This document shows positions 1-64,000 of a DNA stretch of 64,000 nucleotides, one piece after another. Numbering within the stretch: the stretch's first letter is position 1; every line of letters starts with the position of its first letter. A program made the translations under genes and the position numbers. Below the pieces are notes generated by a model. That model made no database searches, had not been told where the DNA came from, and saw nothing but the letters and a program-made list of their open reading frames with translations. This DNA comes from Pseudoalteromonas ulvae UL12 (GTDB lineage Bacteria; Pseudomonadota; Gammaproteobacteria; Enterobacterales; Alteromonadaceae), in NCBI RefSeq assembly GCF_014925405.1, contig NZ_AQHJ01000028.1, positions 372,001 to 436,000 of the forward strand, written 5' to 3'.

Positions 1-2451
<2,451 letters not shown>

Positions 2452-2473
2452 TTGATAATTTATTAAAACAATC

Positions 2474-2499
2474 AGGGCACTTCGGTGCCCTTTTTTGTT
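2474..2499 (+). terminator. Rho-independent terminator of icd
   Basis: A 7-bp stem (AGGGCAC / GTGCCCT) with a TTCG tetraloop is followed by a T-run at 2491-2496. It starts 23 bases after the icd stop, and rluE begins 45 bases beyond it. Confidence 0.93.
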
Positions 2500-2543
2500 T
2501 ATCTCAGTATAATTAACCCATTAATCGAACTCAGAGTGATCTT

Positions 2544-3167
2544 ATGCCTTCACCGCAGGGTAAGCGCCCATCTATTCAACGTAAAAAACCAACTCAAAAA
2601 TCCATCAAACCACGGCCAAGTGAACAAAAAATTGTGCTGTTCAATAAACCTTTTGATGTGTTGTGCCAATTTACGGATCAAGAAGGACGCCAAACATTAG
2701 CCGATTTTGTCTCCATTAAAGATATCTATGCCGCCGGGCGACTCGATCGCGATAGTGAAGGATTACTGGTGTTGACCAATGACGGACAACTGCAAAATAA
2801 ACTGGCTTCCCCCAAACATAAAACCAGTAAAACCTACTGGGTACAAGTGGAGGGTGTCCCGACCCAACACGCAATTACACAACTGTGTGAAGGCGTTGAG
2901 CTCAAAGACGGTATGACCTTGCCCGCAAAAGTTGAAATGATTGATGAACCTAATATCTGGCCACGAACCCCACCTATTCGCGAGCGCCAAAATATTCCTA
3001 CCACTTGGTTATCTGTCACTCTCACTGAAGGACGAAATAGACAAGTAAGACGAATGACCGCGCACATTGGCCATCCTACTTTGCGCTTGATCCGTTACCG
3101 TGTTGGGCAATGGACGATAGAGGGTATCGAAAATGGTCAATTTAAAGATGTATCTAAGGTCCAATAA
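2544..3167 (+). CDS. rluE: 23S rRNA pseudouridine synthase RluE
   Basis: Converts a 23S rRNA uridine (U2457 in E. coli) to pseudouridine. The 207-residue protein belongs to the RsuA/RluB/E/F family. The catalytic loop [17 protein letters not shown] lies near residues 67-83, with the catalytic Asp in GRLDRDS. A second family block, [17 protein letters not shown], lies near residues 165-181. The N-terminus is a short basic, proline-rich tail, and there is no S4 domain, as in E. coli RluE. The stop overlaps the start of nudJ by one base (TAATG), so translation is probably coupled. The neighbour order matches the conserved rluE-nudJ-mnmA block. RluE is favoured over RluB/F by length and context. 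Confidence 0.9.
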
Positions 3168-3604
3168 TGCACAAACCTCATGTGACTGTTGCAGCCGTTG
3201 TTCAACATCAAGATAAGTATCTTTTTGTACTAGAAAAAGACAAAACAACTAATCAGCGGGTCATCAATCAACCTGCTGGGCACTTAGAGCAAAATGAGAC
3301 CTTAATTGAAGCCTGCCAAAGAGAACTGCTCGAAGAAACAGGCTTACATTTACAGCCAGAAAGCTTCATTGGTACTTATCGATATCGTGCGCCCAATGGC
3401 ATTGACTATCTAAGATTTTGTTTTTATTTTCAAGTTGATACCTTAGATCATCCTCTAGCACCACAAGACAGCGACATCGAACAAGCTCTCTGGTTAACAA
3501 AAAATGAGCTTCATCACTACACTTTGCGAAGTCCATTAGTGCTGCAATGCCTTACTGACTCGGAACAACGACCGAGAATGAGTTTAGAGTATATTTGTGG
3601 TTAA
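3167..3604 (+). CDS. nudJ: NUDIX phosphatase NudJ
   Basis: NUDIX hydrolase of 145 residues. In E. coli NudJ hydrolyses thiamine pyrimidine pyrophosphate (HMP-PP), thiamine pyrophosphate and nucleoside triphosphates. A complete Nudix box runs from GHLEQNE through RELLEETGL at about residues 37-59, with every Glu of the metal-binding signature present. The start ATG overlaps the rluE stop by one base. The assignment to NudJ rather than another Nudix family rests on position between rluE and mnmA and on length. No ribosome-binding site of its own is evident, which fits translational coupling. Confidence 0.88.
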   Translation: MHKPHVTVAAVVQHQDKYLFVLEKDKTTNQRVINQPAGHLEQNETLIEACQRELLEETGLHLQPESFIGTYRYRAPNGIDYLRFCFYFQVDTLDHPLAPQDSDIEQALWLTKNELHHYTLRSPLVLQCLTDSEQRPRMSLEYICG

Positions 3605-3641
3605 TTAGCATTAAGTTACCATTTAGCCATCCGCAATTGCG

Positions 3642-3650
3642 TGCTACAAT
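3642..3650 (+). promoter_or_regulatory. Extended -10 promoter of mnmA-hflD
   Basis: TGCTACAAT matches the extended -10 pattern TGn plus TATAAT-like. No good -35 is seen. It would start RNA about 25 bases before the ATG at 3683, which argues against the in-frame GTG at 3641 as the start of mnmA. Confidence 0.6.
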
Positions 3651-3682
3651 ATGCGCCTTTAAAATCTTTAGTTAGTATCACT

Positions 3683-4783
3683 ATGAGCGACAACAGTAAC
3701 ATCAAAGTCATCGTCGGTATGTCCGGTGGTGTCGATTCTTCCGTTTCTGCCTACTTGTTAATGCAACAAGGGTATCAGGTTGAAGGCCTTTTCATGAAAA
3801 ACTGGGAAGAAGATGATACTGATGAATACTGCGCTGCAGCGGACGATCTCAAAGACGCTCAGGCTGTCTGTGAAAAATTAGGCATCCCTCTTCATACCGT
3901 CAATTTTGCTTCAGAATATTGGGATAACGTGTTCGAGTATTTCCTTGAGGAATACAAAGCGGGTCGTACCCCCAATCCAGATATCATGTGTAATAAGGAA
4001 ATTAAATTTAAAGCCTTTTTACAATTTGCGGCAGAAGCTCTCAATGCTGATTTTATTGCTACAGGCCATTACGTTCGCCGTGCGCTGCGTGATGATCAAT
4101 ATGTCATGCTGCGTGGTGATGACAACAACAAAGATCAAAGCTATTTCTTATACACTCTCAGTCACGAACACTTAGCTCAAACCTTATTTCCTGTCGGCGA
4201 AATAGAAAAGCCAGAAGTAAGACGTATTGCAGAAGAGCAAAACCTGATCACACACGATAAAAAAGACAGCACCGGGATTTGCTTTATTGGTGAGCGTAAA
4301 TTTAAAGATTTCTTACAAAAGTTTTTACCGGCACAACCTGGGAAAATTGAAGACACCGATGGTCAAGTTGTCGGCGATCACGAAGGTCTTATGTACCATA
4401 CGTTAGGCCAGCGAAAAGGTCTGCTGATCGGTGGCATGAAAGAAGGCTCTGGCGAGCCATGGTATGTAGTCGATAAAGATCTCGAGCGTAATGTACTCGT
4501 TGTTGGTCAAGGAAAAGATCACCCGCGCCTTTATGCCAATGGTTTGATGGCAAATCAGTTGCATTGGGTCGACCGAGTCGGTCCAAAAACCACCTTACGC
4601 TGTACTGTTAAAACCCGTTATCGTCAAACCGATGTAGCTTGTACTTTGTTGGTTGGCGATGATGGCTATGCCCGCGTATTATTTGACCAACCCGAAAAAG
4701 CAGTCACTCCGGGTCAGTCAGCAGTATTTTATTCTGACGATGTATGTCTAGGCGGCGGCATTATCGATTCGGTTATCAAATGA
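3683..4783 (+). CDS. mnmA: tRNA-specific 2-thiouridylase MnmA
   Basis: Thiolates U34 of Lys, Glu and Gln tRNAs using ATP and sulfur relayed from IscS through the Tus system. From ATG 3683 the protein has 366 residues, normal for the family. The PP-loop GMSGGVDSS is near the N-terminus, followed by FMKNWEEDD and [12 protein letters not shown] with its catalytic Cys. The second catalytic Cys is in [13 protein letters not shown], and the central and barrel domains follow. An in-frame GTG lies upstream at 3641, but an extended -10 promoter occupies 3642-3650. The stop overlaps the hflD start by 4 bases (ATGA). Confidence 0.96.
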
Positions 4784-5385
4784 GTATGCAAAACCAAGTA
4801 ATGGCGCTGGCTGCAATGTGCCAAGTCGCTAAGTATGTGCAAAAAGTTGCTCAATACGGTCAACTAAATGACCATGATCTGGATATTATGCTGCTGAGTT
4901 TAATCCAAACCGATCCTGATAGCCCTGAAGAAATATACGGCTCGCATGGCAATTTGCGTGACGGTTATCGCCTGGTTGTTCAGCAGCTAGAAAGCGGCTC
5001 AGAAAAAGATATTGAAATGGTCAAATATGTCGGGGGGCTGATTCAACTCGAACGCGCTCTCAATGCTAAGCCACAAAACATGGCACTTCTTGGCAGTCGT
5101 CTTGATGACATCAAACGACGTTTGAATCATTTTGATATCCATGACGAAACAATCATCGCTAGTTTTGCTGATATTTACGCAGAAGTAGTCAGTCCTCTTG
5201 GCCAACGTATTCAGGTCTTTGGCAAACCGACTTTACTTTCTCACAAGCCTGTACAGAATAAAATCCGAGCCTTATTACTTGCCGGGATCCGTGCTGCGGT
5301 TCTTTGGCGTCAGATGGGTGGCAAGCGTCGTCACTTCTTTTTGGCAAAAGGTAAAATTGTTACAACTGCAAAATCAATGTATTAA
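4780..5385 (+). CDS. hflD: High frequency lysogenization protein HflD homolog
   Basis: HflD is a peripheral inner-membrane protein. In E. coli it binds the lambda CII protein; its role in the host is unclear. The 201-residue protein is helical and ends with the family block [22 protein letters not shown], of which [12 protein letters not shown] just before is also typical. The start is the ATG at 4780, overlapping the mnmA stop by 4 bases. A second in-frame ATG lies two codons on. mnmA-hflD-purB order is conserved in gammaproteobacteria, which supports the name. Confidence 0.92.
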
Positions 5386-5390
5386 CTTAA

Positions 5391-6785
<1,395 letters not shown>

Positions 6786-6810
6786 TAGCGCCATAGGCAC
6801 TGTTTAATAA

Positions 6811-6841
6811 AAGCGAAAGGTCAGCCTTTCGCTTTTTTTTT
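6811..6841 (+). terminator. Rho-independent terminator of purB
   Basis: A 10-bp perfect stem (AAGCGAAAGG / CCTTTCGCTT) with loop TCAG at 6821-6824 runs into a T-tract ending at 6841. It closes the mnmA-hflD-purB unit. Confidence 0.95.
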
Positions 6842-6865
6842 CCCAAAAATGTGGATATCTGTAAT

Positions 6866-8014
6866 ATGTATGAATTAACCATCAATGGTTTAAGCAAGCA
6901 GCAATTTCTTGACCAATATTGGCAAAAAAAACCCTTGTTAATCAAAAAGGGATTCAATGATTTTATTGATCCGCTCAGTGCTGAAGAATTGGCCGGATTA
7001 GCGATGGAAGAATGCGTCGAGTCACGCATCGTCACCAACCACCAAGAAAAATGGCAAGCGCATCATGGGCCATTCGAAGACTTTTCATTACTCACAGATC
7101 ACCATGCCACTCTTTTAGTACAGGCCGTCGATCATTGGCACCCAGAAGCCGCAGAGCTGCTCGCGCCATTTCGCTTTATCCCTAATTGGCGAATCGATGA
7201 TTTAATGATTTCGTACTCAACTCCAGGTGGAGGTGTTGGCCCTCATCTTGATCAATACGACGTCTTCATCATTCAAGGAGCCGGTAAACGTCATTGGCGT
7301 GTCGGTGTGGCAGAACAAACACTCAATGAAGTGATCCCATGTAAAGATTTATTGCAAATCACACAATTTGAGGCAGTGATTGATACTGTGCTGGAGCCTG
7401 GTGATATTTTATATATTCCACCTGGTTGCCCTCATGAAGGCTATGCGACAGAAAATGCACTCAACTACTCTGTCGGTTTTCGTGCACCAAATCAAATCGA
7501 TATGCTTTCATCATTTAGTGACTACTTAATTGATAACGAACTCGGTAAACAGCGTTATAGCGATCCCGATTTATTACTCACTGAGTCAATAGGCGAACTG
7601 ACTCAAGCAGAATTTACACGTATTCAAAGCTTATTAATGAGTCAAATTCAACATACAGAGCAATTACAAAATTGGTTAGGACAATTTTTATCGACTGCCA
7701 AACATGACATGGATTTAGCGGCTCCTGATGAACCTTATACAGTAGAAGAAATCAAAGAGCTGTGCCAAGCGGATGACATCGTTTTGTATCGCGTTGGCGG
7801 CCTGCGTGCTATTTATCAACTTCAGCCTGATACACTCTTATTAAGCATTAATGGTACTAATTATAATTTACCATTAAATCAATTAGATGATGCAAAATTG
7901 TTAACAGAACAGACGCAAATCACATCCGACCAGTTAAAAAGTTCAATAAACAATCAAATTTTCATGCAAACCTTAACTACACTTATAAACGAGGGCTACT
8001 GGTATATTGAGTAA
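6866..8014 (+). CDS. roxA: Ribosomal protein arginine hydroxylase RoxA (YcfD family)
   Basis: JmjC-type 2-oxoglutarate/Fe(II) dioxygenase. E. coli RoxA hydroxylates an arginine of ribosomal protein L16. The iron triad is visible in the 382-residue protein: H127 and D129 in PHLDQYD, and H190 in PPGCPHEGY. Further family blocks are DDLMISYSTPGGGVGP and NALNYSVGFRAPN. The C-terminal half matches the dimerisation and winged-helix part. A GTG lies 5 codons upstream at 6851, close to the purB terminator, so ATG 6866 is preferred. In E. coli roxA sits near purB too. Whether it hydroxylates L16 here is inferred from the family. Confidence 0.93.
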   Translation: MYELTINGLSKQQFLDQYWQKKPLLIKKGFNDFIDPLSAEELAGLAMEECVESRIVTNHQEKWQAHHGPFEDFSLLTDHHATLLVQAVDHWHPEAAELLAPFRFIPNWRIDDLMISYSTPGGGVGPHLDQYDVFIIQGAGKRHWRVGVAEQTLNEVIPCKDLLQITQFEAVIDTVLEPGDILYIPPGCPHEGYATENALNYSVGFRAPNQIDMLSSFSDYLIDNELGKQRYSDPDLLLTESIGELTQAEFTRIQSLLMSQIQHTEQLQNWLGQFLSTAKHDMDLAAPDEPYTVEEIKELCQADDIVLYRVGGLRAIYQLQPDTLLLSINGTNYNLPLNQLDDAKLLTEQTQITSDQLKSSINNQIFMQTLTTLINEGYWYIE

Positions 8015-8027
8015 ATGAGGGGTGTAT

Positions 8028-8486
8028 ATGTCTTACCACGTTCATCAAGTTAATTGGCTAAATAGTCAAAAAGAACTTAAGGCGATACGTGAAAAAGTCT
8101 TTGTGTGTGAATACCACATTCCCAAAAATGTTGAATTCGATACTCTCGATAGCTTAGCAAGACATATTATTTTAAAAAATGAACATGAAGCGGTCATAGC
8201 AACCGGCCGCTTAAGTGATGACGGTTTAATGAGCCGCGTCGCTGTGTTGGCCAGCCACAGAAATCAACAAGTGTACAAGATGGTCTTTAGTTTTTTGGTT
8301 GAATTAGCTAAAAAACAAGGAATTGAAAAAGTGTCGTTTAATTGTATTTTGCAAGAAACCGATAAATTTTTAAATGCGGGGTTTGAGGCGCAAGGCCATG
8401 TGTTTATGGAAGCCGGGATCCCAAGGCTACGCTTGAGTTGTCCCGTTTCCAATTTTAACCCTGAACCATTTACGCTGGTTCATTAG
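8028..8486 (+). CDS. GNAT family N-acetyltransferase
   Basis: Protein of 152 residues with the acyl-CoA acyltransferase fold. LKAIREKVFVCEYHIP near the N-terminus and AVIATGRLSDDGLMSRVAV in the middle resemble small GNAT proteins of the ElaA/YjcF kind. The usual Q/RxxGxG/A acetyl-CoA loop is poorly conserved (SRVAVLASHRNQQVYK). The start ATG 8028 has GAGG at 8017-8020. It lies 13 bases after roxA and is probably co-transcribed. Its 3' end overlaps the convergent next gene by 17 bases. The substrate is unknown. Confidence 0.75.
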   Translation: MSYHVHQVNWLNSQKELKAIREKVFVCEYHIPKNVEFDTLDSLARHIILKNEHEAVIATGRLSDDGLMSRVAVLASHRNQQVYKMVFSFLVELAKKQGIEKVSFNCILQETDKFLNAGFEAQGHVFMEAGIPRLRLSCPVSNFNPEPFTLVH

Positions 8487-8898
8487 TCCACAGTTCATCT
8501 TTTTCAAAAAATTCATACAAACCGTGTGCACGATTGACCAATAAGTTTGCAAAATCGAGCTGTGTTTGCTCTTTTATTCCGCTTTGAACAATTTCATCTG
8601 CTTTTAACTGCCATTGAAAAGAAAAATGACGAATTGCGTCGCGCGCTGTTGCAGCAACAGATGCTTCAACATGGTCAGTTGGTAAGCGGCCCGAAATTAC
8701 CCAGTAAGACTTGCCATTTTGCGATTTAATTTTCCACACTGCAAAAAATGGTGCTAAATAACGGCTTTCTTTGTCAAACACTGATTGAGGAATGATCCCC
8801 TTCGATGCTAAGTGTTTTTGTGAATTTTCGAATGTGTCACGTTGCCACTGGGCAATTTGTTGCTCTGTTGGCTCGGTAGTTGTATTTGTTTGTTCCAT
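8470..8898 (-). CDS. Conserved small protein, DUF4826-like
   Basis: Acidic protein of 142 residues with no signal peptide or membrane segment. It begins with a short Glu/Thr-rich tail, then contains SRYLAPFFAVWKIKSQNGK, then SYWVISGRLPTDHVEA, and a helical C-terminus. I recall this pattern from the DUF4826 family of marine gammaproteobacteria, but the match is from memory and the function is unknown. A clear GGAGA ribosome-binding site precedes the start. It is convergent with the upstream acetyltransferase gene and overlaps its 3' end. Confidence 0.7.
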   Translation of the reverse strand: MEQTNTTTEPTEQQIAQWQRDTFENSQKHLASKGIIPQSVFDKESRYLAPFFAVWKIKSQNGKSYWVISGRLPTDHVEASVAATARDAIRHFSFQWQLKADEIVQSGIKEQTQLDFANLLVNRAHGLYEFFEKDELWTNEPA

Positions 8899-9014
8899 TA
8901 TTACTTCTCCAAATGGTTTGCGCTTACTCTATGATGTTATCAGGCTGTTATCAAGTATTTACCCCGAATCTCAGCCGCAAAGCATTGTAACGCTTAAAAT
9001 TTACCCTACTTTAA

Positions 9015-9545
9015 CTAAAAGCTGCTATTTTCTTGCTCTAAAAAGCGTAATTCATCCGAGGTCGATACCCTTGCGAGTGCTTCATTACGGTGAGGATAGC
9101 GGTTAAATCGTAGCAAGATATCTCGATGGGCATGTTCGAATGATGCCTGTTCGCTCCCCTGAAATAAACGCAATGCAATATCATGAATGAGCAAACTTTC
9201 ACTGTGCATAAATGGCAAGTACATAAAGGTACGCTCAGAATCATTTAATCTTTTATCAAAGCCTTTTTCAATCGCAAAATGGCTTAACGTCAATGCCTGT
9301 GGATCGCAGGCAAACGCCTCAGCTTTGCCACGAAAAATATTACGGCTGAACTGATCAAGGATGATGATTTCACATAAACTACCTAGTGCACTATCACGCC
9401 AGTGGTGCAGCTCGCCATTTCTAGCCGCTTGATGGTATGAATAAAAACGCTCTGTAATCATTTGATCGAATTCATCTGATTTTTGAAACCAGTCCGAGGG
9501 CTGACACTCTTCAAACCAAAACCTATAAATAGGATGATAATCCAT
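9015..9545 (-). CDS. DUF924 family protein
   Basis: Soluble helical protein of 176 residues. The family's N-terminal pattern is visible: IYRFWFEECQPSDWFQKSDEFD, of which the tryptophan-phenylalanine core is diagnostic. LCEIIILDQFSRNIFRGKAEAF and FMYLPFMHSE follow, as in DUF924 (TPR-like fold, function unknown). An AAAGGAG site precedes the ATG. It lies 12 bases downstream of lolE on the same strand, so it could be transcribed with lolCDE, but a functional link is not known. Confidence 0.88.
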   Translation of the reverse strand: MDYHPIYRFWFEECQPSDWFQKSDEFDQMITERFYSYHQAARNGELHHWRDSALGSLCEIIILDQFSRNIFRGKAEAFACDPQALTLSHFAIEKGFDKRLNDSERTFMYLPFMHSESLLIHDIALRLFQGSEQASFEHAHRDILLRFNRYPHRNEALARVSTSDELRFLEQENSSF

Positions 9546-9557
9546 GGGTGTCTCCTT

Positions 9558-10787
9558 TTATTGCCCAAGTACTTTGGCAGGATCTATTCGGCTTGCCTGC
9601 CAAGCCGGATAAATGGTCGCAATGCACGTCATACATGTTGTCACCGCTAAGGTGACAAACACATCACCCACTACCAATTTTGAAGGTAAAAACTCCACAA
9701 AGTACGCACCAGCCAAAACATTAGTGCCACTAAACTGATTCCACCACAAAAATAAATCAGGGATCCAAATAGCCAACACCACCCCGAAAATTGTACCAAA
9801 ACCCATCCCGATCAGTGCCTGCGATAACCCTTGATAAATAAAGGTACTGATAATCACGCTATCTGTGGCGCCCATGGTTTTTAAAATAGCAATATTGGCC
9901 TGTTTCTCTTTCACTTCCATCACTAACGTCGAGACAATATTGAAACTCGCGACCGCAATAATCAAAAACACCACTAGATAAATAATGGTCCGAACCATTT
10001 GAATATCTTGATACAGGTTTCCTTGACTTCGAAACCACGTATTGACATAAACATAGTCGCTTAACTTTGCTCCCGCTGACATCGCAATTTTATTTGCCGA
10101 AAACACATCCAAAACGGCCATGCGTAAACCACTCACCTCATCAGCTTGATAACCCAGTATCTGTTGTGCCTGCGATAAATGGATCAGTGCGCTGCTGTGA
10201 TCAACCGGTCCGCCCATTTCGATTAAACCAACGAGGGTTAAGCGCTGTTTTTTGGCCGCCGATAAACTGTTATCTTTGGTCAAATCAGGCAGTAAAAAGG
10301 TGACGGTTTCCCCTATTTCAACGCCAAGTTGTTTGGCTACTTGCTGACCTAGAATCACCTGCCCATCGGAGAGTTCATTGAGCGCAGCAGCAGAGATAAA
10401 ATCAGATATTTTCGAGACCTTGATTTCGTGCTCTGGCATAATGGCGCGGATTTCGACCGCTTTGAGTTGCGTTTTAAACTGCGCCATCCCGTTTAATTTA
10501 ATCACTGGCGCTGCAGCACTGACCCCAGGTTGCGTTTCTAATAATGCCACTTTTTGCGGCCAATGCTTGATTGGTTGCTCCGGTGCATCATATTCAACAT
10601 GGGGGATCACAGACAATAAACGCTCCTCAAGTTGCTGCTGAAAACCATTGAAAACCGAAAGCGCCACAATTAAGACAGTGATCCCTAATGCAATACCTGT
10701 ACTGGATGCTTTACCAATAAATCCGATAAACCCGTTTGCATGTTTGGCTTGTCTAAAACGACGACTGAGAAAATAACTGAGTCTCAC
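9558..10787 (-). CDS. lolE: Lipoprotein-releasing system transmembrane protein LolE
   Basis: Inner-membrane subunit of the LolCDE ABC transporter, which extracts outer-membrane lipoproteins and passes them to LolA. The 409-residue protein has a first membrane helix near residues 25-48, a large periplasmic domain, and three helices in the C-terminal FtsX-like part. MEVKEKQANIAILKTMGA is the typical coupling segment, and it ends YPAWQASRIDPAKVLGQ. The start overlaps the lolD stop by 4 bases. LolC and LolE are similar; this one is called LolE by its position after lolD. Confidence 0.93.
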   Translation of the reverse strand: MRLSYFLSRRFRQAKHANGFIGFIGKASSTGIALGITVLIVALSVFNGFQQQLEERLLSVIPHVEYDAPEQPIKHWPQKVALLETQPGVSAAAPVIKLNGMAQFKTQLKAVEIRAIMPEHEIKVSKISDFISAAALNELSDGQVILGQQVAKQLGVEIGETVTFLLPDLTKDNSLSAAKKQRLTLVGLIEMGGPVDHSSALIHLSQAQQILGYQADEVSGLRMAVLDVFSANKIAMSAGAKLSDYVYVNTWFRSQGNLYQDIQMVRTIIYLVVFLIIAVASFNIVSTLVMEVKEKQANIAILKTMGATDSVIISTFIYQGLSQALIGMGFGTIFGVVLAIWIPDLFLWWNQFSGTNVLAGAYFVEFLPSKLVVGDVFVTLAVTTCMTCIATIYPAWQASRIDPAKVLGQ

Positions 10788-11482
10788 GCTGACCTCACCT
10801 GCTGATGAAATTTCAGCTTTCCTTCATCTAAATAAGCACTTTTATTTAATTTTGCCGCTAATTCAAGATCATGTGTAACAACAATAAAACTTGTTTTTAA
10901 TGTCTGATTCAACTCATGGATCAGCTGGTAAATATTAAGGGCATTTTGCTTATCAAGGTTTCCTGTAGGTTCATCAGCAAGCACTAAGGCAGGCTCATTG
11001 ACTAGTGCACGGGCAATGGCCACTCGCTGTCGCTCTCCACCTGATAATTCCCAAGGTTTATGATTGAGCCGATGACTTAACCCCACTTTTTCTAACATCG
11101 CAGCGGCTTTTTGATGTGCTTGTTTAGCAGCCATTCCAGCGATTAAAAGTGGCATTGCGGTATTCTCTAAAGCGGTGAATTCCATCAATAAATGATGGAA
11201 TTGATAAATAAAGCCCAAATGCTGGTTACGAAACATCGCCTGTTCTTTACGAGATAACGCAGCGATGTCTTGTTCTAAAATCATCATTTTACCGCTGCTC
11301 GCCTGATCAAGCGTCCCCAAGATATGAAGTAAGGTACTTTTACCAGAGCCTGAGCTGCCAACAATCGCTAACATCTCACCTTGCTCTAGCTGTAAATCGA
11401 CCCCATTGAGCACATCAGTACTGAGTGCCCCATCTTGATAGACTTTGCCTATTTGTTGGCAATTAACGACTAATTTATTCAT
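10784..11482 (-). CDS. lolD: Lipoprotein-releasing system ATP-binding protein LolD
   Basis: ATPase of the LolCDE exporter, 232 residues. Walker A GSSGSGKS lies at residues 42-49, the ABC signature LSGGERQ at 146-152, Walker [13 protein letters not shown] at about 166-177, and the switch His in VVTHDLELA near 204-212. It overlaps lolC by 8 bases upstream and lolE by 4 bases downstream, so the three genes are translationally coupled. This is the standard C-D-E order. Confidence 0.97.
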
Positions 11483-12689
11483 ATCTTAATACCTCTGCTG
11501 GGCGAATTGCGGCGGCTTTTGCTGCGGGATATAATGTGGCGATAAAACTCATCGCGATGCTACTGGTGAAAATGAGTGTTAATTGCATCGGTTCAAAAAG
11601 GACAGGTAACGCCGCCCCTCCTAAAAAATGTAAGCCGACCGCAGCTAAAATCTCATTGATATTGGCGGCAAATAATACACCTAAACTGGCCCCAATGACG
11701 GTGCCAAGCACCCCATTATATAAACCTTGTACAATAAACACCTGCTGGATTTTAGCGGGAGTTAACCCTAATGTTTGTAAGATTGCCACTTCTGATTGTT
11801 TTTCCCCCACCATCATGATGAGTGCTGAAACAATATTAAATACAGCCACTAAGATAATTAATCCCAATAACAGCGACATAATGCGTTTTTCCATTGCGAC
11901 AGCGCTAAACAAAGTGCCTTGTGTTGCCCGCCAATCCGTTGTTGTAAATTGGCTAAAGTGAATGTGGTAATCGTTTAATATTTCATCGATTAAAAACGCA
12001 TCATTAAGCTCAAAGGCTATTTCAGGGACTTTCTCTGGTGATGTTTTCAGTAACCGAGATACAAATTCCCCCCGTGTAAAAGCTAGTGCTGTATCCACTT
12101 CAGAGCCTGTCGAAAATGTAGCAACTAAGGTGAAAAGCCGTTGGCTGGGCACACGTCCAACTGGGGTAAAACTCGAGGCTGCAGGCACAATCACTCGAAC
12201 TTGATCGCCAACTCTCAGTTGTAATTTATTTGCCAAGTATTGGCTCATCGCAATGCTATAACGAGTGGAAAACAAGCGTTGCCACTGCCCTTGAGTCATT
12301 TTATCTTGCAGCGCGGTGAACTGTTCAGTCAAAAACACACCTTGCAATAGAATTGGCCTAATTTCAGCGCTGGTTTGTAATAGCGCTTCGGCTTTTACAT
12401 AAGGCGTAATATGGTTAATGCGCGGATCGGACTGAAACTGAAGTGCAAATTGCTCAACATCTTCAAGTGTATGGTTTTGATTTTCTAAACTAATGTGAGG
12501 GATATACCCTAACATACTTTTTTTGAGCTTATCTTCAAAGCCATTCATAACAGAAATGACTGTAATCAATGCAATCAAACCCAGTGTGATACCCGTTATC
12601 GAGAAGAAAGAAATAAACGAAATAAACGCATTGCCTTTGGCTGCTCGACTGTAACGAAGCCCAATAAACAAACTAACCGGTTGATACAT
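11475..12689 (-). CDS. lolC: Lipoprotein-releasing system transmembrane protein LolC
   Basis: Partner of LolE in the inner-membrane lipoprotein exporter. From ATG 12689 the protein has 404 residues and begins YQPVSLFIGLRYSRA, the usual LolC/E start. An upstream in-frame ATG at 12710 is disfavoured because the AGGA site lies just before 12689. The first membrane helix is near residues 20-45, a periplasmic domain follows, and the C-terminal FtsX part ends [18 protein letters not shown]. The gene is divergent from the SulP gene and shares its upstream region. Confidence 0.94.
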   Translation of the reverse strand: MYQPVSLFIGLRYSRAAKGNAFISFISFFSITGITLGLIALITVISVMNGFEDKLKKSMLGYIPHISLENQNHTLEDVEQFALQFQSDPRINHITPYVKAEALLQTSAEIRPILLQGVFLTEQFTALQDKMTQGQWQRLFSTRYSIAMSQYLANKLQLRVGDQVRVIVPAASSFTPVGRVPSQRLFTLVATFSTGSEVDTALAFTRGEFVSRLLKTSPEKVPEIAFELNDAFLIDEILNDYHIHFSQFTTTDWRATQGTLFSAVAMEKRIMSLLLGLIILVAVFNIVSALIMMVGEKQSEVAILQTLGLTPAKIQQVFIVQGLYNGVLGTVIGASLGVLFAANINEILAAVGLHFLGGAALPVLFEPMQLTLIFTSSIAMSFIATLYPAAKAAAIRPAEVLRYE

Positions 12690-12913
12690 CAATAAGTTCC
12701 TGCATGACACACTGCCAACAAATGTATTGGGATTCTAACACTAAAATCATTCATGTCTGTGCGACCGAGCAACATATTTATGTAAATATTTGTTAGGTTT
12801 AGCAGCTTTTAGCGTCAATTGGGCGACTCATCGCCTAGAATGTGCTTAACAGATCTGATCAGTGAAAAAAAAGCCCCTTATTCCCGCCCAAGGCTACCAT
12901 CACACTGATAGGG

Positions 12914-12922
12914 TGTTAAAAT
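12914..12922 (+). promoter_or_regulatory. Extended -10 promoter of the SulP gene
   Basis: TGTTAAAAT fits the extended -10 pattern. It overlaps the in-frame ATG at 12921, so translation more likely starts at TTG 12954, which has GAGG at 12942-12945. No clear -35 hexamer is seen. Confidence 0.5.
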
Positions 12923-12953
12923 GCGCCAGATTTTATCTTTCGAGGTTTTAACA

Positions 12954-14642
12954 TTGTCTTTTCAACGCTTTGCTCATATGAATGTTAAAGGGGATTTATT
13001 TGGCGGTGTCACCACTGCAATCATCTCGTTGCCATTAGCCCTTGCATTTGGTGTCGCCTCGGGCGCAGGAGCCGAAGCAGGTATTTGGGGTGCCATTCTT
13101 GTTGGCTTGTTTGCAGCATTGTTTGGTGGCTCGACCTCGTTGATTTCTGAACCCACCGGTCCGATGACGGTCATTATGACTGCCGTGTTAACCACTATGG
13201 TCGCAAAATACCCCGAACAAGGCGCAGCTATTGCTTTTACTGTCGTCATGTTGGCTGGTGCGTTTCAAATGTTGCTTGGCGCATTAAAGCTTGGGAAATA
13301 TGTCACCTTGATGCCGTACAGTGTTATTTCAGGGTTTATGTCAGGCATTGGTGTTATTTTAATTATTCTCCAATTAGCGCCATTGTTAGGCCATGCCGCA
13401 CCAAACGGCGGTGTAATCGGTACCATTTCTCATCTGCCTGAGCTCATTTTAGACCTTCATTTTGCTGAGCTATTCCTAGGCATTCTAACCCTAGGTATTT
13501 TATTTTATTTACCTGAAAAATATCGTCGCTTTGCCCCGCCCCAGCTGGTTGCTTTAGTGGCTGTGACCTTAATTTCTATCGTGTTATTTGATCAAGACAG
13601 TATTCGCCGAATTGGTGAAATCCCAAGCAGCCTGCCCGCATTAGTTTTACCTACTTTTTCTTGGGATTTACTCACCAGTATGCTAATCGATGCTTTGGTG
13701 TTAGGCACCCTTGGCTGCATTGATACTTTGTTAACGGCTGTGATTGCCGACAGCTTGACCCGTACAGAGCATGACTCCAATAAAGAATTAATTGGCCAAG
13801 GGGCTGCGAATATGATTTCGGGGCTATTTGGTGCGCTGCCTGGTGCAGGTGCAACAATGGGTACTGTGGTCAATATTCAAGTAGGTGCTCGCTCGCCTCT
13901 ATCCGGTATCATTCGCGCCCTGATCTTAATGCTTGTGGTATTTGTTGCGGGTAATTTGACCCAACCTATTCCGATGGCAGCGTTAGCAGGTATTGCGGTT
14001 TATGTCGGTTTTAATATTTTGGATTGGAGCTTTTTACATCGCGCCCACAAAGTCAGTCTGCAGCAAACGTTCATTATGTACGGTGTGATGTTATTGACTG
14101 TTTTTATCGACTTAATTGTTGCGGTAGGTTTAGGGGTCTTTATTTCTAATATACTGGTGATTGAGCGCCTAAGCCGAGAACAAGCTAAAAATGTCCGCGC
14201 CATCAGTGATGCCGATGACGATGATGTGCCATTAACCAAGCAAGAACGGCAATTACTCGACCAAGCCAATGGGCAAGTGCTGTTTTTCTATTTGTCTGGC
14301 CCGATGATCTTTAGTGTATCAAAAGCGATTTCTCGTCAACATACCTCTGTCAGTCAATACCAAGTCATGATTTTAGACCTAAGTGATGTACCAATGATCG
14401 ACGTGACGGTTGGCTTAGCCCTTGAAAATGCCATCAAAGATGCCATCGATGCTGATTGTGATGTCATCATCTATTCGCCCAATACCGATGCAAACGATAA
14501 ATTGGCACGCCTTGGAATTAATGAATTAATACCGGATAATCAATTTGCTAAAGATCGAGTATCCGCGCTTAATCATGCGCTTGCCATCATTGAAATCCAC
14601 AATGAATCAGAAGAAAGCCGAGGGGATGTTGATCTTTCGTGA
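12954..14642 (+). CDS. SulP (SLC26A) family anion transporter with STAS domain
   Basis: Inner-membrane anion transporter. The family includes bicarbonate, sulfate and dicarboxylate carriers, and the substrate here is not known. It has 562 residues from TTG 12954, or 573 from ATG 12921. The N-terminal core has about 10-14 membrane helices and includes SLPLALAFGVASGAGAEAG and STSLISEPTGPMTVIM. A cytosolic STAS domain covers about the last 120 residues (YQVMILDLSDVPMIDVTVG). The TTG start is chosen for its GAGG site and because an extended -10 overlaps the upstream ATG. The last seven codons and the stop lie inside a MITE-like repeat (14619-14763), so the native C-terminus was probably replaced. 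Confidence 0.9.
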   Translation: MSFQRFAHMNVKGDLFGGVTTAIISLPLALAFGVASGAGAEAGIWGAILVGLFAALFGGSTSLISEPTGPMTVIMTAVLTTMVAKYPEQGAAIAFTVVMLAGAFQMLLGALKLGKYVTLMPYSVISGFMSGIGVILIILQLAPLLGHAAPNGGVIGTISHLPELILDLHFAELFLGILTLGILFYLPEKYRRFAPPQLVALVAVTLISIVLFDQDSIRRIGEIPSSLPALVLPTFSWDLLTSMLIDALVLGTLGCIDTLLTAVIADSLTRTEHDSNKELIGQGAANMISGLFGALPGAGATMGTVVNIQVGARSPLSGIIRALILMLVVFVAGNLTQPIPMAALAGIAVYVGFNILDWSFLHRAHKVSLQQTFIMYGVMLLTVFIDLIVAVGLGVFISNILVIERLSREQAKNVRAISDADDDDVPLTKQERQLLDQANGQVLFFYLSGPMIFSVSKAISRQHTSVSQYQVMILDLSDVPMIDVTVGLALENAIKDAIDADCDVIIYSPNTDANDKLARLGINELIPDNQFAKDRVSALNHALAIIEIHNESEESRGDVDLS

Positions 14643-14763
14643 TGATTTTTGCAGCGAATTGTTGAGCAGTATTTGCTTAGAATGCTAGGCTACACACTAC
14701 TCGCCGCGATAAATACGCTTTTATCTCGAACAAAATTTAACCACGAAAGATCAACTGCCCCTA
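14619..14763 (-). mobile_element. MITE-like element, internally deleted copy
   Basis: About 145 bp, in inverse orientation to the full copy at 15669-15938. Its left end (14619-14641) and right end (14742-14763) are imperfect inverted repeats of the AGGGG-TGATCTTTCGTG type, 19 of 23 matching. Compared with the full copy it lacks about 125 bp between two CAACAA sequences (read as TTGTTG here), consistent with deletion by short direct repeats. It has no transposase gene. Its left end encodes the C-terminal residues and stop of the SulP gene. Confidence 0.8.
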
Positions 14764-14868
14764 AGCAAACAGATAGACTAAACACATCCATCAGGTGGGA
14801 TTTTCACTTGATTTATCGACACATTGCGCGTTAATGTGACGACAATTAAATGTTGTGAGTAAACGAAT

Positions 14869-15627
14869 ATGAAGTTGTTCTGTCTTTGCTTATTGTTATA
14901 TTCAGCTGTGTGCTCAAGTCAAACTGTGACCTTTGTTGCAGAGGAGCTGCCAACATTTCATTATTTTAATCAAAATAATCAGCCAGAGGGTGCGTTAGTC
15001 GATGTCATACATGCTATCGCGCAGCGGACTGATCTCACTATTCGTATCGAACTAATGCCATTTGCACGGGCATACCACCAAACTCAAATTCAACCCGAAA
15101 CCTTAATGTTTTCCTTATTACGTACACCCGGCAGAGAGCAGCAATTTAAATGGCTTGGACAAACCTACCAAACCACCGCATTTTTAGTTGGCTTGAAAAC
15201 AAACACTGAAAAACTGGATTCACTTGATCACGCAAAAAAAAGAACCGTGGGTACTATTCGTGGGTATTACAGTGAGACATTTTTAAAACAACAAGGCTTT
15301 ACAGAAGAACACAACCTAGTATTGAGTGTTAATTTTGATCAGATGTGGCACTTATTGTTTAAAGAACGCATCGATTATGTATTAACGAATAATATAGCCC
15401 TAAAGCGCGAGCTCGCCAGTGCTAACTTGCCACCTGAAGCCGTGGAGCAAAAATTAGCAATCCAAGACTTTCCGCATGATTTGTATATCGCAGCTCACGC
15501 AGATATCGACCCCAAGGTTGCAGAACAAATTATTAACGCACTGGCACTCATTAAACAAAATGGTGAATACCAGCGGATTTTGACTCGCTGGGGCTTAGCC
15601 TACCCAACGTTTACAGTTGCACATTAA
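14869..15627 (+). CDS. Periplasmic substrate-binding protein, family 3 type
   Basis: Protein of 252 residues with a signal peptide (first 18 or so residues, cut near SAVCSSQ). The solute-binding fold of the SBP_bac_3 family follows: VTFVAEELPTFHYFNQNNQ at the start, GALVDVIHAIA for the first lobe, and KKRTVGTIRGYYSE at the hinge-like middle. No permease or ATPase gene is nearby, so it is an orphan receptor. The ligand (amino acid-like in many relatives) is unknown. It lies between the two MITE copies. Confidence 0.82.
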   Translation: MKLFCLCLLLYSAVCSSQTVTFVAEELPTFHYFNQNNQPEGALVDVIHAIAQRTDLTIRIELMPFARAYHQTQIQPETLMFSLLRTPGREQQFKWLGQTYQTTAFLVGLKTNTEKLDSLDHAKKRTVGTIRGYYSETFLKQQGFTEEHNLVLSVNFDQMWHLLFKERIDYVLTNNIALKRELASANLPPEAVEQKLAIQDFPHDLYIAAHADIDPKVAEQIINALALIKQNGEYQRILTRWGLAYPTFTVAH

Positions 15628-15668
15628 CCGCCGCTCTACCTCTTAAAATCATCACAATCAAAGAATGC

Positions 15669-15938
15669 CTAGGGGCTGTTGATCTTTCATGGTTAAATTT
15701 TGTTCGGGATAAAAGCGTATTTATCGCGACGAGCAGTGTGTAGCCTAGTCATTCTAAGCAAATACTGCTCAACAAAGAGAAATACGCTTTTAGTCGAACC
15801 CTTCGGGCAGCGTTTGTTGGGTATTTCTACTGCGTTATCGCTTTTTCGTGTAGCTCGCTACACCACAAAAGCGCTGCCTTGTATAAATACCCAACAATTC
15901 GCTGCAAAAATAATCACGAAAGATCAGCAGCCCCTAGT
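15669..15938 (+). mobile_element. MITE-like element, full copy
   Basis: A 270-bp non-coding element. Terminal inverted repeats of 23 bp are at 15669-15691 and 15916-15938, with 21 of 23 matching (CTAGGGGCTG-TGATCTTTC-TG). The inside holds a long imperfect hairpin, GGGTATTT near 15839 pairing with AAATACCC near 15885, whose tip is CGTGTAGC-TCG-CTACACC. No transposase is encoded. The short open frames across it are not credible genes. An internally deleted, inverted copy lies at 14619-14763. The rest of the 15628-16077 gap is AT-rich, with the AbgT promoter presumably in 15939-16077. Confidence 0.85.
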
Positions 15939-16077
15939 GATTGTTAGCGTTAATTGATTAATATTCCCCCATCCACTGTTACTCTCCCGCTTTTTTGTGC
16001 TGATTTATCGAGAATGATTTTGATTTTTTCCTAATAAAGGTAGTATCTAGACCCAAACACAGTAAATGGATTGAAAC

Positions 16078-17616
16078 ATGGATAAAACAAACAACGTAAA
16101 GCCAAGTTTAGTCAATCGTTTTTTAAACTCGATTGAACGTTTGGGCAACGCATTGCCTGATCCGGCAATGATATTTTTAATGGCGATGCTGCTCATTTGG
16201 GTGTTGTCAGCGCTATTTGCAAACACACAATTCGATGCTATCGACCCGCGTACTGGTGCACCGATTGTGATTCATAATTTACTCAGTGGTGATGCACTCG
16301 CCGGATTTTTAGCCTCACTGGTTAAAACCTTTACTACCTTCGCGCCTTTAGGTGTAGTGTTGGTCGCGATGTTAGGTGTCGGTGTGGCAGAGCATTCTGG
16401 CTTTATCAATACTGGCTTAAAACTGATGCTTAAGCGCACGCCAAAGTTTTTACTTACGCCTTCAATCATTTTAATTGCCATTGTCAGCCATACAGCCACC
16501 GATGCGGGCTATGTTTTGGTTATTCCACTTGCGGGCGTGATTTTTTATGCCATGGGCCGTCACCCTCTTGCGGGGATCGCGGCGGCTTTTGCTGGGGTCA
16601 GTGGTGGTTTTGGGGCAAACTTTATTCCTTCAGGGATTGATCCGTTATTACAAAGCTTTACCCAAAGTGCTGCACGAATTATTGATCCAGAAATCGTGGT
16701 GAATCCACTTAATAACTGGTTTTTTGCTTCTGCGTCGAGCTTATTTATCGTATTACTCGGTTGGTACATTACCGATAAAATTATTGAGCCACGCCTGGCC
16801 AATACCAAAGTGGATGGTGATACCAATGAGCTGCCCTCTTTTGATGAAGCCACACCTAAAGAGAAAAAAGGCTTTGTAATAGCAGCCTCTGTGATGCTCG
16901 CTGGGGTGGCGTTACTCGCTTATACCTCATCATTACCAAATTCACCTTTGCGGAGTCCATCGGGTTCGCTAACAGAATTCACCGCTCCATTGATGCAATC
17001 GATTGTGCCGCTCATCTTCCTTCTATTTTGGATCCCAGGTGCTGTATATGGTTTTGTTACAGGCACTTTCACCTCCAGTAAAGACATGATTGATGCGATG
17101 AGTAAGTCAATGTCTTCAATGGCTTATTACATTGTAATGGCTTTTTTCTGTGCTTTATTTATTGCTGCTTTTTCAAGTTCTAACTTGGGAGCGTTAATGG
17201 CCATTGAAGGAGCTGAAGTGTTAAAAGCGCTTGCTTTACCAAGTACAGTCACCATAGTGGGCATTATTTTCTTAACCGCTTTTGTGAACCTATTTGTCGG
17301 CTCAAGCTCTGCCAAATGGGCTTTACTAGGGCCAATTTTTGTTCCAATGCTGATGCAATTGGGTATATCCCCTGATTTGTCACAAGCGGCTTACCGTGTC
17401 GGTGACTCAAGCTCAAACATCATTACGCCATTGATGCCATATTTCCCATTAGTCGTGGTGTATTGTCAAAAATACGTTAAAGACACTGGGATTGGCACGC
17501 TTATCGCGTTAATGCTGCCCTTCTCTATCGCCTTTTTGATTGGCTGGACGTGTTTCTTATTAGCATATTGGGCAATAGGCGCACCACTTGGTCTGCAAGC
17601 GAGTTACACTTATTAA
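16078..17616 (+). CDS. AbgT family transporter
   Basis: Inner-membrane protein of 512 residues, the usual length for AbgT/MtrF proteins. E. coli AbgT imports p-aminobenzoyl-glutamate, and crystal-structure homologs MtrF and YdaH were described as sulfonamide exporters. About nine or more hydrophobic segments plus re-entrant regions are visible. Family blocks are NALPDPAMIFLMAMLLIWV, VSHTATDAGYVLVIPLAG, GVSGGFGANFIPSGIDPLL and FVNLFVGSSSAKWALLGP. The N-terminal cytosolic part starts at ATG 16078. It appears monocistronic, with a hairpin just downstream. Confidence 0.93.
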   Translation: MDKTNNVKPSLVNRFLNSIERLGNALPDPAMIFLMAMLLIWVLSALFANTQFDAIDPRTGAPIVIHNLLSGDALAGFLASLVKTFTTFAPLGVVLVAMLGVGVAEHSGFINTGLKLMLKRTPKFLLTPSIILIAIVSHTATDAGYVLVIPLAGVIFYAMGRHPLAGIAAAFAGVSGGFGANFIPSGIDPLLQSFTQSAARIIDPEIVVNPLNNWFFASASSLFIVLLGWYITDKIIEPRLANTKVDGDTNELPSFDEATPKEKKGFVIAASVMLAGVALLAYTSSLPNSPLRSPSGSLTEFTAPLMQSIVPLIFLLFWIPGAVYGFVTGTFTSSKDMIDAMSKSMSSMAYYIVMAFFCALFIAAFSSSNLGALMAIEGAEVLKALALPSTVTIVGIIFLTAFVNLFVGSSSAKWALLGPIFVPMLMQLGISPDLSQAAYRVGDSSSNIITPLMPYFPLVVVYCQKYVKDTGIGTLIALMLPFSIAFLIGWTCFLLAYWAIGAPLGLQASYTY

Positions 17617-17632
17617 AAGCGTTTAAGATATT

Positions 17633-17662
17633 AAACAGGCTGTCCCTGCTGACAGCCTGTTT
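17633..17662 (+). terminator. Terminator hairpin after the AbgT gene
   Basis: A 12-bp perfect stem (AAACAGGCTGTC / GACAGCCTGTTT) with loop CCTGCT at 17645-17650, 17 bases after the AbgT stop. The T-tract is short (TTT inside the stem), so it may be a weak terminator or a 3'-end stabilising hairpin. Confidence 0.7.
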
Positions 17663-17809
17663 ATTGCCTAGCATCGAGTGTTCATTTCAACTATCCACCA
17701 ACCCGATTGATTTTTCACCTGCCATATTTACATTGTGTTACAGTCGAATATTGCTTCTATCACGCTTTAACGATACCGTTTAGCGACTCCATTATTTAGG
17801 TTCATCTGG

Positions 17810-18748
17810 ATGCCGTTTTTTATCCGTCTGATCAGTATCATTATTAGTGTAAGTGCCCTCACGCCCGCATATGCAATCGATTCAGCGTTCAAACGTTTTG
17901 AATTTGTCTGCGAATCAAACGCATCTGATTGTTTAGTTGAGCAGCAAAATTTCTTAAGCACCTTAGAGCCGCTGAGCCCCAAATGGTATGAAACTAAACT
18001 CACGATGTTAGAGTTATTATTTCAATTGCATCAATACGAGGCGCTCTATAATGAGGTGAGCGAGATTGTCAAACAACCCGAGTTACCAAAGGCATTTTTA
18101 ACTCAAGTCGAAATTTATTTAGCCAAATGCCTTTATCAGATGGGAAAAAACGCTGAAGCATCAAACATTTTGAATCACGCGATAATGCAGTTAGAAGGGC
18201 TGAATAATCAATTACCTGATCCGACTCGTTTAATTGATATTGCCAATTTACTACACGTAAACGGTGAACCCCAGCGTGCATTTCGAATTCTAATCCGTTT
18301 AGAAACTCAGTTAGGAAAACGTTACGAGCCGGTGTTTAACCGCGAGTTGTACGCTAATTTAGCGCAAGCAGTTACGCAGTTACAAGATCGAGAGCTTGCG
18401 GTTGATTATTATACGCAAGCCTTATATTGGGCAAAGTTGGCAGGTGATAAACAACAGGTTGCCGTTATTCAAGCGAACATTGGTATGATGTATTTACATT
18501 TACAGGCTTATCGCTCCGCTGCTGATGCATTTTATATTGCAGTTAAAATTGCTAACGACGCGCAAGATTTGCCCAATCGCGCCGTCTATCAATTACGTCT
18601 GGTAGAATCGCTGCTTGCACAGTCAGAGTTTGAACAAGCCCACTCACAGTTTGCCTTGATTAATGCTGAGCACCTGCCCACATTTAGGCATGAGTTATAT
18701 CGCACTTTAAAACAAGACATTGCCAAGCAGTCGCGTCTGATAAATTAA
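17810..18748 (+). CDS. Exported TPR-repeat protein
   Basis: Protein of 312 residues with a signal peptide (cut near TPAYA-ID at about residue 22). Two cysteines follow, near residues 33 and 39, then helical repeats of TPR type. The clearest are [30 protein letters not shown] and the following [31 protein letters not shown], quoted here as positions of about 180-250. It probably sits in the periplasm and mediates protein contacts. I do not recognise a specific family. It is convergent with upp, overlapping its 3' end by 4 bases. GGTTC-type spacing gives a weak ribosome-binding site (TTAGG at 17796-17800). Confidence 0.75.
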
Positions 18749-19377
18749 TTCGACTTAGTGCCAAAAATTTTATCGCCTGCATCACCCAGCCCAGGAATAA
18801 TATATCCTTGCTCATTCAAGTGGCTATCAATGGCGGCGCAATAAATACTCACATCGGGATGAGTGTGCTGCATATTCTTCAAGCCTTCTGGTGCTGCCAC
18901 TAACACGAGCGCTTTAATATCTGTACATCCGGCCTCTTTTAAAAGCTGCACTGTGGCAATCATCGAGCCTGCGGTTGCGAGCATCGGATCGATAATCAAT
19001 GCGCTACGATTAGCCATATTGGAAACAATACGGTCGAAATAAGGAACTGGTGTTAGTGTTTCTTCATCACGGTAGAGCCCAACGACACTGATTTTGGCTG
19101 CAGGAACCATAGACAAGACACCATCAAGCATCCCCACTCCTGCACGCAATATTGGCACCACGGTGAGCTTTTTGCCTGCAATTCTTTGCCCATTCATTTG
19201 ACCATTCCAGCCACTGAATGAATAACGCTCTAAAGGCAGAGATTTTGTCGCTTCATAAGTCAGCAGAGCAGCGATTTCATTACTGAGCTGGCGAAATTCA
19301 CGCGAGCTCAGTTTAGCTTGGCGCAGCAATGCCATTTTGTGATGAATTAACGGATGGTCAATTGCTTCAATAGTCAT
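18745..19377 (-). CDS. upp: Uracil phosphoribosyltransferase
   Basis: Pyrimidine salvage enzyme joining uracil and PRPP to give UMP. From ATG 19377 it has 210 residues, close to the 208 of E. coli. Visible motifs are [13 protein letters not shown], the PRPP loop [14 protein letters not shown], and the uracil-binding C-terminus [17 protein letters not shown]. The AAGGA site before 19377 decides the start against an in-frame ATG 15 codons upstream. It lies 22 bases after the YhhN-type gene on the same strand and is probably co-transcribed. No uraA-type uracil permease is adjacent. Confidence 0.97.
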
Positions 19378-19399
19378 AATTTTTTCCTTGAACGGATCG

Positions 19400-20041
19400 T
19401 TAGCGGGGTGATAATAAACCAAACACCAGTAATGTTTGGGCTAAATAATAACTGCCAAGTACAATACTGTGGCTGATAGGCCATGCTTTTACAAAGCGAG
19501 AAAAGCCCAGTACCGAGTCCGAAAATATAAAGTACAGCGCACCAATCAAACATAAATATTGAGATGATGAATGGCCCTCAGCCATGGCAAAGCTGCCTGC
19601 ACTGAGCACCATAAGTTGTAAAACGAGTCCATATGCAACAACCGGAATTTGTAATTGCCCCGCTTTTGGTAAAACGACATATAAATAACCTGAGCCCACC
19701 AGCATTAGGCCAATTAATAGTCCTAAATGAATTGTGAGCGGGGCTGCGTACAAAAATGCACTGATATACAAGACATGAGCAATAAAAAAACTAATTAAAC
19801 CGGCCAAAAAACGATCTGAGCGCAGCATTAAAAAAATATCGCCCAATAAGCTAAAAACTAAAGCAAAAATCACCAATGCGGTAAACATATCAAACGCTGG
19901 CCAAGTTAAGTATTGAGCGAGGAAAATTATACTCATAGTGGTGGCAGGTTTGAGCAGATAACTGGCCTGCCAGACGCGATAATAGTCTGCAATAATATGG
20001 GCGAGCGCAAGTGCGGTAATAATGTAAAGTATCGTGGTCAT
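19400..20041 (-). CDS. Lysoplasmalogenase-like membrane protein (YhhN family)
   Basis: Protein of 213 residues made almost entirely of hydrophobic segments, about eight. Family landmarks are [16 protein letters not shown] near residues 63-78, [10 protein letters not shown] near 90, and [13 protein letters not shown] near 170, which carry the polar in-membrane residues of the TMEM86/YhhN family. These enzymes hydrolyse the vinyl ether bond of lysoplasmalogens; the bacterial substrate is uncertain. It is the first gene of a probable two-gene unit with upp. Confidence 0.85.
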
Positions 20042-20097
20042 AGTGGCTGTTTATTTTTATAAAAAACAATCATACCAAACTTTGTCGATGACCCAAT

Positions 20098-20125
20098 AAA
20101 AAAGCGGCCTAGTCGGCCGCTTTTT
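20098..20125 (-). terminator. Rho-independent terminator of the TonB-dependent receptor gene
   Basis: An 11-bp stem (AAAAAGCGGCC / GGCCGCTTTTT, 20099-20109 and 20115-20125) with loop TAGTC gives a U-run on both strands. It lies 20 bases downstream of the receptor stop. The next gene on the same strand starts at 20041. Confidence 0.93.
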
Positions 20126-20144
20126 CATCTTTTATGCGTTTTTA

Positions 20145-23009
20145 TTAAAAACGATACGAGACTGAGCTGTAATAGAAACGACCTAAATTGTCATAACTGG
20201 CACTACCCGCCCCAGTGCCAGTTGTAACACCTGGCAAATCGCGATCAAAAACATTATCAACGCCAACAGACACACTTACCCCAGAATCAAATGCGTACGC
20301 AACACTGATATCTGAGACAAAATAACTGCCGTAATACATGATGTCGGAAGGATCTGGGTTCGTTATTAAGTCTTGTTGATTATATAAATCCACATCACTT
20401 AGGTAACGGGTTTTCCAATTGGCTGTCCATTCATCTTGTTGATATTCCACACTGAAGTTTTGCTGCCACTTGGCTTCGCCTACAGTGCCGGCATTTTCTT
20501 CAAAATCATGTGGATTATCTTGGAATGAATACGTTTTACGTGATTTTAAATACGTACCTACCAATTTAGTTTTAAAATTACCAGCCAGAGCTTCAAAATC
20601 ATAACCTATCTCAAAGTCTATCCCGCTGGCATTTTGTGCTGCGACATTTTGGCTAATGGAAGTAATTAGTTTTAGCTCATGATTGTTAGGATCACGCTCA
20701 ATCAACTGACAAAATTGATTGTCGATACCCGTTGATGAATCAACACAACGATCAAGAATATTTTGCGCTGATACACTTGAAATAGCATCGTCAATTTCGA
20801 TTGACCAGTAATCAAGCGTGAGCACAAAACCATCAACCATTTGTGGCTCGTATACCAAACCAACAGTAAAGCTAGTTGACTCTTCAGGTTGCAAGTCTGG
20901 ATTGCCTCCGCTTAATCCTTCAATGCTCGACGCAGTGGCGGTCGGATCAAAATCCGCAGGGATCCCAAGCGCGGCACAGTTTTGTACACGAATCGCAGAT
21001 TGTGCATATTGCGCACTACACGGATCGTCCACACGGAAATACGTTTGGTTTTGCGGGCCAAATAACTCACCAATATTAGGCGCTCTGAGTGCGATTGAAT
21101 ACGTGCTTCTTACACGCACTTCTTCATCAATCGTCCAGTCAAGACCTGTCTTCCAGCTTGTTGCATCACCAATTGAACTGTAATCAGCATAGCGAATTGC
21201 AAAATCAAAAACTAAATCTTGAATCAAAAACTGATCAGCAATCAAAGGCACAGTAAATTCTGCGAAAATTTCTTTGACATTAAACTTGCCGTGCTCTTCT
21301 TGTAAAGAGTTTAAGAATGTAGCACCTGTCGCTGCAAATTCATCTGGCACACTGTCGCTTTGCTCTTTACGATATTCGATACCCGCGGCAAAACCTACTA
21401 CACCAGCAGGTAAATCAAACAAGGCACTGTTAGAAACACTGGCATTGAATACTTGCTGCGTAATGGTTGATTCAGAGATTGAAGTAGTATTAAACCATTG
21501 CTTCGCTTGCTCATTGACGGCACCGTGACCAAAAATACTCGTTGGTACACAGCCCGCGGCACGTGCTTGCTCATCACGGCAAACCGCTTGACCGTCCACT
21601 AAAATAGCATCAATGCTTTGTGCAAAGTTTTTACGGATTAAATTATTGTAATTTGTTTGCTCAAGGGTCGTTTCACCGTGCACAAAATAAGTATCAAATC
21701 CCCAATCGTCATTTAAATAACCATCAAAGCCGCTCACGAATCGCACTGTTTCGCGCTCATTTTTTTCTAAGCGACGCCCTGCATCTTTATTAAAACGATG
21801 TACATAAATGGCTTCTTGCTGATTTTGTTGCATCAGGGTGCGTAAGCTGTCATCAATATAAGCATTATCCGCAGTAATGGTCAGTGCTGAGCCGTATTCA
21901 AAAAATGATGGTTGACCTTCACTGTTTGCTTGGCTATTGACGTATTTTGCATCTGCATAAAATTGCACATCATCGTTGATGTCGTAATTTGTTTTAATGC
22001 TAATGTTGTAGCGGTCAAAATCAGGCTGAAGATCGTTATACTCTTTTAAGTTCAACAATTCACAGTTAGTACAACGACCCCATTCACCGTATGTCGTGCC
22101 TAAATTTTGTGGTCGGACAGATCCATCAGGATTAAAGATGTACCAATTAATCCCATCTTCTTGTGAAAGATAAAAATTACCTGCAATTGAGCTATCAAAC
22201 CAACCAGTATTGGCCACAGTGATGCGATCTGGAATACCATCATGAATGGTTTGGCCATTTTCATCTTTAGTATCGCCATCTGCTGGGTTTCTGACTGCCA
22301 TATAAGGCGTACGAGTCAAATCACGCTCTGTCGCATTGAGTGCATTTTGGCTCGATAGCTCAAACGCAATGGCCGCATTACCACGCCCTTCGGCATAATC
22401 GGCTCCATAAGAAAAGCTCAATTTGCTATTCTTGTACGGGTTATCTTCTGCCTTGCCAGCTGTAAGGCTAACATCAAGTCCTGTGATGTCTTTTTTAAGC
22501 CTAAAGTTCACCACACCCGTTACCGCATCGGCACCGTATACTGCCGATGCTCCACCCGTAATGATTTCAACTGAATCAACCCAAGCTGTCGGAATGGTAT
22601 TGGTATCGACCGATGCAGAACCTGCACTACTTGATACATGGCGTTTGCCATCAATCAAAACCAGTGTTCTATTTGCACCCATACCACGCAAATCGAGTAA
22701 ATTAAGCCCTGCTGTGCCAATATAATTGCCAGAGTTAGCCAGTGAATAGGTATTTGCTAATGAAGGCAGTTCATTTAGAGCCTCACCAATATTCATCGCT
22801 CCGGTTGATAATAGTTCTTTACCACTGATTGATGTGACTGGAGATGGCGCAATTGCACCTTCACGAAGAATGCGTGATCCTGTGACTTGAACTCGCTCAA
22901 TAGTAGCCTCGGCTTCAGCCGCGATGACCTGTGTGCTGAATGTAGAAATAATGGCACTTGAAGCCAAACCCAAAGTGACAGCGCGCGCCAGTAAATTAAC
23001 TTGCAACAT
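20145..23009 (-). CDS. TonB-dependent outer-membrane receptor
   Basis: Protein of 954 residues with a signal peptide (cut near TQVIAAEAE, about residue 30). The plug domain starts IERVQVTGSRILREG, where VQVTGSR acts as the TonB-box-like segment. Plug landmarks are LLDLRGMGANRTLVLIDGKR and GGASAVYGADAVTGVVNF. A long beta-barrel follows and ends in an aromatic residue (YYSSVSYRF). Relatives of this size, with the S/T-rich plug, import peptides or carbohydrate oligomers. The substrate is not predictable here and no degradative genes lie next to it. GAGG precedes the ATG. It appears monocistronic with its own terminator. Confidence 0.95.
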   Translation of the reverse strand: MLQVNLLARAVTLGLASSAIISTFSTQVIAAEAEATIERVQVTGSRILREGAIAPSPVTSISGKELLSTGAMNIGEALNELPSLANTYSLANSGNYIGTAGLNLLDLRGMGANRTLVLIDGKRHVSSSAGSASVDTNTIPTAWVDSVEIITGGASAVYGADAVTGVVNFRLKKDITGLDVSLTAGKAEDNPYKNSKLSFSYGADYAEGRGNAAIAFELSSQNALNATERDLTRTPYMAVRNPADGDTKDENGQTIHDGIPDRITVANTGWFDSSIAGNFYLSQEDGINWYIFNPDGSVRPQNLGTTYGEWGRCTNCELLNLKEYNDLQPDFDRYNISIKTNYDINDDVQFYADAKYVNSQANSEGQPSFFEYGSALTITADNAYIDDSLRTLMQQNQQEAIYVHRFNKDAGRRLEKNERETVRFVSGFDGYLNDDWGFDTYFVHGETTLEQTNYNNLIRKNFAQSIDAILVDGQAVCRDEQARAAGCVPTSIFGHGAVNEQAKQWFNTTSISESTITQQVFNASVSNSALFDLPAGVVGFAAGIEYRKEQSDSVPDEFAATGATFLNSLQEEHGKFNVKEIFAEFTVPLIADQFLIQDLVFDFAIRYADYSSIGDATSWKTGLDWTIDEEVRVRSTYSIALRAPNIGELFGPQNQTYFRVDDPCSAQYAQSAIRVQNCAALGIPADFDPTATASSIEGLSGGNPDLQPEESTSFTVGLVYEPQMVDGFVLTLDYWSIEIDDAISSVSAQNILDRCVDSSTGIDNQFCQLIERDPNNHELKLITSISQNVAAQNASGIDFEIGYDFEALAGNFKTKLVGTYLKSRKTYSFQDNPHDFEENAGTVGEAKWQQNFSVEYQQDEWTANWKTRYLSDVDLYNQQDLITNPDPSDIMYYGSYFVSDISVAYAFDSGVSVSVGVDNVFDRDLPGVTTGTGAGSASYDNLGRFYYSSVSYRF

Positions 23010-23117
23010 ATTACCTCATAAAAATTACAATAGTTAACAAATATGAATGAAAGCGTTAAGCTTTTAACTCATTAGATATCAGTTAGATAGTATTTAAATA
23101 CCAACCAATTACCTTAC

Positions 23118-23150
23118 ATGAAAATGCAATTTAGCTAGATAAAAATGCAA
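23118..23150 (-). repeat. Two 12-bp direct repeats upstream of the TonB receptor gene
   Basis: ATGAAAATGCAA at 23118-23129 and ATAAAAATGCAA at 23139-23150 differ at one base and are 21 bp apart, two helical turns. They lie about 110-140 bases before the receptor start. They could be a tandem protein-binding site; the binding protein is unknown. Confidence 0.4.
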
Positions 23151-23344
23151 CTTTTTTTACGCTTGTCACATCGGTTCGAATAAAAAAAGATCAAGTGGCG
23201 TAATAAACAATCAGTTTCATCTGCGAGCGTCGCCTAATATAGGATTATTAATACCTTGCTCAATGGCAACATTTGACTGTGAGGCCAGCCATCTAAGTCA
23301 CCTAATTTTTAACAATTCAATATTATTGATGGCTGACAAGAGCA

Positions 23345-23373
23345 AAAATAGCCGCGAAATAAGCGGCTATTTT
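23345..23373 (-). terminator. Terminator downstream of the TetR gene
   Basis: An 11-bp perfect stem (AAAATAGCCGC / GCGGCTATTTT) with loop GAAATAA can act on either strand. The TetR gene ends at 23469 on the minus strand, so it most likely ends that transcript. Confidence 0.8.
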
Positions 23374-23468
23374 GAATAAAAAGGAGGCAATAAAGCGCAG
23401 GAACAGCAACAGGACAGGTTATTTATTAACAATTGCTCCTATAACAGTACAGGTTAATTCAAACCTGT

Positions 23469-24065
23469 TCAGCCCTTCAAACCTGAGCTAAATAACTGAC
23501 ATGTTTGTGAAATGAATTGTTCTAACTCATCCTCTGGCAATGCTGGCTGCCAACGGATCGCTTGATCCCAAAAAGTGAGTTTCTTAATGCCACCGAAAAA
23601 TAAGGAGGCAATAAAACGCGGATCATAGTCTCCAAGTGCACCGGCTTCTTTAGCCTGAGTGAACCATACTTGTAAGCCCACTTCACAATTTTTGAATTGT
23701 TCATCTAATTTTTTTGCACGGCTTTGGCTGCGCATTGATTCAATGATGACAATTTTTGATAAGCGCAGGTAATCTTGATCAGCACTCAATGAGACTGACA
23801 AGTGTGCCAATTGTTTTAGTTGCACCCCAATATCAAGCTCAGCGTCATACGCCACGCAACATAAACTCTCAATCCGTGCTAATAATAGTGACACCACCGC
23901 ATCAAAGAGTGCATCTTTAGATGAATAATGCTTATATAGTGTTCGTTTTGATACGTTTGCCCGTTTGGCGATAGCTTCCATCGTAGTTGCTACCATGCCT
24001 TTTTGTGCAAACTCAGTGATTGCAGCACATAACACATCGTTATGTTTATCTATACTTCTAACCAT
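23469..24065 (-). CDS. TetR family transcriptional regulator
   Basis: Protein of 198 residues. The N-terminal helix-turn-helix covers about residues 12-55, with TTMEAIAKRANVSKRTLYKH as its core. The helical ligand domain follows (RIESLCC, then QSRAKKLDEQF, then RFIASLFFGGIKKLTFW). The frame is open 92 codons further upstream, but that would run across the divergent promoter region into the adaptor gene. ATG 24065 begins exactly where TetR proteins begin. It is divergent from an RND adaptor/pump pair, so it is probably their local repressor, responding to an unknown ligand. Confidence 0.93.
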   Translation of the reverse strand: MVRSIDKHNDVLCAAITEFAQKGMVATTMEAIAKRANVSKRTLYKHYSSKDALFDAVVSLLLARIESLCCVAYDAELDIGVQLKQLAHLSVSLSADQDYLRLSKIVIIESMRSQSRAKKLDEQFKNCEVGLQVWFTQAKEAGALGDYDPRFIASLFFGGIKKLTFWDQAIRWQPALPEDELEQFISQTCQLFSSGLKG

Positions 24066-24128
24066 TATCGCCCCCAGATGAACTACGGGAGAAGTATAAC
24101 TAATTTTATAAAAATAAGTCAGTAAAAA

Positions 24129-24179
24129 GTACACGCTATCGTTTACCTTATTAAATAATAGGTATACACTTGCGTTTAC
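24129..24179. promoter_or_regulatory. Twin palindromic operator between TetR and the RND genes
   Basis: Two 18-bp sites, GTACACGCTATCGTTTAC (24129-24146) and GTATACACTTGCGTTTAC (24162-24179), match each other at 14 of 18 bases. They are imperfect palindromes (14/18 and 12/18 self-complementary) with outer arms GTA-AC and GT-TAC. Their centres are 33 bp apart, about three helical turns. Position between the divergent genes makes them the likely TetR operators. This is inference from symmetry and position. Confidence 0.6.
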
Positions 24180-24222
24180 TTTTAAATTATCAACGATCCT
24201 TTGTAAGCTGGAGCTTTTAAAA

Positions 24223-25413
24223 ATGACACGTTTTTCGTCCCTTTGGCCCACCTCTTTATTAGCTGTTTCAGTCTTGAGCCTGCTGACAGCTTGTTCTGAA
24301 AAACAACCTGATGCAGCCGCACACGCGATGCCACCGGCCATGGTCTCTGTGTTGTCAGTTCAACCAACGACTGCTGAGTTTTCGATTGAACTTCCGGCCA
24401 CCTTGTCTGGTTCAAAAGAAGTCGAAGTCAGAGCCCGTGTAGCTGGCATTTTAGAGTCACGTAACTTCTCAGAAGGTGAAAAAGTCCAAAAGGGGCAATC
24501 GCTTTTCACCCTTGATTTGCAACCTTTTTTACTAGACGAATCCCTGAATGAAGCACAACTTCAGGCTGCGCAAGCTCGTCTTGATCAAGCCAATCGTGAA
24601 GTAAACCGCCTACAAACATTACGTAAAGAGCGCTCAGTTTCACAAAGAGATTACGATAATGCCGTCTCCGAACGTGAGATAGCACAAGCCGAGCTAAAAT
24701 CGAGTCAGACACGCTTAAAAGAAGCGCAACTGAATTTACAATATGCCCGCGTTGAATCCCCTGTCAGTGGAGTGCTGGGCAGAGAGTTTGTCTCTGAAGG
24801 GACATACGTGCCCGGCCCCGAATTATTACTCACGCAAATTACGCAACTTGACCCGATCCGTTTACGCTTTGGTTTATCTGAGCGAGAACAACTCGGTATG
24901 CGAGAAGATGTCGCTGCTGGGCAGTTAATTTTGCCAGAAAATGGCCATTGGACCACGCACATTAAACTACAAAGTGGCCGCATGTACCCGCTTGCAGGTT
25001 CAGTCAACTTTAGTGACGTGCGCATTAATCCTTCGACTGGTACCAGTGAAATGCAAGCCATTATGCCGAATCCTGATTACCAATTACGCCCAGGACAGTT
25101 TGTGACTGTCATTTTAAGTGGCGCTAAACGCGACAATGCGATTGTGGTGCCGCAACGTGCCGTTTTAGATAATGGCATGGGAAAATTTGTTTACCGTATG
25201 CTTAAAAATGATCAAGGACACACAATTGCCAGCCCCACTCCTGTGGAGATTGGTGAGTGGACAGCACAAAGCCAAACGGGCGATAGTGGCAATTTCTGGA
25301 TTATTCGAAAAGGACTAAACGCAGGTGATCAGGTCATCGTTGATGGGATGGCTCGAATCTTTTTCCCTGGTATGCCAGTAGCATTAGCTGCTGACACCGC
25401 AGCGAAGGAATAA
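24223..25413 (+). CDS. RND efflux periplasmic adaptor lipoprotein (AcrA/MexA type)
   Basis: Periplasmic membrane-fusion protein linking the RND pump to an outer-membrane channel. The protein has 396 residues. The signal peptide ends in lipobox LLTAC, with Cys24 lipidated. The first lipoyl half is VEVRARVAGILESRNF with EGEKVQKGQSLFTLD, an alpha-helical hairpin covers about 105-170, and the second lipoyl half is YARVESPVSGVLGREF. The barrel (LRPGQFVTVIL) and membrane-proximal domains follow. It starts 157 bases from the divergent TetR gene and is followed after 2 bases by the pump gene. Confidence 0.95.
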   Translation: MTRFSSLWPTSLLAVSVLSLLTACSEKQPDAAAHAMPPAMVSVLSVQPTTAEFSIELPATLSGSKEVEVRARVAGILESRNFSEGEKVQKGQSLFTLDLQPFLLDESLNEAQLQAAQARLDQANREVNRLQTLRKERSVSQRDYDNAVSEREIAQAELKSSQTRLKEAQLNLQYARVESPVSGVLGREFVSEGTYVPGPELLLTQITQLDPIRLRFGLSEREQLGMREDVAAGQLILPENGHWTTHIKLQSGRMYPLAGSVNFSDVRINPSTGTSEMQAIMPNPDYQLRPGQFVTVILSGAKRDNAIVVPQRAVLDNGMGKFVYRMLKNDQGHTIASPTPVEIGEWTAQSQTGDSGNFWIIRKGLNAGDQVIVDGMARIFFPGMPVALAADTAAKE

Positions 25414-25415
25414 TC

Positions 25416-28400
25416 ATGTTTTCTCGATTTTTTATTGATAGACCTATTTTTGCCTTTGTTATTTCAATCGTCATTGTATTAGCAGGCTTAGCGGCTATGC
25501 GCGCGCTCCCCATCGCGCAATACCCTGAAATTGCTCCACCTGTGGTGCAGGTTACAGCTGTATATCCGGGCGCGTCTGCATCAGTACTTGAACAAACGGT
25601 TGCCGCCCCGATAGAAAATGCCATTACTGGCGTTGAGGGCATGATGTATATGTCATCAAATTCAACCAGTTCGGGTGTGACAACAGTAGAAGTCACCTTT
25701 GAAATTGGCACGGATATCGACCAAGCGGCTGTGAACGTCAATAACCGAGTCAAACAAGTTGAAGCGCGTTTACCCGAAGAAACCCGTCGCCAAGGCGTGA
25801 TTGTGCAAAAAGGTTCCTCGAGCTTTTTACAAGTTCATGCTTTTTATTCTCCTGATGGCACCCGCGATTCATTGTGGACGTCAAACTTTGTCACCATGAA
25901 TGTGCTTGATCGTATTAAACGCATTCCTGGCACAACCAATGTACAAATATTTGGTGCCAAAGATTACGCGATGCGTATTTGGTTACGTCCTGATTTAATG
26001 AGCCAGTTGAAAGTCACGGTAGAAGAAATCACCCAAGCTGTTCGCAGTCAAAACTCTCAATATGCCGCGGGTAAAATAGGCTCAACCCCAACATCGAGCT
26101 CGGCACAAGAAATCGTTTACAGTGTCACAGCTCAAGGACGCCTCTCGACTCCTGAAGAGTTTGCGAACATCATTATTCGCGCCAATTCTGATGGCAGTAA
26201 CTTACGCTTGAAAGACATAGCACGAGTTGAATTAGGCTCAAAAGATTATGATTTCAACGGTACGATTAATGGTAAACAAGCGGTTTTATTAGGGATATTT
26301 TTACAACCAGGTGCGAATGCATTAGATGTCGCTGCGCAAGTGAACCAAACTGTCGATGAAATCAAATCACAGTTTCCAACTGGTTTAGCTCATTTAACTC
26401 CCTACGATACCACCCGTTTTGTTGAAGTCTCTATTCGTGAAGTGCTGATTACCTTAGTTGAAGCGATGGTGCTGGTGTTTTTGGTGGTGTATTTATTCCT
26501 ACAAAATTGGCGAGCGACGTTAATCCCGACTCTCGCCGTGCCAGTCTCTTTACTTGGTACGTTTGCTGGTTTGTACATGCTTGGTTATTCCATCAATACT
26601 TTAACCCTCTTTGGCATGGTGCTGTCGATAGGGATTGTCGTCGATGACGCCATCGTGGTACTTGAAAATGTTGAACGCTTAATGCATGAAGAAAAGCTCA
26701 ACCCCCGTGAGGCTGCCATTAAAGCGATGCAAGAAGTCAGTGGCCCAGTTGTGGCGATTGTATTAGTACTGTGTTCTGTGTTTGTGCCTATCGCCTTTTT
26801 AGGTGGGTTAACAGGTGAGCTATTCCGCCAATTTGCGATTACTATTTCAATTGCTGTGAGTTTATCTGGTGTGGTTGCCCTGACCATGACCCCTGCTTTG
26901 TGTGTACTGATCCTCAAACCTGAGCACAAACAAACAGCTAAGTTTTTCTTATGGTTTAATGATTGGTTTCACCGTGTGACAGGTCATTATGTCAACGCGG
27001 TCAGCTTTTTTGTCCGCCGTGGGGTACTTGGTTTTGTACTGGTTGCCGGTATGATTGCGCTCACTGTGGGTATTTGGCAAAAAACGCCCGGATCGCTGGT
27101 ACCTGATGAAGATCAAGGTTTTTATATTTCGGCTATTTTCTTACCAGATGGTGCCTCTTTAGAGCGCACTGAAGAAGTCGTCCAACAAGTGATTGCTGCG
27201 GCAAAATCAAATCCGGCTAACGAAAATGTGATTGCATTTACTGGTTTTGATTTTATTGGTGGCGGTTATAAAAACAGTGCCGCGACATTGTTTGTCACTC
27301 AAAAGCATTGGGATCAACGTGAAATCACCAGCAAACAATTAGTTGGTGAGTTATTTATGAAAACCGCTGGTATTAAAGAAGCGCTAGTGTTGGCTTTTAA
27401 TCCTCCACCCATTTTTGGTTTAGGCAGCACCGGGGGTTTTGAATTTTATATTCAAAATAAAGGCGCAGGTGGGCCAGAAAAATTACAGCAAGCCATGGGC
27501 ATGATGATGGGTGCGGTACAACAAAGCCCCGTTATTGCGGGCATTCAAACACTTTGGCGCCCTAATACACCTCAGCTGAACGTTGATGTAGACCGTGAAC
27601 AAGCACGTGCAATGGGCATAGAGATTAACGATGCTTTTAGTGCACTGTCTGGCACATTGGGCACCGCGTATATCAATGACTTCAATAAATTTGGTCGTGC
27701 TTGGCAAGTACTGATGTCTGCTGAGGCAAGCTTTAGAATGTCACCAGAAGACATAGGCCGGATTTACGTCAAAAATAATCAAGGTGAAATGGTACCCATT
27801 TCTGCCTTTGCCAACATTGAGCATAGCCGAGGGCCCGATAGCCTCAACCGTTATAATAATTTACCTGCAGTTAAAATGTTGGGTAACGCGGCGCCGGGTT
27901 ACAGTTCGGGTCAAGCAATTGCAGAGCTTGAGCGCATTGCCAAAGAAGTATTGCCTCCTGATATGACATATGACTGGACTGGCACAGCGTTTCAAGAAAA
28001 ACGAAGCTCTGGTACCACTGGCCTTGCCTTGGCGATGGCCGCCATTATGGTCTTTTTAATTTTAGCGGCTTTATATGAGCGCTGGTCATTACCACTTTCT
28101 GTGATGCTGGCATTGCCATTTGGCACCTTTGGCGCGTTAATTTCAGTGTGGATTGCAGGCCTAACTAATGACGTTTATTTCCAAATTGGCTTGGTGACAT
28201 TATTAGGACTGGCCAGTAAAAACGCTATTTTGATTGTTGAGTATGCATTGATGAAATACCAACAAGGCTGGTCTGCTAGCGCTGCAGCACTTGAAGCTGC
28301 TCGCCTGCGTTTTCGCCCGATCATTATGACTTCTTTGGCCTTTATTTTAGGGGTTGTCCCGCTAGTAATTAGTTCTGGTGCGGGTGCTGGCGCTCGCCAC

Positions 28401-28577
28401 AGTGTCGGAACAGGGGTCATGGGGGGCATGATGGCTGCAACCTTCTTGGCTATTTTCTTTGTTCCGCTGTTTTTCTATTGGCTCACTGAACGCCGCTTCT
28501 TTGAGTCTCGTGATAAACAAGCCTTGCAAGATGAAATAGCACATCATCACCAACAAGAGCACACACATGCTGATTAA
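25416..28577 (+). CDS. RND multidrug efflux pump (HAE1 family, AcrB/MexB type)
   Basis: Proton-driven inner-membrane exporter of 1053 residues, normal length. It starts FIDRPIFAFVISIVIVLAG, the usual first helix. The proton-relay Asp pair lies in GIVVDDAIVVLENVERLM near residues 409-410. Further landmarks are FRQFAITISIAVSLSGVVALT, PDEDQGFYISAIFLPDGAS, and GLASKNAILIVEYA in the second membrane half. Twelve membrane helices and two periplasmic loops are consistent. The tail is His-rich. It is co-transcribed with the adaptor. No outer-membrane channel gene is present, so a TolC encoded elsewhere is expected. Substrates are unknown. Confidence 0.96.
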   Translation: MFSRFFIDRPIFAFVISIVIVLAGLAAMRALPIAQYPEIAPPVVQVTAVYPGASASVLEQTVAAPIENAITGVEGMMYMSSNSTSSGVTTVEVTFEIGTDIDQAAVNVNNRVKQVEARLPEETRRQGVIVQKGSSSFLQVHAFYSPDGTRDSLWTSNFVTMNVLDRIKRIPGTTNVQIFGAKDYAMRIWLRPDLMSQLKVTVEEITQAVRSQNSQYAAGKIGSTPTSSSAQEIVYSVTAQGRLSTPEEFANIIIRANSDGSNLRLKDIARVELGSKDYDFNGTINGKQAVLLGIFLQPGANALDVAAQVNQTVDEIKSQFPTGLAHLTPYDTTRFVEVSIREVLITLVEAMVLVFLVVYLFLQNWRATLIPTLAVPVSLLGTFAGLYMLGYSINTLTLFGMVLSIGIVVDDAIVVLENVERLMHEEKLNPREAAIKAMQEVSGPVVAIVLVLCSVFVPIAFLGGLTGELFRQFAITISIAVSLSGVVALTMTPALCVLILKPEHKQTAKFFLWFNDWFHRVTGHYVNAVSFFVRRGVLGFVLVAGMIALTVGIWQKTPGSLVPDEDQGFYISAIFLPDGASLERTEEVVQQVIAAAKSNPANENVIAFTGFDFIGGGYKNSAATLFVTQKHWDQREITSKQLVGELFMKTAGIKEALVLAFNPPPIFGLGSTGGFEFYIQNKGAGGPEKLQQAMGMMMGAVQQSPVIAGIQTLWRPNTPQLNVDVDREQARAMGIEINDAFSALSGTLGTAYINDFNKFGRAWQVLMSAEASFRMSPEDIGRIYVKNNQGEMVPISAFANIEHSRGPDSLNRYNNLPAVKMLGNAAPGYSSGQAIAELERIAKEVLPPDMTYDWTGTAFQEKRSSGTTGLALAMAAIMVFLILAALYERWSLPLSVMLALPFGTFGALISVWIAGLTNDVYFQIGLVTLLGLASKNAILIVEYALMKYQQGWSASAAALEAARLRFRPIIMTSLAFILGVVPLVISSGAGAGARHSVGTGVMGGMMAATFLAIFFVPLFFYWLTERRFFESRDKQALQDEIAHHHQQEHTHAD

Positions 28578-28589
28578 GCTGATATGATT

Positions 28590-28625
28590 AAAGTGAAAAG
28601 CAAGCTTAGGCTTGCTTTTCACTTT
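28590..28625 (+). terminator. Terminator after the RND pump gene
   Basis: A 16-bp perfect stem (AAAGTGAAAAGCAAGC / GCTTGCTTTTCACTTT) with loop TTAG, beginning 13 bases after the pump stop. U-runs are inside the 3' arm. The core AAAAGCAAGC/GCTTGCTTTT is a typical terminator. Confidence 0.85.
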
Positions 28626-28652
28626 ATGGCCATTTCATAAGGATTGCTTAAT

Positions 28653-29459
28653 ATGCGTGGGATAATGTGTTTACTGTGTGTTTTATTCTCTGGATGCGCG
28701 CAATACCAGAGTGTCACTCCAACTGTGATTGCTTTATTTGCCCACCCCGACGATGAAACCTGGGTTGCGGGGACGTTAATGCATGTTCAGCAGCATCACA
28801 TTAATGTTGTGCCTGTCTATGTCACCTCTGGCGACCGAGGTTCAGATCGCTCTGGGCGCGGCCTATCAGGTGACAAACTTGCTAACGTTCGAGAGCATGA
28901 AACAAAGCAAGCTCTTCAGCACTTAACACTTCCACCTCCAGTGTTTTTACGTTACAAAGATGGCCAAACATCAGCTCAACTCTCACAGATTGCTGCGGAT
29001 ATCGATACAATCGCCAAGCAATACGCTGCACCTGTGATGTTATGTTTTAGCCAAGGAGGGATCACAGCAAACAGTGATCATGTTGCCCTTGCTGAGCTTT
29101 GTCAGTCTCGCTATTTTGCACACCAACTGGTATTTAGCATCTCAAATACCCGTGCTGAACGTCTCGAAGCGACCGCTAAAGCCCATCAATTTGAGTATCC
29201 TATCAAATCCGCGGTGACCGATACGCTCATTAGCCACCGTGTTGATGTTACCCACTTTAAAGCACAAAAAATCCTAGCGGTTGATAGCCATAGCACGCAA
29301 TTTCCTGCTGTAATCGTCAACGCTTTTAGTGCGTTTGTTGACCAAGCACCCTATGAAGAATTAATCGCAACCGCTCCTTCTTCTCGCGTGCAACAAGTGC
29401 TCAATGTATTGCCGCACTACAACAAAAAATCAAACATAGATAAACATGTTCGTCATTGA
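28653..29459 (+). CDS. PIG-L family deacetylase lipoprotein
   Basis: Protein of 268 residues with a lipoprotein signal (LFSGC, Cys15). It carries the zinc motif AHPDDETW near residues 31-38 and the downstream SDHVALAELC with the third ligand His. These are the hallmarks of the LmbE/PIG-L family, which deacetylates N-acetylglucosamine-type groups. Export as a lipoprotein suggests an envelope or extracellular substrate, which is unknown. ATG 28653 is chosen for AAGGA at 28639-28643 over a TTG three codons upstream. It precedes frmA on the same strand by 54 bases, but the two are probably separate units. Confidence 0.88.
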   Translation: MRGIMCLLCVLFSGCAQYQSVTPTVIALFAHPDDETWVAGTLMHVQQHHINVVPVYVTSGDRGSDRSGRGLSGDKLANVREHETKQALQHLTLPPPVFLRYKDGQTSAQLSQIAADIDTIAKQYAAPVMLCFSQGGITANSDHVALAELCQSRYFAHQLVFSISNTRAERLEATAKAHQFEYPIKSAVTDTLISHRVDVTHFKAQKILAVDSHSTQFPAVIVNAFSAFVDQAPYEELIATAPSSRVQQVLNVLPHYNKKSNIDKHVRH

Positions 29460-29474
29460 ACAATTCTTTTAAAC

Positions 29475-30644
<1,170 letters not shown>

Positions 30645-30655
30645 CCCTCTTAATG

Positions 30656-30680
30656 TTCAGCATCTTATAAAGATGCTGAA
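30656..30680 (+). other. Intercistronic hairpin between frmA and fghA
   Basis: An 11-bp perfect stem (TTCAGCATCTT / AAGATGCTGAA) closed by ATA, directly before the fghA ribosome-binding site. It has no U-run on the plus strand, so it is not a normal terminator. It may stabilise the frmA part of the message or modulate fghA translation. Confidence 0.6.
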
Positions 30681-30691
30681 AAAGGTATGTT

Positions 30692-31537
30692 ATGACCATA
30701 CAATTAATCAGTGAAAATAAAGTTGCTGGCGGCCTTCATCAGCAATTTGAATTTGATTCAGTGGCATTAAAAAGTACAACTCGCTTTGCTATTTTTTTGC
30801 CGCCTCAGGCGATACAAGGTCAATCGGTGCCCGTTATTTACTGGCTATCTGGCTTAACTTGTAGCGATGAGAATTTTATGCAAAAAGCAGGAGCATTTAA
30901 AACTGCGGCCAAACTCGGTCTATGTATTGTCGCTCCTGATACCAGTCCTCGCGGCGAAAACATTCCTGATGATACTGAAAAAAGCTATGACTTTGGTGTT
31001 GGTGCAGGTTTTTATGTAAACGCGACACAAAAACCATGGGCGACTCATTATCACATGTATGACTTTATTGTGGATGAGTTACCTAATGTGATTGAAAACC
31101 ACTTTAATGTCACTGCACAACGCGCGTTAGCGGGCCACTCGATGGGCGGGCATGGTGCGATGATGATCGGTCTTCGCAATCCAGATTGTTACTCATCAAT
31201 TAGCGCATTTAGTCCGATTTGCCAGCCCAGCCAATGTCCATGGGGTATCAAAGCCTTTAGCGGATATTTAGGCGCCGATCCTGAAGAGTGGCGTGCGTAT
31301 GACTCAACTGAGCTCATCAAAGCAATCGATTCTAACCAGTTTGTGCCAATGTTAGTTGACCAAGGTGATAAAGATAACTTTTTAGCGGAACAATTAACGC
31401 CAGAACCATTCATTGACGTTGCGACACAACGGGACTATCCGCTGACCTTTCGTATGCAAGAAGGATATGATCACAGCTATTACTTTATTAGTAGCTTTAT
31501 TGATGATCATTTACATTTTCATCATCAACACTTTTAG
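30692..31537 (+). CDS. fghA: S-formylglutathione hydrolase
   Basis: Esterase D family enzyme that hydrolyses S-formylglutathione to formate and glutathione, downstream of FrmA. It has 281 residues with the usual WLSGLTCSDENFMQKAGA oxyanion region. The nucleophile is S150 in GHSMGGHGA, the acid Asp is near 226-228 (DQGDKDNF), and H261 is in GYDHSYYF. AAAGG before ATG 30692 lies immediately after a strong hairpin. A bidirectional terminator follows. Confidence 0.96.
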   Translation: MTIQLISENKVAGGLHQQFEFDSVALKSTTRFAIFLPPQAIQGQSVPVIYWLSGLTCSDENFMQKAGAFKTAAKLGLCIVAPDTSPRGENIPDDTEKSYDFGVGAGFYVNATQKPWATHYHMYDFIVDELPNVIENHFNVTAQRALAGHSMGGHGAMMIGLRNPDCYSSISAFSPICQPSQCPWGIKAFSGYLGADPEEWRAYDSTELIKAIDSNQFVPMLVDQGDKDNFLAEQLTPEPFIDVATQRDYPLTFRMQEGYDHSYYFISSFIDDHLHFHHQHF

Positions 31538-31560
31538 TTTTGGCAGTATTAATTTGCCAT

Positions 31561-31593
31561 AAAAAAAGGTTTACCTCAGGTAAACCTTTTTTA
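31561..31593. terminator. Bidirectional terminator between fghA and cstA
   Basis: Stem GGTTTACC / GGTAAACC with loop TCA is flanked by A7 on the left and T6 on the right, so it ends both the plus-strand fghA message and the minus-strand cstA message. Confidence 0.95.
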
Positions 31594-31606
31594 TTACGCA
31601 AGCATT

Positions 31607-33304
31607 TTATCTCTCATCAGACACTTGTTCTGATGCTTGTCCTTGCTGTTTGTTATGCTTGGCAATCACTGACCATGCTTCGAGCATCACCATTACACAG
31701 ACTACCAATACCACCGCATCAATCGTGACCAGCAGCCAATTTCCTTGCTCATAATACTCTGCAAGCTTAATCAGACCCGCTAAAAACGCCATGGTTAAAA
31801 CAAACACCATAGGGATCAAGGTATACCGTGCAGGTTTACCCATTTTGATTAACATCACAGAAATCACTAACAGCGTTAAACTAGCAAGAATTTGATTGGT
31901 CGAACCAAATAAAGGCCAAATAATCATCCCACCTGAACCCGATGAGCCACCCGCACCAAATGCAAGTAACAAACAACACGCCACTGCTAACAACGTCGCT
32001 ATAACGCCATTTTTAATCAGCTTAATATTATAAATATCACCCCATTCTTGGATGATATAACGCTGAAGACGTACGCCAGAATCCATGGTTGTACCAGCAA
32101 ATAACACCACCATGACAGCCAACAAGGTTGAAGCCAGTTCTTTTGGGATCCCCCAGCCACTTTGAATTAAGTTTGCTCCGCCCGTAATAAAGGCTCCCAC
32201 ACTGCCCGCTCCTAAGTGGCTGTAAACTTCATGCCATTCTGCCGGAGATAGAGCGAGTGTCACCCCACTCACTGCAACGATGGTGATCAATGCTAAGCAC
32301 CCTTCACCAACCGCTCCAAGGTAACCAACAAAGCGCGCATCGGTATCTTTGTCTAACTGCTTTGAGCTGGTTCCTGATGACACGATGCCATGAAAGCCAG
32401 AAACTGCCCCACAAGCGATTGTCACAAATAGCAGCGGAATAATACTTGGGGTATCAACCGCTACTTGCGTATTAAACGCTGGCGCTGTGATATCAGGCAT
32501 AAATAAAAAGACTGCGCCATAGAGCAAGAATAAACCAACCAATAATTGTACCCCATTAATAAAATCTCGTGGCTGCAATAACACCCAAACCGGCAACAAA
32601 GAGGCAATCGCTGCGTAGACAAATAAAATGATAATCCAATTGGCTTTATCGCTTAAACCAAACATTTCAGTTGGTAACGCAAGTGGCATGATACTGCCAG
32701 CATAAACACTCAAATACAGTGCTATCACACCAAAAACACACAGCATAATAATATTAAAATTACGGTGTAATAACTGCCCTATCACTAAAGCAAAAACAAT
32801 GGCTGCCCAAGCAGGCAGTACCGCTGTCGGTTGGCTCACAAATGAATTGGCAATCACCACACCAAACACGGCATTGACCATCAGCAGCACTAAAAAGACC
32901 ACCACCATAAACAACGCCCGAGTGCGCTTACCAATCACAGACTCAGATAATGCCCCCATTGATTTGCCTTTATGGCGACTACTTGCCCACAATGCGCCCA
33001 TATCGTGGACACCCGCAAAAAAAATCGTGCCCAGTACAACCCACAGCACCGCAGGGACCCAGCCCCAATAAACCGCAATAGCAGGGCCGACTATCGGTGC
33101 CGCACCCGCAACAGATGTGAAGTGATGTCCCCATAAAACGAGTTTATTGGTTGGCACATAATCAACACCATCATTGAGTTGATGAGCGGGTGTTATGAAC
33201 TTATCGTCCATTTGGAAAATTTTGCTGGCGATAAATTTCGAGTAAACAAACCAACCAAACAGCATTCCGATTATTCCGAAAATAACAATTGCTATGGATT
33301 GCAC
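31607..33304 (-). CDS. cstA: Carbon starvation protein A (CstA family transporter)
   Basis: Polytopic inner-membrane transporter. E. coli members CstA and BtsT move peptides and pyruvate. From GTG 33304 the protein has 565 residues, the short form of the family, with about 15 hydrophobic segments. Landmarks are LWGHHFTSVAGAAPIVGPAIAVYWGW (first part near residues 55-80), FHGIVSSGTSSKQLDKDTDA and FGSTNQILASL. The frame is open 43 codons upstream, but AAGGA stands just before the GTG and the family starts here. Which substrate it carries is unknown. No LytTR/BtsS-type regulator is adjacent. Confidence 0.93.
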   Translation of the reverse strand: MQSIAIVIFGIIGMLFGWFVYSKFIASKIFQMDDKFITPAHQLNDGVDYVPTNKLVLWGHHFTSVAGAAPIVGPAIAVYWGWVPAVLWVVLGTIFFAGVHDMGALWASSRHKGKSMGALSESVIGKRTRALFMVVVFLVLLMVNAVFGVVIANSFVSQPTAVLPAWAAIVFALVIGQLLHRNFNIIMLCVFGVIALYLSVYAGSIMPLALPTEMFGLSDKANWIIILFVYAAIASLLPVWVLLQPRDFINGVQLLVGLFLLYGAVFLFMPDITAPAFNTQVAVDTPSIIPLLFVTIACGAVSGFHGIVSSGTSSKQLDKDTDARFVGYLGAVGEGCLALITIVAVSGVTLALSPAEWHEVYSHLGAGSVGAFITGGANLIQSGWGIPKELASTLLAVMVVLFAGTTMDSGVRLQRYIIQEWGDIYNIKLIKNGVIATLLAVACCLLLAFGAGGSSGSGGMIIWPLFGSTNQILASLTLLVISVMLIKMGKPARYTLIPMVFVLTMAFLAGLIKLAEYYEQGNWLLVTIDAVVLVVCVMVMLEAWSVIAKHNKQQGQASEQVSDER

Positions 33305-33407
33305 GTTAATATTCCTTTTTATTTTTGTTAGTGGGTAAAAATTGCGTCTTACACGACTGTACCAGTAAATTAAGAAACTGACTGTAAACCTATAGTCTAA
33401 TAACAAA

Positions 33408-33440
33408 AAAAGGAATGAAAACAGCATCTTCATTCCTTTT
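33408..33440 (-). terminator. Terminator of the chemoreceptor pseudogene
   Basis: A 12-bp stem (AAAAGGAATGAA at 33408-33419, TTCATTCCTTTT at 33429-33440) gives a U-run on the minus strand, 19 bases after the original MCP stop at 33459-33461. It keeps the reading of the pseudogene as a former transcription unit. Confidence 0.85.
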
Positions 33441-33458
33441 GATTATCATTTTGTGCGA

Positions 33459-35414
33459 TTAGCGAACTTTGAACTCCTGAGCAATTAATGCTAACTCATT
33501 TCCATTCTTTCGCTGGACTGCGCCGCTTGCTGCGCACTTTGAGCAGAAGTTTCCGATGCTTGAGCAATGCCGGTGATATTTTGGTTAATGTCTTCGCACA
33601 CACTCGATTGTTCTTCGACAGCAACAGCCACTTGATTATTCATATCATTAATTGAGCTGATCATAGCCAATATTTGTGTCAAGGCGTCCCGTGTATCTGC
33701 AGATAACTGCACAGAGTTGCGGGCTTCTTGACTACTGCTTGACATGCTACTCACCGCAGCCTGACTCCCTGTTTGCAGTGCTTCGATCATTGTTTGGATT
33801 TCATTGGTCGATTCTTGAGTTCGCTGGGCTAAACTTCTCACTTCGTCTGCAACAACTGAAAAACCGCGACCTTGCTCGCCTGCTCGTGCAGCTTCAATGG
33901 CGGCATTCAAAGCAAGTAAATTGGTCTGCTCAGATATTTTTCTGATCACTTCGACGACAGCACCAATCGAATCGCTGCTTTGCGCTAAGTCGTTCATGTC
34001 ACTCATCGCCCTTTCAATTGTCTCTGCAAGATGATTGTTTACCGAGACCGTTTTATCGATTAATTGCAATCCATTATCTGCTGTTGTTTTTGCTTCATTG
34101 GCTGACTCGGCTGAGTTTGTAGATAGTTTGACGACTTCTTGAATACTATACGCCATTTGATTGATTGCCGTGGCTATTTGCGCGGTTCGTTCTCTTTGAA
34201 TATTGACCGCTTCGTTCGTACTTCATGCGACTTCATTTGCATTGAGCGCGGCATCCTTAATTTCGTCTCCATTGCCAATAATTCGCAGCACAACGGCTTT
34301 TAAACTTTGCGACATGCTAGTTATGGATTTAAGAATACCCGTTGATTCAGAGTCATTACTAAATTCTTGAGATAAATCACCTTTGGCAATTTTAGCTGTA
34401 ATTGCGGCGATTTCTGCCGGCTCACCACCGATTGGTTTGCAAATGATATTAGGTAATATCACCGCCATAACCAAACCAAATATTAAAGCCGCAAGAGACA
34501 CCCCTTTAACTAAATAAACCATAAATTCAACATCAGCTATTACTTGCAGGCCTAGTTCATCTTGCTCTGCTTTGATGCTCAATTTAATATCTTCTAAGTC
34601 ATTCGCTATTTGCGGACCAATCACATTTAATTGATCATTAATTATCGTGTTGCGTTCAATAATGATTTTTTCGATTGCATCTAACGCATTAAGGTATTGC
34701 GTTTTGAGGGTCATGAACTGTTGTAATTTAGTTTGATCCACCGAAGATGTTAAAACATCCTGCGCTTGTTGATACATTTTAGTGGTGTTCACCCCCAACT
34801 CATCATGGGCACGCTTTGCATCATCAATTTGATTTGTTACTAAAAACTTAACAACATACAGCCGACCTAATAATAAAGACTCTTGTAATTTTGCTAAGGT
34901 ATAGACTTGTTCGTTCGAAGCGTTTTGATTTGCATCAAGCAACTCTGTCACTAATACACGCATCGCTTTTCCTGCAGGATCAAGCTCTGTACTCACAATT
35001 TCATTGCGCTTAGCGATTAAGCTCACCACCGTTTCAAAGTGATTTTCGTACAGTGATATATTATTGATACTTTGTTCGATTAAACCTAAGCGGATTGGAT
35101 TGCTAATCGAATCTTGCGCTTCAGTGACAAACTCTTTGGAGCTTAATATTCGTTGTTTAAAATCCGCTAAAGCTTCTGGATCATTTTCATTGATGTATTT
35201 TAATGACATTAAGGCGGGAGTACAGCAAATTTGCTTGCAGTCTCCCCGCCAAGTTTGTATTGATTGCTAAGTTTCTATATTGCTTAAAGTTATTCTCCGA
35301 TGACAACAAACCTACGTAGCTTGAGATAGACACAACTATCAGTAAAGTAACCAAAAGTAAGAACGACATTCTCAATTGGTTAGCGAGTTTCATTTTTTCT
35401 ATAAAGCTGATCAT
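33459..35414 (-). pseudogene. Methyl-accepting chemotaxis protein, degraded by three lesions
   Basis: The pieces assemble into one chemoreceptor: a first membrane helix (LRMSFLLLVTLLIVVSISS), a helical periplasmic sensor of about 220 residues, a second helix (GVSLAALIFGLVMAVILP), HAMP, and a signalling domain with the highly conserved hairpin tip ([19 protein letters not shown]). Three lesions are visible. First, one extra A in an A-run at 35198-35201: reading V-I-K-Y-I-N-E-N is restored by removing it. Second, an in-frame TGA at 34223-34225 between NEVA and STNEAV. Third, a one-base loss near 33503-33505: the other frame then gives the usual MCP end [13 protein letters not shown] and stops at 33459. 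Two of the three are homopolymer indels, so sequencing error must be excluded, but the nonsense codon is not of that kind. Confidence 0.87.
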
Positions 35415-35509
35415 AAATTATCCCAAACAGTCCACCTACCCTAAGAATAGACAAATCTGTTTTTATTAGGAAAAAATATAAACACTTTTTTAAACAGTGA
35501 ATTGGCGCG

Positions 35510-36799
35510 TTAAGTACGCGGTCTAAACTCAAGAACTGTAGCATTAATGCAAAAGCGTCGTTGACCATTAGGGCCATCGTCAAAAACATGTCCTAAATGG
35601 ATCCCAGATGATTTAGAGCGGATTTCAGTTCTGCGCATACCATAGCGGTTATCCGCTTTTTCAATCACACTATCGGGTAAAGCGCGTGTAAAGGATAACC
35701 ATCCTGTCCCCGAGTTAAAGCGGTGCCGAGTATCAAACAAAGGAGCTCCGCTTAATTTATCAATGAAAACACCATCTGGGGTATTTTTGAAAATCTCATA
35801 TTCCTTACAAAATCGCCCGTCTGTTCCTTCATCGAATGCAACATTAAACGCTTCACTCTTACCGAGTTTAAATTGACCTAACATGAGGTAAAACTCTTCT
35901 GGATTCAAATACCCTTGGCGACCAAATACTTCTTTCCCATCTTCAATAAACAAAATAGTGGGTGTCGCCCAAGTGGGGGTACTGATAGTTAATCCATCAA
36001 GCTGGCTGGCTAAACGTGTAGTGACTGGAATGCTTCCTTGGTAATCATTTAACACGTCTTTTTTAAATTTCTCACAGTAAGGACAATAGCCTTGTGACTC
36101 AATGACCACAATATGTTTTCCTTGGAACAAAAGAGTATTGTCTGTTTTATCGGCAACGGTCTTAGCTTGGGTAAATGTCACTCCGGTTCTCAAATCTGGG
36201 CAATACCCATTTGGATTTTTGGCTAAATAGTCTTGGTGATAGCTTTCTGCCTTATAAAATGTATCCAATGGTTTTATAATTGTGGCGATTTCACCAAAAC
36301 CTTGCTGGGTTAATAATGGTTGAAATTGTGTTTTTAATTCTTCAGCCGTCTTTAACTGTTGCTCTGTGGTGGTCAGGATGATTGAGCGATATTGAGTGCC
36401 AATATCATTTCCTTGACGATTTAACTGTGTCGGATCATGATGCTCGAAAAAGTGCATCAACAATGTTTTTGCACTGACACGATTGCTGTTGTAAGTGACT
36501 TCCACTACCTCGGCATGATTGTTTGGATTGTGCTTATTGCTTCGTTTAGTGATTGCTCTGTAGGTAGGTGAGACTCCTTGTCCGTCTGCATATCCCGATA
36601 CCGCATTGATCACACCGTCTATTTGTTGATAACGCTTTTCTGCTCCCCAAAAGCAACCAGAGCCAAGCACAATCTTTTCAATATGTTCTGTTGCTCGTTT
36701 TTTTTCACTGCTTGGTGCTGCATGCCCACTATTTGTATATGCTGTAATACATAAACTAAGCAACACATAACCTAATAAATACATTGGTTTACTCTTCAT
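35510..36799 (-). CDS. msrAB: Exported MsrA-thioredoxin-like-MsrB fusion, methionine sulfoxide reductase
   Basis: Repairs oxidised methionine in envelope proteins. The 429-residue protein has a signal peptide (cut near GHAAPS, about 28). MsrA covers about 40-205, with GCFWG (catalytic C49) and a late Cys at C200. A thioredoxin/DsbC-like domain covers about 222-310, with CPYC at 239-242 and cis-Pro near 280. MsrB covers about 325-429, with RFCIN (catalytic C417). The MsrB part lacks the zinc CxxC pairs, and the usual SGCGW resolving Cys is Thr (SGTGW, near 363-367). Neisserial PilB has the order thioredoxin-MsrA-MsrB. Here the thioredoxin-like unit lies in the middle and may reduce both flanking domains. 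Confidence 0.92.
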   Translation of the reverse strand: MKSKPMYLLGYVLLSLCITAYTNSGHAAPSSEKKRATEHIEKIVLGSGCFWGAEKRYQQIDGVINAVSGYADGQGVSPTYRAITKRSNKHNPNNHAEVVEVTYNSNRVSAKTLLMHFFEHHDPTQLNRQGNDIGTQYRSIILTTTEQQLKTAEELKTQFQPLLTQQGFGEIATIIKPLDTFYKAESYHQDYLAKNPNGYCPDLRTGVTFTQAKTVADKTDNTLLFQGKHIVVIESQGYCPYCEKFKKDVLNDYQGSIPVTTRLASQLDGLTISTPTWATPTILFIEDGKEVFGRQGYLNPEEFYLMLGQFKLGKSEAFNVAFDEGTDGRFCKEYEIFKNTPDGVFIDKLSGAPLFDTRHRFNSGTGWLSFTRALPDSVIEKADNRYGMRRTEIRSKSSGIHLGHVFDDGPNGQRRFCINATVLEFRPRT

Positions 36800-36937
36800 A
36801 CTTCACCTGTTGATCTTTCATCATATTCACTAACAAGACCTTAGAAGCCTGTGGTTAATTTCAAATAAAAGAAATAAGGCTGTTTCCTTGGTTATTGTCT
36901 AATCTATATACATGACCAGTAAATGAAGTGATCACTT

Positions 36938-37735
36938 GTGAAATACCTCTTATTTATACTCTATGTGTATTCAGCGTCCTTATTTGCTGTTGATAACTCC
37001 ATCAACTTACTTTTTTGTTATGAAGACAAAGAGCTGCCCCCTTATTTTTTAGGTAAAGGCCCTGCCACTCCACCCCAAGAGCCAGGCGCAACAATAGAAG
37101 TACTTCAGCAAGTTGTATCAGAAATACCGCAATTATCACTTACATTTATCCGCCAACCATGGAAACGTTGTTTAAATGATTTAAAACACAACAAAGTCGA
37201 CGCGATTATTGCCAGTTATCAACTGAAAAGAGAAACCCTCGGTGTCTACCCAAAAGTGAATAATCAGATCGACTCTACCCGCGCGATTAGTGAGCATGGT
37301 ACGTGTTTTATCCGCCGTTCAGAAACCGAAATAACTTGGGATGGTTTATCATTAAGTGGAATAAGCGAGCCAACCATCGCCTTACCTGCAGGGTATTCGA
37401 GTTTAGAGCAATTAGAACAATTGCCACTCAAAGTTGTACAAACTGACTCAGCCAATACTGCACAACGTTTACTAAAAGAAAAACGTGTCGATTTGGCACT
37501 CACTCTGTGCCAAATTAGTGAAACCTCTCCTCACCTGCCTCAATCTGAATATCCTAATCTTATCCATATGTTTCCGCCGTTGGTGGTCAAGCATGGGTAT
37601 CTCGTTTTTTCATATCAGTTTTATGAGTCCCAACATCAGTTAGCCCAAACACTGTGGCAAAAAATTGGTGCTTTTAATACAATCCCAATTTTCACACGTT
37701 ACCTTAACCCTGAATTTAACGATTTAAAAAAATAA
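36938..37735 (+). CDS. Periplasmic substrate-binding-like protein
   Basis: Protein of 265 residues starting at GTG 36938, with a signal peptide (cut near SLFAVD, about 18). The solute-binding family 3 fold is suggested by the early LLFCYEDKELPPYF segment, TIEVLQQVVSEIP for the first lobe helix, and RLLKEKRVDLALTLCQ near the hinge return. No transporter gene is adjacent. The ligand is unknown. The ribosome-binding site is weak. Its 3' end overlaps the convergent acetyltransferase gene by 37 bases. Confidence 0.75.
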   Translation: MKYLLFILYVYSASLFAVDNSINLLFCYEDKELPPYFLGKGPATPPQEPGATIEVLQQVVSEIPQLSLTFIRQPWKRCLNDLKHNKVDAIIASYQLKRETLGVYPKVNNQIDSTRAISEHGTCFIRRSETEITWDGLSLSGISEPTIALPAGYSSLEQLEQLPLKVVQTDSANTAQRLLKEKRVDLALTLCQISETSPHLPQSEYPNLIHMFPPLVVKHGYLVFSYQFYESQHQLAQTLWQKIGAFNTIPIFTRYLNPEFNDLKK

Positions 37736-38130
37736 TATCGCTGTGATGCTTTTGGATACTCACTCATTACAAATGCCTCTTGGTAGCCATGACTCAGATA
37801 AAAATCAGGCGCCTGAAACTCAAGGGTATCTACCATTACTTTTTTACACCCCCTGAGCACCGCTTGATGCTCTAACTCTTCAAGTAATCGACTGCCTATT
37901 TTCTGGCCTCGTAACGCACTGTCAACCCATAACCAATCAATCAGCAGCCAATTACCAAAGGTATTGCCGCTTATCCCCGCCATTAATTCACCTTGGTCAT
38001 TACAAGCCTTGATGGCAATCGGAAAACGCTCTTTCACTTCAAAATGCTGTTGATTGAATGCAATTATTTTTGCGCGCAATTGTGCGCTAATTGCCCCATC
38101 AGCGTCATCTGAGTGACTGAAATGGATCAT
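37699..38130 (-). CDS. GNAT family N-acetyltransferase
   Basis: Protein of 143 residues with the full GNAT core: GELMAGISGNTFGNWLLIDWLWVDSALRG and the acetyl-CoA loop RGQKIGSRLLEELE near residues 74-87, of which RGQKIGS is the diagnostic pattern. A beta-bulge strand and GCKKVMVDTLEFQAPDFYLSHGY follow, typical of the C-terminal half. The substrate is unknown. It overlaps the convergent binding-protein gene by 37 bases. Confidence 0.88.
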   Translation of the reverse strand: MIHFSHSDDADGAISAQLRAKIIAFNQQHFEVKERFPIAIKACNDQGELMAGISGNTFGNWLLIDWLWVDSALRGQKIGSRLLEELEHQAVLRGCKKVMVDTLEFQAPDFYLSHGYQEAFVMSEYPKASQRYYFFKSLNSGLR

Positions 38131-38261
38131 AATTCATCCTCTCATCATGTTGTTTTGCTTTATGATTGATTATAAAGCCGTTAAAGTGAACTAGCTATTT
38201 TATCGGTTGCTCGCTAACATAAGCATAATCAATGGATTAGTTAATTTTAAGTGGCTATTTT

Positions 38262-38840
38262 ATGTCTAACCAACAACTTGACGTGTTTAATCAATATTTT
38301 CAAATCCAAGAAGTGATTAAAGTCAACCTAAAGGCTGTGTCTCCTCATCTAGTGCCAGGAGATGTTCACACCCTCGAAATGACTATTCCACCTTTATTTA
38401 AACTGGCCAACGAAGTCAATACACTAGAGCAAAATGCCCTGCGACCTTTAAGAGGATTAGGTGACCTTGCAGATGAACTGGCACAATTTTTAAAACTGCA
38501 ATCTCGTAAAATCGACTTAATCATGGCGCATATCCTTGCCACTGAGCATCAAGATGAACAACAGTCTCAAACGATTTCCTATGGCGGTGGTGGCGTCGTC
38601 GTCTTTGATGAGACAGATTTCCCTTTAGGGCAGCATTTTTGTACTAAGTTGTTTCTTCATCACGAAGCGGCGGCTGTTTTTTGTTATAGCCAAATCATTT
38701 TAAAACAACCTCACGAAACAGGTTGCCACTATACCTTGGCTTTTTGTCAAATTCGCCCAGAAGATCAAGAGCTCATGGTCAGAGCGAGCTTACATGCACA
38801 ATCAAGACAGTTACGTGACCGTAATCGTTCACCTCTTTAA
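38262..38840 (+). CDS. Hypothetical protein, possibly an atypical PilZ-domain protein
   Basis: Cytosolic protein of 192 residues. The N-terminal two-thirds is helical (LFKLANEVNTLEQNALRPL, LADELAQFLKLQSRKIDLI). The C-terminal part is a small beta-domain beginning SYGGGGVVVFDE, with FCTKLFLHHEAAAVFCYSQI after it. Marine gammaproteobacterial proteins with this layout are often labelled PilZ-like. The canonical PilZ RxxxR motif is not visible, so cyclic-di-GMP binding is doubtful. It is monocistronic, upstream of the aguA promoter. Confidence 0.55.
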   Translation: MSNQQLDVFNQYFQIQEVIKVNLKAVSPHLVPGDVHTLEMTIPPLFKLANEVNTLEQNALRPLRGLGDLADELAQFLKLQSRKIDLIMAHILATEHQDEQQSQTISYGGGGVVVFDETDFPLGQHFCTKLFLHHEAAAVFCYSQIILKQPHETGCHYTLAFCQIRPEDQELMVRASLHAQSRQLRDRNRSPL

Positions 38841-38866
38841 ATACACGATTTATTTGGACAAAGTTG

Positions 38867-38894
38867 CTGACAGCGTGTGACTTAATGCTAAAAT
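38867..38894 (+). promoter_or_regulatory. Promoter of aguA-aguB
   Basis: CTGACA (38867-38872) and an extended -10 TGCTAAAAT (TAAAAT at 38889-38894) are separated by 16 bases. This would start RNA about 25 bases before the aguA ATG. Confidence 0.65.
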
Positions 38895-38925
38895 ATCGGC
38901 CTATTTACCCTAGCTAACCAATATT

Positions 38926-39963
38926 ATGGCTTACACACTTCCCGCTGAATGGGCATCACAAGATGCCATTATGTTTACTTGGCCACATGCAGATACAGAC
39001 TGGGCACCCATTTTATCGGATGTTGAACCTGTTTATCTTGCGCTGTGCCGCCATATTCTTGCGTTTCAATCGTTGGTCTTAGTGGTTCATAATGAACAGT
39101 TAAAACAACATGTTAGTCAGTTACTCACGACTCATCAAATTGACTTAACTAACGTTAAGTTTGTCGTCACACCTATTGATGATACCTGGGCACGTGATCA
39201 CGGCCCAATTAGCGTTTATCAAGAAGATGGTTCAGTTCGAGCGCTTGATTTTACCTTTAATGGTTGGGGCAACAAGTTTGACGCCAAACGTGATAACGCC
39301 ATTAATCAAGCAGTGTTTGAAGCTGTGTTGCATCAAGATGCCCATCACGAAACAATTAATATGGTGCTTGAAGGAGGTGGAATTGAATCCGACGGTCAAG
39401 GAACGTTACTCACAACCTCGATTTGTTTACTCAATGACAATCGTAACCCGAATATGACGCAAGCTGAGATTGAAGCTCTGCTCAGTGACAAACTGGGTAT
39501 TGAACACTTTTTATGGTTGCACCATGGTCACCTAGAAGGTGATGATACAGACAGCCATATCGACACATTAGTACGACTGGCTCCTAATAACACCTTGGTT
39601 TATGTACAATGCGATGATCCGCAAGATAGCCATTATACAGAACTAAACTTGATGCAAAACGAGCTACGGGCACTTCGCAACAAAGATAATCACGCCTTTA
39701 ATTTAGTGCCTTTGCCTTGGCCAAGTGCAAAATACGATGTCAATGGGGATCGTCTTCCTGCAACTTATGCAAACTTTTTAATCATCAATGGTGCCGTATT
39801 AGTGCCTACTTATCGCGATGAACACGATCAACTCGCCCTTGAACAAGTCGCTAAAGCTTACCCAGAACATACAGTGATAGGTGTTGATTGTTTACCATTG
39901 ATCCATCAATTTGGCAGCTTGCATTGTATCTCGATGCAATTGCCTACCGGTTTTTTGAGGTAA
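38926..39963 (+). CDS. aguA: Agmatine deiminase
   Basis: Hydrolyses agmatine to N-carbamoylputrescine and ammonia, the first step of the agmatine route to putrescine. The 345-residue protein has the guanidino-group enzyme fold. Landmarks are DDTWARDHGPISV, NGWGNKFD, the ExxGGG-type segment VLEGGGIESDG, HGHLEGDDTDSHIDTL, and the nucleophile C334 in GSLHCISMQ. aguB follows after 4 bases. No signal peptide is present, so it works in the cytosol. Confidence 0.96.
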   Translation: MAYTLPAEWASQDAIMFTWPHADTDWAPILSDVEPVYLALCRHILAFQSLVLVVHNEQLKQHVSQLLTTHQIDLTNVKFVVTPIDDTWARDHGPISVYQEDGSVRALDFTFNGWGNKFDAKRDNAINQAVFEAVLHQDAHHETINMVLEGGGIESDGQGTLLTTSICLLNDNRNPNMTQAEIEALLSDKLGIEHFLWLHHGHLEGDDTDSHIDTLVRLAPNNTLVYVQCDDPQDSHYTELNLMQNELRALRNKDNHAFNLVPLPWPSAKYDVNGDRLPATYANFLIINGAVLVPTYRDEHDQLALEQVAKAYPEHTVIGVDCLPLIHQFGSLHCISMQLPTGFLR

Positions 39964-39967
39964 CCTT

Positions 39968-40855
39968 ATGACTAAACCATTACATGTTGCGTTAGTGCAA
40001 CACAGCAACAGCGCCGATTTGGCGCATAATTTCGCAAAAACTCAAGATGGGATCAGAAAGGCTGCGGCCAAAGGGGCACAATTGGTTGTCCTGCAAGAAT
40101 TACATCGCAGCCTGTATTTTTGTCAAACAGAAGACACTGACCTGTTTGATTTAGCCGAAACAATCCCTGGCCCAAGCACAGATACGTTAGGTGCGCTAGC
40201 CAAAGAGCTGAATATCGTCATTGTCGCTTCATTGTTTGAAAAGCGTGCCACCGGTTTATATCATAACACCGCGGTGGTTTTAGAATCTGACGGCACTATC
40301 GCTGGAAAATACCGCAAAATGCATATTCCAGACGATCCGGGCTTTTATGAAAAGTTCTATTTCACCCCTGGAGATCTGGGTTTTGAACCTATTCAAACTT
40401 CTGTGGGCAAACTGGGTGTATTAGTCTGTTGGGATCAATGGTTCCCTGAAGCAGCGCGACTTATGGCCATGGCTGGGGCTGAAATGCTTATCTATCCAAC
40501 GGCTATTGGTTGGGATACTCGTGATGATATTGACGAGCAAACTCGCCAATGTGACGCTTGGGTTATCTCACAACGCGCTCATGCTGTGGCCAATGGTATT
40601 CCAGTGATCAGTTGTAATCGCGTGGGCCATGAAAGTGATCCAAGTAATAGCTCTGAAGGTATTTTGTTCTGGGGTAATTCTTTCATTGCTGGGCCACAAG
40701 GTGAGATCCTCGCTCATGCAGGAGCCAAAGATGACGAAATTTTATCTGTTGAGCTTGATATGCAACGCAGTGAAGATATACGACGCATCTGGCCATACCT
40801 TCGTGATCGACGCATTGATCACTACCAAGATTTATTAAAGATTTACCGCGATTAA
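39968..40855 (+). CDS. aguB: N-carbamoylputrescine amidase
   Basis: Nitrilase-superfamily enzyme that hydrolyses N-carbamoylputrescine to putrescine, CO2 and ammonia. The 295-residue protein has the catalytic triad E44 (LQELHRS), K117 (YRKMHIPDD) and C154 (VCWDQWFPE), all in the expected contexts. The gene is 4 bases after aguA, and the pair completes agmatine to putrescine. A terminator follows the stop. Confidence 0.97.
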   Translation: MTKPLHVALVQHSNSADLAHNFAKTQDGIRKAAAKGAQLVVLQELHRSLYFCQTEDTDLFDLAETIPGPSTDTLGALAKELNIVIVASLFEKRATGLYHNTAVVLESDGTIAGKYRKMHIPDDPGFYEKFYFTPGDLGFEPIQTSVGKLGVLVCWDQWFPEAARLMAMAGAEMLIYPTAIGWDTRDDIDEQTRQCDAWVISQRAHAVANGIPVISCNRVGHESDPSNSSEGILFWGNSFIAGPQGEILAHAGAKDDEILSVELDMQRSEDIRRIWPYLRDRRIDHYQDLLKIYRD

Positions 40856-40864
40856 CCTGTATTT

Positions 40865-40888
40865 GGCCATGTTTTTCATGGCCTTTTC
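40865..40888 (+). terminator. Rho-independent terminator of aguAB
   Basis: Stem GGCCATG / CATGGCC with a T5 loop is followed by TTTTC, 9 bases after the aguB stop. Confidence 0.85.
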
Positions 40889-40943
40889 ATATAAAAAATA
40901 ACAAAACGCACCGACGTTACTTTACTTTGCTACGGAGTTTTTA

Positions 40944-43900
40944 ATGGCACTTACACACTGGGCACAATTACCTTGGATTAAATCAAAAAAAGATAAAATC
41001 CACTGGGGACAATTAACAGGCAGCGCGCTCAGTATTGCCATTGCACAAGGTGTAAAAAGCCATGATTCCTTAGTTGTGTTAATTACCCCCGATACGCCCA
41101 GCGCCTTAAAGCTAGAAGCTGAACTGGAATATTTACTGCCCGAACACAGTGTTATGGTTTTTCCTGATTGGGAAACCCTTCCCTATGATCATTTTTCGCC
41201 CCATCAAGACATTATTTCACAACGTTTAGCGACCCTTAATCGTTTAAAACAAAGTAAAACGGGCATTTTACTGTTACCGGTGTCGAATTTAATGCTGCGC
41301 ACCGCGCCAGCCGAATTTATTTATGGCAATACCCTTGTGTTTAAGCAAGGCGATAAAATTGACCCGCAACAACTGCGCTTAAATCTTGATGGTGCAGGTT
41401 ACCTCAATGTACAACAAGTGATGGAACATGGTGAATTTGCAATACGCGGTTCGCTGGTTGATATTTATCCGATGGGCAGTAAAGAGCCAATACGCCTCGA
41501 TTTGTTTGATGATGAAATTGACAGCATTCGCTTATTTGATGTTGAAACCCAACGTTCAAGCAAGCCCATTGCCAAAATCGATTTAATGCCCGCCCATGAG
41601 TTTCCGACCCAAGATAAAGACATTGAGACTTTTCGTATCGCATACCGAGAGCACTTTGGCGCGACCAGTGATCAAGACTCAATTTATATGCAAGTCTCCA
41701 AAGGTGCCTGGCCTGCAGGCATCGAATATTACTTACCCTTATTTTTCGACAAACTAGCGACCTTGTTTGACTACTTACCTGATGATGCCGTCATGATGAC
41801 GCTGGGTGATATCGAGCACAGCGCACAAGGCTTTTGGCAAGATGTCGAAAAACGCTACGAAAACCGCAAAGTTGACCCACTGCGACCCCTGCTTGCGCCT
41901 GTTGCACTGTATCAGCCCATTGAAGAATTGTTTGCCAATATTGGCCGTTTTTCGCGGATTGCGTTATCACAAGCCACCCTTGGTACCAAAGCAGGTCATC
42001 ACAATTTAAATGCTGCACTGATTGAAGACATTCGGGTTGATCACCAAGCAAAAGCGCCGTTTGCTGCCATTTCAGATTATTTAGTCAAGCAGAAAAAGGC
42101 CAAAAACCGCGTCTTGTTTTGTGTTGAAAGTGAAGGTCGCAGAGAATCTTTATTAAGCTTGTTCAAACCAACAGGCATTAAAGTAACCACCTTTGACAGC
42201 TTTGAGCTGTTTACTAATAGTGACGCTGACACAGGTTTAATCGTTTGTCCTCTTGAGCAAAGTGTCTTTTTACCTGGCAAACCGGGCCTCACGCTTATTA
42301 CGGAACAAGAGCTACTGGGTGTCAAAGTCTCACAGCGCCGTCGTCGTAAACACAAATACGAAGCAAGCCAAGATGCCATTATCCGTAATCTCGCAGAGCT
42401 TAAGGTAGGCCAACCTATTGTCCATTTAGATCATGGTGTAGGGCGTTATCAAGGATTACAGACCCTCGATGCCGCGGGTGTTCAGACTGAATTTGTTACC
42501 ATCACTTATAATGGCGAAGCTAAGTTATACGTCCCCGTTTCAGCGTTACATATGCTGACCCGCTACTCGGGAGGCGAAGAAAGTAGCGCTCCGTTGCACA
42601 AACTCGGATCAGATGTCTGGGAAAAAGCAAAACGTAAAGCGGCCGAAAAAGTACGTGATGTCGCGGCCGAATTACTCGATATTTATGCTAAACGCAAAGT
42701 GAAACTCGGCAATGCCTTTAAACATGATAAACAGGCTTACCGACAGTTTGTTGATACCTTCCCATTTGAAGAAACTGACGATCAAAAAAATGCCATTTCT
42801 GCCGTCTTGACTGACATGCAAAGCAATCAAGCAATGGACCGCTTAGTCTGTGGCGATGTGGGCTTTGGTAAAACAGAAGTGGCCATGCGTGCTGCATTTG
42901 TTGCGGTCAACGAAGGCAAGCAAGTCGCGGTATTAGTGCCAACCACTTTGTTAGCACAGCAGCATTACGAAAACTTTAAAGATAGGTTTGCAAATTTGGC
43001 CGTTGAAGTCGATGTCCTGTCACGTTTTAAAAGTACCAAAGAGCAAAACGAAGTCCTCAAAAAGCTTGAATCTGGTCAGGTTGATATTGTTATTGGTACC
43101 CATAAACTTATTCAGTCAGGCATTAATTTCAAAGATCTCGGTTTACTTATCGTCGATGAAGAGCACCGTTTTGGTGTCAGACAAAAAGAAAAAATCAAAT
43201 CATTACGCGCTGATGTCGATATTCTGACCTTAACGGCCACACCTATTCCACGGACATTAAATATGGCCATGAGTGGCATGCGTGATCTGTCCATTATCGC
43301 TACGCCCCCTGCCAAACGCTTAGCAGTGAAAACGTTTGTCCGTAAAGGTGAAGCCGATTTAAAACGCGAAGCCATATTGCGCGAAATTAAACGCGGTGGT
43401 CAGGTATATTATTTACACAATAATGTTGAAACGATTGAAAAAACGGCCGCAGATCTGGCTGAGCTCGTCCCAGAAGCCAGCATCACTACAGCCCATGGGC
43501 AAATGCGTGAGAGTGAACTTGAGCACTTAATGGCTGAGTTTTATCATAAAAAATACAATGTCTTGGTCTGTACAACGATTATTGAAACAGGCATCGATGT
43601 ACCCACAGCTAATACGATTATCATCGATCGCGCCGATAAACTCGGTTTAGCACAATTGCATCAGCTACGTGGTCGTGTTGGGCGCAGCCATCACCAAGCG
43701 TATGCCTATTTATTGATTCCAGATCCAAAAGCTATTTCAAAAGATGCGGCGAAACGACTCGATGCCATCGAATCACTTGAAGACTTAGGTGCAGGTTTTG
43801 CTCTGGCCACTCACGATTTAGAAATTCGCGGTGCCGGTGAATTACTCGGTGATGATCAAAGTGGCCAAATTCAATCAATTGGCTTCACCTTATACATGGA

Positions 43901-44417
43901 AATGCTTGAACAAGCCGTTGAAGCACTTAAACAAGGTAAAGAGCCTACTCTTGAGAACTTATTGCAGCAACAAACTGAAGTGGATTTAAAAATCCCAGCC
44001 TTGCTGCCTGATGATTATATTTACGATGTCAACACACGCTTAAGTTTGTACAAACGTGTCGCCAGCTGCCAAGACAATGAACAAATCGATGAGTTACAAG
44101 TTGAGTTAATTGACCGTTTTGGTTTATTACCCACACCAGCTAAAAATTTGTTTGCTGTTCAGCAGCTCAAATTTCGTGCTCAACAACTGGGGATCAGTAA
44201 AATTGAAGCCAACATTAAAGGCGGCTTTATTGAATTTGGTGCACAAACAAAGGTTGACCCTCGTTTTATAATTGCCCTTTTACAAACTAATCCAAAGGTT
44301 TATAGAATGGAAGGCGCAAATAAGTTACGATTTAATATCGAAGAACCCGACAGTGCAGCGCGTTTAACGTTAATCAGCAATATGCTGAATGATTTTGCAC
44401 ACAAGGTGAGTGAGTAA
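40944..44417 (+). CDS. mfd: Transcription-repair coupling factor Mfd
   Basis: DNA translocase that removes RNA polymerase stalled at lesions and recruits UvrA. The 1157-residue protein is full length. It has a UvrB-like N-terminal part (VMVFPDWETLPYDHFSPHQD near residue 75), an RNA-polymerase-binding CarD-like domain starting VGQPIVHLDHGVGRYQGLQ near 485, and Walker A GDVGFGKTE near 638. DEEHRFG lies near 737. Motifs V-VI are in LVCTTIIETGIDVPTANT and HQLRGRVGRS, and a C-terminal TRCF domain ends the protein. ATG 40944 is preceded by CGGAG. A CsiV-like gene follows after 2 bases. Confidence 0.98.
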   Translation: MALTHWAQLPWIKSKKDKIHWGQLTGSALSIAIAQGVKSHDSLVVLITPDTPSALKLEAELEYLLPEHSVMVFPDWETLPYDHFSPHQDIISQRLATLNRLKQSKTGILLLPVSNLMLRTAPAEFIYGNTLVFKQGDKIDPQQLRLNLDGAGYLNVQQVMEHGEFAIRGSLVDIYPMGSKEPIRLDLFDDEIDSIRLFDVETQRSSKPIAKIDLMPAHEFPTQDKDIETFRIAYREHFGATSDQDSIYMQVSKGAWPAGIEYYLPLFFDKLATLFDYLPDDAVMMTLGDIEHSAQGFWQDVEKRYENRKVDPLRPLLAPVALYQPIEELFANIGRFSRIALSQATLGTKAGHHNLNAALIEDIRVDHQAKAPFAAISDYLVKQKKAKNRVLFCVESEGRRESLLSLFKPTGIKVTTFDSFELFTNSDADTGLIVCPLEQSVFLPGKPGLTLITEQELLGVKVSQRRRRKHKYEASQDAIIRNLAELKVGQPIVHLDHGVGRYQGLQTLDAAGVQTEFVTITYNGEAKLYVPVSALHMLTRYSGGEESSAPLHKLGSDVWEKAKRKAAEKVRDVAAELLDIYAKRKVKLGNAFKHDKQAYRQFVDTFPFEETDDQKNAISAVLTDMQSNQAMDRLVCGDVGFGKTEVAMRAAFVAVNEGKQVAVLVPTTLLAQQHYENFKDRFANLAVEVDVLSRFKSTKEQNEVLKKLESGQVDIVIGTHKLIQSGINFKDLGLLIVDEEHRFGVRQKEKIKSLRADVDILTLTATPIPRTLNMAMSGMRDLSIIATPPAKRLAVKTFVRKGEADLKREAILREIKRGGQVYYLHNNVETIEKTAADLAELVPEASITTAHGQMRESELEHLMAEFYHKKYNVLVCTTIIETGIDVPTANTIIIDRADKLGLAQLHQLRGRVGRSHHQAYAYLLIPDPKAISKDAAKRLDAIESLEDLGAGFALATHDLEIRGAGELLGDDQSGQIQSIGFTLYMEMLEQAVEALKQGKEPTLENLLQQQTEVDLKIPALLPDDYIYDVNTRLSLYKRVASCQDNEQIDELQVELIDRFGLLPTPAKNLFAVQQLKFRAQQLGISKIEANIKGGFIEFGAQTKVDPRFIIALLQTNPKVYRMEGANKLRFNIEEPDSAARLTLISNMLNDFAHKVSE

Positions 44418-44419
44418 AT

Positions 44420-45286
44420 ATGAAAAATCGTTTAGTGTCTGCCCTTTGGTGCCTACCATTGATGATCGGTTCAACATGGGCCGAAGCCACTCGTTGGTTT
44501 GAGGCCGAGATCATTATTTTTGAACAAAAATCAGATCCGCTATTGCGCGAAGACTTTTCGTTTGAGCTAAAACCTATTAATAACACCCAGAGCCAACAGC
44601 TGCTTATCAATCAGATTGAGCAACAGCAATTAAACGCATGCCTAAATAATGCACGCCCTGTCCTCGCTGGCGATGCGTTAATTAGTGACCGTCAAGTGAT
44701 CCAATCGGTTGATTGCCCGGAACAAGGGGAATATCTATCCGGCCTTGATCGCATTCCTGTGGTGCTTTCTGCTGAGCCTTTTGACCATATGGATTCGGTT
44801 TATTTATTGGCACCAGAGCAATTACAATTTAACGATGTAATGCAACGCTTAAAAAATCAAGGGCTGAAACCTCTGCTTCATACTGGCTGGCGATTTCCTG
44901 AAGAGCCAGAGAAACGTGCACCTTATTACCGCGTATTAGCGGGAAAAAAACTCGAAAACGCCGCGCAAATGAGCTTTATCGAGGCGACTCGCCCAAGTAA
45001 TCAAGCGCCGAGTAACGATCTACTTGCGCTTTTACTCGTTGATAATCAAACAGAAGCACTGCCGCCAGCTTCTACCCTTTGGCAAATCGATGGGCAAATT
45101 CAGATTTATGTTCAGCATTATCTGTTTATCAACGCGCAGTTTAATTATTTAGAAAATAACGCTGTCTCTGGTGAGATCCAAAGCGCTTATTTCGAACAGT
45201 TTCGCCGAGTCTATAGTGGCGATGTCCACTATTTAGACCACCCAAAGTTTGGCTTAATTATTCAAATCCGAAAATTTAAACACTAA
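44420..45286 (+). CDS. CsiV family periplasmic protein
   Basis: Exported protein of 288 residues with a signal peptide (cut near STWAEA, about 21). After it comes the family's RWFEAEIIIFEQ strand, and a second block is WQIDGQIQIYVQHYLFINA near 210-230. The C-terminus SGDVHYLDHPKFGLIIQIRKF is characteristic. Family founder CsiV of Vibrio cholerae is a peptidoglycan-associated protein needed for tolerance of D-amino acids. In many gammaproteobacteria this family sits next to mfd, as here, 2 bases after its stop. Its exact role in this organism is inferred. Confidence 0.8.
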   Translation: MKNRLVSALWCLPLMIGSTWAEATRWFEAEIIIFEQKSDPLLREDFSFELKPINNTQSQQLLINQIEQQQLNACLNNARPVLAGDALISDRQVIQSVDCPEQGEYLSGLDRIPVVLSAEPFDHMDSVYLLAPEQLQFNDVMQRLKNQGLKPLLHTGWRFPEEPEKRAPYYRVLAGKKLENAAQMSFIEATRPSNQAPSNDLLALLLVDNQTEALPPASTLWQIDGQIQIYVQHYLFINAQFNYLENNAVSGEIQSAYFEQFRRVYSGDVHYLDHPKFGLIIQIRKFKH

Positions 45287-45296
45287 AGGAATCGCT

Positions 45297-45545
45297 ATGA
45301 AAAAATTATTGGCTATTACCGCTTTTTCTGCGGCACTTGTTGGCTGTAGCAAAGTTGATATCGAACATTACCAACAAATCACTGTAGGCATGGACAAGAC
45401 TGAAATTGAAGCATTACTAGGCTCTGCAGACCAATGTGAAGAAAAAACGCTCCATACAAACTGTACATGGGGCGGCGAAAGTAAAAATATTTCTGTGACG
45501 CTGGTATCAGATAAAGTCACTCTATACAGTAAAAAAGGCTTCTAA
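45297..45545 (+). CDS. Small BamE-fold-like lipoprotein
   Basis: Lipoprotein of 82 residues with lipobox ALVGC (Cys17). The mature part YQQITVGMDKTEIEALLG and the following C-x-W pattern (QCEEKTLHTNCTWGG) resemble the BamE/SmpA-type small fold. Two cysteines near residues 43 and 52 could form a disulfide. An AAAGGA site precedes the ATG, 10 bases after the CsiV-like gene, so the two are co-transcribed with mfd. Function is unknown. It is too small to be BamE itself. Confidence 0.75.
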   Translation: MKKLLAITAFSAALVGCSKVDIEHYQQITVGMDKTEIEALLGSADQCEEKTLHTNCTWGGESKNISVTLVSDKVTLYSKKGF

Positions 45546-45755
45546 ATTTAGTGCCGTATTCCCTTTGCGGCCACTTCAATAGATATGCAATCAAATTGAA
45601 TTTATATTTATTTATGAAAATTTAAGAAAAAGGTTGCATCATCATTTTATTTCAATATTATTGCGCTGCTTCTTGTTGATAGCCAATCCGAGTACATCGC
45701 ATTTAATTGCGACCAGGCGATAGAGCAACTATCCAAGAGTGAAATTAACGCTTAA

Positions 45756-45778
45756 GAGTTATTCAAAATGAATAATTC
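45756..45778 (+). promoter_or_regulatory. Near-perfect inverted repeat upstream of the decarboxylase
   Basis: Arms GAGTTATTCA and TGAATAATTC (3-base spacer) pair with one G-T wobble. It lies 48 bases before the decarboxylase ATG and could be an operator or a leader hairpin. The remainder of 45546-45826 shows no gene. Confidence 0.4.
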
Positions 45779-45826
45779 AAACCAGCAAGGTTTTGTTAGT
45801 AATTTTACTTTAATCGGAGAGTTGGC

Positions 45827-47029
45827 ATGACAGTCACCCCAGTAAAAAACGCCGTTGAATTTACCTCTTTTTCTGCCAAAGATGAGTCTGAAATCGAATT
45901 AATCGAATCATTAGTTGAGCGTATGGGTGCGCCGTTAATGATTTTAGATTGTGACGTGGTGCGTAACCAATATCGCGCGCTTGCGGCCGCTCTGCCAAAC
46001 GTTATTTTACACTTTGCTCTTAAACCACTGCCTCACCCTGCGGTTGTGAGCACACTATTAGCTGAAGGCGCCTATTTTGACTTAGCTACCAATGGCGAAG
46101 TCGATTTAGTTGCCAGTCAGGGTGTGCCTGCCAATAAAACAATTCATACTCACCCAATTAAACGTGACAGCGATATTAAAGTAGCCCTTGAATATGGCTG
46201 TACAACATTTGTGGTTGATAATATCAATGAACTTGAAAAATTTATTCCGTATGCAGATAAGGCAGAAATTTTAGTTCGCTTAAGCTTTCCAAATGCACAA
46301 GCGTTTGCTGATCTCTCTAAAAAGTTTGGCTGCAGTCCTGATAAAGCGATTGAGATTATTGCTTATGCCCATCAGTTAAACATTACTGTGCGCGGGTTGT
46401 CTTTTCATGTTGGTTCACAAACAGCTAACCCTGAGAAATATGTACACGCTATCGGCCGCTGCGTTGAGCTGTTTTCACAAGTTGAAGCGCTTGGGTTACC
46501 GACTCTTCACACCCTCGATATTGGTGGAGGCTTCCCTGTGACTTATTCCCAAGAAGTGATGCCAATTGATGAGTTTTGTGCACCTATTCGCCACGCACTC
46601 ACGGCATTGCCTGCGTATGCACAAGTGATTGCTGAACCGGGTCGTTTTATTGTGGCTCCTTCTGTGACCAGTGTTGCTTCTGTAATGGGTCAAGCTGAAC
46701 GAGATGGTAAAACTTGGTATTACTTAGATGATGGAATTTATGGTTCTTTCAGCGGCATTATGTTTGATGAAGGTAATTACCCTGTTGATGCACTGTATTG
46801 GCAAGGTGAACGTTTTGAAAGTGTCCTTGCAGGGCCGACATGTGACAGCATTGATGTAATTGCAGAAAGTATCATGCTACCAAAATTAAACAATGGTGAT
46901 TTAATCATAGGTCGCATGATGGGCGCATACACTAGTGCCACCGCAACAGAGTTCAACTTCTTCAAAAAGGCGCAATTTGTGATCCTAAATGAATATCATG
47001 CTGTCGACTCATTAAGCCAAGTTATCTAA
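45827..47029 (+). CDS. PLP-dependent basic amino acid decarboxylase (ornithine/lysine type, alanine-racemase fold)
   Basis: Fold type III decarboxylase of 400 residues. The PLP-binding lysine is K66 in HFALKPLPHP. The glycine loop is LDIGGGFP, the phosphate site EPGRFIV, and the catalytic Cys and Asp lie in GPTCDSIDVI near residue 343. This is the layout of eukaryotic-type ornithine decarboxylases and bacterial lysine/ornithine decarboxylases; carboxynorspermidine or diaminopimelate decarboxylase is less likely by length and motifs. The product is therefore putrescine or cadaverine, fitting with aguAB upstream in the window. A GGAGAG site precedes the ATG. Confidence 0.85.
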   Translation: MTVTPVKNAVEFTSFSAKDESEIELIESLVERMGAPLMILDCDVVRNQYRALAAALPNVILHFALKPLPHPAVVSTLLAEGAYFDLATNGEVDLVASQGVPANKTIHTHPIKRDSDIKVALEYGCTTFVVDNINELEKFIPYADKAEILVRLSFPNAQAFADLSKKFGCSPDKAIEIIAYAHQLNITVRGLSFHVGSQTANPEKYVHAIGRCVELFSQVEALGLPTLHTLDIGGGFPVTYSQEVMPIDEFCAPIRHALTALPAYAQVIAEPGRFIVAPSVTSVASVMGQAERDGKTWYYLDDGIYGSFSGIMFDEGNYPVDALYWQGERFESVLAGPTCDSIDVIAESIMLPKLNNGDLIIGRMMGAYTSATATEFNFFKKAQFVILNEYHAVDSLSQVI

Positions 47030-47092
47030 GGTCATAAACGCTTTTATACTCGCGTTGGTGACATCAGTTGATGGCTATTTTAAATGGGGTTT

Positions 47093-47129
47093 AAATGGGG
47101 ATTCTTGAGGTAAAGTGAGATCCCCATTT
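47093..47129 (+). other. Hairpin downstream of the decarboxylase
   Basis: A 10-bp perfect stem (AAATGGGGAT / ATCCCCATTT) with a 17-base loop lies 63 bases after the stop. No U-run follows, so a terminator function is uncertain. AAATGGGG also occurs once more just upstream (47082-47089). Confidence 0.5.
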
Positions 47130-47189
47130 GAGCAATTGAAGACTGTCCAATTCTCACTTCGTATAAAAATCTATAAAGCTAATGGCTGG

Positions 47190-47753
47190 TTACTTTTGTT
47201 TTGTGGCCGGGTCAGCAAGTGTCACACTATACTCAACAGCAAAAAATTCGCCATGCTCATCTTTATGAATGTAGTCACTGACTTTGTTCATACCTAGTTT
47301 TTTCATTATGGCAATAGAGGCAATGTTATCGACCAAAGCGGTGGCCGAATACTGCTTAATTGCGCGCTGTTGCAAAAGTGTTTCCATCACCGTTTTGGCT
47401 GCTTCTGTCGCAATCCCTTTACCCCAATGCTTTTTGAAAAAACGCCAACCTAGTTCCAGGTTATTTCGTTGCGGAGAATCAGAAAAAAAGCACATAGGTC
47501 GCACTAATACCCACCCATACGGTTCATTATTGATTACATCACTCACCAGCCATAATCCATGCCCTAGGGTTTGATCGGCATATCGAGCCAAGCGAGGTAA
47601 AAACTCATTTATTACTTGCTCTTTGCTGGAGGTGCGACCTGAGGTTAAATACTTCATGACTTCTGGATCGTGATCAACTTGATAAAGCAGCTCAGCATCG
47701 CGCTCAGTAATGAATGAAAACTGTAAACGTTCAGTTGCAGTGATTTGTATCAT
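47190..47753 (-). CDS. RimJ/RimL-type N-acetyltransferase
   Basis: GNAT protein of 187 residues. It has the early TERLQFSFITERDAELLYQV strand-helix, the ELGWRFFKKHWGKGIATEAA block (acetyl-CoA loop WGKGIATEA near residues 110-118), and the late NIASIAIMKKLGM segment near 145-157. These mark the RimJ/RimL group (Acetyltransf_3), whose members modify ribosomal protein N-termini or small amines. The substrate is unknown. The gene is alone on its strand between the decarboxylase and arfA. Confidence 0.88.
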   Translation of the reverse strand: MIQITATERLQFSFITERDAELLYQVDHDPEVMKYLTSGRTSSKEQVINEFLPRLARYADQTLGHGLWLVSDVINNEPYGWVLVRPMCFFSDSPQRNNLELGWRFFKKHWGKGIATEAAKTVMETLLQQRAIKQYSATALVDNIASIAIMKKLGMNKVSDYIHKDEHGEFFAVEYSVTLADPATKQK

Positions 47754-47832
47754 ATATTAAAGGTCAGTCCATTTTGGCTGTGATATTGATTTCGTTCTAC
47801 ATTGTAGATTACAGATTGTTTAAAGATAAAAA

Positions 47833-47876
47833 GCCTTATTTGAACACAACTTAGTTAAGCAGCGTTTAAATAAGAC
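47833..47876 (-). promoter_or_regulatory. Hairpin and terminator across the 3' end of arfA
   Basis: On the minus strand a 15-base arm (47876-47862) pairs with 47847-47833 with one mismatch and two wobbles, closing a 14-base loop. A U-run follows (47832-47828). The 5' arm is the last codons of arfA (S-Y-L-N-A) and the stop codon sits in the loop. In E. coli an equivalent hairpin in arfA is cut by RNase III to give a non-stop message; the same is inferred here. Confidence 0.75.
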
Positions 47877-48052
47877 TCTTGGCCTTTATGTTTTTGAGTA
47901 CGTTTAAACGCGCCCTTGCCTTTTTTAGCCGCCACAACTTGTACTCTAAATACTTTTGAGGTCACTAAAGCAGCTAATGCGTTATCTTTGATCACACCGC
48001 GGCCGATTTCGCATTTAATATTTTGATTAGATTTACTTTTTTTATTCGCCAT
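47855..48052 (-). CDS. arfA: Alternative ribosome-rescue factor ArfA
   Basis: Small basic protein of 65 residues that recruits RF2 to ribosomes stalled on messages lacking a stop codon, backing up tmRNA. The family core is plain: GRGVIKDNALAALVTSKVFR, where IKDNALAAL is most conserved, then KKGKGAFKRTQKHKGQ, the positively charged tail that enters the mRNA channel. The 3' end folds into a hairpin that overlaps the last codons. The N-terminal Lys/Ser-rich part is longer than in E. coli. It is transcribed alone. Confidence 0.92.
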   Translation of the reverse strand: MANKKSKSNQNIKCEIGRGVIKDNALAALVTSKVFRVQVVAAKKGKGAFKRTQKHKGQESYLNAA

Positions 48053-48467
48053 TTTATTTCCTATCTTTATTGTGGACTGATTAAGTCATAGATACCTTCA
48101 CGATGAAAGGAACACGGCTACTATAATCGGGGTGTTAAATTTTACTAGTGCTTTGCAAAAATATTTTTAATTATTAATTGATCGCAACCATAAAACACTG
48201 CGTATAGAGTGATGAAGGGCATAAAACGCAACACTATGTTTTTATCTGACCCCTTCGCGATATTAAACCCACAGCCTTTGTACAATGAAGGCTGTGGGTT
48301 TTAACGTTTAATCTGACCATTGGGATCACCAGGTTACTGTGTTGTCATAATACAATTAAGTGAGTTAAATTGCCTAATTGCTTTATTTTATTAAGATAAG
48401 TCATACCAATGTGAATTCTTGCCATTATAATGCCACTGTATTTGAGTCATAAGCAAAGGAGCTTCAT
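48053..48467. other. 415-base gap between arfA and hemH
   Basis: No protein gene is supported. The part next to arfA presumably holds its promoter. A strong 14-bp hairpin stands alone at 48265-48302 (listed separately). The last 100 bases are AT-rich with a hemH promoter likely (TATAAT-like TCATAAT near 48344). The hemH ribosome-binding site AAAGGAG is at 48455-48461. Confidence 0.55.
48265..48302 (+). terminator. Orphan terminator-like hairpin, possible small RNA end
   Basis: A 14-bp perfect stem (AAACCCACAGCCTT / AAGGCTGTGGGTTT) with a 9-base loop and TTTT at the 3' side. No gene ends near it on either strand, so it may end a short non-coding transcript from 48053-48264, or be a remnant. 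Evidence is structural only. Confidence 0.45.
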
Positions 48468-49487
48468 GTGTCACGCTTTTCAGCCATTACTGATAATCCC
48501 CATGAACAACGTTTTAACCAAAAAACCGGGATTTTACTGACAAATTTAGGCAGCCCAGATGCGCCGACGACCAAAGCGGTGCGCACCTATTTAGCTGAAT
48601 TTTTGTCTGATCCCCGCATTGTAGAAATCCCACGTTTGATTTGGCTGATGATACTGCATGGTATTATTTTACGGATCAGGCCAAAACGTTCTGCCAAGCT
48701 TTATCAAGGTATTTGGACTGATAATGGCTCTCCCTTAATCCATATCACCCAATTACAGCAACAAAAACTACAAGATAAACTTCATTCGTTGGATCTCAAT
48801 CATGTCGATGTAGTGATGGCGATGCGTTATGGTAATCCCTCTATTGAAGCTGGCCTTGAAGCCTTACGGGATAAAGGCATTACTAAAATTATTGTTTTTC
48901 CTTTATATCCACAGTACAGCAGCCCAACCACAGGGTCGACTTTTGATGCTGTGGCCAATGTATTGAAAAAATGGCGCTGGGTGCCTGAACTTCATTTTAT
49001 CAATGGCTATCATAAACAGCCGTCGTACATTGATTCGTTAGCCAACAGTATTGCTGAAGATATTGCTGCACATGGTCAACCACAAAAAATCGTATTTTCA
49101 TATCATGGCATGCCAAAACGTTTTCTCGATCATGGCGACCCTTATCATTGCCTTTGCCAGCAAACAACACGTCTGGTAATTGAAAAGCTCAACCTTGATA
49201 AAGAAGCTGTAATTACTACCTTCCAAAGCCGTTTTGGAAAAGCCGAGTGGTTAAAACCTTATACAGATGAAACGTTAGCAAGCCTTCCGGCACAAGGCAT
49301 CAAAAATATCGCCATTGTCAGCCCTGCTTTTAGCGCAGATTGCTTAGAAACTCTTGAAGAGTTAGAAGAAGAAAATCGAGAAATATTCATCAACGCAGGG
49401 GGTGAGCAATATCGATACATTGCAGCCCTTAACGATAGAGATGATCACATCGATGCCCTGTTTGATGTGCTCAAGCCTATGCTTTAA
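48468..49487 (+). CDS. hemH: Ferrochelatase
   Basis: Inserts Fe(II) into protoporphyrin IX, the last step of heme synthesis. It has 339 residues. Landmarks are LLTNLGSPDAPTTKAVRTYL near the N-terminus, SYHGMPKRFLDHGDPY with the conserved His near residue 207, FQSRFGKAEWLKPYTDETL, and SPAFSADCLETLEELEEE. The start is GTG 48468, with AAAGGAG at 48455-48461. An out-of-frame ATG at 48466 overlaps it (ATGTG) and opens a 24-codon frame. A hairpin terminator follows the gene. Confidence 0.96.
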   Translation: MSRFSAITDNPHEQRFNQKTGILLTNLGSPDAPTTKAVRTYLAEFLSDPRIVEIPRLIWLMILHGIILRIRPKRSAKLYQGIWTDNGSPLIHITQLQQQKLQDKLHSLDLNHVDVVMAMRYGNPSIEAGLEALRDKGITKIIVFPLYPQYSSPTTGSTFDAVANVLKKWRWVPELHFINGYHKQPSYIDSLANSIAEDIAAHGQPQKIVFSYHGMPKRFLDHGDPYHCLCQQTTRLVIEKLNLDKEAVITTFQSRFGKAEWLKPYTDETLASLPAQGIKNIAIVSPAFSADCLETLEELEEENREIFINAGGEQYRYIAALNDRDDHIDALFDVLKPML

Positions 49488-49501
49488 TAAGTGTTCATTT
49501 T

Positions 49502-49523
49502 CGGCCTCTGATGAGGCCGGTTT
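49502..49523 (+). terminator. Terminator of hemH
   Basis: A 7-bp stem (CGGCCTC / GAGGCCG) with loop TGAT is followed by GTTTGTT, 14 bases after the stop. The U-run is interrupted, so its strength is moderate. Confidence 0.7.
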
Positions 49524-49664
49524 GTTAACCCAATCGAACGTTTAACGCTGCTTTACAACGCAATCAAACAAATGAGTTATTGGCCAACACAGCTCATCTA
49601 ATCTTACTCACCTAGCCAATGGTAAGCTGATACAGCCGCTTTTTTAGCCGTTGTGTCGGTTAAA

Positions 49665-50516
49665 TTAGAGCTTGATGACTTCGATACTGCCACGCTTTTG
49701 CATCGTGACATACAACGTATCTTCACTCGGGTTGAGTGCCACATTTGTCGGATGCTGACCCTTTAACTGATAAGTTTTAAGCACTTTGCCTGCTTTTGAT
49801 AGCTTTACAACCGTACCACTGCCATAACGGGCAATATACAAGTGACCAGCAGAGTCAGTGCGCATGCCATCGAGTCCAAAATCGTCAAAACGTATAAATT
49901 GGCGTTTATTACTAATCTGGTAATCTGAATCTAAGTCATACGCCCACACGACCCGTTGCACACTTTCATTAACAAATAATGTTGTTTGATCGGCGCTAAC
50001 CGCCACTCCATTGGTCGTACCCATATTTTTTTCTAACAGCAGTGAGGTGCTATCCGGGCTCACCCGCCATAATTGTCCAGATGAGTCGGCCCAATTAGGA
50101 TCGCTGGCAAAAATGAATCCGCCATTAGTGACAGCGATGTCATTTGGTTGGTTAAAATTGGGGTTATGGGCTAAAACGGACACCTCTTTTGTTTGGGTAT
50201 CTACTTTCAATACATTGTGGCCGGTGTAATCGGCCACCAGCAAGTCCCCATTAGCATCAAATTGCAAACCATTGCCGGTACTGCCTTTTGGCAAAGTGAC
50301 ATACAAAGAAGCCTCTCCCGAGGGGGTGACGATACCGATGGTGCCTTCTTTAGCAAAATTAACAGCAAAAAGCTGCCCCTGTTTTGACACAACCGGCCCT
50401 TCAACACCTTGGGTAAAGATATTATCCATAACAAAATCTTGGCTATCAGTTGCAGCTGCATCAAGGGTGCCACACGCTGATGCCATGAATAGTAATGATA
50501 AAAATGTTGCTCTCAT
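49665..50516 (-). CDS. SMP-30/gluconolactonase-like exported protein
   Basis: Protein of 283 residues with an N-terminal signal (about 20 residues; a Cys at 15 in MASAC gives a weak lipobox). The rest is a six-bladed beta-propeller of the SMP-30/gluconolactonase/paraoxonase type. Probable metal ligands in expected contexts are E39 (GVEGPVV), N125 (QPNDIAV), N169 (GTTNGVAVS) and D216 (GLDGMRTDSAG). Members are lactonases or related hydrolases, and the substrate is unknown. It is alone on its strand, 115 bases from the repeat-protein gene that ends at 50632. Confidence 0.82.
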   Translation of the reverse strand: MRATFLSLLFMASACGTLDAAATDSQDFVMDNIFTQGVEGPVVSKQGQLFAVNFAKEGTIGIVTPSGEASLYVTLPKGSTGNGLQFDANGDLLVADYTGHNVLKVDTQTKEVSVLAHNPNFNQPNDIAVTNGGFIFASDPNWADSSGQLWRVSPDSTSLLLEKNMGTTNGVAVSADQTTLFVNESVQRVVWAYDLDSDYQISNKRQFIRFDDFGLDGMRTDSAGHLYIARYGSGTVVKLSKAGKVLKTYQLKGQHPTNVALNPSEDTLYVTMQKRGSIEVIKL

Positions 50517-50631
50517 AATGTTTTCACTGGTTATTATTTTAGTGATAGATAAACAGCTTTATCACTATGGGTCAACTAGCTATAGGTCGCATCTAACAGG
50601 CTGCAACCTATGTTGAGTTGACTTCATTTAC

Positions 50632-53600
50632 TTAAAGTAACGTTTTTTTAAAGTCACACTTTGGATATGAGGAGCAAGTAAAGGTTGTGCCGCCACTTTC
50701 ATCTGTTGATTGCTCAACTGTAGATAAACATTGTGGACAAAATGCAACAGCCTGACTAATAAATTGCTGTTCGCCTTCATCACAATTATGTTTTTCGTCT
50801 AGCTCTTCGCTTTGCGCTTGTATCACTGCGTGAATAGCTATCGGTGCTGTTTGCTCTGTTTGCTCTGTTTGCTCTGTTTGCTCTGTTTGCTCTGTTTGCT
50901 CTGTTTGCTCTGTTTGCTCTGTTTGCTCTGTTTGCTCTGTTTGCTCTGTTTGCTCTGTTTGCTCTGTTTGCTCTGTTTGCTCTGTTTGCTCTGTTTGCTC
51001 TGTTTGCTCTGTTTGCTCTGTTTGCTCTGTTTGCTCTGTTTGCTCTGTTTGCTCTGTTTGCTCTGTTTGCTCTGTTTGCTCTGTTTGCTCTGTTTGCTCT
51101 GTTTGCTCTGTTTGCTCTGTTTGCTCTGTTTGCTCTGTTTGCTCTGTTTGCTCTGTTTGCTCTGTTTGCTCTGTTTGCTCTGTTTGCTCTGTTTGCTCTG
51201 TTTGCTCTGTTTGCTCTGTTTGCTCTGTTTGCTCTGTTTGCTCTGTTTGCTCTGTTTGCTCTGTTTGCTCTGTTTGCTCTGTTTGCTCTGTTTGCTCTGT
51301 TTGCTCTGTTTGCTCTGTTTGCTCTGTTTGCTCTGTTTGCTCTGTTTGCTCTGTTTGCTCTGTTTGCTCTGTTTGCTCTGTTTGCTCTGTTTGCTCTGTT
51401 TGCTCTGTTTGCTCTGTTTGCTCTGTTTGCTCTGTTTGCTCTGTTTGCTCTGTTTGCTCTGTTTGCTCTGTTTGCTCTGTTTGCTCTGTTTGCTCTGTTT
51501 GCTCTGTTTGCTCTGTTTGCTCTGTTTGCTCTGTTTGCTCTGTTTGCTCTGTTTGCTCTGTTTGCTCAAGATTAGTTGTGTTGCCCCAATCCGGATCAAG
51601 AGATAAATTAGCAAATAAGTTTTTCTTTTCAACTACTTCCTCTGGATCCACAAGGGTTTTAGGATCGTTGCGAATTTCAGGTTTCAACCCTTTAGCGGCC
51701 TCTTGAGGCTTAAACTCCATTAAATGTGGATCAGTCGAGTCAACGCCATCGAGTTGTAATGATGGTTCAGAATCGCTCTGTTCATCTGTTTTATGATGAC
51801 TTGACTGTGCCTGCATATCATCTGAGCTGAGATTTTGTGCCTCTTTACTTTGATAAGAAGGTTTATTTTGGCGCTCTTTGATTTCATCAACAACTGATTC
51901 AGGCTCTGGAACATATTCACGCACCACAGGCTCTTTAAATTGGTGCTCAGTATATTGATGGGTTCGTTTAGCCTCTTTAGCCAATTCCATCGCATCGATG
52001 TGTGCAATGGTATCGACATCAAGACCGTCTTCCTGAGCTTCTGGTTCAGACACTAAGGCGTGCTCGTTTGCTTCATCGATTTTTTCTTCGAATGATGGTT
52101 GCTGTGCTTTGTCATCCTCGATTGTTTTGTTCACCGTTATTTCATCTGTCTGGAAGGATGGCTCTTCAATTGGCTGCTGAGCAGTTGCCTTTTCTTCTTG
52201 GCTTTTATCGTCTGAATCGACTGTTTTATCCTTTGCAGCCGTTGAGTTGATATCATCGATAAATGCTGCTGGGCTGACAAACTCACCGATATCTTGATCT
52301 ACCTCTTCATTATGGATTGAGGGTTTTTCTAGATCAGCTTGAGTGATATGCCCTAAAGGCGATTGATCATCGCTCGGTTTCGCTGTTGTATTCGTTGCTA
52401 CATTCGTTGAGATGCGCGCCGAAGATTGTTCATTCTGAGGGTTATTATCAGACTCTGTGTCTTTCTCCTCAGCTGGGCTTGCAGAGGCAATAAAACCATA
52501 TTGATCGACAGGTGTTTGATCTTGTTGATGATATTGTTCATTAAAGCGCTCAGTCAATACCTGTGTAAAATGTTCGACCTGTTCATCCATGTATTCAAGT
52601 TGCTTTATTCCTTTAATGGTGTCTATAAGTGCATGACGATGAATAATATTTTCTGGCATCGGTGATTTAAACGTCACGGAGTCATGAAACATCACTATCG
52701 GCTTTATCCCTTGTGAAATATCAAGCAATCGACCTAGAGCCATTGATAATTGATTCGCCAACTGTAATGGATTATCGAATGGGACCGTTTTGTCATCAAG
52801 CTGCTCTGACCATTGTGCAGCATTAGTTCCACCAAAAACTGCTCCTTTGACTTCTGGGGCGACAACAACAAAAATACCAAAAGCAGAGACAATCACACGT
52901 TCAATACTTTTGCTTTTATCTCCATCTATAGTGATGGCCAGCTGTTTAAATGACGAATAAAGTTCTGGATCGAGTCCTTTTGATAAACGCTTCTTTTTAC
53001 TTTTATCACGTTTAACAGCTTGAGATTTTTCAGTTACTTTGTCCGTTACTTTAGCAGCCAAAACAGACGTTTTGTTTTTAATCGTGGCCATGCGCCCTTT
53101 TACCAACCAAATCCCTCCCACTACAATTAACAATAAGGCGATGATTGCGAATGTTGGAATAAGTAAATCTGCAAATAATGATTGCTCTTTTTTTACGGGT
53201 GCTGCGGGTAAGTCAGGCGCTGATTTTATCGCGGTTTTCGCTTGCTCTTCCACAGTCGATACAGCACTCACTGACGGATTCGTTTGCTGTTCTTGTTCAT
53301 ATAACGCCTTTAACTGTGCTTGTTTTTCGTGTGTATCTTGATCTTGTTCAGCCAAGCTTTCTTTAGGCGTTGAATCGTTTAACTGGCTAGTGGCCTCTCG
53401 AGCTTGAGTTGAGTCTTGCTCATTTTGTATAGGCTGTTCGGCGGGCTGACTGATTGACTTTGCGTGTGTTTGTTGTTCAATTGGCGCAAAGGTACTCACT
53501 GCAGATTTATCTTCTGTAACGTGCGCTTTTACCTCAGGTGTCGTGATAGCTGGTGTTGATTTTTTTTTGGGTAAATCTCGGCAATCACGATCATAGCTTC

Positions 53601-53760
53601 TTTTCGCATCTCGATATTGTCGACTATTTGGTACATGACTAAATTGCGACACCTGCTGATTTAATAACAGACAAAGCGCCTCTTGATTAGGTGCAGCAGA
53701 CAACGCAGAACTAACAAATAGCGAGAAAAATAAAAGTGAGAGTGAACCAGAGCTAGACAT
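50632..53760 (-). CDS. Membrane-anchored NERD-like protein with Glu-Gln-Thr repeats and C4 zinc finger
   Basis: The protein has 1042 residues. In order it shows a signal peptide (about 1-22), a polar low-complexity stretch to about 195, one membrane helix at 197-221, a basic linker, and a NERD-like domain at about 265-405 (IERVIVSAFGIFVVV, then KGAVFGGTNAAQWSEQ, then NPLQLANQL). A long acidic, disordered stretch follows. Then come about 80 copies of Glu-Gln-Thr (about 732-971) and a topoisomerase-type zinc finger at 1008-1042 (C1008, C1011, C1029, C1035 with CSSYPKC). NERD proteins normally carry a nuclease-like E-x-K; here V-x-P stands at that place, so catalysis is doubtful. Function is unknown. 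Confidence 0.8.
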   Translation of the reverse strand: MSSSGSLSLLFFSLFVSSALSAAPNQEALCLLLNQQVSQFSHVPNSRQYRDAKRSYDRDCRDLPKKKSTPAITTPEVKAHVTEDKSAVSTFAPIEQQTHAKSISQPAEQPIQNEQDSTQAREATSQLNDSTPKESLAEQDQDTHEKQAQLKALYEQEQQTNPSVSAVSTVEEQAKTAIKSAPDLPAAPVKKEQSLFADLLIPTFAIIALLLIVVGGIWLVKGRMATIKNKTSVLAAKVTDKVTEKSQAVKRDKSKKKRLSKGLDPELYSSFKQLAITIDGDKSKSIERVIVSAFGIFVVVAPEVKGAVFGGTNAAQWSEQLDDKTVPFDNPLQLANQLSMALGRLLDISQGIKPIVMFHDSVTFKSPMPENIIHRHALIDTIKGIKQLEYMDEQVEHFTQVLTERFNEQYHQQDQTPVDQYGFIASASPAEEKDTESDNNPQNEQSSARISTNVATNTTAKPSDDQSPLGHITQADLEKPSIHNEEVDQDIGEFVSPAAFIDDINSTAAKDKTVDSDDKSQEEKATAQQPIEEPSFQTDEITVNKTIEDDKAQQPSFEEKIDEANEHALVSEPEAQEDGLDVDTIAHIDAMELAKEAKRTHQYTEHQFKEPVVREYVPEPESVVDEIKERQNKPSYQSKEAQNLSSDDMQAQSSHHKTDEQSDSEPSLQLDGVDSTDPHLMEFKPQEAAKGLKPEIRNDPKTLVDPEEVVEKKNLFANLSLDPDWGNTTNLEQTEQTEQTEQTEQTEQTEQTEQTEQTEQTEQTEQTEQTEQTEQTEQTEQTEQTEQTEQTEQTEQTEQTEQTEQTEQTEQTEQTEQTEQTEQTEQTEQTEQTEQTEQTEQTEQTEQTEQTEQTEQTEQTEQTEQTEQTEQTEQTEQTEQTEQTEQTEQTEQTEQTEQTEQTEQTEQTEQTEQTEQTEQTEQTEQTEQTEQTEQTEQTEQTEQTEQTEQTEQTEQTEQTEQTEQTEQTEQTAPIAIHAVIQAQSEELDEKHNCDEGEQQFISQAVAFCPQCLSTVEQSTDESGGTTFTCSSYPKCDFKKTLL
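50847..51567. repeat. Perfect 9-bp tandem repeat, about 80 copies
   Basis: The unit CTGTTTGCT (plus strand) repeats without any visible interruption over 721 bases, 80.1 units. It is read as Glu-Gln-Thr by the minus-strand gene. Because the period is a multiple of three, copy-number changes keep the frame, and all six frames stay open, which creates long false open frames on both strands. The copy number may be misassembled. Confidence 0.97.
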
Positions 53761-53886
53761 AAAAATAAGTGTTTGTATTGATTTATATTTAGCTTACTTG
53801 TTTAGTGCCCATTTTTCCATTACAACTTATTGCAAAAATCAGGATGCTAGGCTTATTTGTCCTTATTTTTAGATTAAATTTTCGGA

Positions 53887-54162
53887 TCAGAAACTGAGTT
53901 TTTCTATTTGTGTCAGTCCAATTCGCCCGTTTAAGTCTTCAAATACTGACACTATGGCTGGATATGGGGAGGAATGAGGGGCCACTTGGATTGCATTACA
54001 TAAAAATGCGTAGTTAGTACCTTGATTATTTTCCGTCGATACAGCGACAGGCTCATATAATACAGCGTCAATGCCCGTTAAAGCACTGGTAAATACCAGC
54101 CGCGCTTGGGGGCTAATCTCATGGCTGAATTCTTTAGGCCCATTGTTGAAATGGTTTGACAT
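53887..54162 (-). CDS. Hypothetical small protein
   Basis: Protein of 91 residues with no signal peptide or membrane helix. It contains SPQARLVFTSALTGIDAVLYE and ends in a short beta-rich segment (AIVSVFEDLNGRIGLTQIE). I do not recognise a family. The ribosome-binding site AGGGA lies 8 bases before the ATG, and the frame is clean, which supports it as a gene. It stands alone between the repeat-protein gene and the DsbA-like gene. Confidence 0.6.
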   Translation of the reverse strand: MSNHFNNGPKEFSHEISPQARLVFTSALTGIDAVLYEPVAVSTENNQGTNYAFLCNAIQVAPHSSPYPAIVSVFEDLNGRIGLTQIEKLSF

Positions 54163-54294
54163 TACTGATTCCCTGTAACTTTTTATTAAATAGTGTGTGC
54201 ATTAAATTTGTATTAAAACACTATAGTCAATTTACTCAGTTTGTCAGTGTAGCTCGTTGCATTAAAAACATTATTACACTCTATTACAATCGGT

Positions 54295-54909
54295 TCAGTC
54301 TAACAGCTGCTTAATCCGACTAAAGGTGTCTTGCCATTGTTTGTAATTAATTTTTATTGCAGTGACATGGCCTTCGTGCATTAAAATCAATGAAGGAAAA
54401 CCCGTTATTGGCCATTGATGTACCCTTTCTATTTCTGTCAGTAATTCATCTTGTATTTGAGGACTGTTTAATAACGTTGCAAACTCGTCTGAGGGAATGC
54501 CAATATCGTGTGCTAATGATATTAAGGTTTCATCATCTGAAGGGTTTTGCGCATTGAGGTAATAAGCCTGTTGAATGGCAAAATACATCTGGGCTTCTTT
54601 ATCAAATTTACGTGCGATAAGCGCCGCCCGACAGGCCGGATAAGTTGACCTCCTAGGGTGACATTTGAGCCAAAAATCAAAATTAAAATCAACATTTAAC
54701 TGCTTACTTATTGTGCGCCATGTTTGCTGTAAATGACTCTTCATTTGTTGGCTCATCGGTTGATGGCAATCGGGAGCGAGCCCACCTAATCGATATTTAA
54801 CTGTGACAAAAGGCTTCAATGCCTGTTCTAACATTAACCACGTTTTTCGGTATCCCCAGCACCAACTGCACATTGGATCATAAATGTAATAGAGGGTTGT
54901 ATTTTGCAT
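54295..54909 (-). CDS. DsbA/FrnE-like thioredoxin-fold oxidoreductase
   Basis: Protein of 204 residues without a signal peptide, so it is cytosolic. The N-terminus IYDPMCSWCWGYRKTW carries the redox pair C14-S-W-C17 of the FrnE/2-hydroxychromene isomerase group of the DsbA family. A helical insert follows, and the cis-Pro is in TGFPSLILMHEG near residue 173. The C-x-x-C is intact, so it is probably redox active on thiol substrates. The partner is unknown. The gene stands alone. Confidence 0.88.
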   Translation of the reverse strand: MQNTTLYYIYDPMCSWCWGYRKTWLMLEQALKPFVTVKYRLGGLAPDCHQPMSQQMKSHLQQTWRTISKQLNVDFNFDFWLKCHPRRSTYPACRAALIARKFDKEAQMYFAIQQAYYLNAQNPSDDETLISLAHDIGIPSDEFATLLNSPQIQDELLTEIERVHQWPITGFPSLILMHEGHVTAIKINYKQWQDTFSRIKQLLD

Positions 54910-55251
54910 GACGCTTCCTTCAAGTGAGCTTAAAGATTAGCGCAAACATCACGAATGCTCCAACAAACCGTGCGTCATGGTAATGTTAAGTATTTTTAAA
55001 GGGGTATCTAAATAAAAGCACAGCCTTGGTTGGAGGCTGTGCTGAGTTGGGAAAATCAATTGCAAAAATAGTGGATAATAAGCTTCCCCATTCTTCTATC
55101 CATTGCTGCGACGAAGTGTGTGTGGGTAAACTGTGAGATGGACAATACAGCCGACTGTACGTTCATTTTTCAATAAAATGATGAAAGGTCAATTTTAAGG
55201 ATGAATGGCCAAACTGAGCTTTTAGCCGTTACATACCTCAGCTAATATTAT
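54910..55251. other. 342-base gap between the DsbA-like and outer-membrane barrel genes
   Basis: No gene is supported. A minus-strand terminator lies at 55011-55043 (listed separately), about 210 bases after the barrel gene's stop, giving that gene an unusually long 3' region. A 36-codon minus-strand frame begins near 55163 but has no clear ribosome-binding site and is not called. Confidence 0.55.
55011..55043 (-). terminator. Minus-strand terminator in the barrel gene's 3' region
   Basis: A 10-bp perfect stem (AGCACAGCCT / AGGCTGTGCT) with a 7-base loop is followed on the minus strand by TTTTATTT. It most likely ends the transcript of the outer-membrane barrel gene. Confidence 0.75.
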
Positions 55252-55965
55252 TTACAACCGATATTCAAAGTTGATATAGGTTTTATCAATCGACATATAA
55301 CTAAAATGGCTGTAACCCGCTTTTAATCCCCAATCATCACTGAAGTCATATTGGATCCCCACTCCTAGTTTTGCACCCGCTTCTAACTCTGTTGACCGAG
55401 CAACATTCACCCGCGTATAAGGTGTTGATTGTGTACTTCGGTTATAAATAGTGGCATCTATTTTATGAATTGCGATCCCCCCTAGCATGTAAGCGGATAA
55501 TTTAGGCGTGAAATGGACTGGATAATAGGTGGCATCAAACTCAAAAATATCCATATTTATAGTATAATAATCTCGTTGCTTTGCTTGCGAGGGTTCGCAA
55601 CCAAGCCAGCAGACATCGGTAAACACATCACCTAAAAAATCAATTTCGATATCAGCGACATAATTAAATCGCAGCGCTAAATCATCATAAAGATAATAGC
55701 CAATCGCTAGGTTGTAATTAACAATATCTGACTCATCTCCTTCAACTTGGTACTTTTCAAGTCGATCCGTTATTTTGCTTGGTAGCGCATCTTTTACATC
55801 TTGGTTTTCATACTCATAAAAACTACTCAGCGCCCCGCCATTAAAGAAAAACCGCCCTTCTTTTGGCAATGAGTGTGATACTTGCGTATCGGATGTTTCT
55901 GCGACTGAATGCAAACTAATGGTCGCGAAGAGTAAACCGATGAGATTGCTTGAATGTAGATTCAT
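55252..55965 (-). CDS. Outer-membrane beta-barrel protein
   Basis: Protein of 237 residues with a signal peptide (cut near HSVAET, about 22). The rest alternates short amphipathic strands, such as LAIGYYLYDDLALRFNYVA, AYMLGGIAIHKI and GLKAGYSHFSYM, and ends in an OMP-like strand (YINFEYRL). It fits an 8-strand barrel of OmpA-like/OmpW-like size. Two cysteines (CWLGC, near residues 118-122) are in a surface loop and could form a disulfide. The function is unknown. Confidence 0.75.
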   Translation of the reverse strand: MNLHSSNLIGLLFATISLHSVAETSDTQVSHSLPKEGRFFFNGGALSSFYEYENQDVKDALPSKITDRLEKYQVEGDESDIVNYNLAIGYYLYDDLALRFNYVADIEIDFLGDVFTDVCWLGCEPSQAKQRDYYTINMDIFEFDATYYPVHFTPKLSAYMLGGIAIHKIDATIYNRSTQSTPYTRVNVARSTELEAGAKLGVGIQYDFSDDWGLKAGYSHFSYMSIDKTYINFEYRL

Positions 55966-56089
55966 ATCTTAACCTTGGTACGTTCCTAATTTGGCGCAAT
56001 CATACCTGCTGGATATCGATAAATAACTAAGTAATTTGTTAGAAAATGTATCGATTTTTTATACTAGGATAGGGTGTTTAAAAGGTAAG

Positions 56090-56830
56090 CTAAAAATAAC
56101 TAGGCTGTGAAACAACATCTAATAAATCTAACATTTTCTGAACGTCGTTTACGAGAGAGTCCTCTGCATCTTTATGAAAAGCGAGACAAATAGGTAAGTT
56201 TTCCATGACAGTTAATTCCATCACTTTTTGAATGGAGTCATAACTACGGTTAATTTTTTTAAGCTGCTCAAGCAATGCTATTTCCGAATAAATGACAAAA
56301 TCTATCCGCTTTGCAAACAATTTTTTGATGCTTACTTGCCCATTAGCAGCTAAATCTAAGTTCACCCCTAATTCAAATCCTGCTTTAGTTAATACATCTT
56401 GAGCAAGATCGCCACGGGTCACGCTTACTTGATAACGCTTTGCATCTTCAAAGGATGTTACATTCAGATCTGTTCTATCTTTTAACTTATACATAAATGT
56501 GGGGACAGGTGAAATCAATGGGCATACCCATTTAAATGTGTGCTCTCTTACTTGTGTACGGTAGACAGAAAAAATAGCGACATTTTTATTATTCGCGGCT
56601 AAATCAATCGCGCGAGCCCATGGGTAGCTCTCTAAGGTATAGTCAATCCCTGCTTGATCTAAAATCCAACGAACCTTCGCCGTCGCAGTCCCCACCACTT
56701 TACCGTTGTCATTGGTATAATTATAAGGAGGCCACTCTTCGGTCACAACTCGTAAAGTACTTTTTGCAACGAGTGAATAACTCGTCAAACAAAGTACAAA
56801 TGACATGCAATAACAAACTGTTTTTCGCAT
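56090..56830 (-). CDS. Periplasmic substrate-binding protein, family 3 type
   Basis: Protein of 246 residues with a signal peptide (cut near SLVAKS, about 23). It has the family 3 pattern LRVVTEEWPPYNYTNDNGKV at the start, GTATAKVRWILDQAG for the first lobe, YPWARAIDLAANN, and the hinge segment KRYQVSVTRGDLAQDVL. No permease is nearby. It is an orphan, like the two others in this window. The ligand is unknown. Confidence 0.82.
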   Translation of the reverse strand: MRKTVCYCMSFVLCLTSYSLVAKSTLRVVTEEWPPYNYTNDNGKVVGTATAKVRWILDQAGIDYTLESYPWARAIDLAANNKNVAIFSVYRTQVREHTFKWVCPLISPVPTFMYKLKDRTDLNVTSFEDAKRYQVSVTRGDLAQDVLTKAGFELGVNLDLAANGQVSIKKLFAKRIDFVIYSEIALLEQLKKINRSYDSIQKVMELTVMENLPICLAFHKDAEDSLVNDVQKMLDLLDVVSQPSYF

Positions 56831-56962
56831 CTATCGTTACAACAACATAAATTCACTCAAAGTGATTATAGTTAATTGATAGACATTCACCCTAGTCTAT
56901 TTGTGATTAACTAAACAATTATGTGAACTCTTTCACACATGGTCTATTAGGGGTGACTGATT

Positions 56963-57859
56963 TTATTGAGCAACCGACATACAATGCCTGTCTATCACAC
57001 CCTCACGATATTTATCCATTAATGCCCACAGTACCGCGAGTGTTTTAGGATTCACTTCACCAGTCACTTGCCAAGGCAAAAAATGCAACTGAAAAGCTTT
57101 AACAGTATTAAATGTTTGCTGATCAAATTCACCTGTGACCTCGACGCCATAACCATATCGCTGCAACGCACATTGAACGACCTGATAATCAGGTAAGCCT
57201 TCATCTTTAAACTGCTGCCAAAATTTAAACACCGTATCATCGTCATACCAGGCACCGATACCGTGCTGATATAAGGTATACCAAGGGAAATTTGGGCCAG
57301 GATCTTGTTTGTTGCCCAATTGAATATCAGAGTGCCCGACAATTGCTGTGGGCTCAATATTTGGGTAACGAGTTAAGATATCTGTGGCCAACTCGATTAA
57401 TAATGAAATCTGCTGCTGATCAAAACTTGGATACAAACAAAATGATTGCGCGTCGAGTTGTGAGGCGCTTAAAGCTTGCTCTTCCCAATTGAGCGGTTCA
57501 TAAACACAACGAGCACGATTGACAAGTTCAATCCCAATTGATTGGTCATTAATGTTTTCTCTGCCCTGCCAATGACTCACACCCGCATGCCAAGCGCGCT
57601 GTTGCTCCTCGACCAATCGATAAACCGCTAAATCCCCTTCTACAAAGGAAGAGTCGTGTTTTTCGGGGATTAAATAATGGGCGCTCACTTGTCCTTTAGT
57701 TAATGCTTCGAGTGAATCATTCCAATTACCCGTCGTATAATGAATCACTAAAAATCTCACTCGGCTGTCAAAATTATCGGACTGATAGGTCTGCTTTACC
57801 CCATGACTGCAGCCTTGCAGCAAACCAAATAGACAAACCAGCAGTGCTCCTTTGTTCAT
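56963..57859 (-). CDS. AmiD-like N-acetylmuramoyl-L-alanine amidase lipoprotein
   Basis: Cleaves the MurNAc-L-Ala bond, including anhydro-muropeptides, probably at the outer membrane. From ATG 57859 (AAAGGA before it) it has 298 residues, with lipobox LLQGC (Cys17). Amidase_2 zinc ligands are visible: His in LVIHYTTGNW, His in AIVGHSDIQLG, and the DPGPNFPW motif. A peptidoglycan-binding domain of PG_binding_1 type follows (GVEVTGEFDQQTFNTVKAFQ). An upstream in-frame start at 57901 would lose the lipoprotein signal. It is divergent from anmK, so both belong to wall recycling. Confidence 0.93.
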   Translation of the reverse strand: MNKGALLVCLFGLLQGCSHGVKQTYQSDNFDSRVRFLVIHYTTGNWNDSLEALTKGQVSAHYLIPEKHDSSFVEGDLAVYRLVEEQQRAWHAGVSHWQGRENINDQSIGIELVNRARCVYEPLNWEEQALSASQLDAQSFCLYPSFDQQQISLLIELATDILTRYPNIEPTAIVGHSDIQLGNKQDPGPNFPWYTLYQHGIGAWYDDDTVFKFWQQFKDEGLPDYQVVQCALQRYGYGVEVTGEFDQQTFNTVKAFQLHFLPWQVTGEVNPKTLAVLWALMDKYREGVIDRHCMSVAQ

Positions 57860-57927
57860 TTCTGATCCTTTAATGAATTTTTCAAATGATAAGGCTAGCA
57901 CTTACGAACTAAAGCCCCTAAAATCAG

Positions 57928-57936
57928 TGCTCTAAT
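57928..57936 (+). promoter_or_regulatory. Extended -10 promoter of anmK-pxpABC
   Basis: TGCTCTAAT fits the extended -10 pattern. RNA would start near 57943, which makes the in-frame TTG at 57940 an unlikely start and favours GTG 57958. No clear -35 is seen. Confidence 0.45.
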
Positions 57937-57957
57937 GACTTGAATCAGAGCAACGTT

Positions 57958-59103
57958 GTGACGCCCCATTATTACATTGGCATTATGTCAGGAACAAGTT
58001 TAGATGGCATTGATGTCGCTTTAGTCGATTTTCGCGACCAAACCATCAGCTTAATCGCTGCCAGTGAAACCCCGTTCGAGCCTGAATTACGCAGCCAATT
58101 ACTACATTTATGTCAAAACCCTACTGTTGAGTTAAAACAATTAGGGACGCTATCAGTCAAGCTCAGCCTAGCTTATGCACAAGCGGTTAACCAGTTACTT
58201 GATCACACTCATCTGGAACCTTCTGATATTCAAGCCATTGGCTGTCATGGTCAAACTATTTTCCATCAACCAGAAGGTGCATGGCCTTTTTCAATGCAGT
58301 TAATCAACAGCAGTGTTTTAGCCAGTCAGTGCCGTATTACCACCGTGAGCGATTTTAGAAGTATGGATATCGCCCTTGGCGGTCAAGGCGCTCCATTAGT
58401 GCCCCCTTTTCATCAGCAGCTCTGCGCGCATTTAATCGCCAAACACCCATCATTGGTGTTACTTAACATTGGCGGCATCGCTAACGTTTCTATTTTAAAA
58501 CCAGCACCTTTGCGAGGCTTTGATACAGGCCCAGGTAACGTGCTTATGGACAGTTATTTACAACAACAAAATGGATCTCTTTTTGATGATGGTGGCAGTG
58601 TTGCAGCCAGTGGTGCTGTTAACTCACGCCTTTTAGCACGTTTTTTGTCAGACGATTACTTTGCGATTACAGGCCCAAAAAGCACTGGAAGAGAGTATTT
58701 TAATCTGCAATGGCTCAACCAGATTTTGTCCCAATTTGATCCTTTGCCACTTGAAGATGTCTTGGCAACCCTCAGTCTGTTTGTTGCTAAATCCATTGCT
58801 GCAACACTACAAGCGTTACCCGCAGGGCAGTTATTGGTGTGTGGCGGCGGAGCGAAAAACACCCACTTACTGCAAAATTTAGCGCAACAGTTGCCTAAAT
58901 GGCACGTCGATATCACCAATCAACACGGTATTGATGCAGACTCAATGGAAGCGATGGCCTTTGCCTGGTTAACAAAACAGTGCCTTGAACGAAATACTGC
59001 CAATGATCCACACGTGACGGGTGCAAAACAAGCTGAGATCCTCGGTCAAATTACCCAAGTTCACAACCATCACCCCACGCCAAAAACAGGAGCAACACAA
59101 TGA
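57958..59103 (+). CDS. anmK: Anhydro-N-acetylmuramic acid kinase
   Basis: Phosphorylates and opens 1,6-anhydro-MurNAc to MurNAc-6-phosphate for peptidoglycan recycling. From GTG 57958 it has 381 residues. Landmarks are GIMSGTSLDGIDVALVDF, IGCHGQTIFHQPEG, NIGGIANVS and FDTGPGNVLMDSYLQ. ATP-site residues are near the C-terminal LVCGGGAKN. The start is GTG, by promoter position, over a TTG six codons upstream. The stop overlaps the pxpA start by 4 bases (ATGA), tying it to the oxoprolinase genes. Confidence 0.95.
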   Translation: MTPHYYIGIMSGTSLDGIDVALVDFRDQTISLIAASETPFEPELRSQLLHLCQNPTVELKQLGTLSVKLSLAYAQAVNQLLDHTHLEPSDIQAIGCHGQTIFHQPEGAWPFSMQLINSSVLASQCRITTVSDFRSMDIALGGQGAPLVPPFHQQLCAHLIAKHPSLVLLNIGGIANVSILKPAPLRGFDTGPGNVLMDSYLQQQNGSLFDDGGSVAASGAVNSRLLARFLSDDYFAITGPKSTGREYFNLQWLNQILSQFDPLPLEDVLATLSLFVAKSIAATLQALPAGQLLVCGGGAKNTHLLQNLAQQLPKWHVDITNQHGIDADSMEAMAFAWLTKQCLERNTANDPHVTGAKQAEILGQITQVHNHHPTPKTGATQ

Positions 59104-59837
59104 AATTAAACTGTGACTTAGGTGAAAGTTTTGGGCAGTGGCAAATGGGGCTCGATGACGCTGTCATGCCTCACATTGATATGGCCAATATTGCCTGTGG
59201 ATTCCATGCAGGTGATCCGCTAGTCATAAACAAGACTCTGGCATTGGCCAAACAACACAAGGTCACCATAGGTGCGCACCCTAGTTATCCTGATCTGGTT
59301 GGTTTTGGTCGGCGTAGTATGAAGTGCTCGCCAGATGAATTAATTGCCCTACTCCATTATCAAATTGGTGCAATTGACAGCATGGCAAAAAACCATGGGC
59401 TGCAATTAACATACGTCAAACCACATGGGGCACTTTATAATGACATGATGGCTGATCCCGCCATTTTTACCACTGTCTTAACTGCACTCTCGCAATATCA
59501 TACACCGTTAAAATTGATGGTCTTAGCAGGAGCCTTAAGTGATGAAAGTCGAGCGCTTAGCCAGCAATATGGTGTTGAGCTGCTATTCGAAGCGTTTGCA
59601 GACAGACGATACCTAGACTCCGGAGCGCTAACACCGCGAAGCGTACAAGGCGCTGTTTTATCTGAGCAAGCCATGTTGGCACAAGTTGAGCAACTCCTTA
59701 AACACCATACCGTAATCACCCATAGCGGCAACACACTCGCCATTGTCGCCGATACCCTTTGCGTACATGGTGATAACTTAGCTGCCATCGCTGTGATTGA
59801 AAAAATTAACGCTCTGTGTCAACTTGCACGGTCATAA
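59100..59837 (+). CDS. pxpA: 5-oxoprolinase subunit A (LamB/YcsF family)
   Basis: Subunit of the ATP-dependent PxpABC 5-oxoprolinase, which converts 5-oxoproline to glutamate. The 245-residue protein starts KLNCDLGESFGQW and has ANIACGFHAGDP near residues 35-46 and VKPHGALYNDM near 100-110, the conserved blocks of this family. It overlaps anmK by 4 bases. pxpB starts 4 bases after its stop. Confidence 0.95.
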   Translation: MKLNCDLGESFGQWQMGLDDAVMPHIDMANIACGFHAGDPLVINKTLALAKQHKVTIGAHPSYPDLVGFGRRSMKCSPDELIALLHYQIGAIDSMAKNHGLQLTYVKPHGALYNDMMADPAIFTTVLTALSQYHTPLKLMVLAGALSDESRALSQQYGVELLFEAFADRRYLDSGALTPRSVQGAVLSEQAMLAQVEQLLKHHTVITHSGNTLAIVADTLCVHGDNLAAIAVIEKINALCQLARS

Positions 59838-59841
59838 TCGG

Positions 59842-60531
59842 ATGCTGAATCAAGCAAAAATCGCCCTTGCAGGTGAAAACTCACTAATTGTCTATCTCGC
59901 GGAGCATCCAAGCCAGCAAAGCTGCAATGAAATAGCCGCACTTAGCGTGAGAATCAAACATCTTTTTGGCGAGCATTTAATCGATATCATCCCTTCTTAT
60001 GTCTCGTTGTTAATCACTTACAACGCGCTTGAAATCGATCATTTTCACGCCCTGAGTTTGATAAAGTTGTCGCTAAACAACCCTCAATCAACAGAAAATT
60101 TACCTGTCAAACATATCCGATTACCTGTTTTTTACGATGCACCCTCGACCCCTGATTTAGGCCGTATCGCGGAGCATCAAGGGCTAAGCAAAGAGCAAGT
60201 CATTTCAATTCATCTTGCCGAGCAATATGATGTGTTTGCCATTGGCTTTGCGCCAGGGTTTGCATTTTTAGGCGAAGTCGATCAGCGCATTGCCATGCCA
60301 AGGCTGAGCACACCGCGCAAAAGCGTTCCAGCTGGCGCAGTCGCCATTGCCGATCGTCAAACAGCAGTCTATCCGAGTATTTCCCCCGGAGGTTGGAATT
60401 TAATTGGCCTTTGCCCTCAACTTTTATTTAACCCGCAATCTGAACCCTATCTACCATTTAAAGTCGGCGATAAAGTGCAATTTTATCGTATTGATGAAGC
60501 CGAGTTTTTAAATCTAGGGGGTAAAATATGA
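59842..60531 (+). CDS. pxpB: 5-oxoprolinase subunit B
   Basis: 229-residue subunit of PxpABC, similar to the N-terminal part of urea amidolyase-type carboxylases. It starts KIALAGENSLIVYL, the family's first strand. AIGFAPGFAFLGEVD near residues 132-146 and PRLSTPRKSVPAGAVAIAD near 155-173 are diagnostic. ATG 59842 is chosen by the family's N-terminus; a TTG 15 codons upstream would overlap pxpA. It overlaps pxpC by 4 bases. Confidence 0.94.
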   Translation: MLNQAKIALAGENSLIVYLAEHPSQQSCNEIAALSVRIKHLFGEHLIDIIPSYVSLLITYNALEIDHFHALSLIKLSLNNPQSTENLPVKHIRLPVFYDAPSTPDLGRIAEHQGLSKEQVISIHLAEQYDVFAIGFAPGFAFLGEVDQRIAMPRLSTPRKSVPAGAVAIADRQTAVYPSISPGGWNLIGLCPQLLFNPQSEPYLPFKVGDKVQFYRIDEAEFLNLGGKI

Positions 60532-61466
60532 AACAAGCCTTATATGTCAACCACCCCGGTTTCTTAAGCCAACTCCAAGATTTAGGACGTTTTGGCCAAG
60601 CAAACCTTGGATTAACCACATCTGGACCTGCAGACAGATTTGCCTTTATCGTGGCCAACAAGCTGTTAAACAATCCTGATAACGCAGCTCAAATCGAGCT
60701 CAGTTATGGGGGAGCCAGTTTTACAGCCTTAACTGATTGTTGTATTTCAATCACCGGCGCGATGTGCGAAGTGTTAATTAATCAACGCCCGCAAGCACGT
60801 TGGCGCTCTTTGCAATTACAGCAAGGGGATATTCTCGAGATTGGCTATTGCCAACAAGGAGTACGCTGCTACCTTGCAATTGCTGGCGGATTTTTAGGCA
60901 CACCATCCTTTGGCTCTATGGCAACCACAATTCGTGAAAAAATTGGCGGATTCGACGGTCATGCGTTAACGGCTAAACGCGTGCTTATTTGCCAAAGTGC
61001 CTCAACGTGCGTCAATCAGATGCTTGATATTAGTCAACTACCACATTATGACCAAGACACAGTCCTGCGTATAATTGCGGGTTACCAGCATGACTTATTT
61101 CCGAGCAGCGAAATAGCGCGGTTTTTTCATCATGATTTTCAGGTCGACCCACTCAGTGATCGAATGGGCTATCGCCTCAGCGGGCCTCGTATCGAAAGCA
61201 AGGTATCTCAGCTCTATTCAGAAGGGATCAGTTTTGGTGCAGTACAGATCCCACCAGATGGTCAACCTATCGTTCTTATGAATGATCGGCAAACCATTGG
61301 CGGGTACCCCAAAATAGGGACTGTATTGTCTCTTGATTGCCATAAACTGAGCCAGATGGTCGCAGGCAGCAAAGTTCGTTTTGAAGCCATCAGTATTGAG
61401 CAAGCCCAAAATGCACTGCATTTACATCAGTATCAATTAGCGCATTTAAAGTTTAACCCTTGTTAA
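60528..61466 (+). CDS. pxpC: 5-oxoprolinase subunit C
   Basis: 312-residue partner of PxpB, carboxyltransferase-like. It starts HPGFLSQLQDLGRFGQANLG with SGPADRFAFIVANKLL after it, and has a YLAIAGGF block near 120 and DRMGYRLSGPRI near 215-226, all typical. The overlap ATGA with pxpB indicates coupled translation. The next gene is convergent and begins its 3' end 6 bases after. Confidence 0.95.
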   Translation: MKQALYVNHPGFLSQLQDLGRFGQANLGLTTSGPADRFAFIVANKLLNNPDNAAQIELSYGGASFTALTDCCISITGAMCEVLINQRPQARWRSLQLQQGDILEIGYCQQGVRCYLAIAGGFLGTPSFGSMATTIREKIGGFDGHALTAKRVLICQSASTCVNQMLDISQLPHYDQDTVLRIIAGYQHDLFPSSEIARFFHHDFQVDPLSDRMGYRLSGPRIESKVSQLYSEGISFGAVQIPPDGQPIVLMNDRQTIGGYPKIGTVLSLDCHKLSQMVAGSKVRFEAISIEQAQNALHLHQYQLAHLKFNPC

Positions 61467-61472
61467 AAAAGC

Positions 61473-62696
61473 TTATTTGACTATCGCTTTTTTCAGAGCA
61501 TCCGTGCCATCAATGGGTCCCAATAACTTAAGGCCTAACAAATGCGCCACCAGCGGATAAATATCTAAATTACTGGCTGTCTCAAATTCAAATCCTTGTT
61601 TTAACATTGGACCTTGGGCCACAAATAGTCCGGCCATATCCTGTGTGTAAGCAAAGCCATGCGTTCCAAGGTAATCACTCTGTCCGTGATCTGAAAATGT
61701 GCTCGGCGCAGTGGTTTCAATAATAATATCGGCAATGCGTACACTCTTTACATACCCTCGTTGTGCTAACACATCCTCTGAGAGCACAGTAAAGCGTCCC
61801 ATCGCTTTGTTTTGTAATTGTTTCTTCACCTCTGTCAAATCTGCCTGACTGTCAGGTTTTTGATACAGCTGAACGCGCGTACCGCTATTTTTAATCATAA
61901 AATCAGTTTCATTGATGCCAAGGCTTGCTATTGCAATGGACTTGTTGGGTTCAATAGCTGACATACCATGATCGGACACCAAAATCAGCGTCACAGGGTG
62001 ATTGACCTCACTTGCGATCCGCTTTGCTAATTGTCCGACTAATTGATCGACCTTTTGCACAGCAAGAAATGTTTCCTTCGCATCAGGACCAAATTCATGG
62101 CCTTGGGTATCAACCAATGAAAAATAACCCGCAATAAATCCAGGTCGCTGCGCGGGTGGTAATTTGAGCCAAAAAATCATCTGATCAATACGAGCTTGAT
62201 AATCACTGTGTTTAGAATAGTGGTAATAATAATCCGGTTTTACACCATTAAATAACGCATCGGATTCTGGCCAAAAATACGTCGCTGACTTCACTCCTTG
62301 TAACGTGGCTAAGTTCCAAAGCGGGATCCCTGATAACCATGAGCTATCTTTTCCACCATCCCCCATTTTATAACACTGCTGGCGTGTTTTATCACAAAAA
62401 CTATTATCAACAATGCCATGATTAACAGGCAATAAACCAGTTATAATTGATAAATGATTTGGGAAGGTTTTTGTTGGATAGACAGGAGTTAATTGCTTCG
62501 CTCTGACTCCTTGCTTGGCGATATGAGCAATGTGGTTTGCCTGATGTTTTTCAATATAATCCCACCTAAAACCATCAATTGATAGCAACACGACACTCGG
62601 TGAAGTCGCGGCTTGCGGGTTCGCTTTAGCTGATTCATTGAAACAAAGTAAGCTGATCAGGCTAGTTACAATCAAAAATAAATTATGGTTTTTCAT
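61473..62696 (-). CDS. Nucleotide pyrophosphatase/phosphodiesterase family protein
   Basis: Exported protein of 407 residues with a signal peptide (cut near ESAKANP, about 26). The NPP (alkaline phosphatase superfamily) fold shows two-metal ligands and nucleophile: SIDGFRWDY near 39-47, the catalytic Thr in VYPTKTFPNHLS near 73-84, LVDTQGHEFGPD, LVSDHGMSA and GTHGFAY. These enzymes hydrolyse nucleotide or phospholipid phosphodiesters. The substrate here is unknown. It is convergent with pxpC. Confidence 0.9.
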   Translation of the reverse strand: MKNHNLFLIVTSLISLLCFNESAKANPQAATSPSVVLLSIDGFRWDYIEKHQANHIAHIAKQGVRAKQLTPVYPTKTFPNHLSIITGLLPVNHGIVDNSFCDKTRQQCYKMGDGGKDSSWLSGIPLWNLATLQGVKSATYFWPESDALFNGVKPDYYYHYSKHSDYQARIDQMIFWLKLPPAQRPGFIAGYFSLVDTQGHEFGPDAKETFLAVQKVDQLVGQLAKRIASEVNHPVTLILVSDHGMSAIEPNKSIAIASLGINETDFMIKNSGTRVQLYQKPDSQADLTEVKKQLQNKAMGRFTVLSEDVLAQRGYVKSVRIADIIIETTAPSTFSDHGQSDYLGTHGFAYTQDMAGLFVAQGPMLKQGFEFETASNLDIYPLVAHLLGLKLLGPIDGTDALKKAIVK

Positions 62697-62744
62697 AGCA
62701 TTAATTCAAAAATCAATAAAAAACCAGTCTAACAAACTTAAGTC

Positions 62745-62777
62745 AAAAAAAAATCCATCTTACGATGGATTTTTTTT
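62745..62777 (-). terminator. Terminator of the rhlE-like gene
   Basis: Stem AAATCCATC / GATGGATTT (62751-62759 and 62764-62772), loop TTAC, with A-tract 62745-62753 giving the U-run on the minus strand. It overlaps the stop codon of the helicase gene by a base or two. Confidence 0.92.
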
Positions 62778-64000
62778 ATGGTGTTACTTTTTTGGGTTTA
62801 TTGCGCCAAACCCGTTTTTTCGCGGGTTTGTTTGTATCACTCCCCGCGGTATTTTTATTTGGTTGTGAACGTCGTGGCTTTTTCGCGCCACTGTGCTCTG
62901 AACGACCACTTTGCCCGTTGTTAGGTTTCTTAGGCTTTTTCGGTTTTTTAATCTTCACATTCAAGTCAGTTTGAGGCACAGGTGAATTAGGCTCGAACCC
63001 TTTTACAACTTCACGGCTAATCAGCGTCTGAATTAAACGTTCGATATCTGATAACTCTGCGACATCTTCAACAGTCACAAACGAAATCGCATGACCTGAT
63101 GCACCAGCACGCCCTGTACGACCAATTCGGTGGACATAATCTTCAGCTATGTTAGGTAAATCAAAATTAACTACTTGCGGTAATTGGTCAATATCTAAAC
63201 CTCGCGCCACAATGTCAGTGGCAACTAAAACTCGTACTTCACCATTTTTAAATCCGGCAAGGGCTTTCATCCTCGCCCCTTGGCTTTTATTTCCGTGGAT
63301 GGCCGCAGCGTTAATTTTTTCTTTTTCTAAATGCTTAACTAATCGGTTAGCACCATGCTTGGTTCGGGTAAAAACGAGTACTTGCTGCCAATCATGCTGT
63401 TTAATTAAATGGGTCAACAATGCCGATTTTCTTGATTTATCAACTGGGTGAACCGATTGTTCAACCGTGGCCGCCGTAGTATTCGCCGGCGCAACAGATA
63501 CTTCTACAGGATCATGGATCAAACCTTTGGCAAGCGCTCGAATATCATCTGAAAAAGTCGCAGAAAACATTAAGTTTTGACGTTTTGCCGGCAGTACCTT
63601 AATGATTTTTTTAATATCATGGATAAAACCCATGTCTAACATGCGATCGGCTTCATCGAGTACCAGCACTTCTAAGTGATCAAACTTAATCGCACCTTGA
63701 TTGAATAAATCGAGCAAGCGACCCGGTGTCGCAACCAAAATATCAGCACCACGACGCAAGCGCATCATTTGAGGATTGATTTTAACCCCACCGTACACAA
63801 CAAACGAGCTTAAGGGTAAATTTTTACCATAAAGTTCGACACTTTCAGCGACTTGCGCTGCAAGTTCACGTGTTGGTGTCAACACTAAAGCTCGCACTTG
63901 GTTATGATTAGCAGGCTTGCCTTTTACTAAGCGTTCAAGAAGCGGTAAGGTAAAGCCAGCTGTTTTGCCCGTTCCCGTTTGGGCTGCAGCCATCATATCT
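62776..64000 (-). CDS. rhlE: DEAD-box RNA helicase RhlE (5' end outside the window)
   Basis: ATP-dependent RNA helicase. The gene runs off the right edge; the window has motif I (AQTGTGKT) onward, about 408 residues. Visible motifs are PTRELA, TPGRL, DEAD ([13 protein letters not shown]), SAT (MFSATFSDD), ARGLDI, and [10 protein letters not shown]. The tail is basic, Lys/Pro-rich ([11 protein letters not shown]) and typical of RhlE. The N-terminal Q motif is missing only because of the window edge. The assignment to RhlE over other DEAD proteins rests on [25 protein letters not shown] sequence near motif I. Confidence 0.92.

Follow-up and report, generated by a model that had tools for sequence, protein, structure and literature searches.

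The window, that is, the whole stretch of 64,000 nucleotides from Pseudoalteromonas ulvae UL12 analysed here, carries a gene whose reading frame is crossed by a long tandem array of a 9-bp unit. The parts of the encoded protein and the genes on either side are collected in Table 1. Judged by eye, the protein appears to begin with a signal peptide, and within the two-cysteine domain C30, L32, Q35, Y49, A52, R54 and C60 are invariant in 18 aligned members of the family described below. The membrane helix is followed by a basic stretch with a net charge of +11 over residues 223–262, indicating that the remainder of the protein, including the array, is probably located on the cytoplasmic side.

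Table 1. Features of the array-bearing gene and its neighbours in the window
Feature	Position	Strand	Basis
ORF of 1042 aa holding the array; NERD-containing, one predicted membrane helix	50632..53760	minus	ORF list, Pfam NERD
Signal peptide (inferred by eye) and two-cysteine mini-domain, about residues 1–75	53536..53760	minus	aligned members
Transmembrane helix, residues 195–214	53119..53178	minus	hydropathy; helix also in predicted structure
NERD domain, residues 262–359, without canonical E-x-K	52684..52977	minus	Pfam PF08378
Acidic low-complexity linker, residues 401–712, net charge -46	51625..52560	minus	charge computation
Conserved tail motif LFANLSLDPDW, residues 715–725	51586..51618	minus	F[AS]NLxLD in 59/60 family genes
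Tandem array, 80.1 copies of GAGCAAACA; (Glu-Gln-Thr)80, residues 732–971	50847..51567	minus	TRF
C-terminal four-cysteine zinc-ribbon-like domain, first Cys = residue 1008	50632..50742	minus	PF01396 below cut-off
Upstream 91-aa gene without Pfam match	53887..54162	minus	similar gene, same place in P. tunicata-like genome (by eye)
Downstream SMP-30/gluconolactonase-like gene	49665..50516	minus	PF08450; P. tunicata-like counterpart, same place (by eye)

The match to the NERD family (PF08378) lies above the curated cut-off (27.8 bits vs 22.1, E 3.9e-6). In canonical NERD domains the D of QID and the E-x-K of VETKN are the putative nuclease residues, and these are absent from the array protein, which has IER and VVAPEVKG at the aligned places. 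The idea that the protein is a working nuclease whose linker varies was rejected on the loss of E-x-K, although the NERD part of the predicted model looks nuclease-like in fold; the matches named in the structure comparison of this model include no NERD structure, an outcome that speaks neither for nor against such a fold. Downstream of the acidic linker come the motif LFANLSLDPDW, the array and finally 71 residues with the ribbon. The cysteine pattern of the ribbon is CxxC followed by C-x(5)-C, and its score against the topoisomerase-type C4 zinc ribbon (PF01396), 17.8 bits, falls below the cut-off of 32. Used as a protein-database query, the ribbon gave no match at E 0.01, though genomes of the genus contain it, including a 53% identical match in a P. 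tunicata-like genome (G145). The first-pass annotation had described the array as a linker between a NERD-like membrane part and a zinc finger. For this one protein the order holds, with a NERD domain before the array, a four-cysteine ribbon (sub-cut-off) after it and one helix; the NERD domain is not adjacent to the array, however, but separated from it by about 370 residues that include the acidic linker and the conserved motif.

TRF assigned the array a length of 721 bp, a period of 9, 100% matches and a score of 1442. It stands in codon phase 0 of the ORF and encodes exactly 80 Glu-Gln-Thr units, amounting to 240 of 1042 residues, or 23% of the protein, and to a net charge of -80. Hence the first-pass reading of about 80 perfect 9-bp copies over 721 bases was confirmed by TRF and translation, as was its point that a nine-base unit preserves the frame. 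Every unit is written with the codons GAG CAA ACA without exception; the probability of making the same synonymous choices 79 more times by chance is, as a crude figure from codon usage in 12 ORFs of the window, about 10^-95. Under stricter TRF settings (2/7/7) the 64 kb contain no other array, and a looser run added two weak rows with scores of 53 and 50. At assumed rates of 1e-9 to 1e-10, and with 721 bp free of substitutions, the array can be at most some 4e6 to 4e7 generations old, unless the copies have been homogenised. With head-to-tail copies inside an ORF, a unit that is a multiple of three, and unit or copy number differing among related genomes, the array is a coding minisatellite, or intragenic in-frame tandem repeat.

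In no codon form did the other 107 genus genomes searched contain three EQT units in a row; a protein database search for (EQT)n returned 25 matches, none with more than three exact units, and neither genome contig nor protein database searches found a second strain with the (EQT)80 array, the contig scan with the single protein having confirmed no relative. A plasmid origin was also considered and set aside, one neighbouring 1-kb stretch having given no near-identity match in the plasmid collection, from which records of the same or very near genomes may be left out.

All six frames are open across the array, which would suit a role as DNA or RNA, be it as a structure, a regulatory element or a gene in another frame, rather than as protein. 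Nevertheless, because no frame of the 9-bp unit contains a stop, open frames are expected however many copies there are. On neither strand did a 90-base stretch from the array fold better than shuffles (z-scores 0.21 and -0.78), and the sister species G145 carries an unrelated DNA unit at the same place. Such a role is therefore extremely improbable, and a second gene on another frame and a DNA/RNA element were both rejected on the folding result and the different unit of the sister species. With no hairpin that outdid the shuffles, the array is most simply accounted for by plain slippage or by recombination of perfect copies with one another.

The closest ortholog found is that of G145, with 43% identity over query residues 10–410. 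Gene order, compared by eye, is shared as well: the 91-aa gene precedes it, and SMP-30-like and ferrochelatase genes follow. Between LFANLSLDPNW and the zinc ribbon, the ortholog carries 9.2 copies of an 18-bp unit with 95% matches, encoding EPENTI, which bears no resemblance to EQT. In both proteins the array starts seven residues after the tryptophan of the motif, and the distance from this tryptophan to the first cysteine of the ribbon is 282 aa in the array protein vs 81 aa in the ortholog. A different array in the same slot indicates that the linker does change in evolution. A length-variable linker, which the first-pass annotation expected to differ between cells or strains, is accordingly supported between species but not within a single one.

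The same ortholog bears on the trustworthiness of the copy number. Over 772 aa the ortholog is 99.2% identical to P0001, a database protein that carries the label P. tunicata, which is why its genome is called P. tunicata-like. P0001 is marked partial; it comes from a 2873-bp contig and ends two residues before the EPENTI array, where the contig presumably broke. For this reason the number 80 is not fully trusted. The assembly of the P. ulvae genome consists of 34 contigs, and an exact tandem array of 721 bp exceeds usual short reads, so that the copy number may be wrong. There is a small chance that the array is real but that the assembler is responsible for its length or even for its uniform sequence. 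Against this, a contig of 462,978 bases crosses the array, the ORF is intact on both sides with 80 whole units, and a collapsed short-read graph would more likely yield a break or few units.

The gene belongs to a family that was defined by a profile of the protein's N-terminal part, counting one gene per genome, and that is present in 60 of 108 genus genomes. Secondary loci in G002, G003, G034, G053, G128 and G145 were left out of the 60, and the broken copy of G038 was counted as one 103-aa fragment. An alternative query, the first 420 residues, matched 85 of the 108 genomes, many only at other NERD proteins, and was not used. The family anatomy comprises the two-cysteine domain, one membrane helix and often a long acidic tail. 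Besides the broken copy, the members are 59 ORFs of 408–1042 aa, and all 59 carry F[AS]NLxLD near the C-terminus, the G038 copy being the sole exception. In these 59 members the part of the protein beyond the helix has net charges between -140 and +5, indicating that strong acidity is not universal in the family. A NERD region was recognised in 13 of the 60 genes, that of the window among them, by a profile built in this analysis, genus relatives being 24–45% identical to the array protein over the NERD part, and the four-cysteine ribbon occurs in two, those of the array genome (G000) and G145. Given these two counts, a linker between NERD and zinc finger misdescribes the family. In an order-wide sample of 394 genomes, 13 matched the N-terminal profile; two of them are from Pseudoalteromonas, and the matches outside the genus are partial. 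No description of the family was found in Pfam and NCBIfam scans and literature searches, which are the whole basis for calling it undescribed; literature searches on intragenic tandem repeats in Pseudoalteromonas also gave no match.

The broken G038 gene is interrupted by several stops (L145:1-4000). At 47 of the 60 loci, a gene from one particular sequence cluster is found no more than 5 kb away from the family gene, 46 times upstream and on the same strand, with a median distance of 84 bp; the one example checked of this cluster (e.g. L104:4900-6357) scored as a dGTPase above the NCBIfam cut-off, and neither the window gene nor its G145 ortholog has a member of the cluster next to it. The secondary gene of G145 (L106:3651-4721, 356 aa) joins the same two-cysteine N-terminus to a canonical NERD domain (PF08378, 107 bits), and second loci resembling it are also found in G002, G003, G053 and G128. 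In addition, open frames of about 120 aa in other genera of the same taxonomic family (L149, L150) seem to consist of the two-cysteine N-terminal domain by itself.

A comparison of repeat counts among relatives and a search for orthologs with and without the repeat, both suggested as checks in the first-pass annotation, were carried out across the family. Arrays reach a TRF score of at least 50 in 29 of the 60 genes and of at least 300 in 15; the other 31 genes, the broken copy included, have none at a score of at least 50, indicating that arrays are not required. They are present in 10 of the 13 NERD-bearing genes and in 19 of the 47 others. The family is enriched in arrays, as none of 227 non-family ORFs at the same loci (78,445 aa, 56 loci including the window) carries one, these control ORFs being non-overlapping, at least 150 aa long, chosen by length rather than annotation and not matched for disorder; four further loci were added to the gene counts only. 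The unit is divisible by three in 53 of 53 array rows, among which some overlap and describe one array. Unit lengths include 6, 9, 12, 15, 18, 24, 102, 120, 126, 144 and 165 bp, those of the large arrays being 9, 18, 102, 120, 126, 144 and 165 bp. With 80 perfect copies vs at most 12 in other family genes, the window array is, by copy number, the extreme case of a frame-preserving repeat hotspot in this family.

Copy number differs between close relatives in one instance and is stable in another. A shared 165-bp unit is present in 4.2 copies in G057 vs 2.1 in G135 and G136, over whose first 230 residues the proteins are 96% identical. G055, G058, G124 and G131, 93–98% identical over the first 230 aa, all have 3.0–3.7 copies of a 144-bp unit with five FGFDEY each, indicating that turnover is not always fast. 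The FGFDEY motif recurs within the repeats of part of the NERD-less branch, in 3–7 copies in 12 of the 60 genes (L098, L100, L103, L104 and relatives), and looks like a repeated binding motif.

Taken together, we favour the reading that the array is a young minisatellite that preserves the frame and lies in the acidic tail of an inner-membrane protein with a single membrane pass, a tail that is probably disordered and cytoplasmic. The array would owe its growth to slippage during replication, to unequal recombination of perfect copies with one another, or to both. Across the family, tails would acquire in-frame arrays, exchange them and lose them, with the membrane part and the short tail motif kept throughout; the reason, we propose, is that a tail's length and acidity count for more than its sequence. 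Both here and in the P. tunicata-like ortholog, the array may act as a tether that sets the reach of the zinc ribbon from the membrane-bound part. As a joint reading of young age, growth, swapping and tether, we hold this to be fairly probable. A further-reaching version is rather improbable: an undescribed family of envelope-anchored scaffolds whose tail serves as a dial for length and charge, with new arrays arising independently, (Glu-Gln-Thr)80 in runaway growth and a reach varying from cell to cell.

The array could also be neutral, a transient slippage expansion in an unconstrained stretch with neither a tether role nor selection on length or charge. Unit and position do vary freely among relatives, 31 of the 60 members lack an array, and the 721 bp without substitution allow the limited upper age given above unless homogenised. 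Yet the frame is kept in all 53 rows, and the conserved motif or, in two genomes, the ribbon lies downstream, indicating that the downstream sequence is under selection. The peptides of all 18 rows with scores of at least 300 are net negative, which also speaks against neutrality, although duplicating any part of an acidic tail would give the same result; overall, 42 of the 53 rows are net negative and 11 are not. We consider neutrality unlikely.

Long perfect arrays are especially mutable. The locus might therefore be a contingency locus, in which array length shifts fast within populations and yields adaptive diversity. A precedent is offered by tolA of E. coli: in-frame contractions occur at 6.9e-5, falling to 15% without RecA, and the repeat number varies among isolates and alters stress tolerance (PMC3477136). 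Here, by contrast, no second strain with the array was found, and the copy-number differences seen are between species. This possibility is quite doubtful.

As a kind, the array is already known: other envelope proteins also have in-frame repeats in their linkers or acidic regions. TolA, likewise an envelope protein anchored in the membrane, carries 15- or 18-bp in-frame repeats in its connecting domain; they are imperfect, lysine/alanine-rich, present in 8–16 copies in 234 isolates and joined to a periplasmic domain (PMC3477136), in contrast to the 80 perfect, acidic and probably cytoplasmic copies described here. Similarly, SmdA of Staphylococcus aureus has one helix, with the NERD domain and the C-terminal side in the cytoplasm, and lacks several of the most conserved NERD residues (PMC9040797). 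However, it is a protein of 302 aa with a short extracellular N-terminus, and the accessible part of its description mentions neither repeats nor a zinc ribbon (PMC9040797). Closer to hand, short NERD–zinc-ribbon proteins of about 255–270 aa in the same genus or order (L019, L023, L025, L027, L032, L034) share the domain order, namely a hydrophobic N-terminus, NERD and a four-cysteine ribbon. Unlike the array protein, they possess a canonical NERD (QID and E-T-K; QVD in L034), and their ribbon follows tens of residues after NERD vs about 650.

A further architectural parallel is with HubP/FimV, which combine a periplasmic N-terminal domain, one membrane helix and a long acidic cytoplasmic repeat region, the acidic repeats of HubP varying in composition, length and number between close species (PMC12918733). 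The array protein, too, has an acidic region with variable tandem repeats after its membrane helix, on the presumed cytoplasmic side. It differs in that its repeat unit is 9 bp and perfect, and it has no LysM or FimV_core match, on which ground membership in HubP/FimV was rejected. The genome has a separate FimV/HubP protein with FimV_core (L157:1595-6667, contig C26; 1691 aa), which carries 10.9 copies of a 186-bp unit and a net charge of -612. Since this other acidic protein of the genome also bears an array, the repeat hotspot may be a general property of acidic tails. By analogy, the family may be read as a HubP-like, membrane-anchored scaffold, for which the F[AS]NLxLD motif offers a concrete handle toward a binding partner. 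With its varied arrays, the family offers ready-made material for examining whether selection on disordered acidic tails acts on length and charge rather than on sequence, a question that bears equally on HubP and other bacterial scaffolds.
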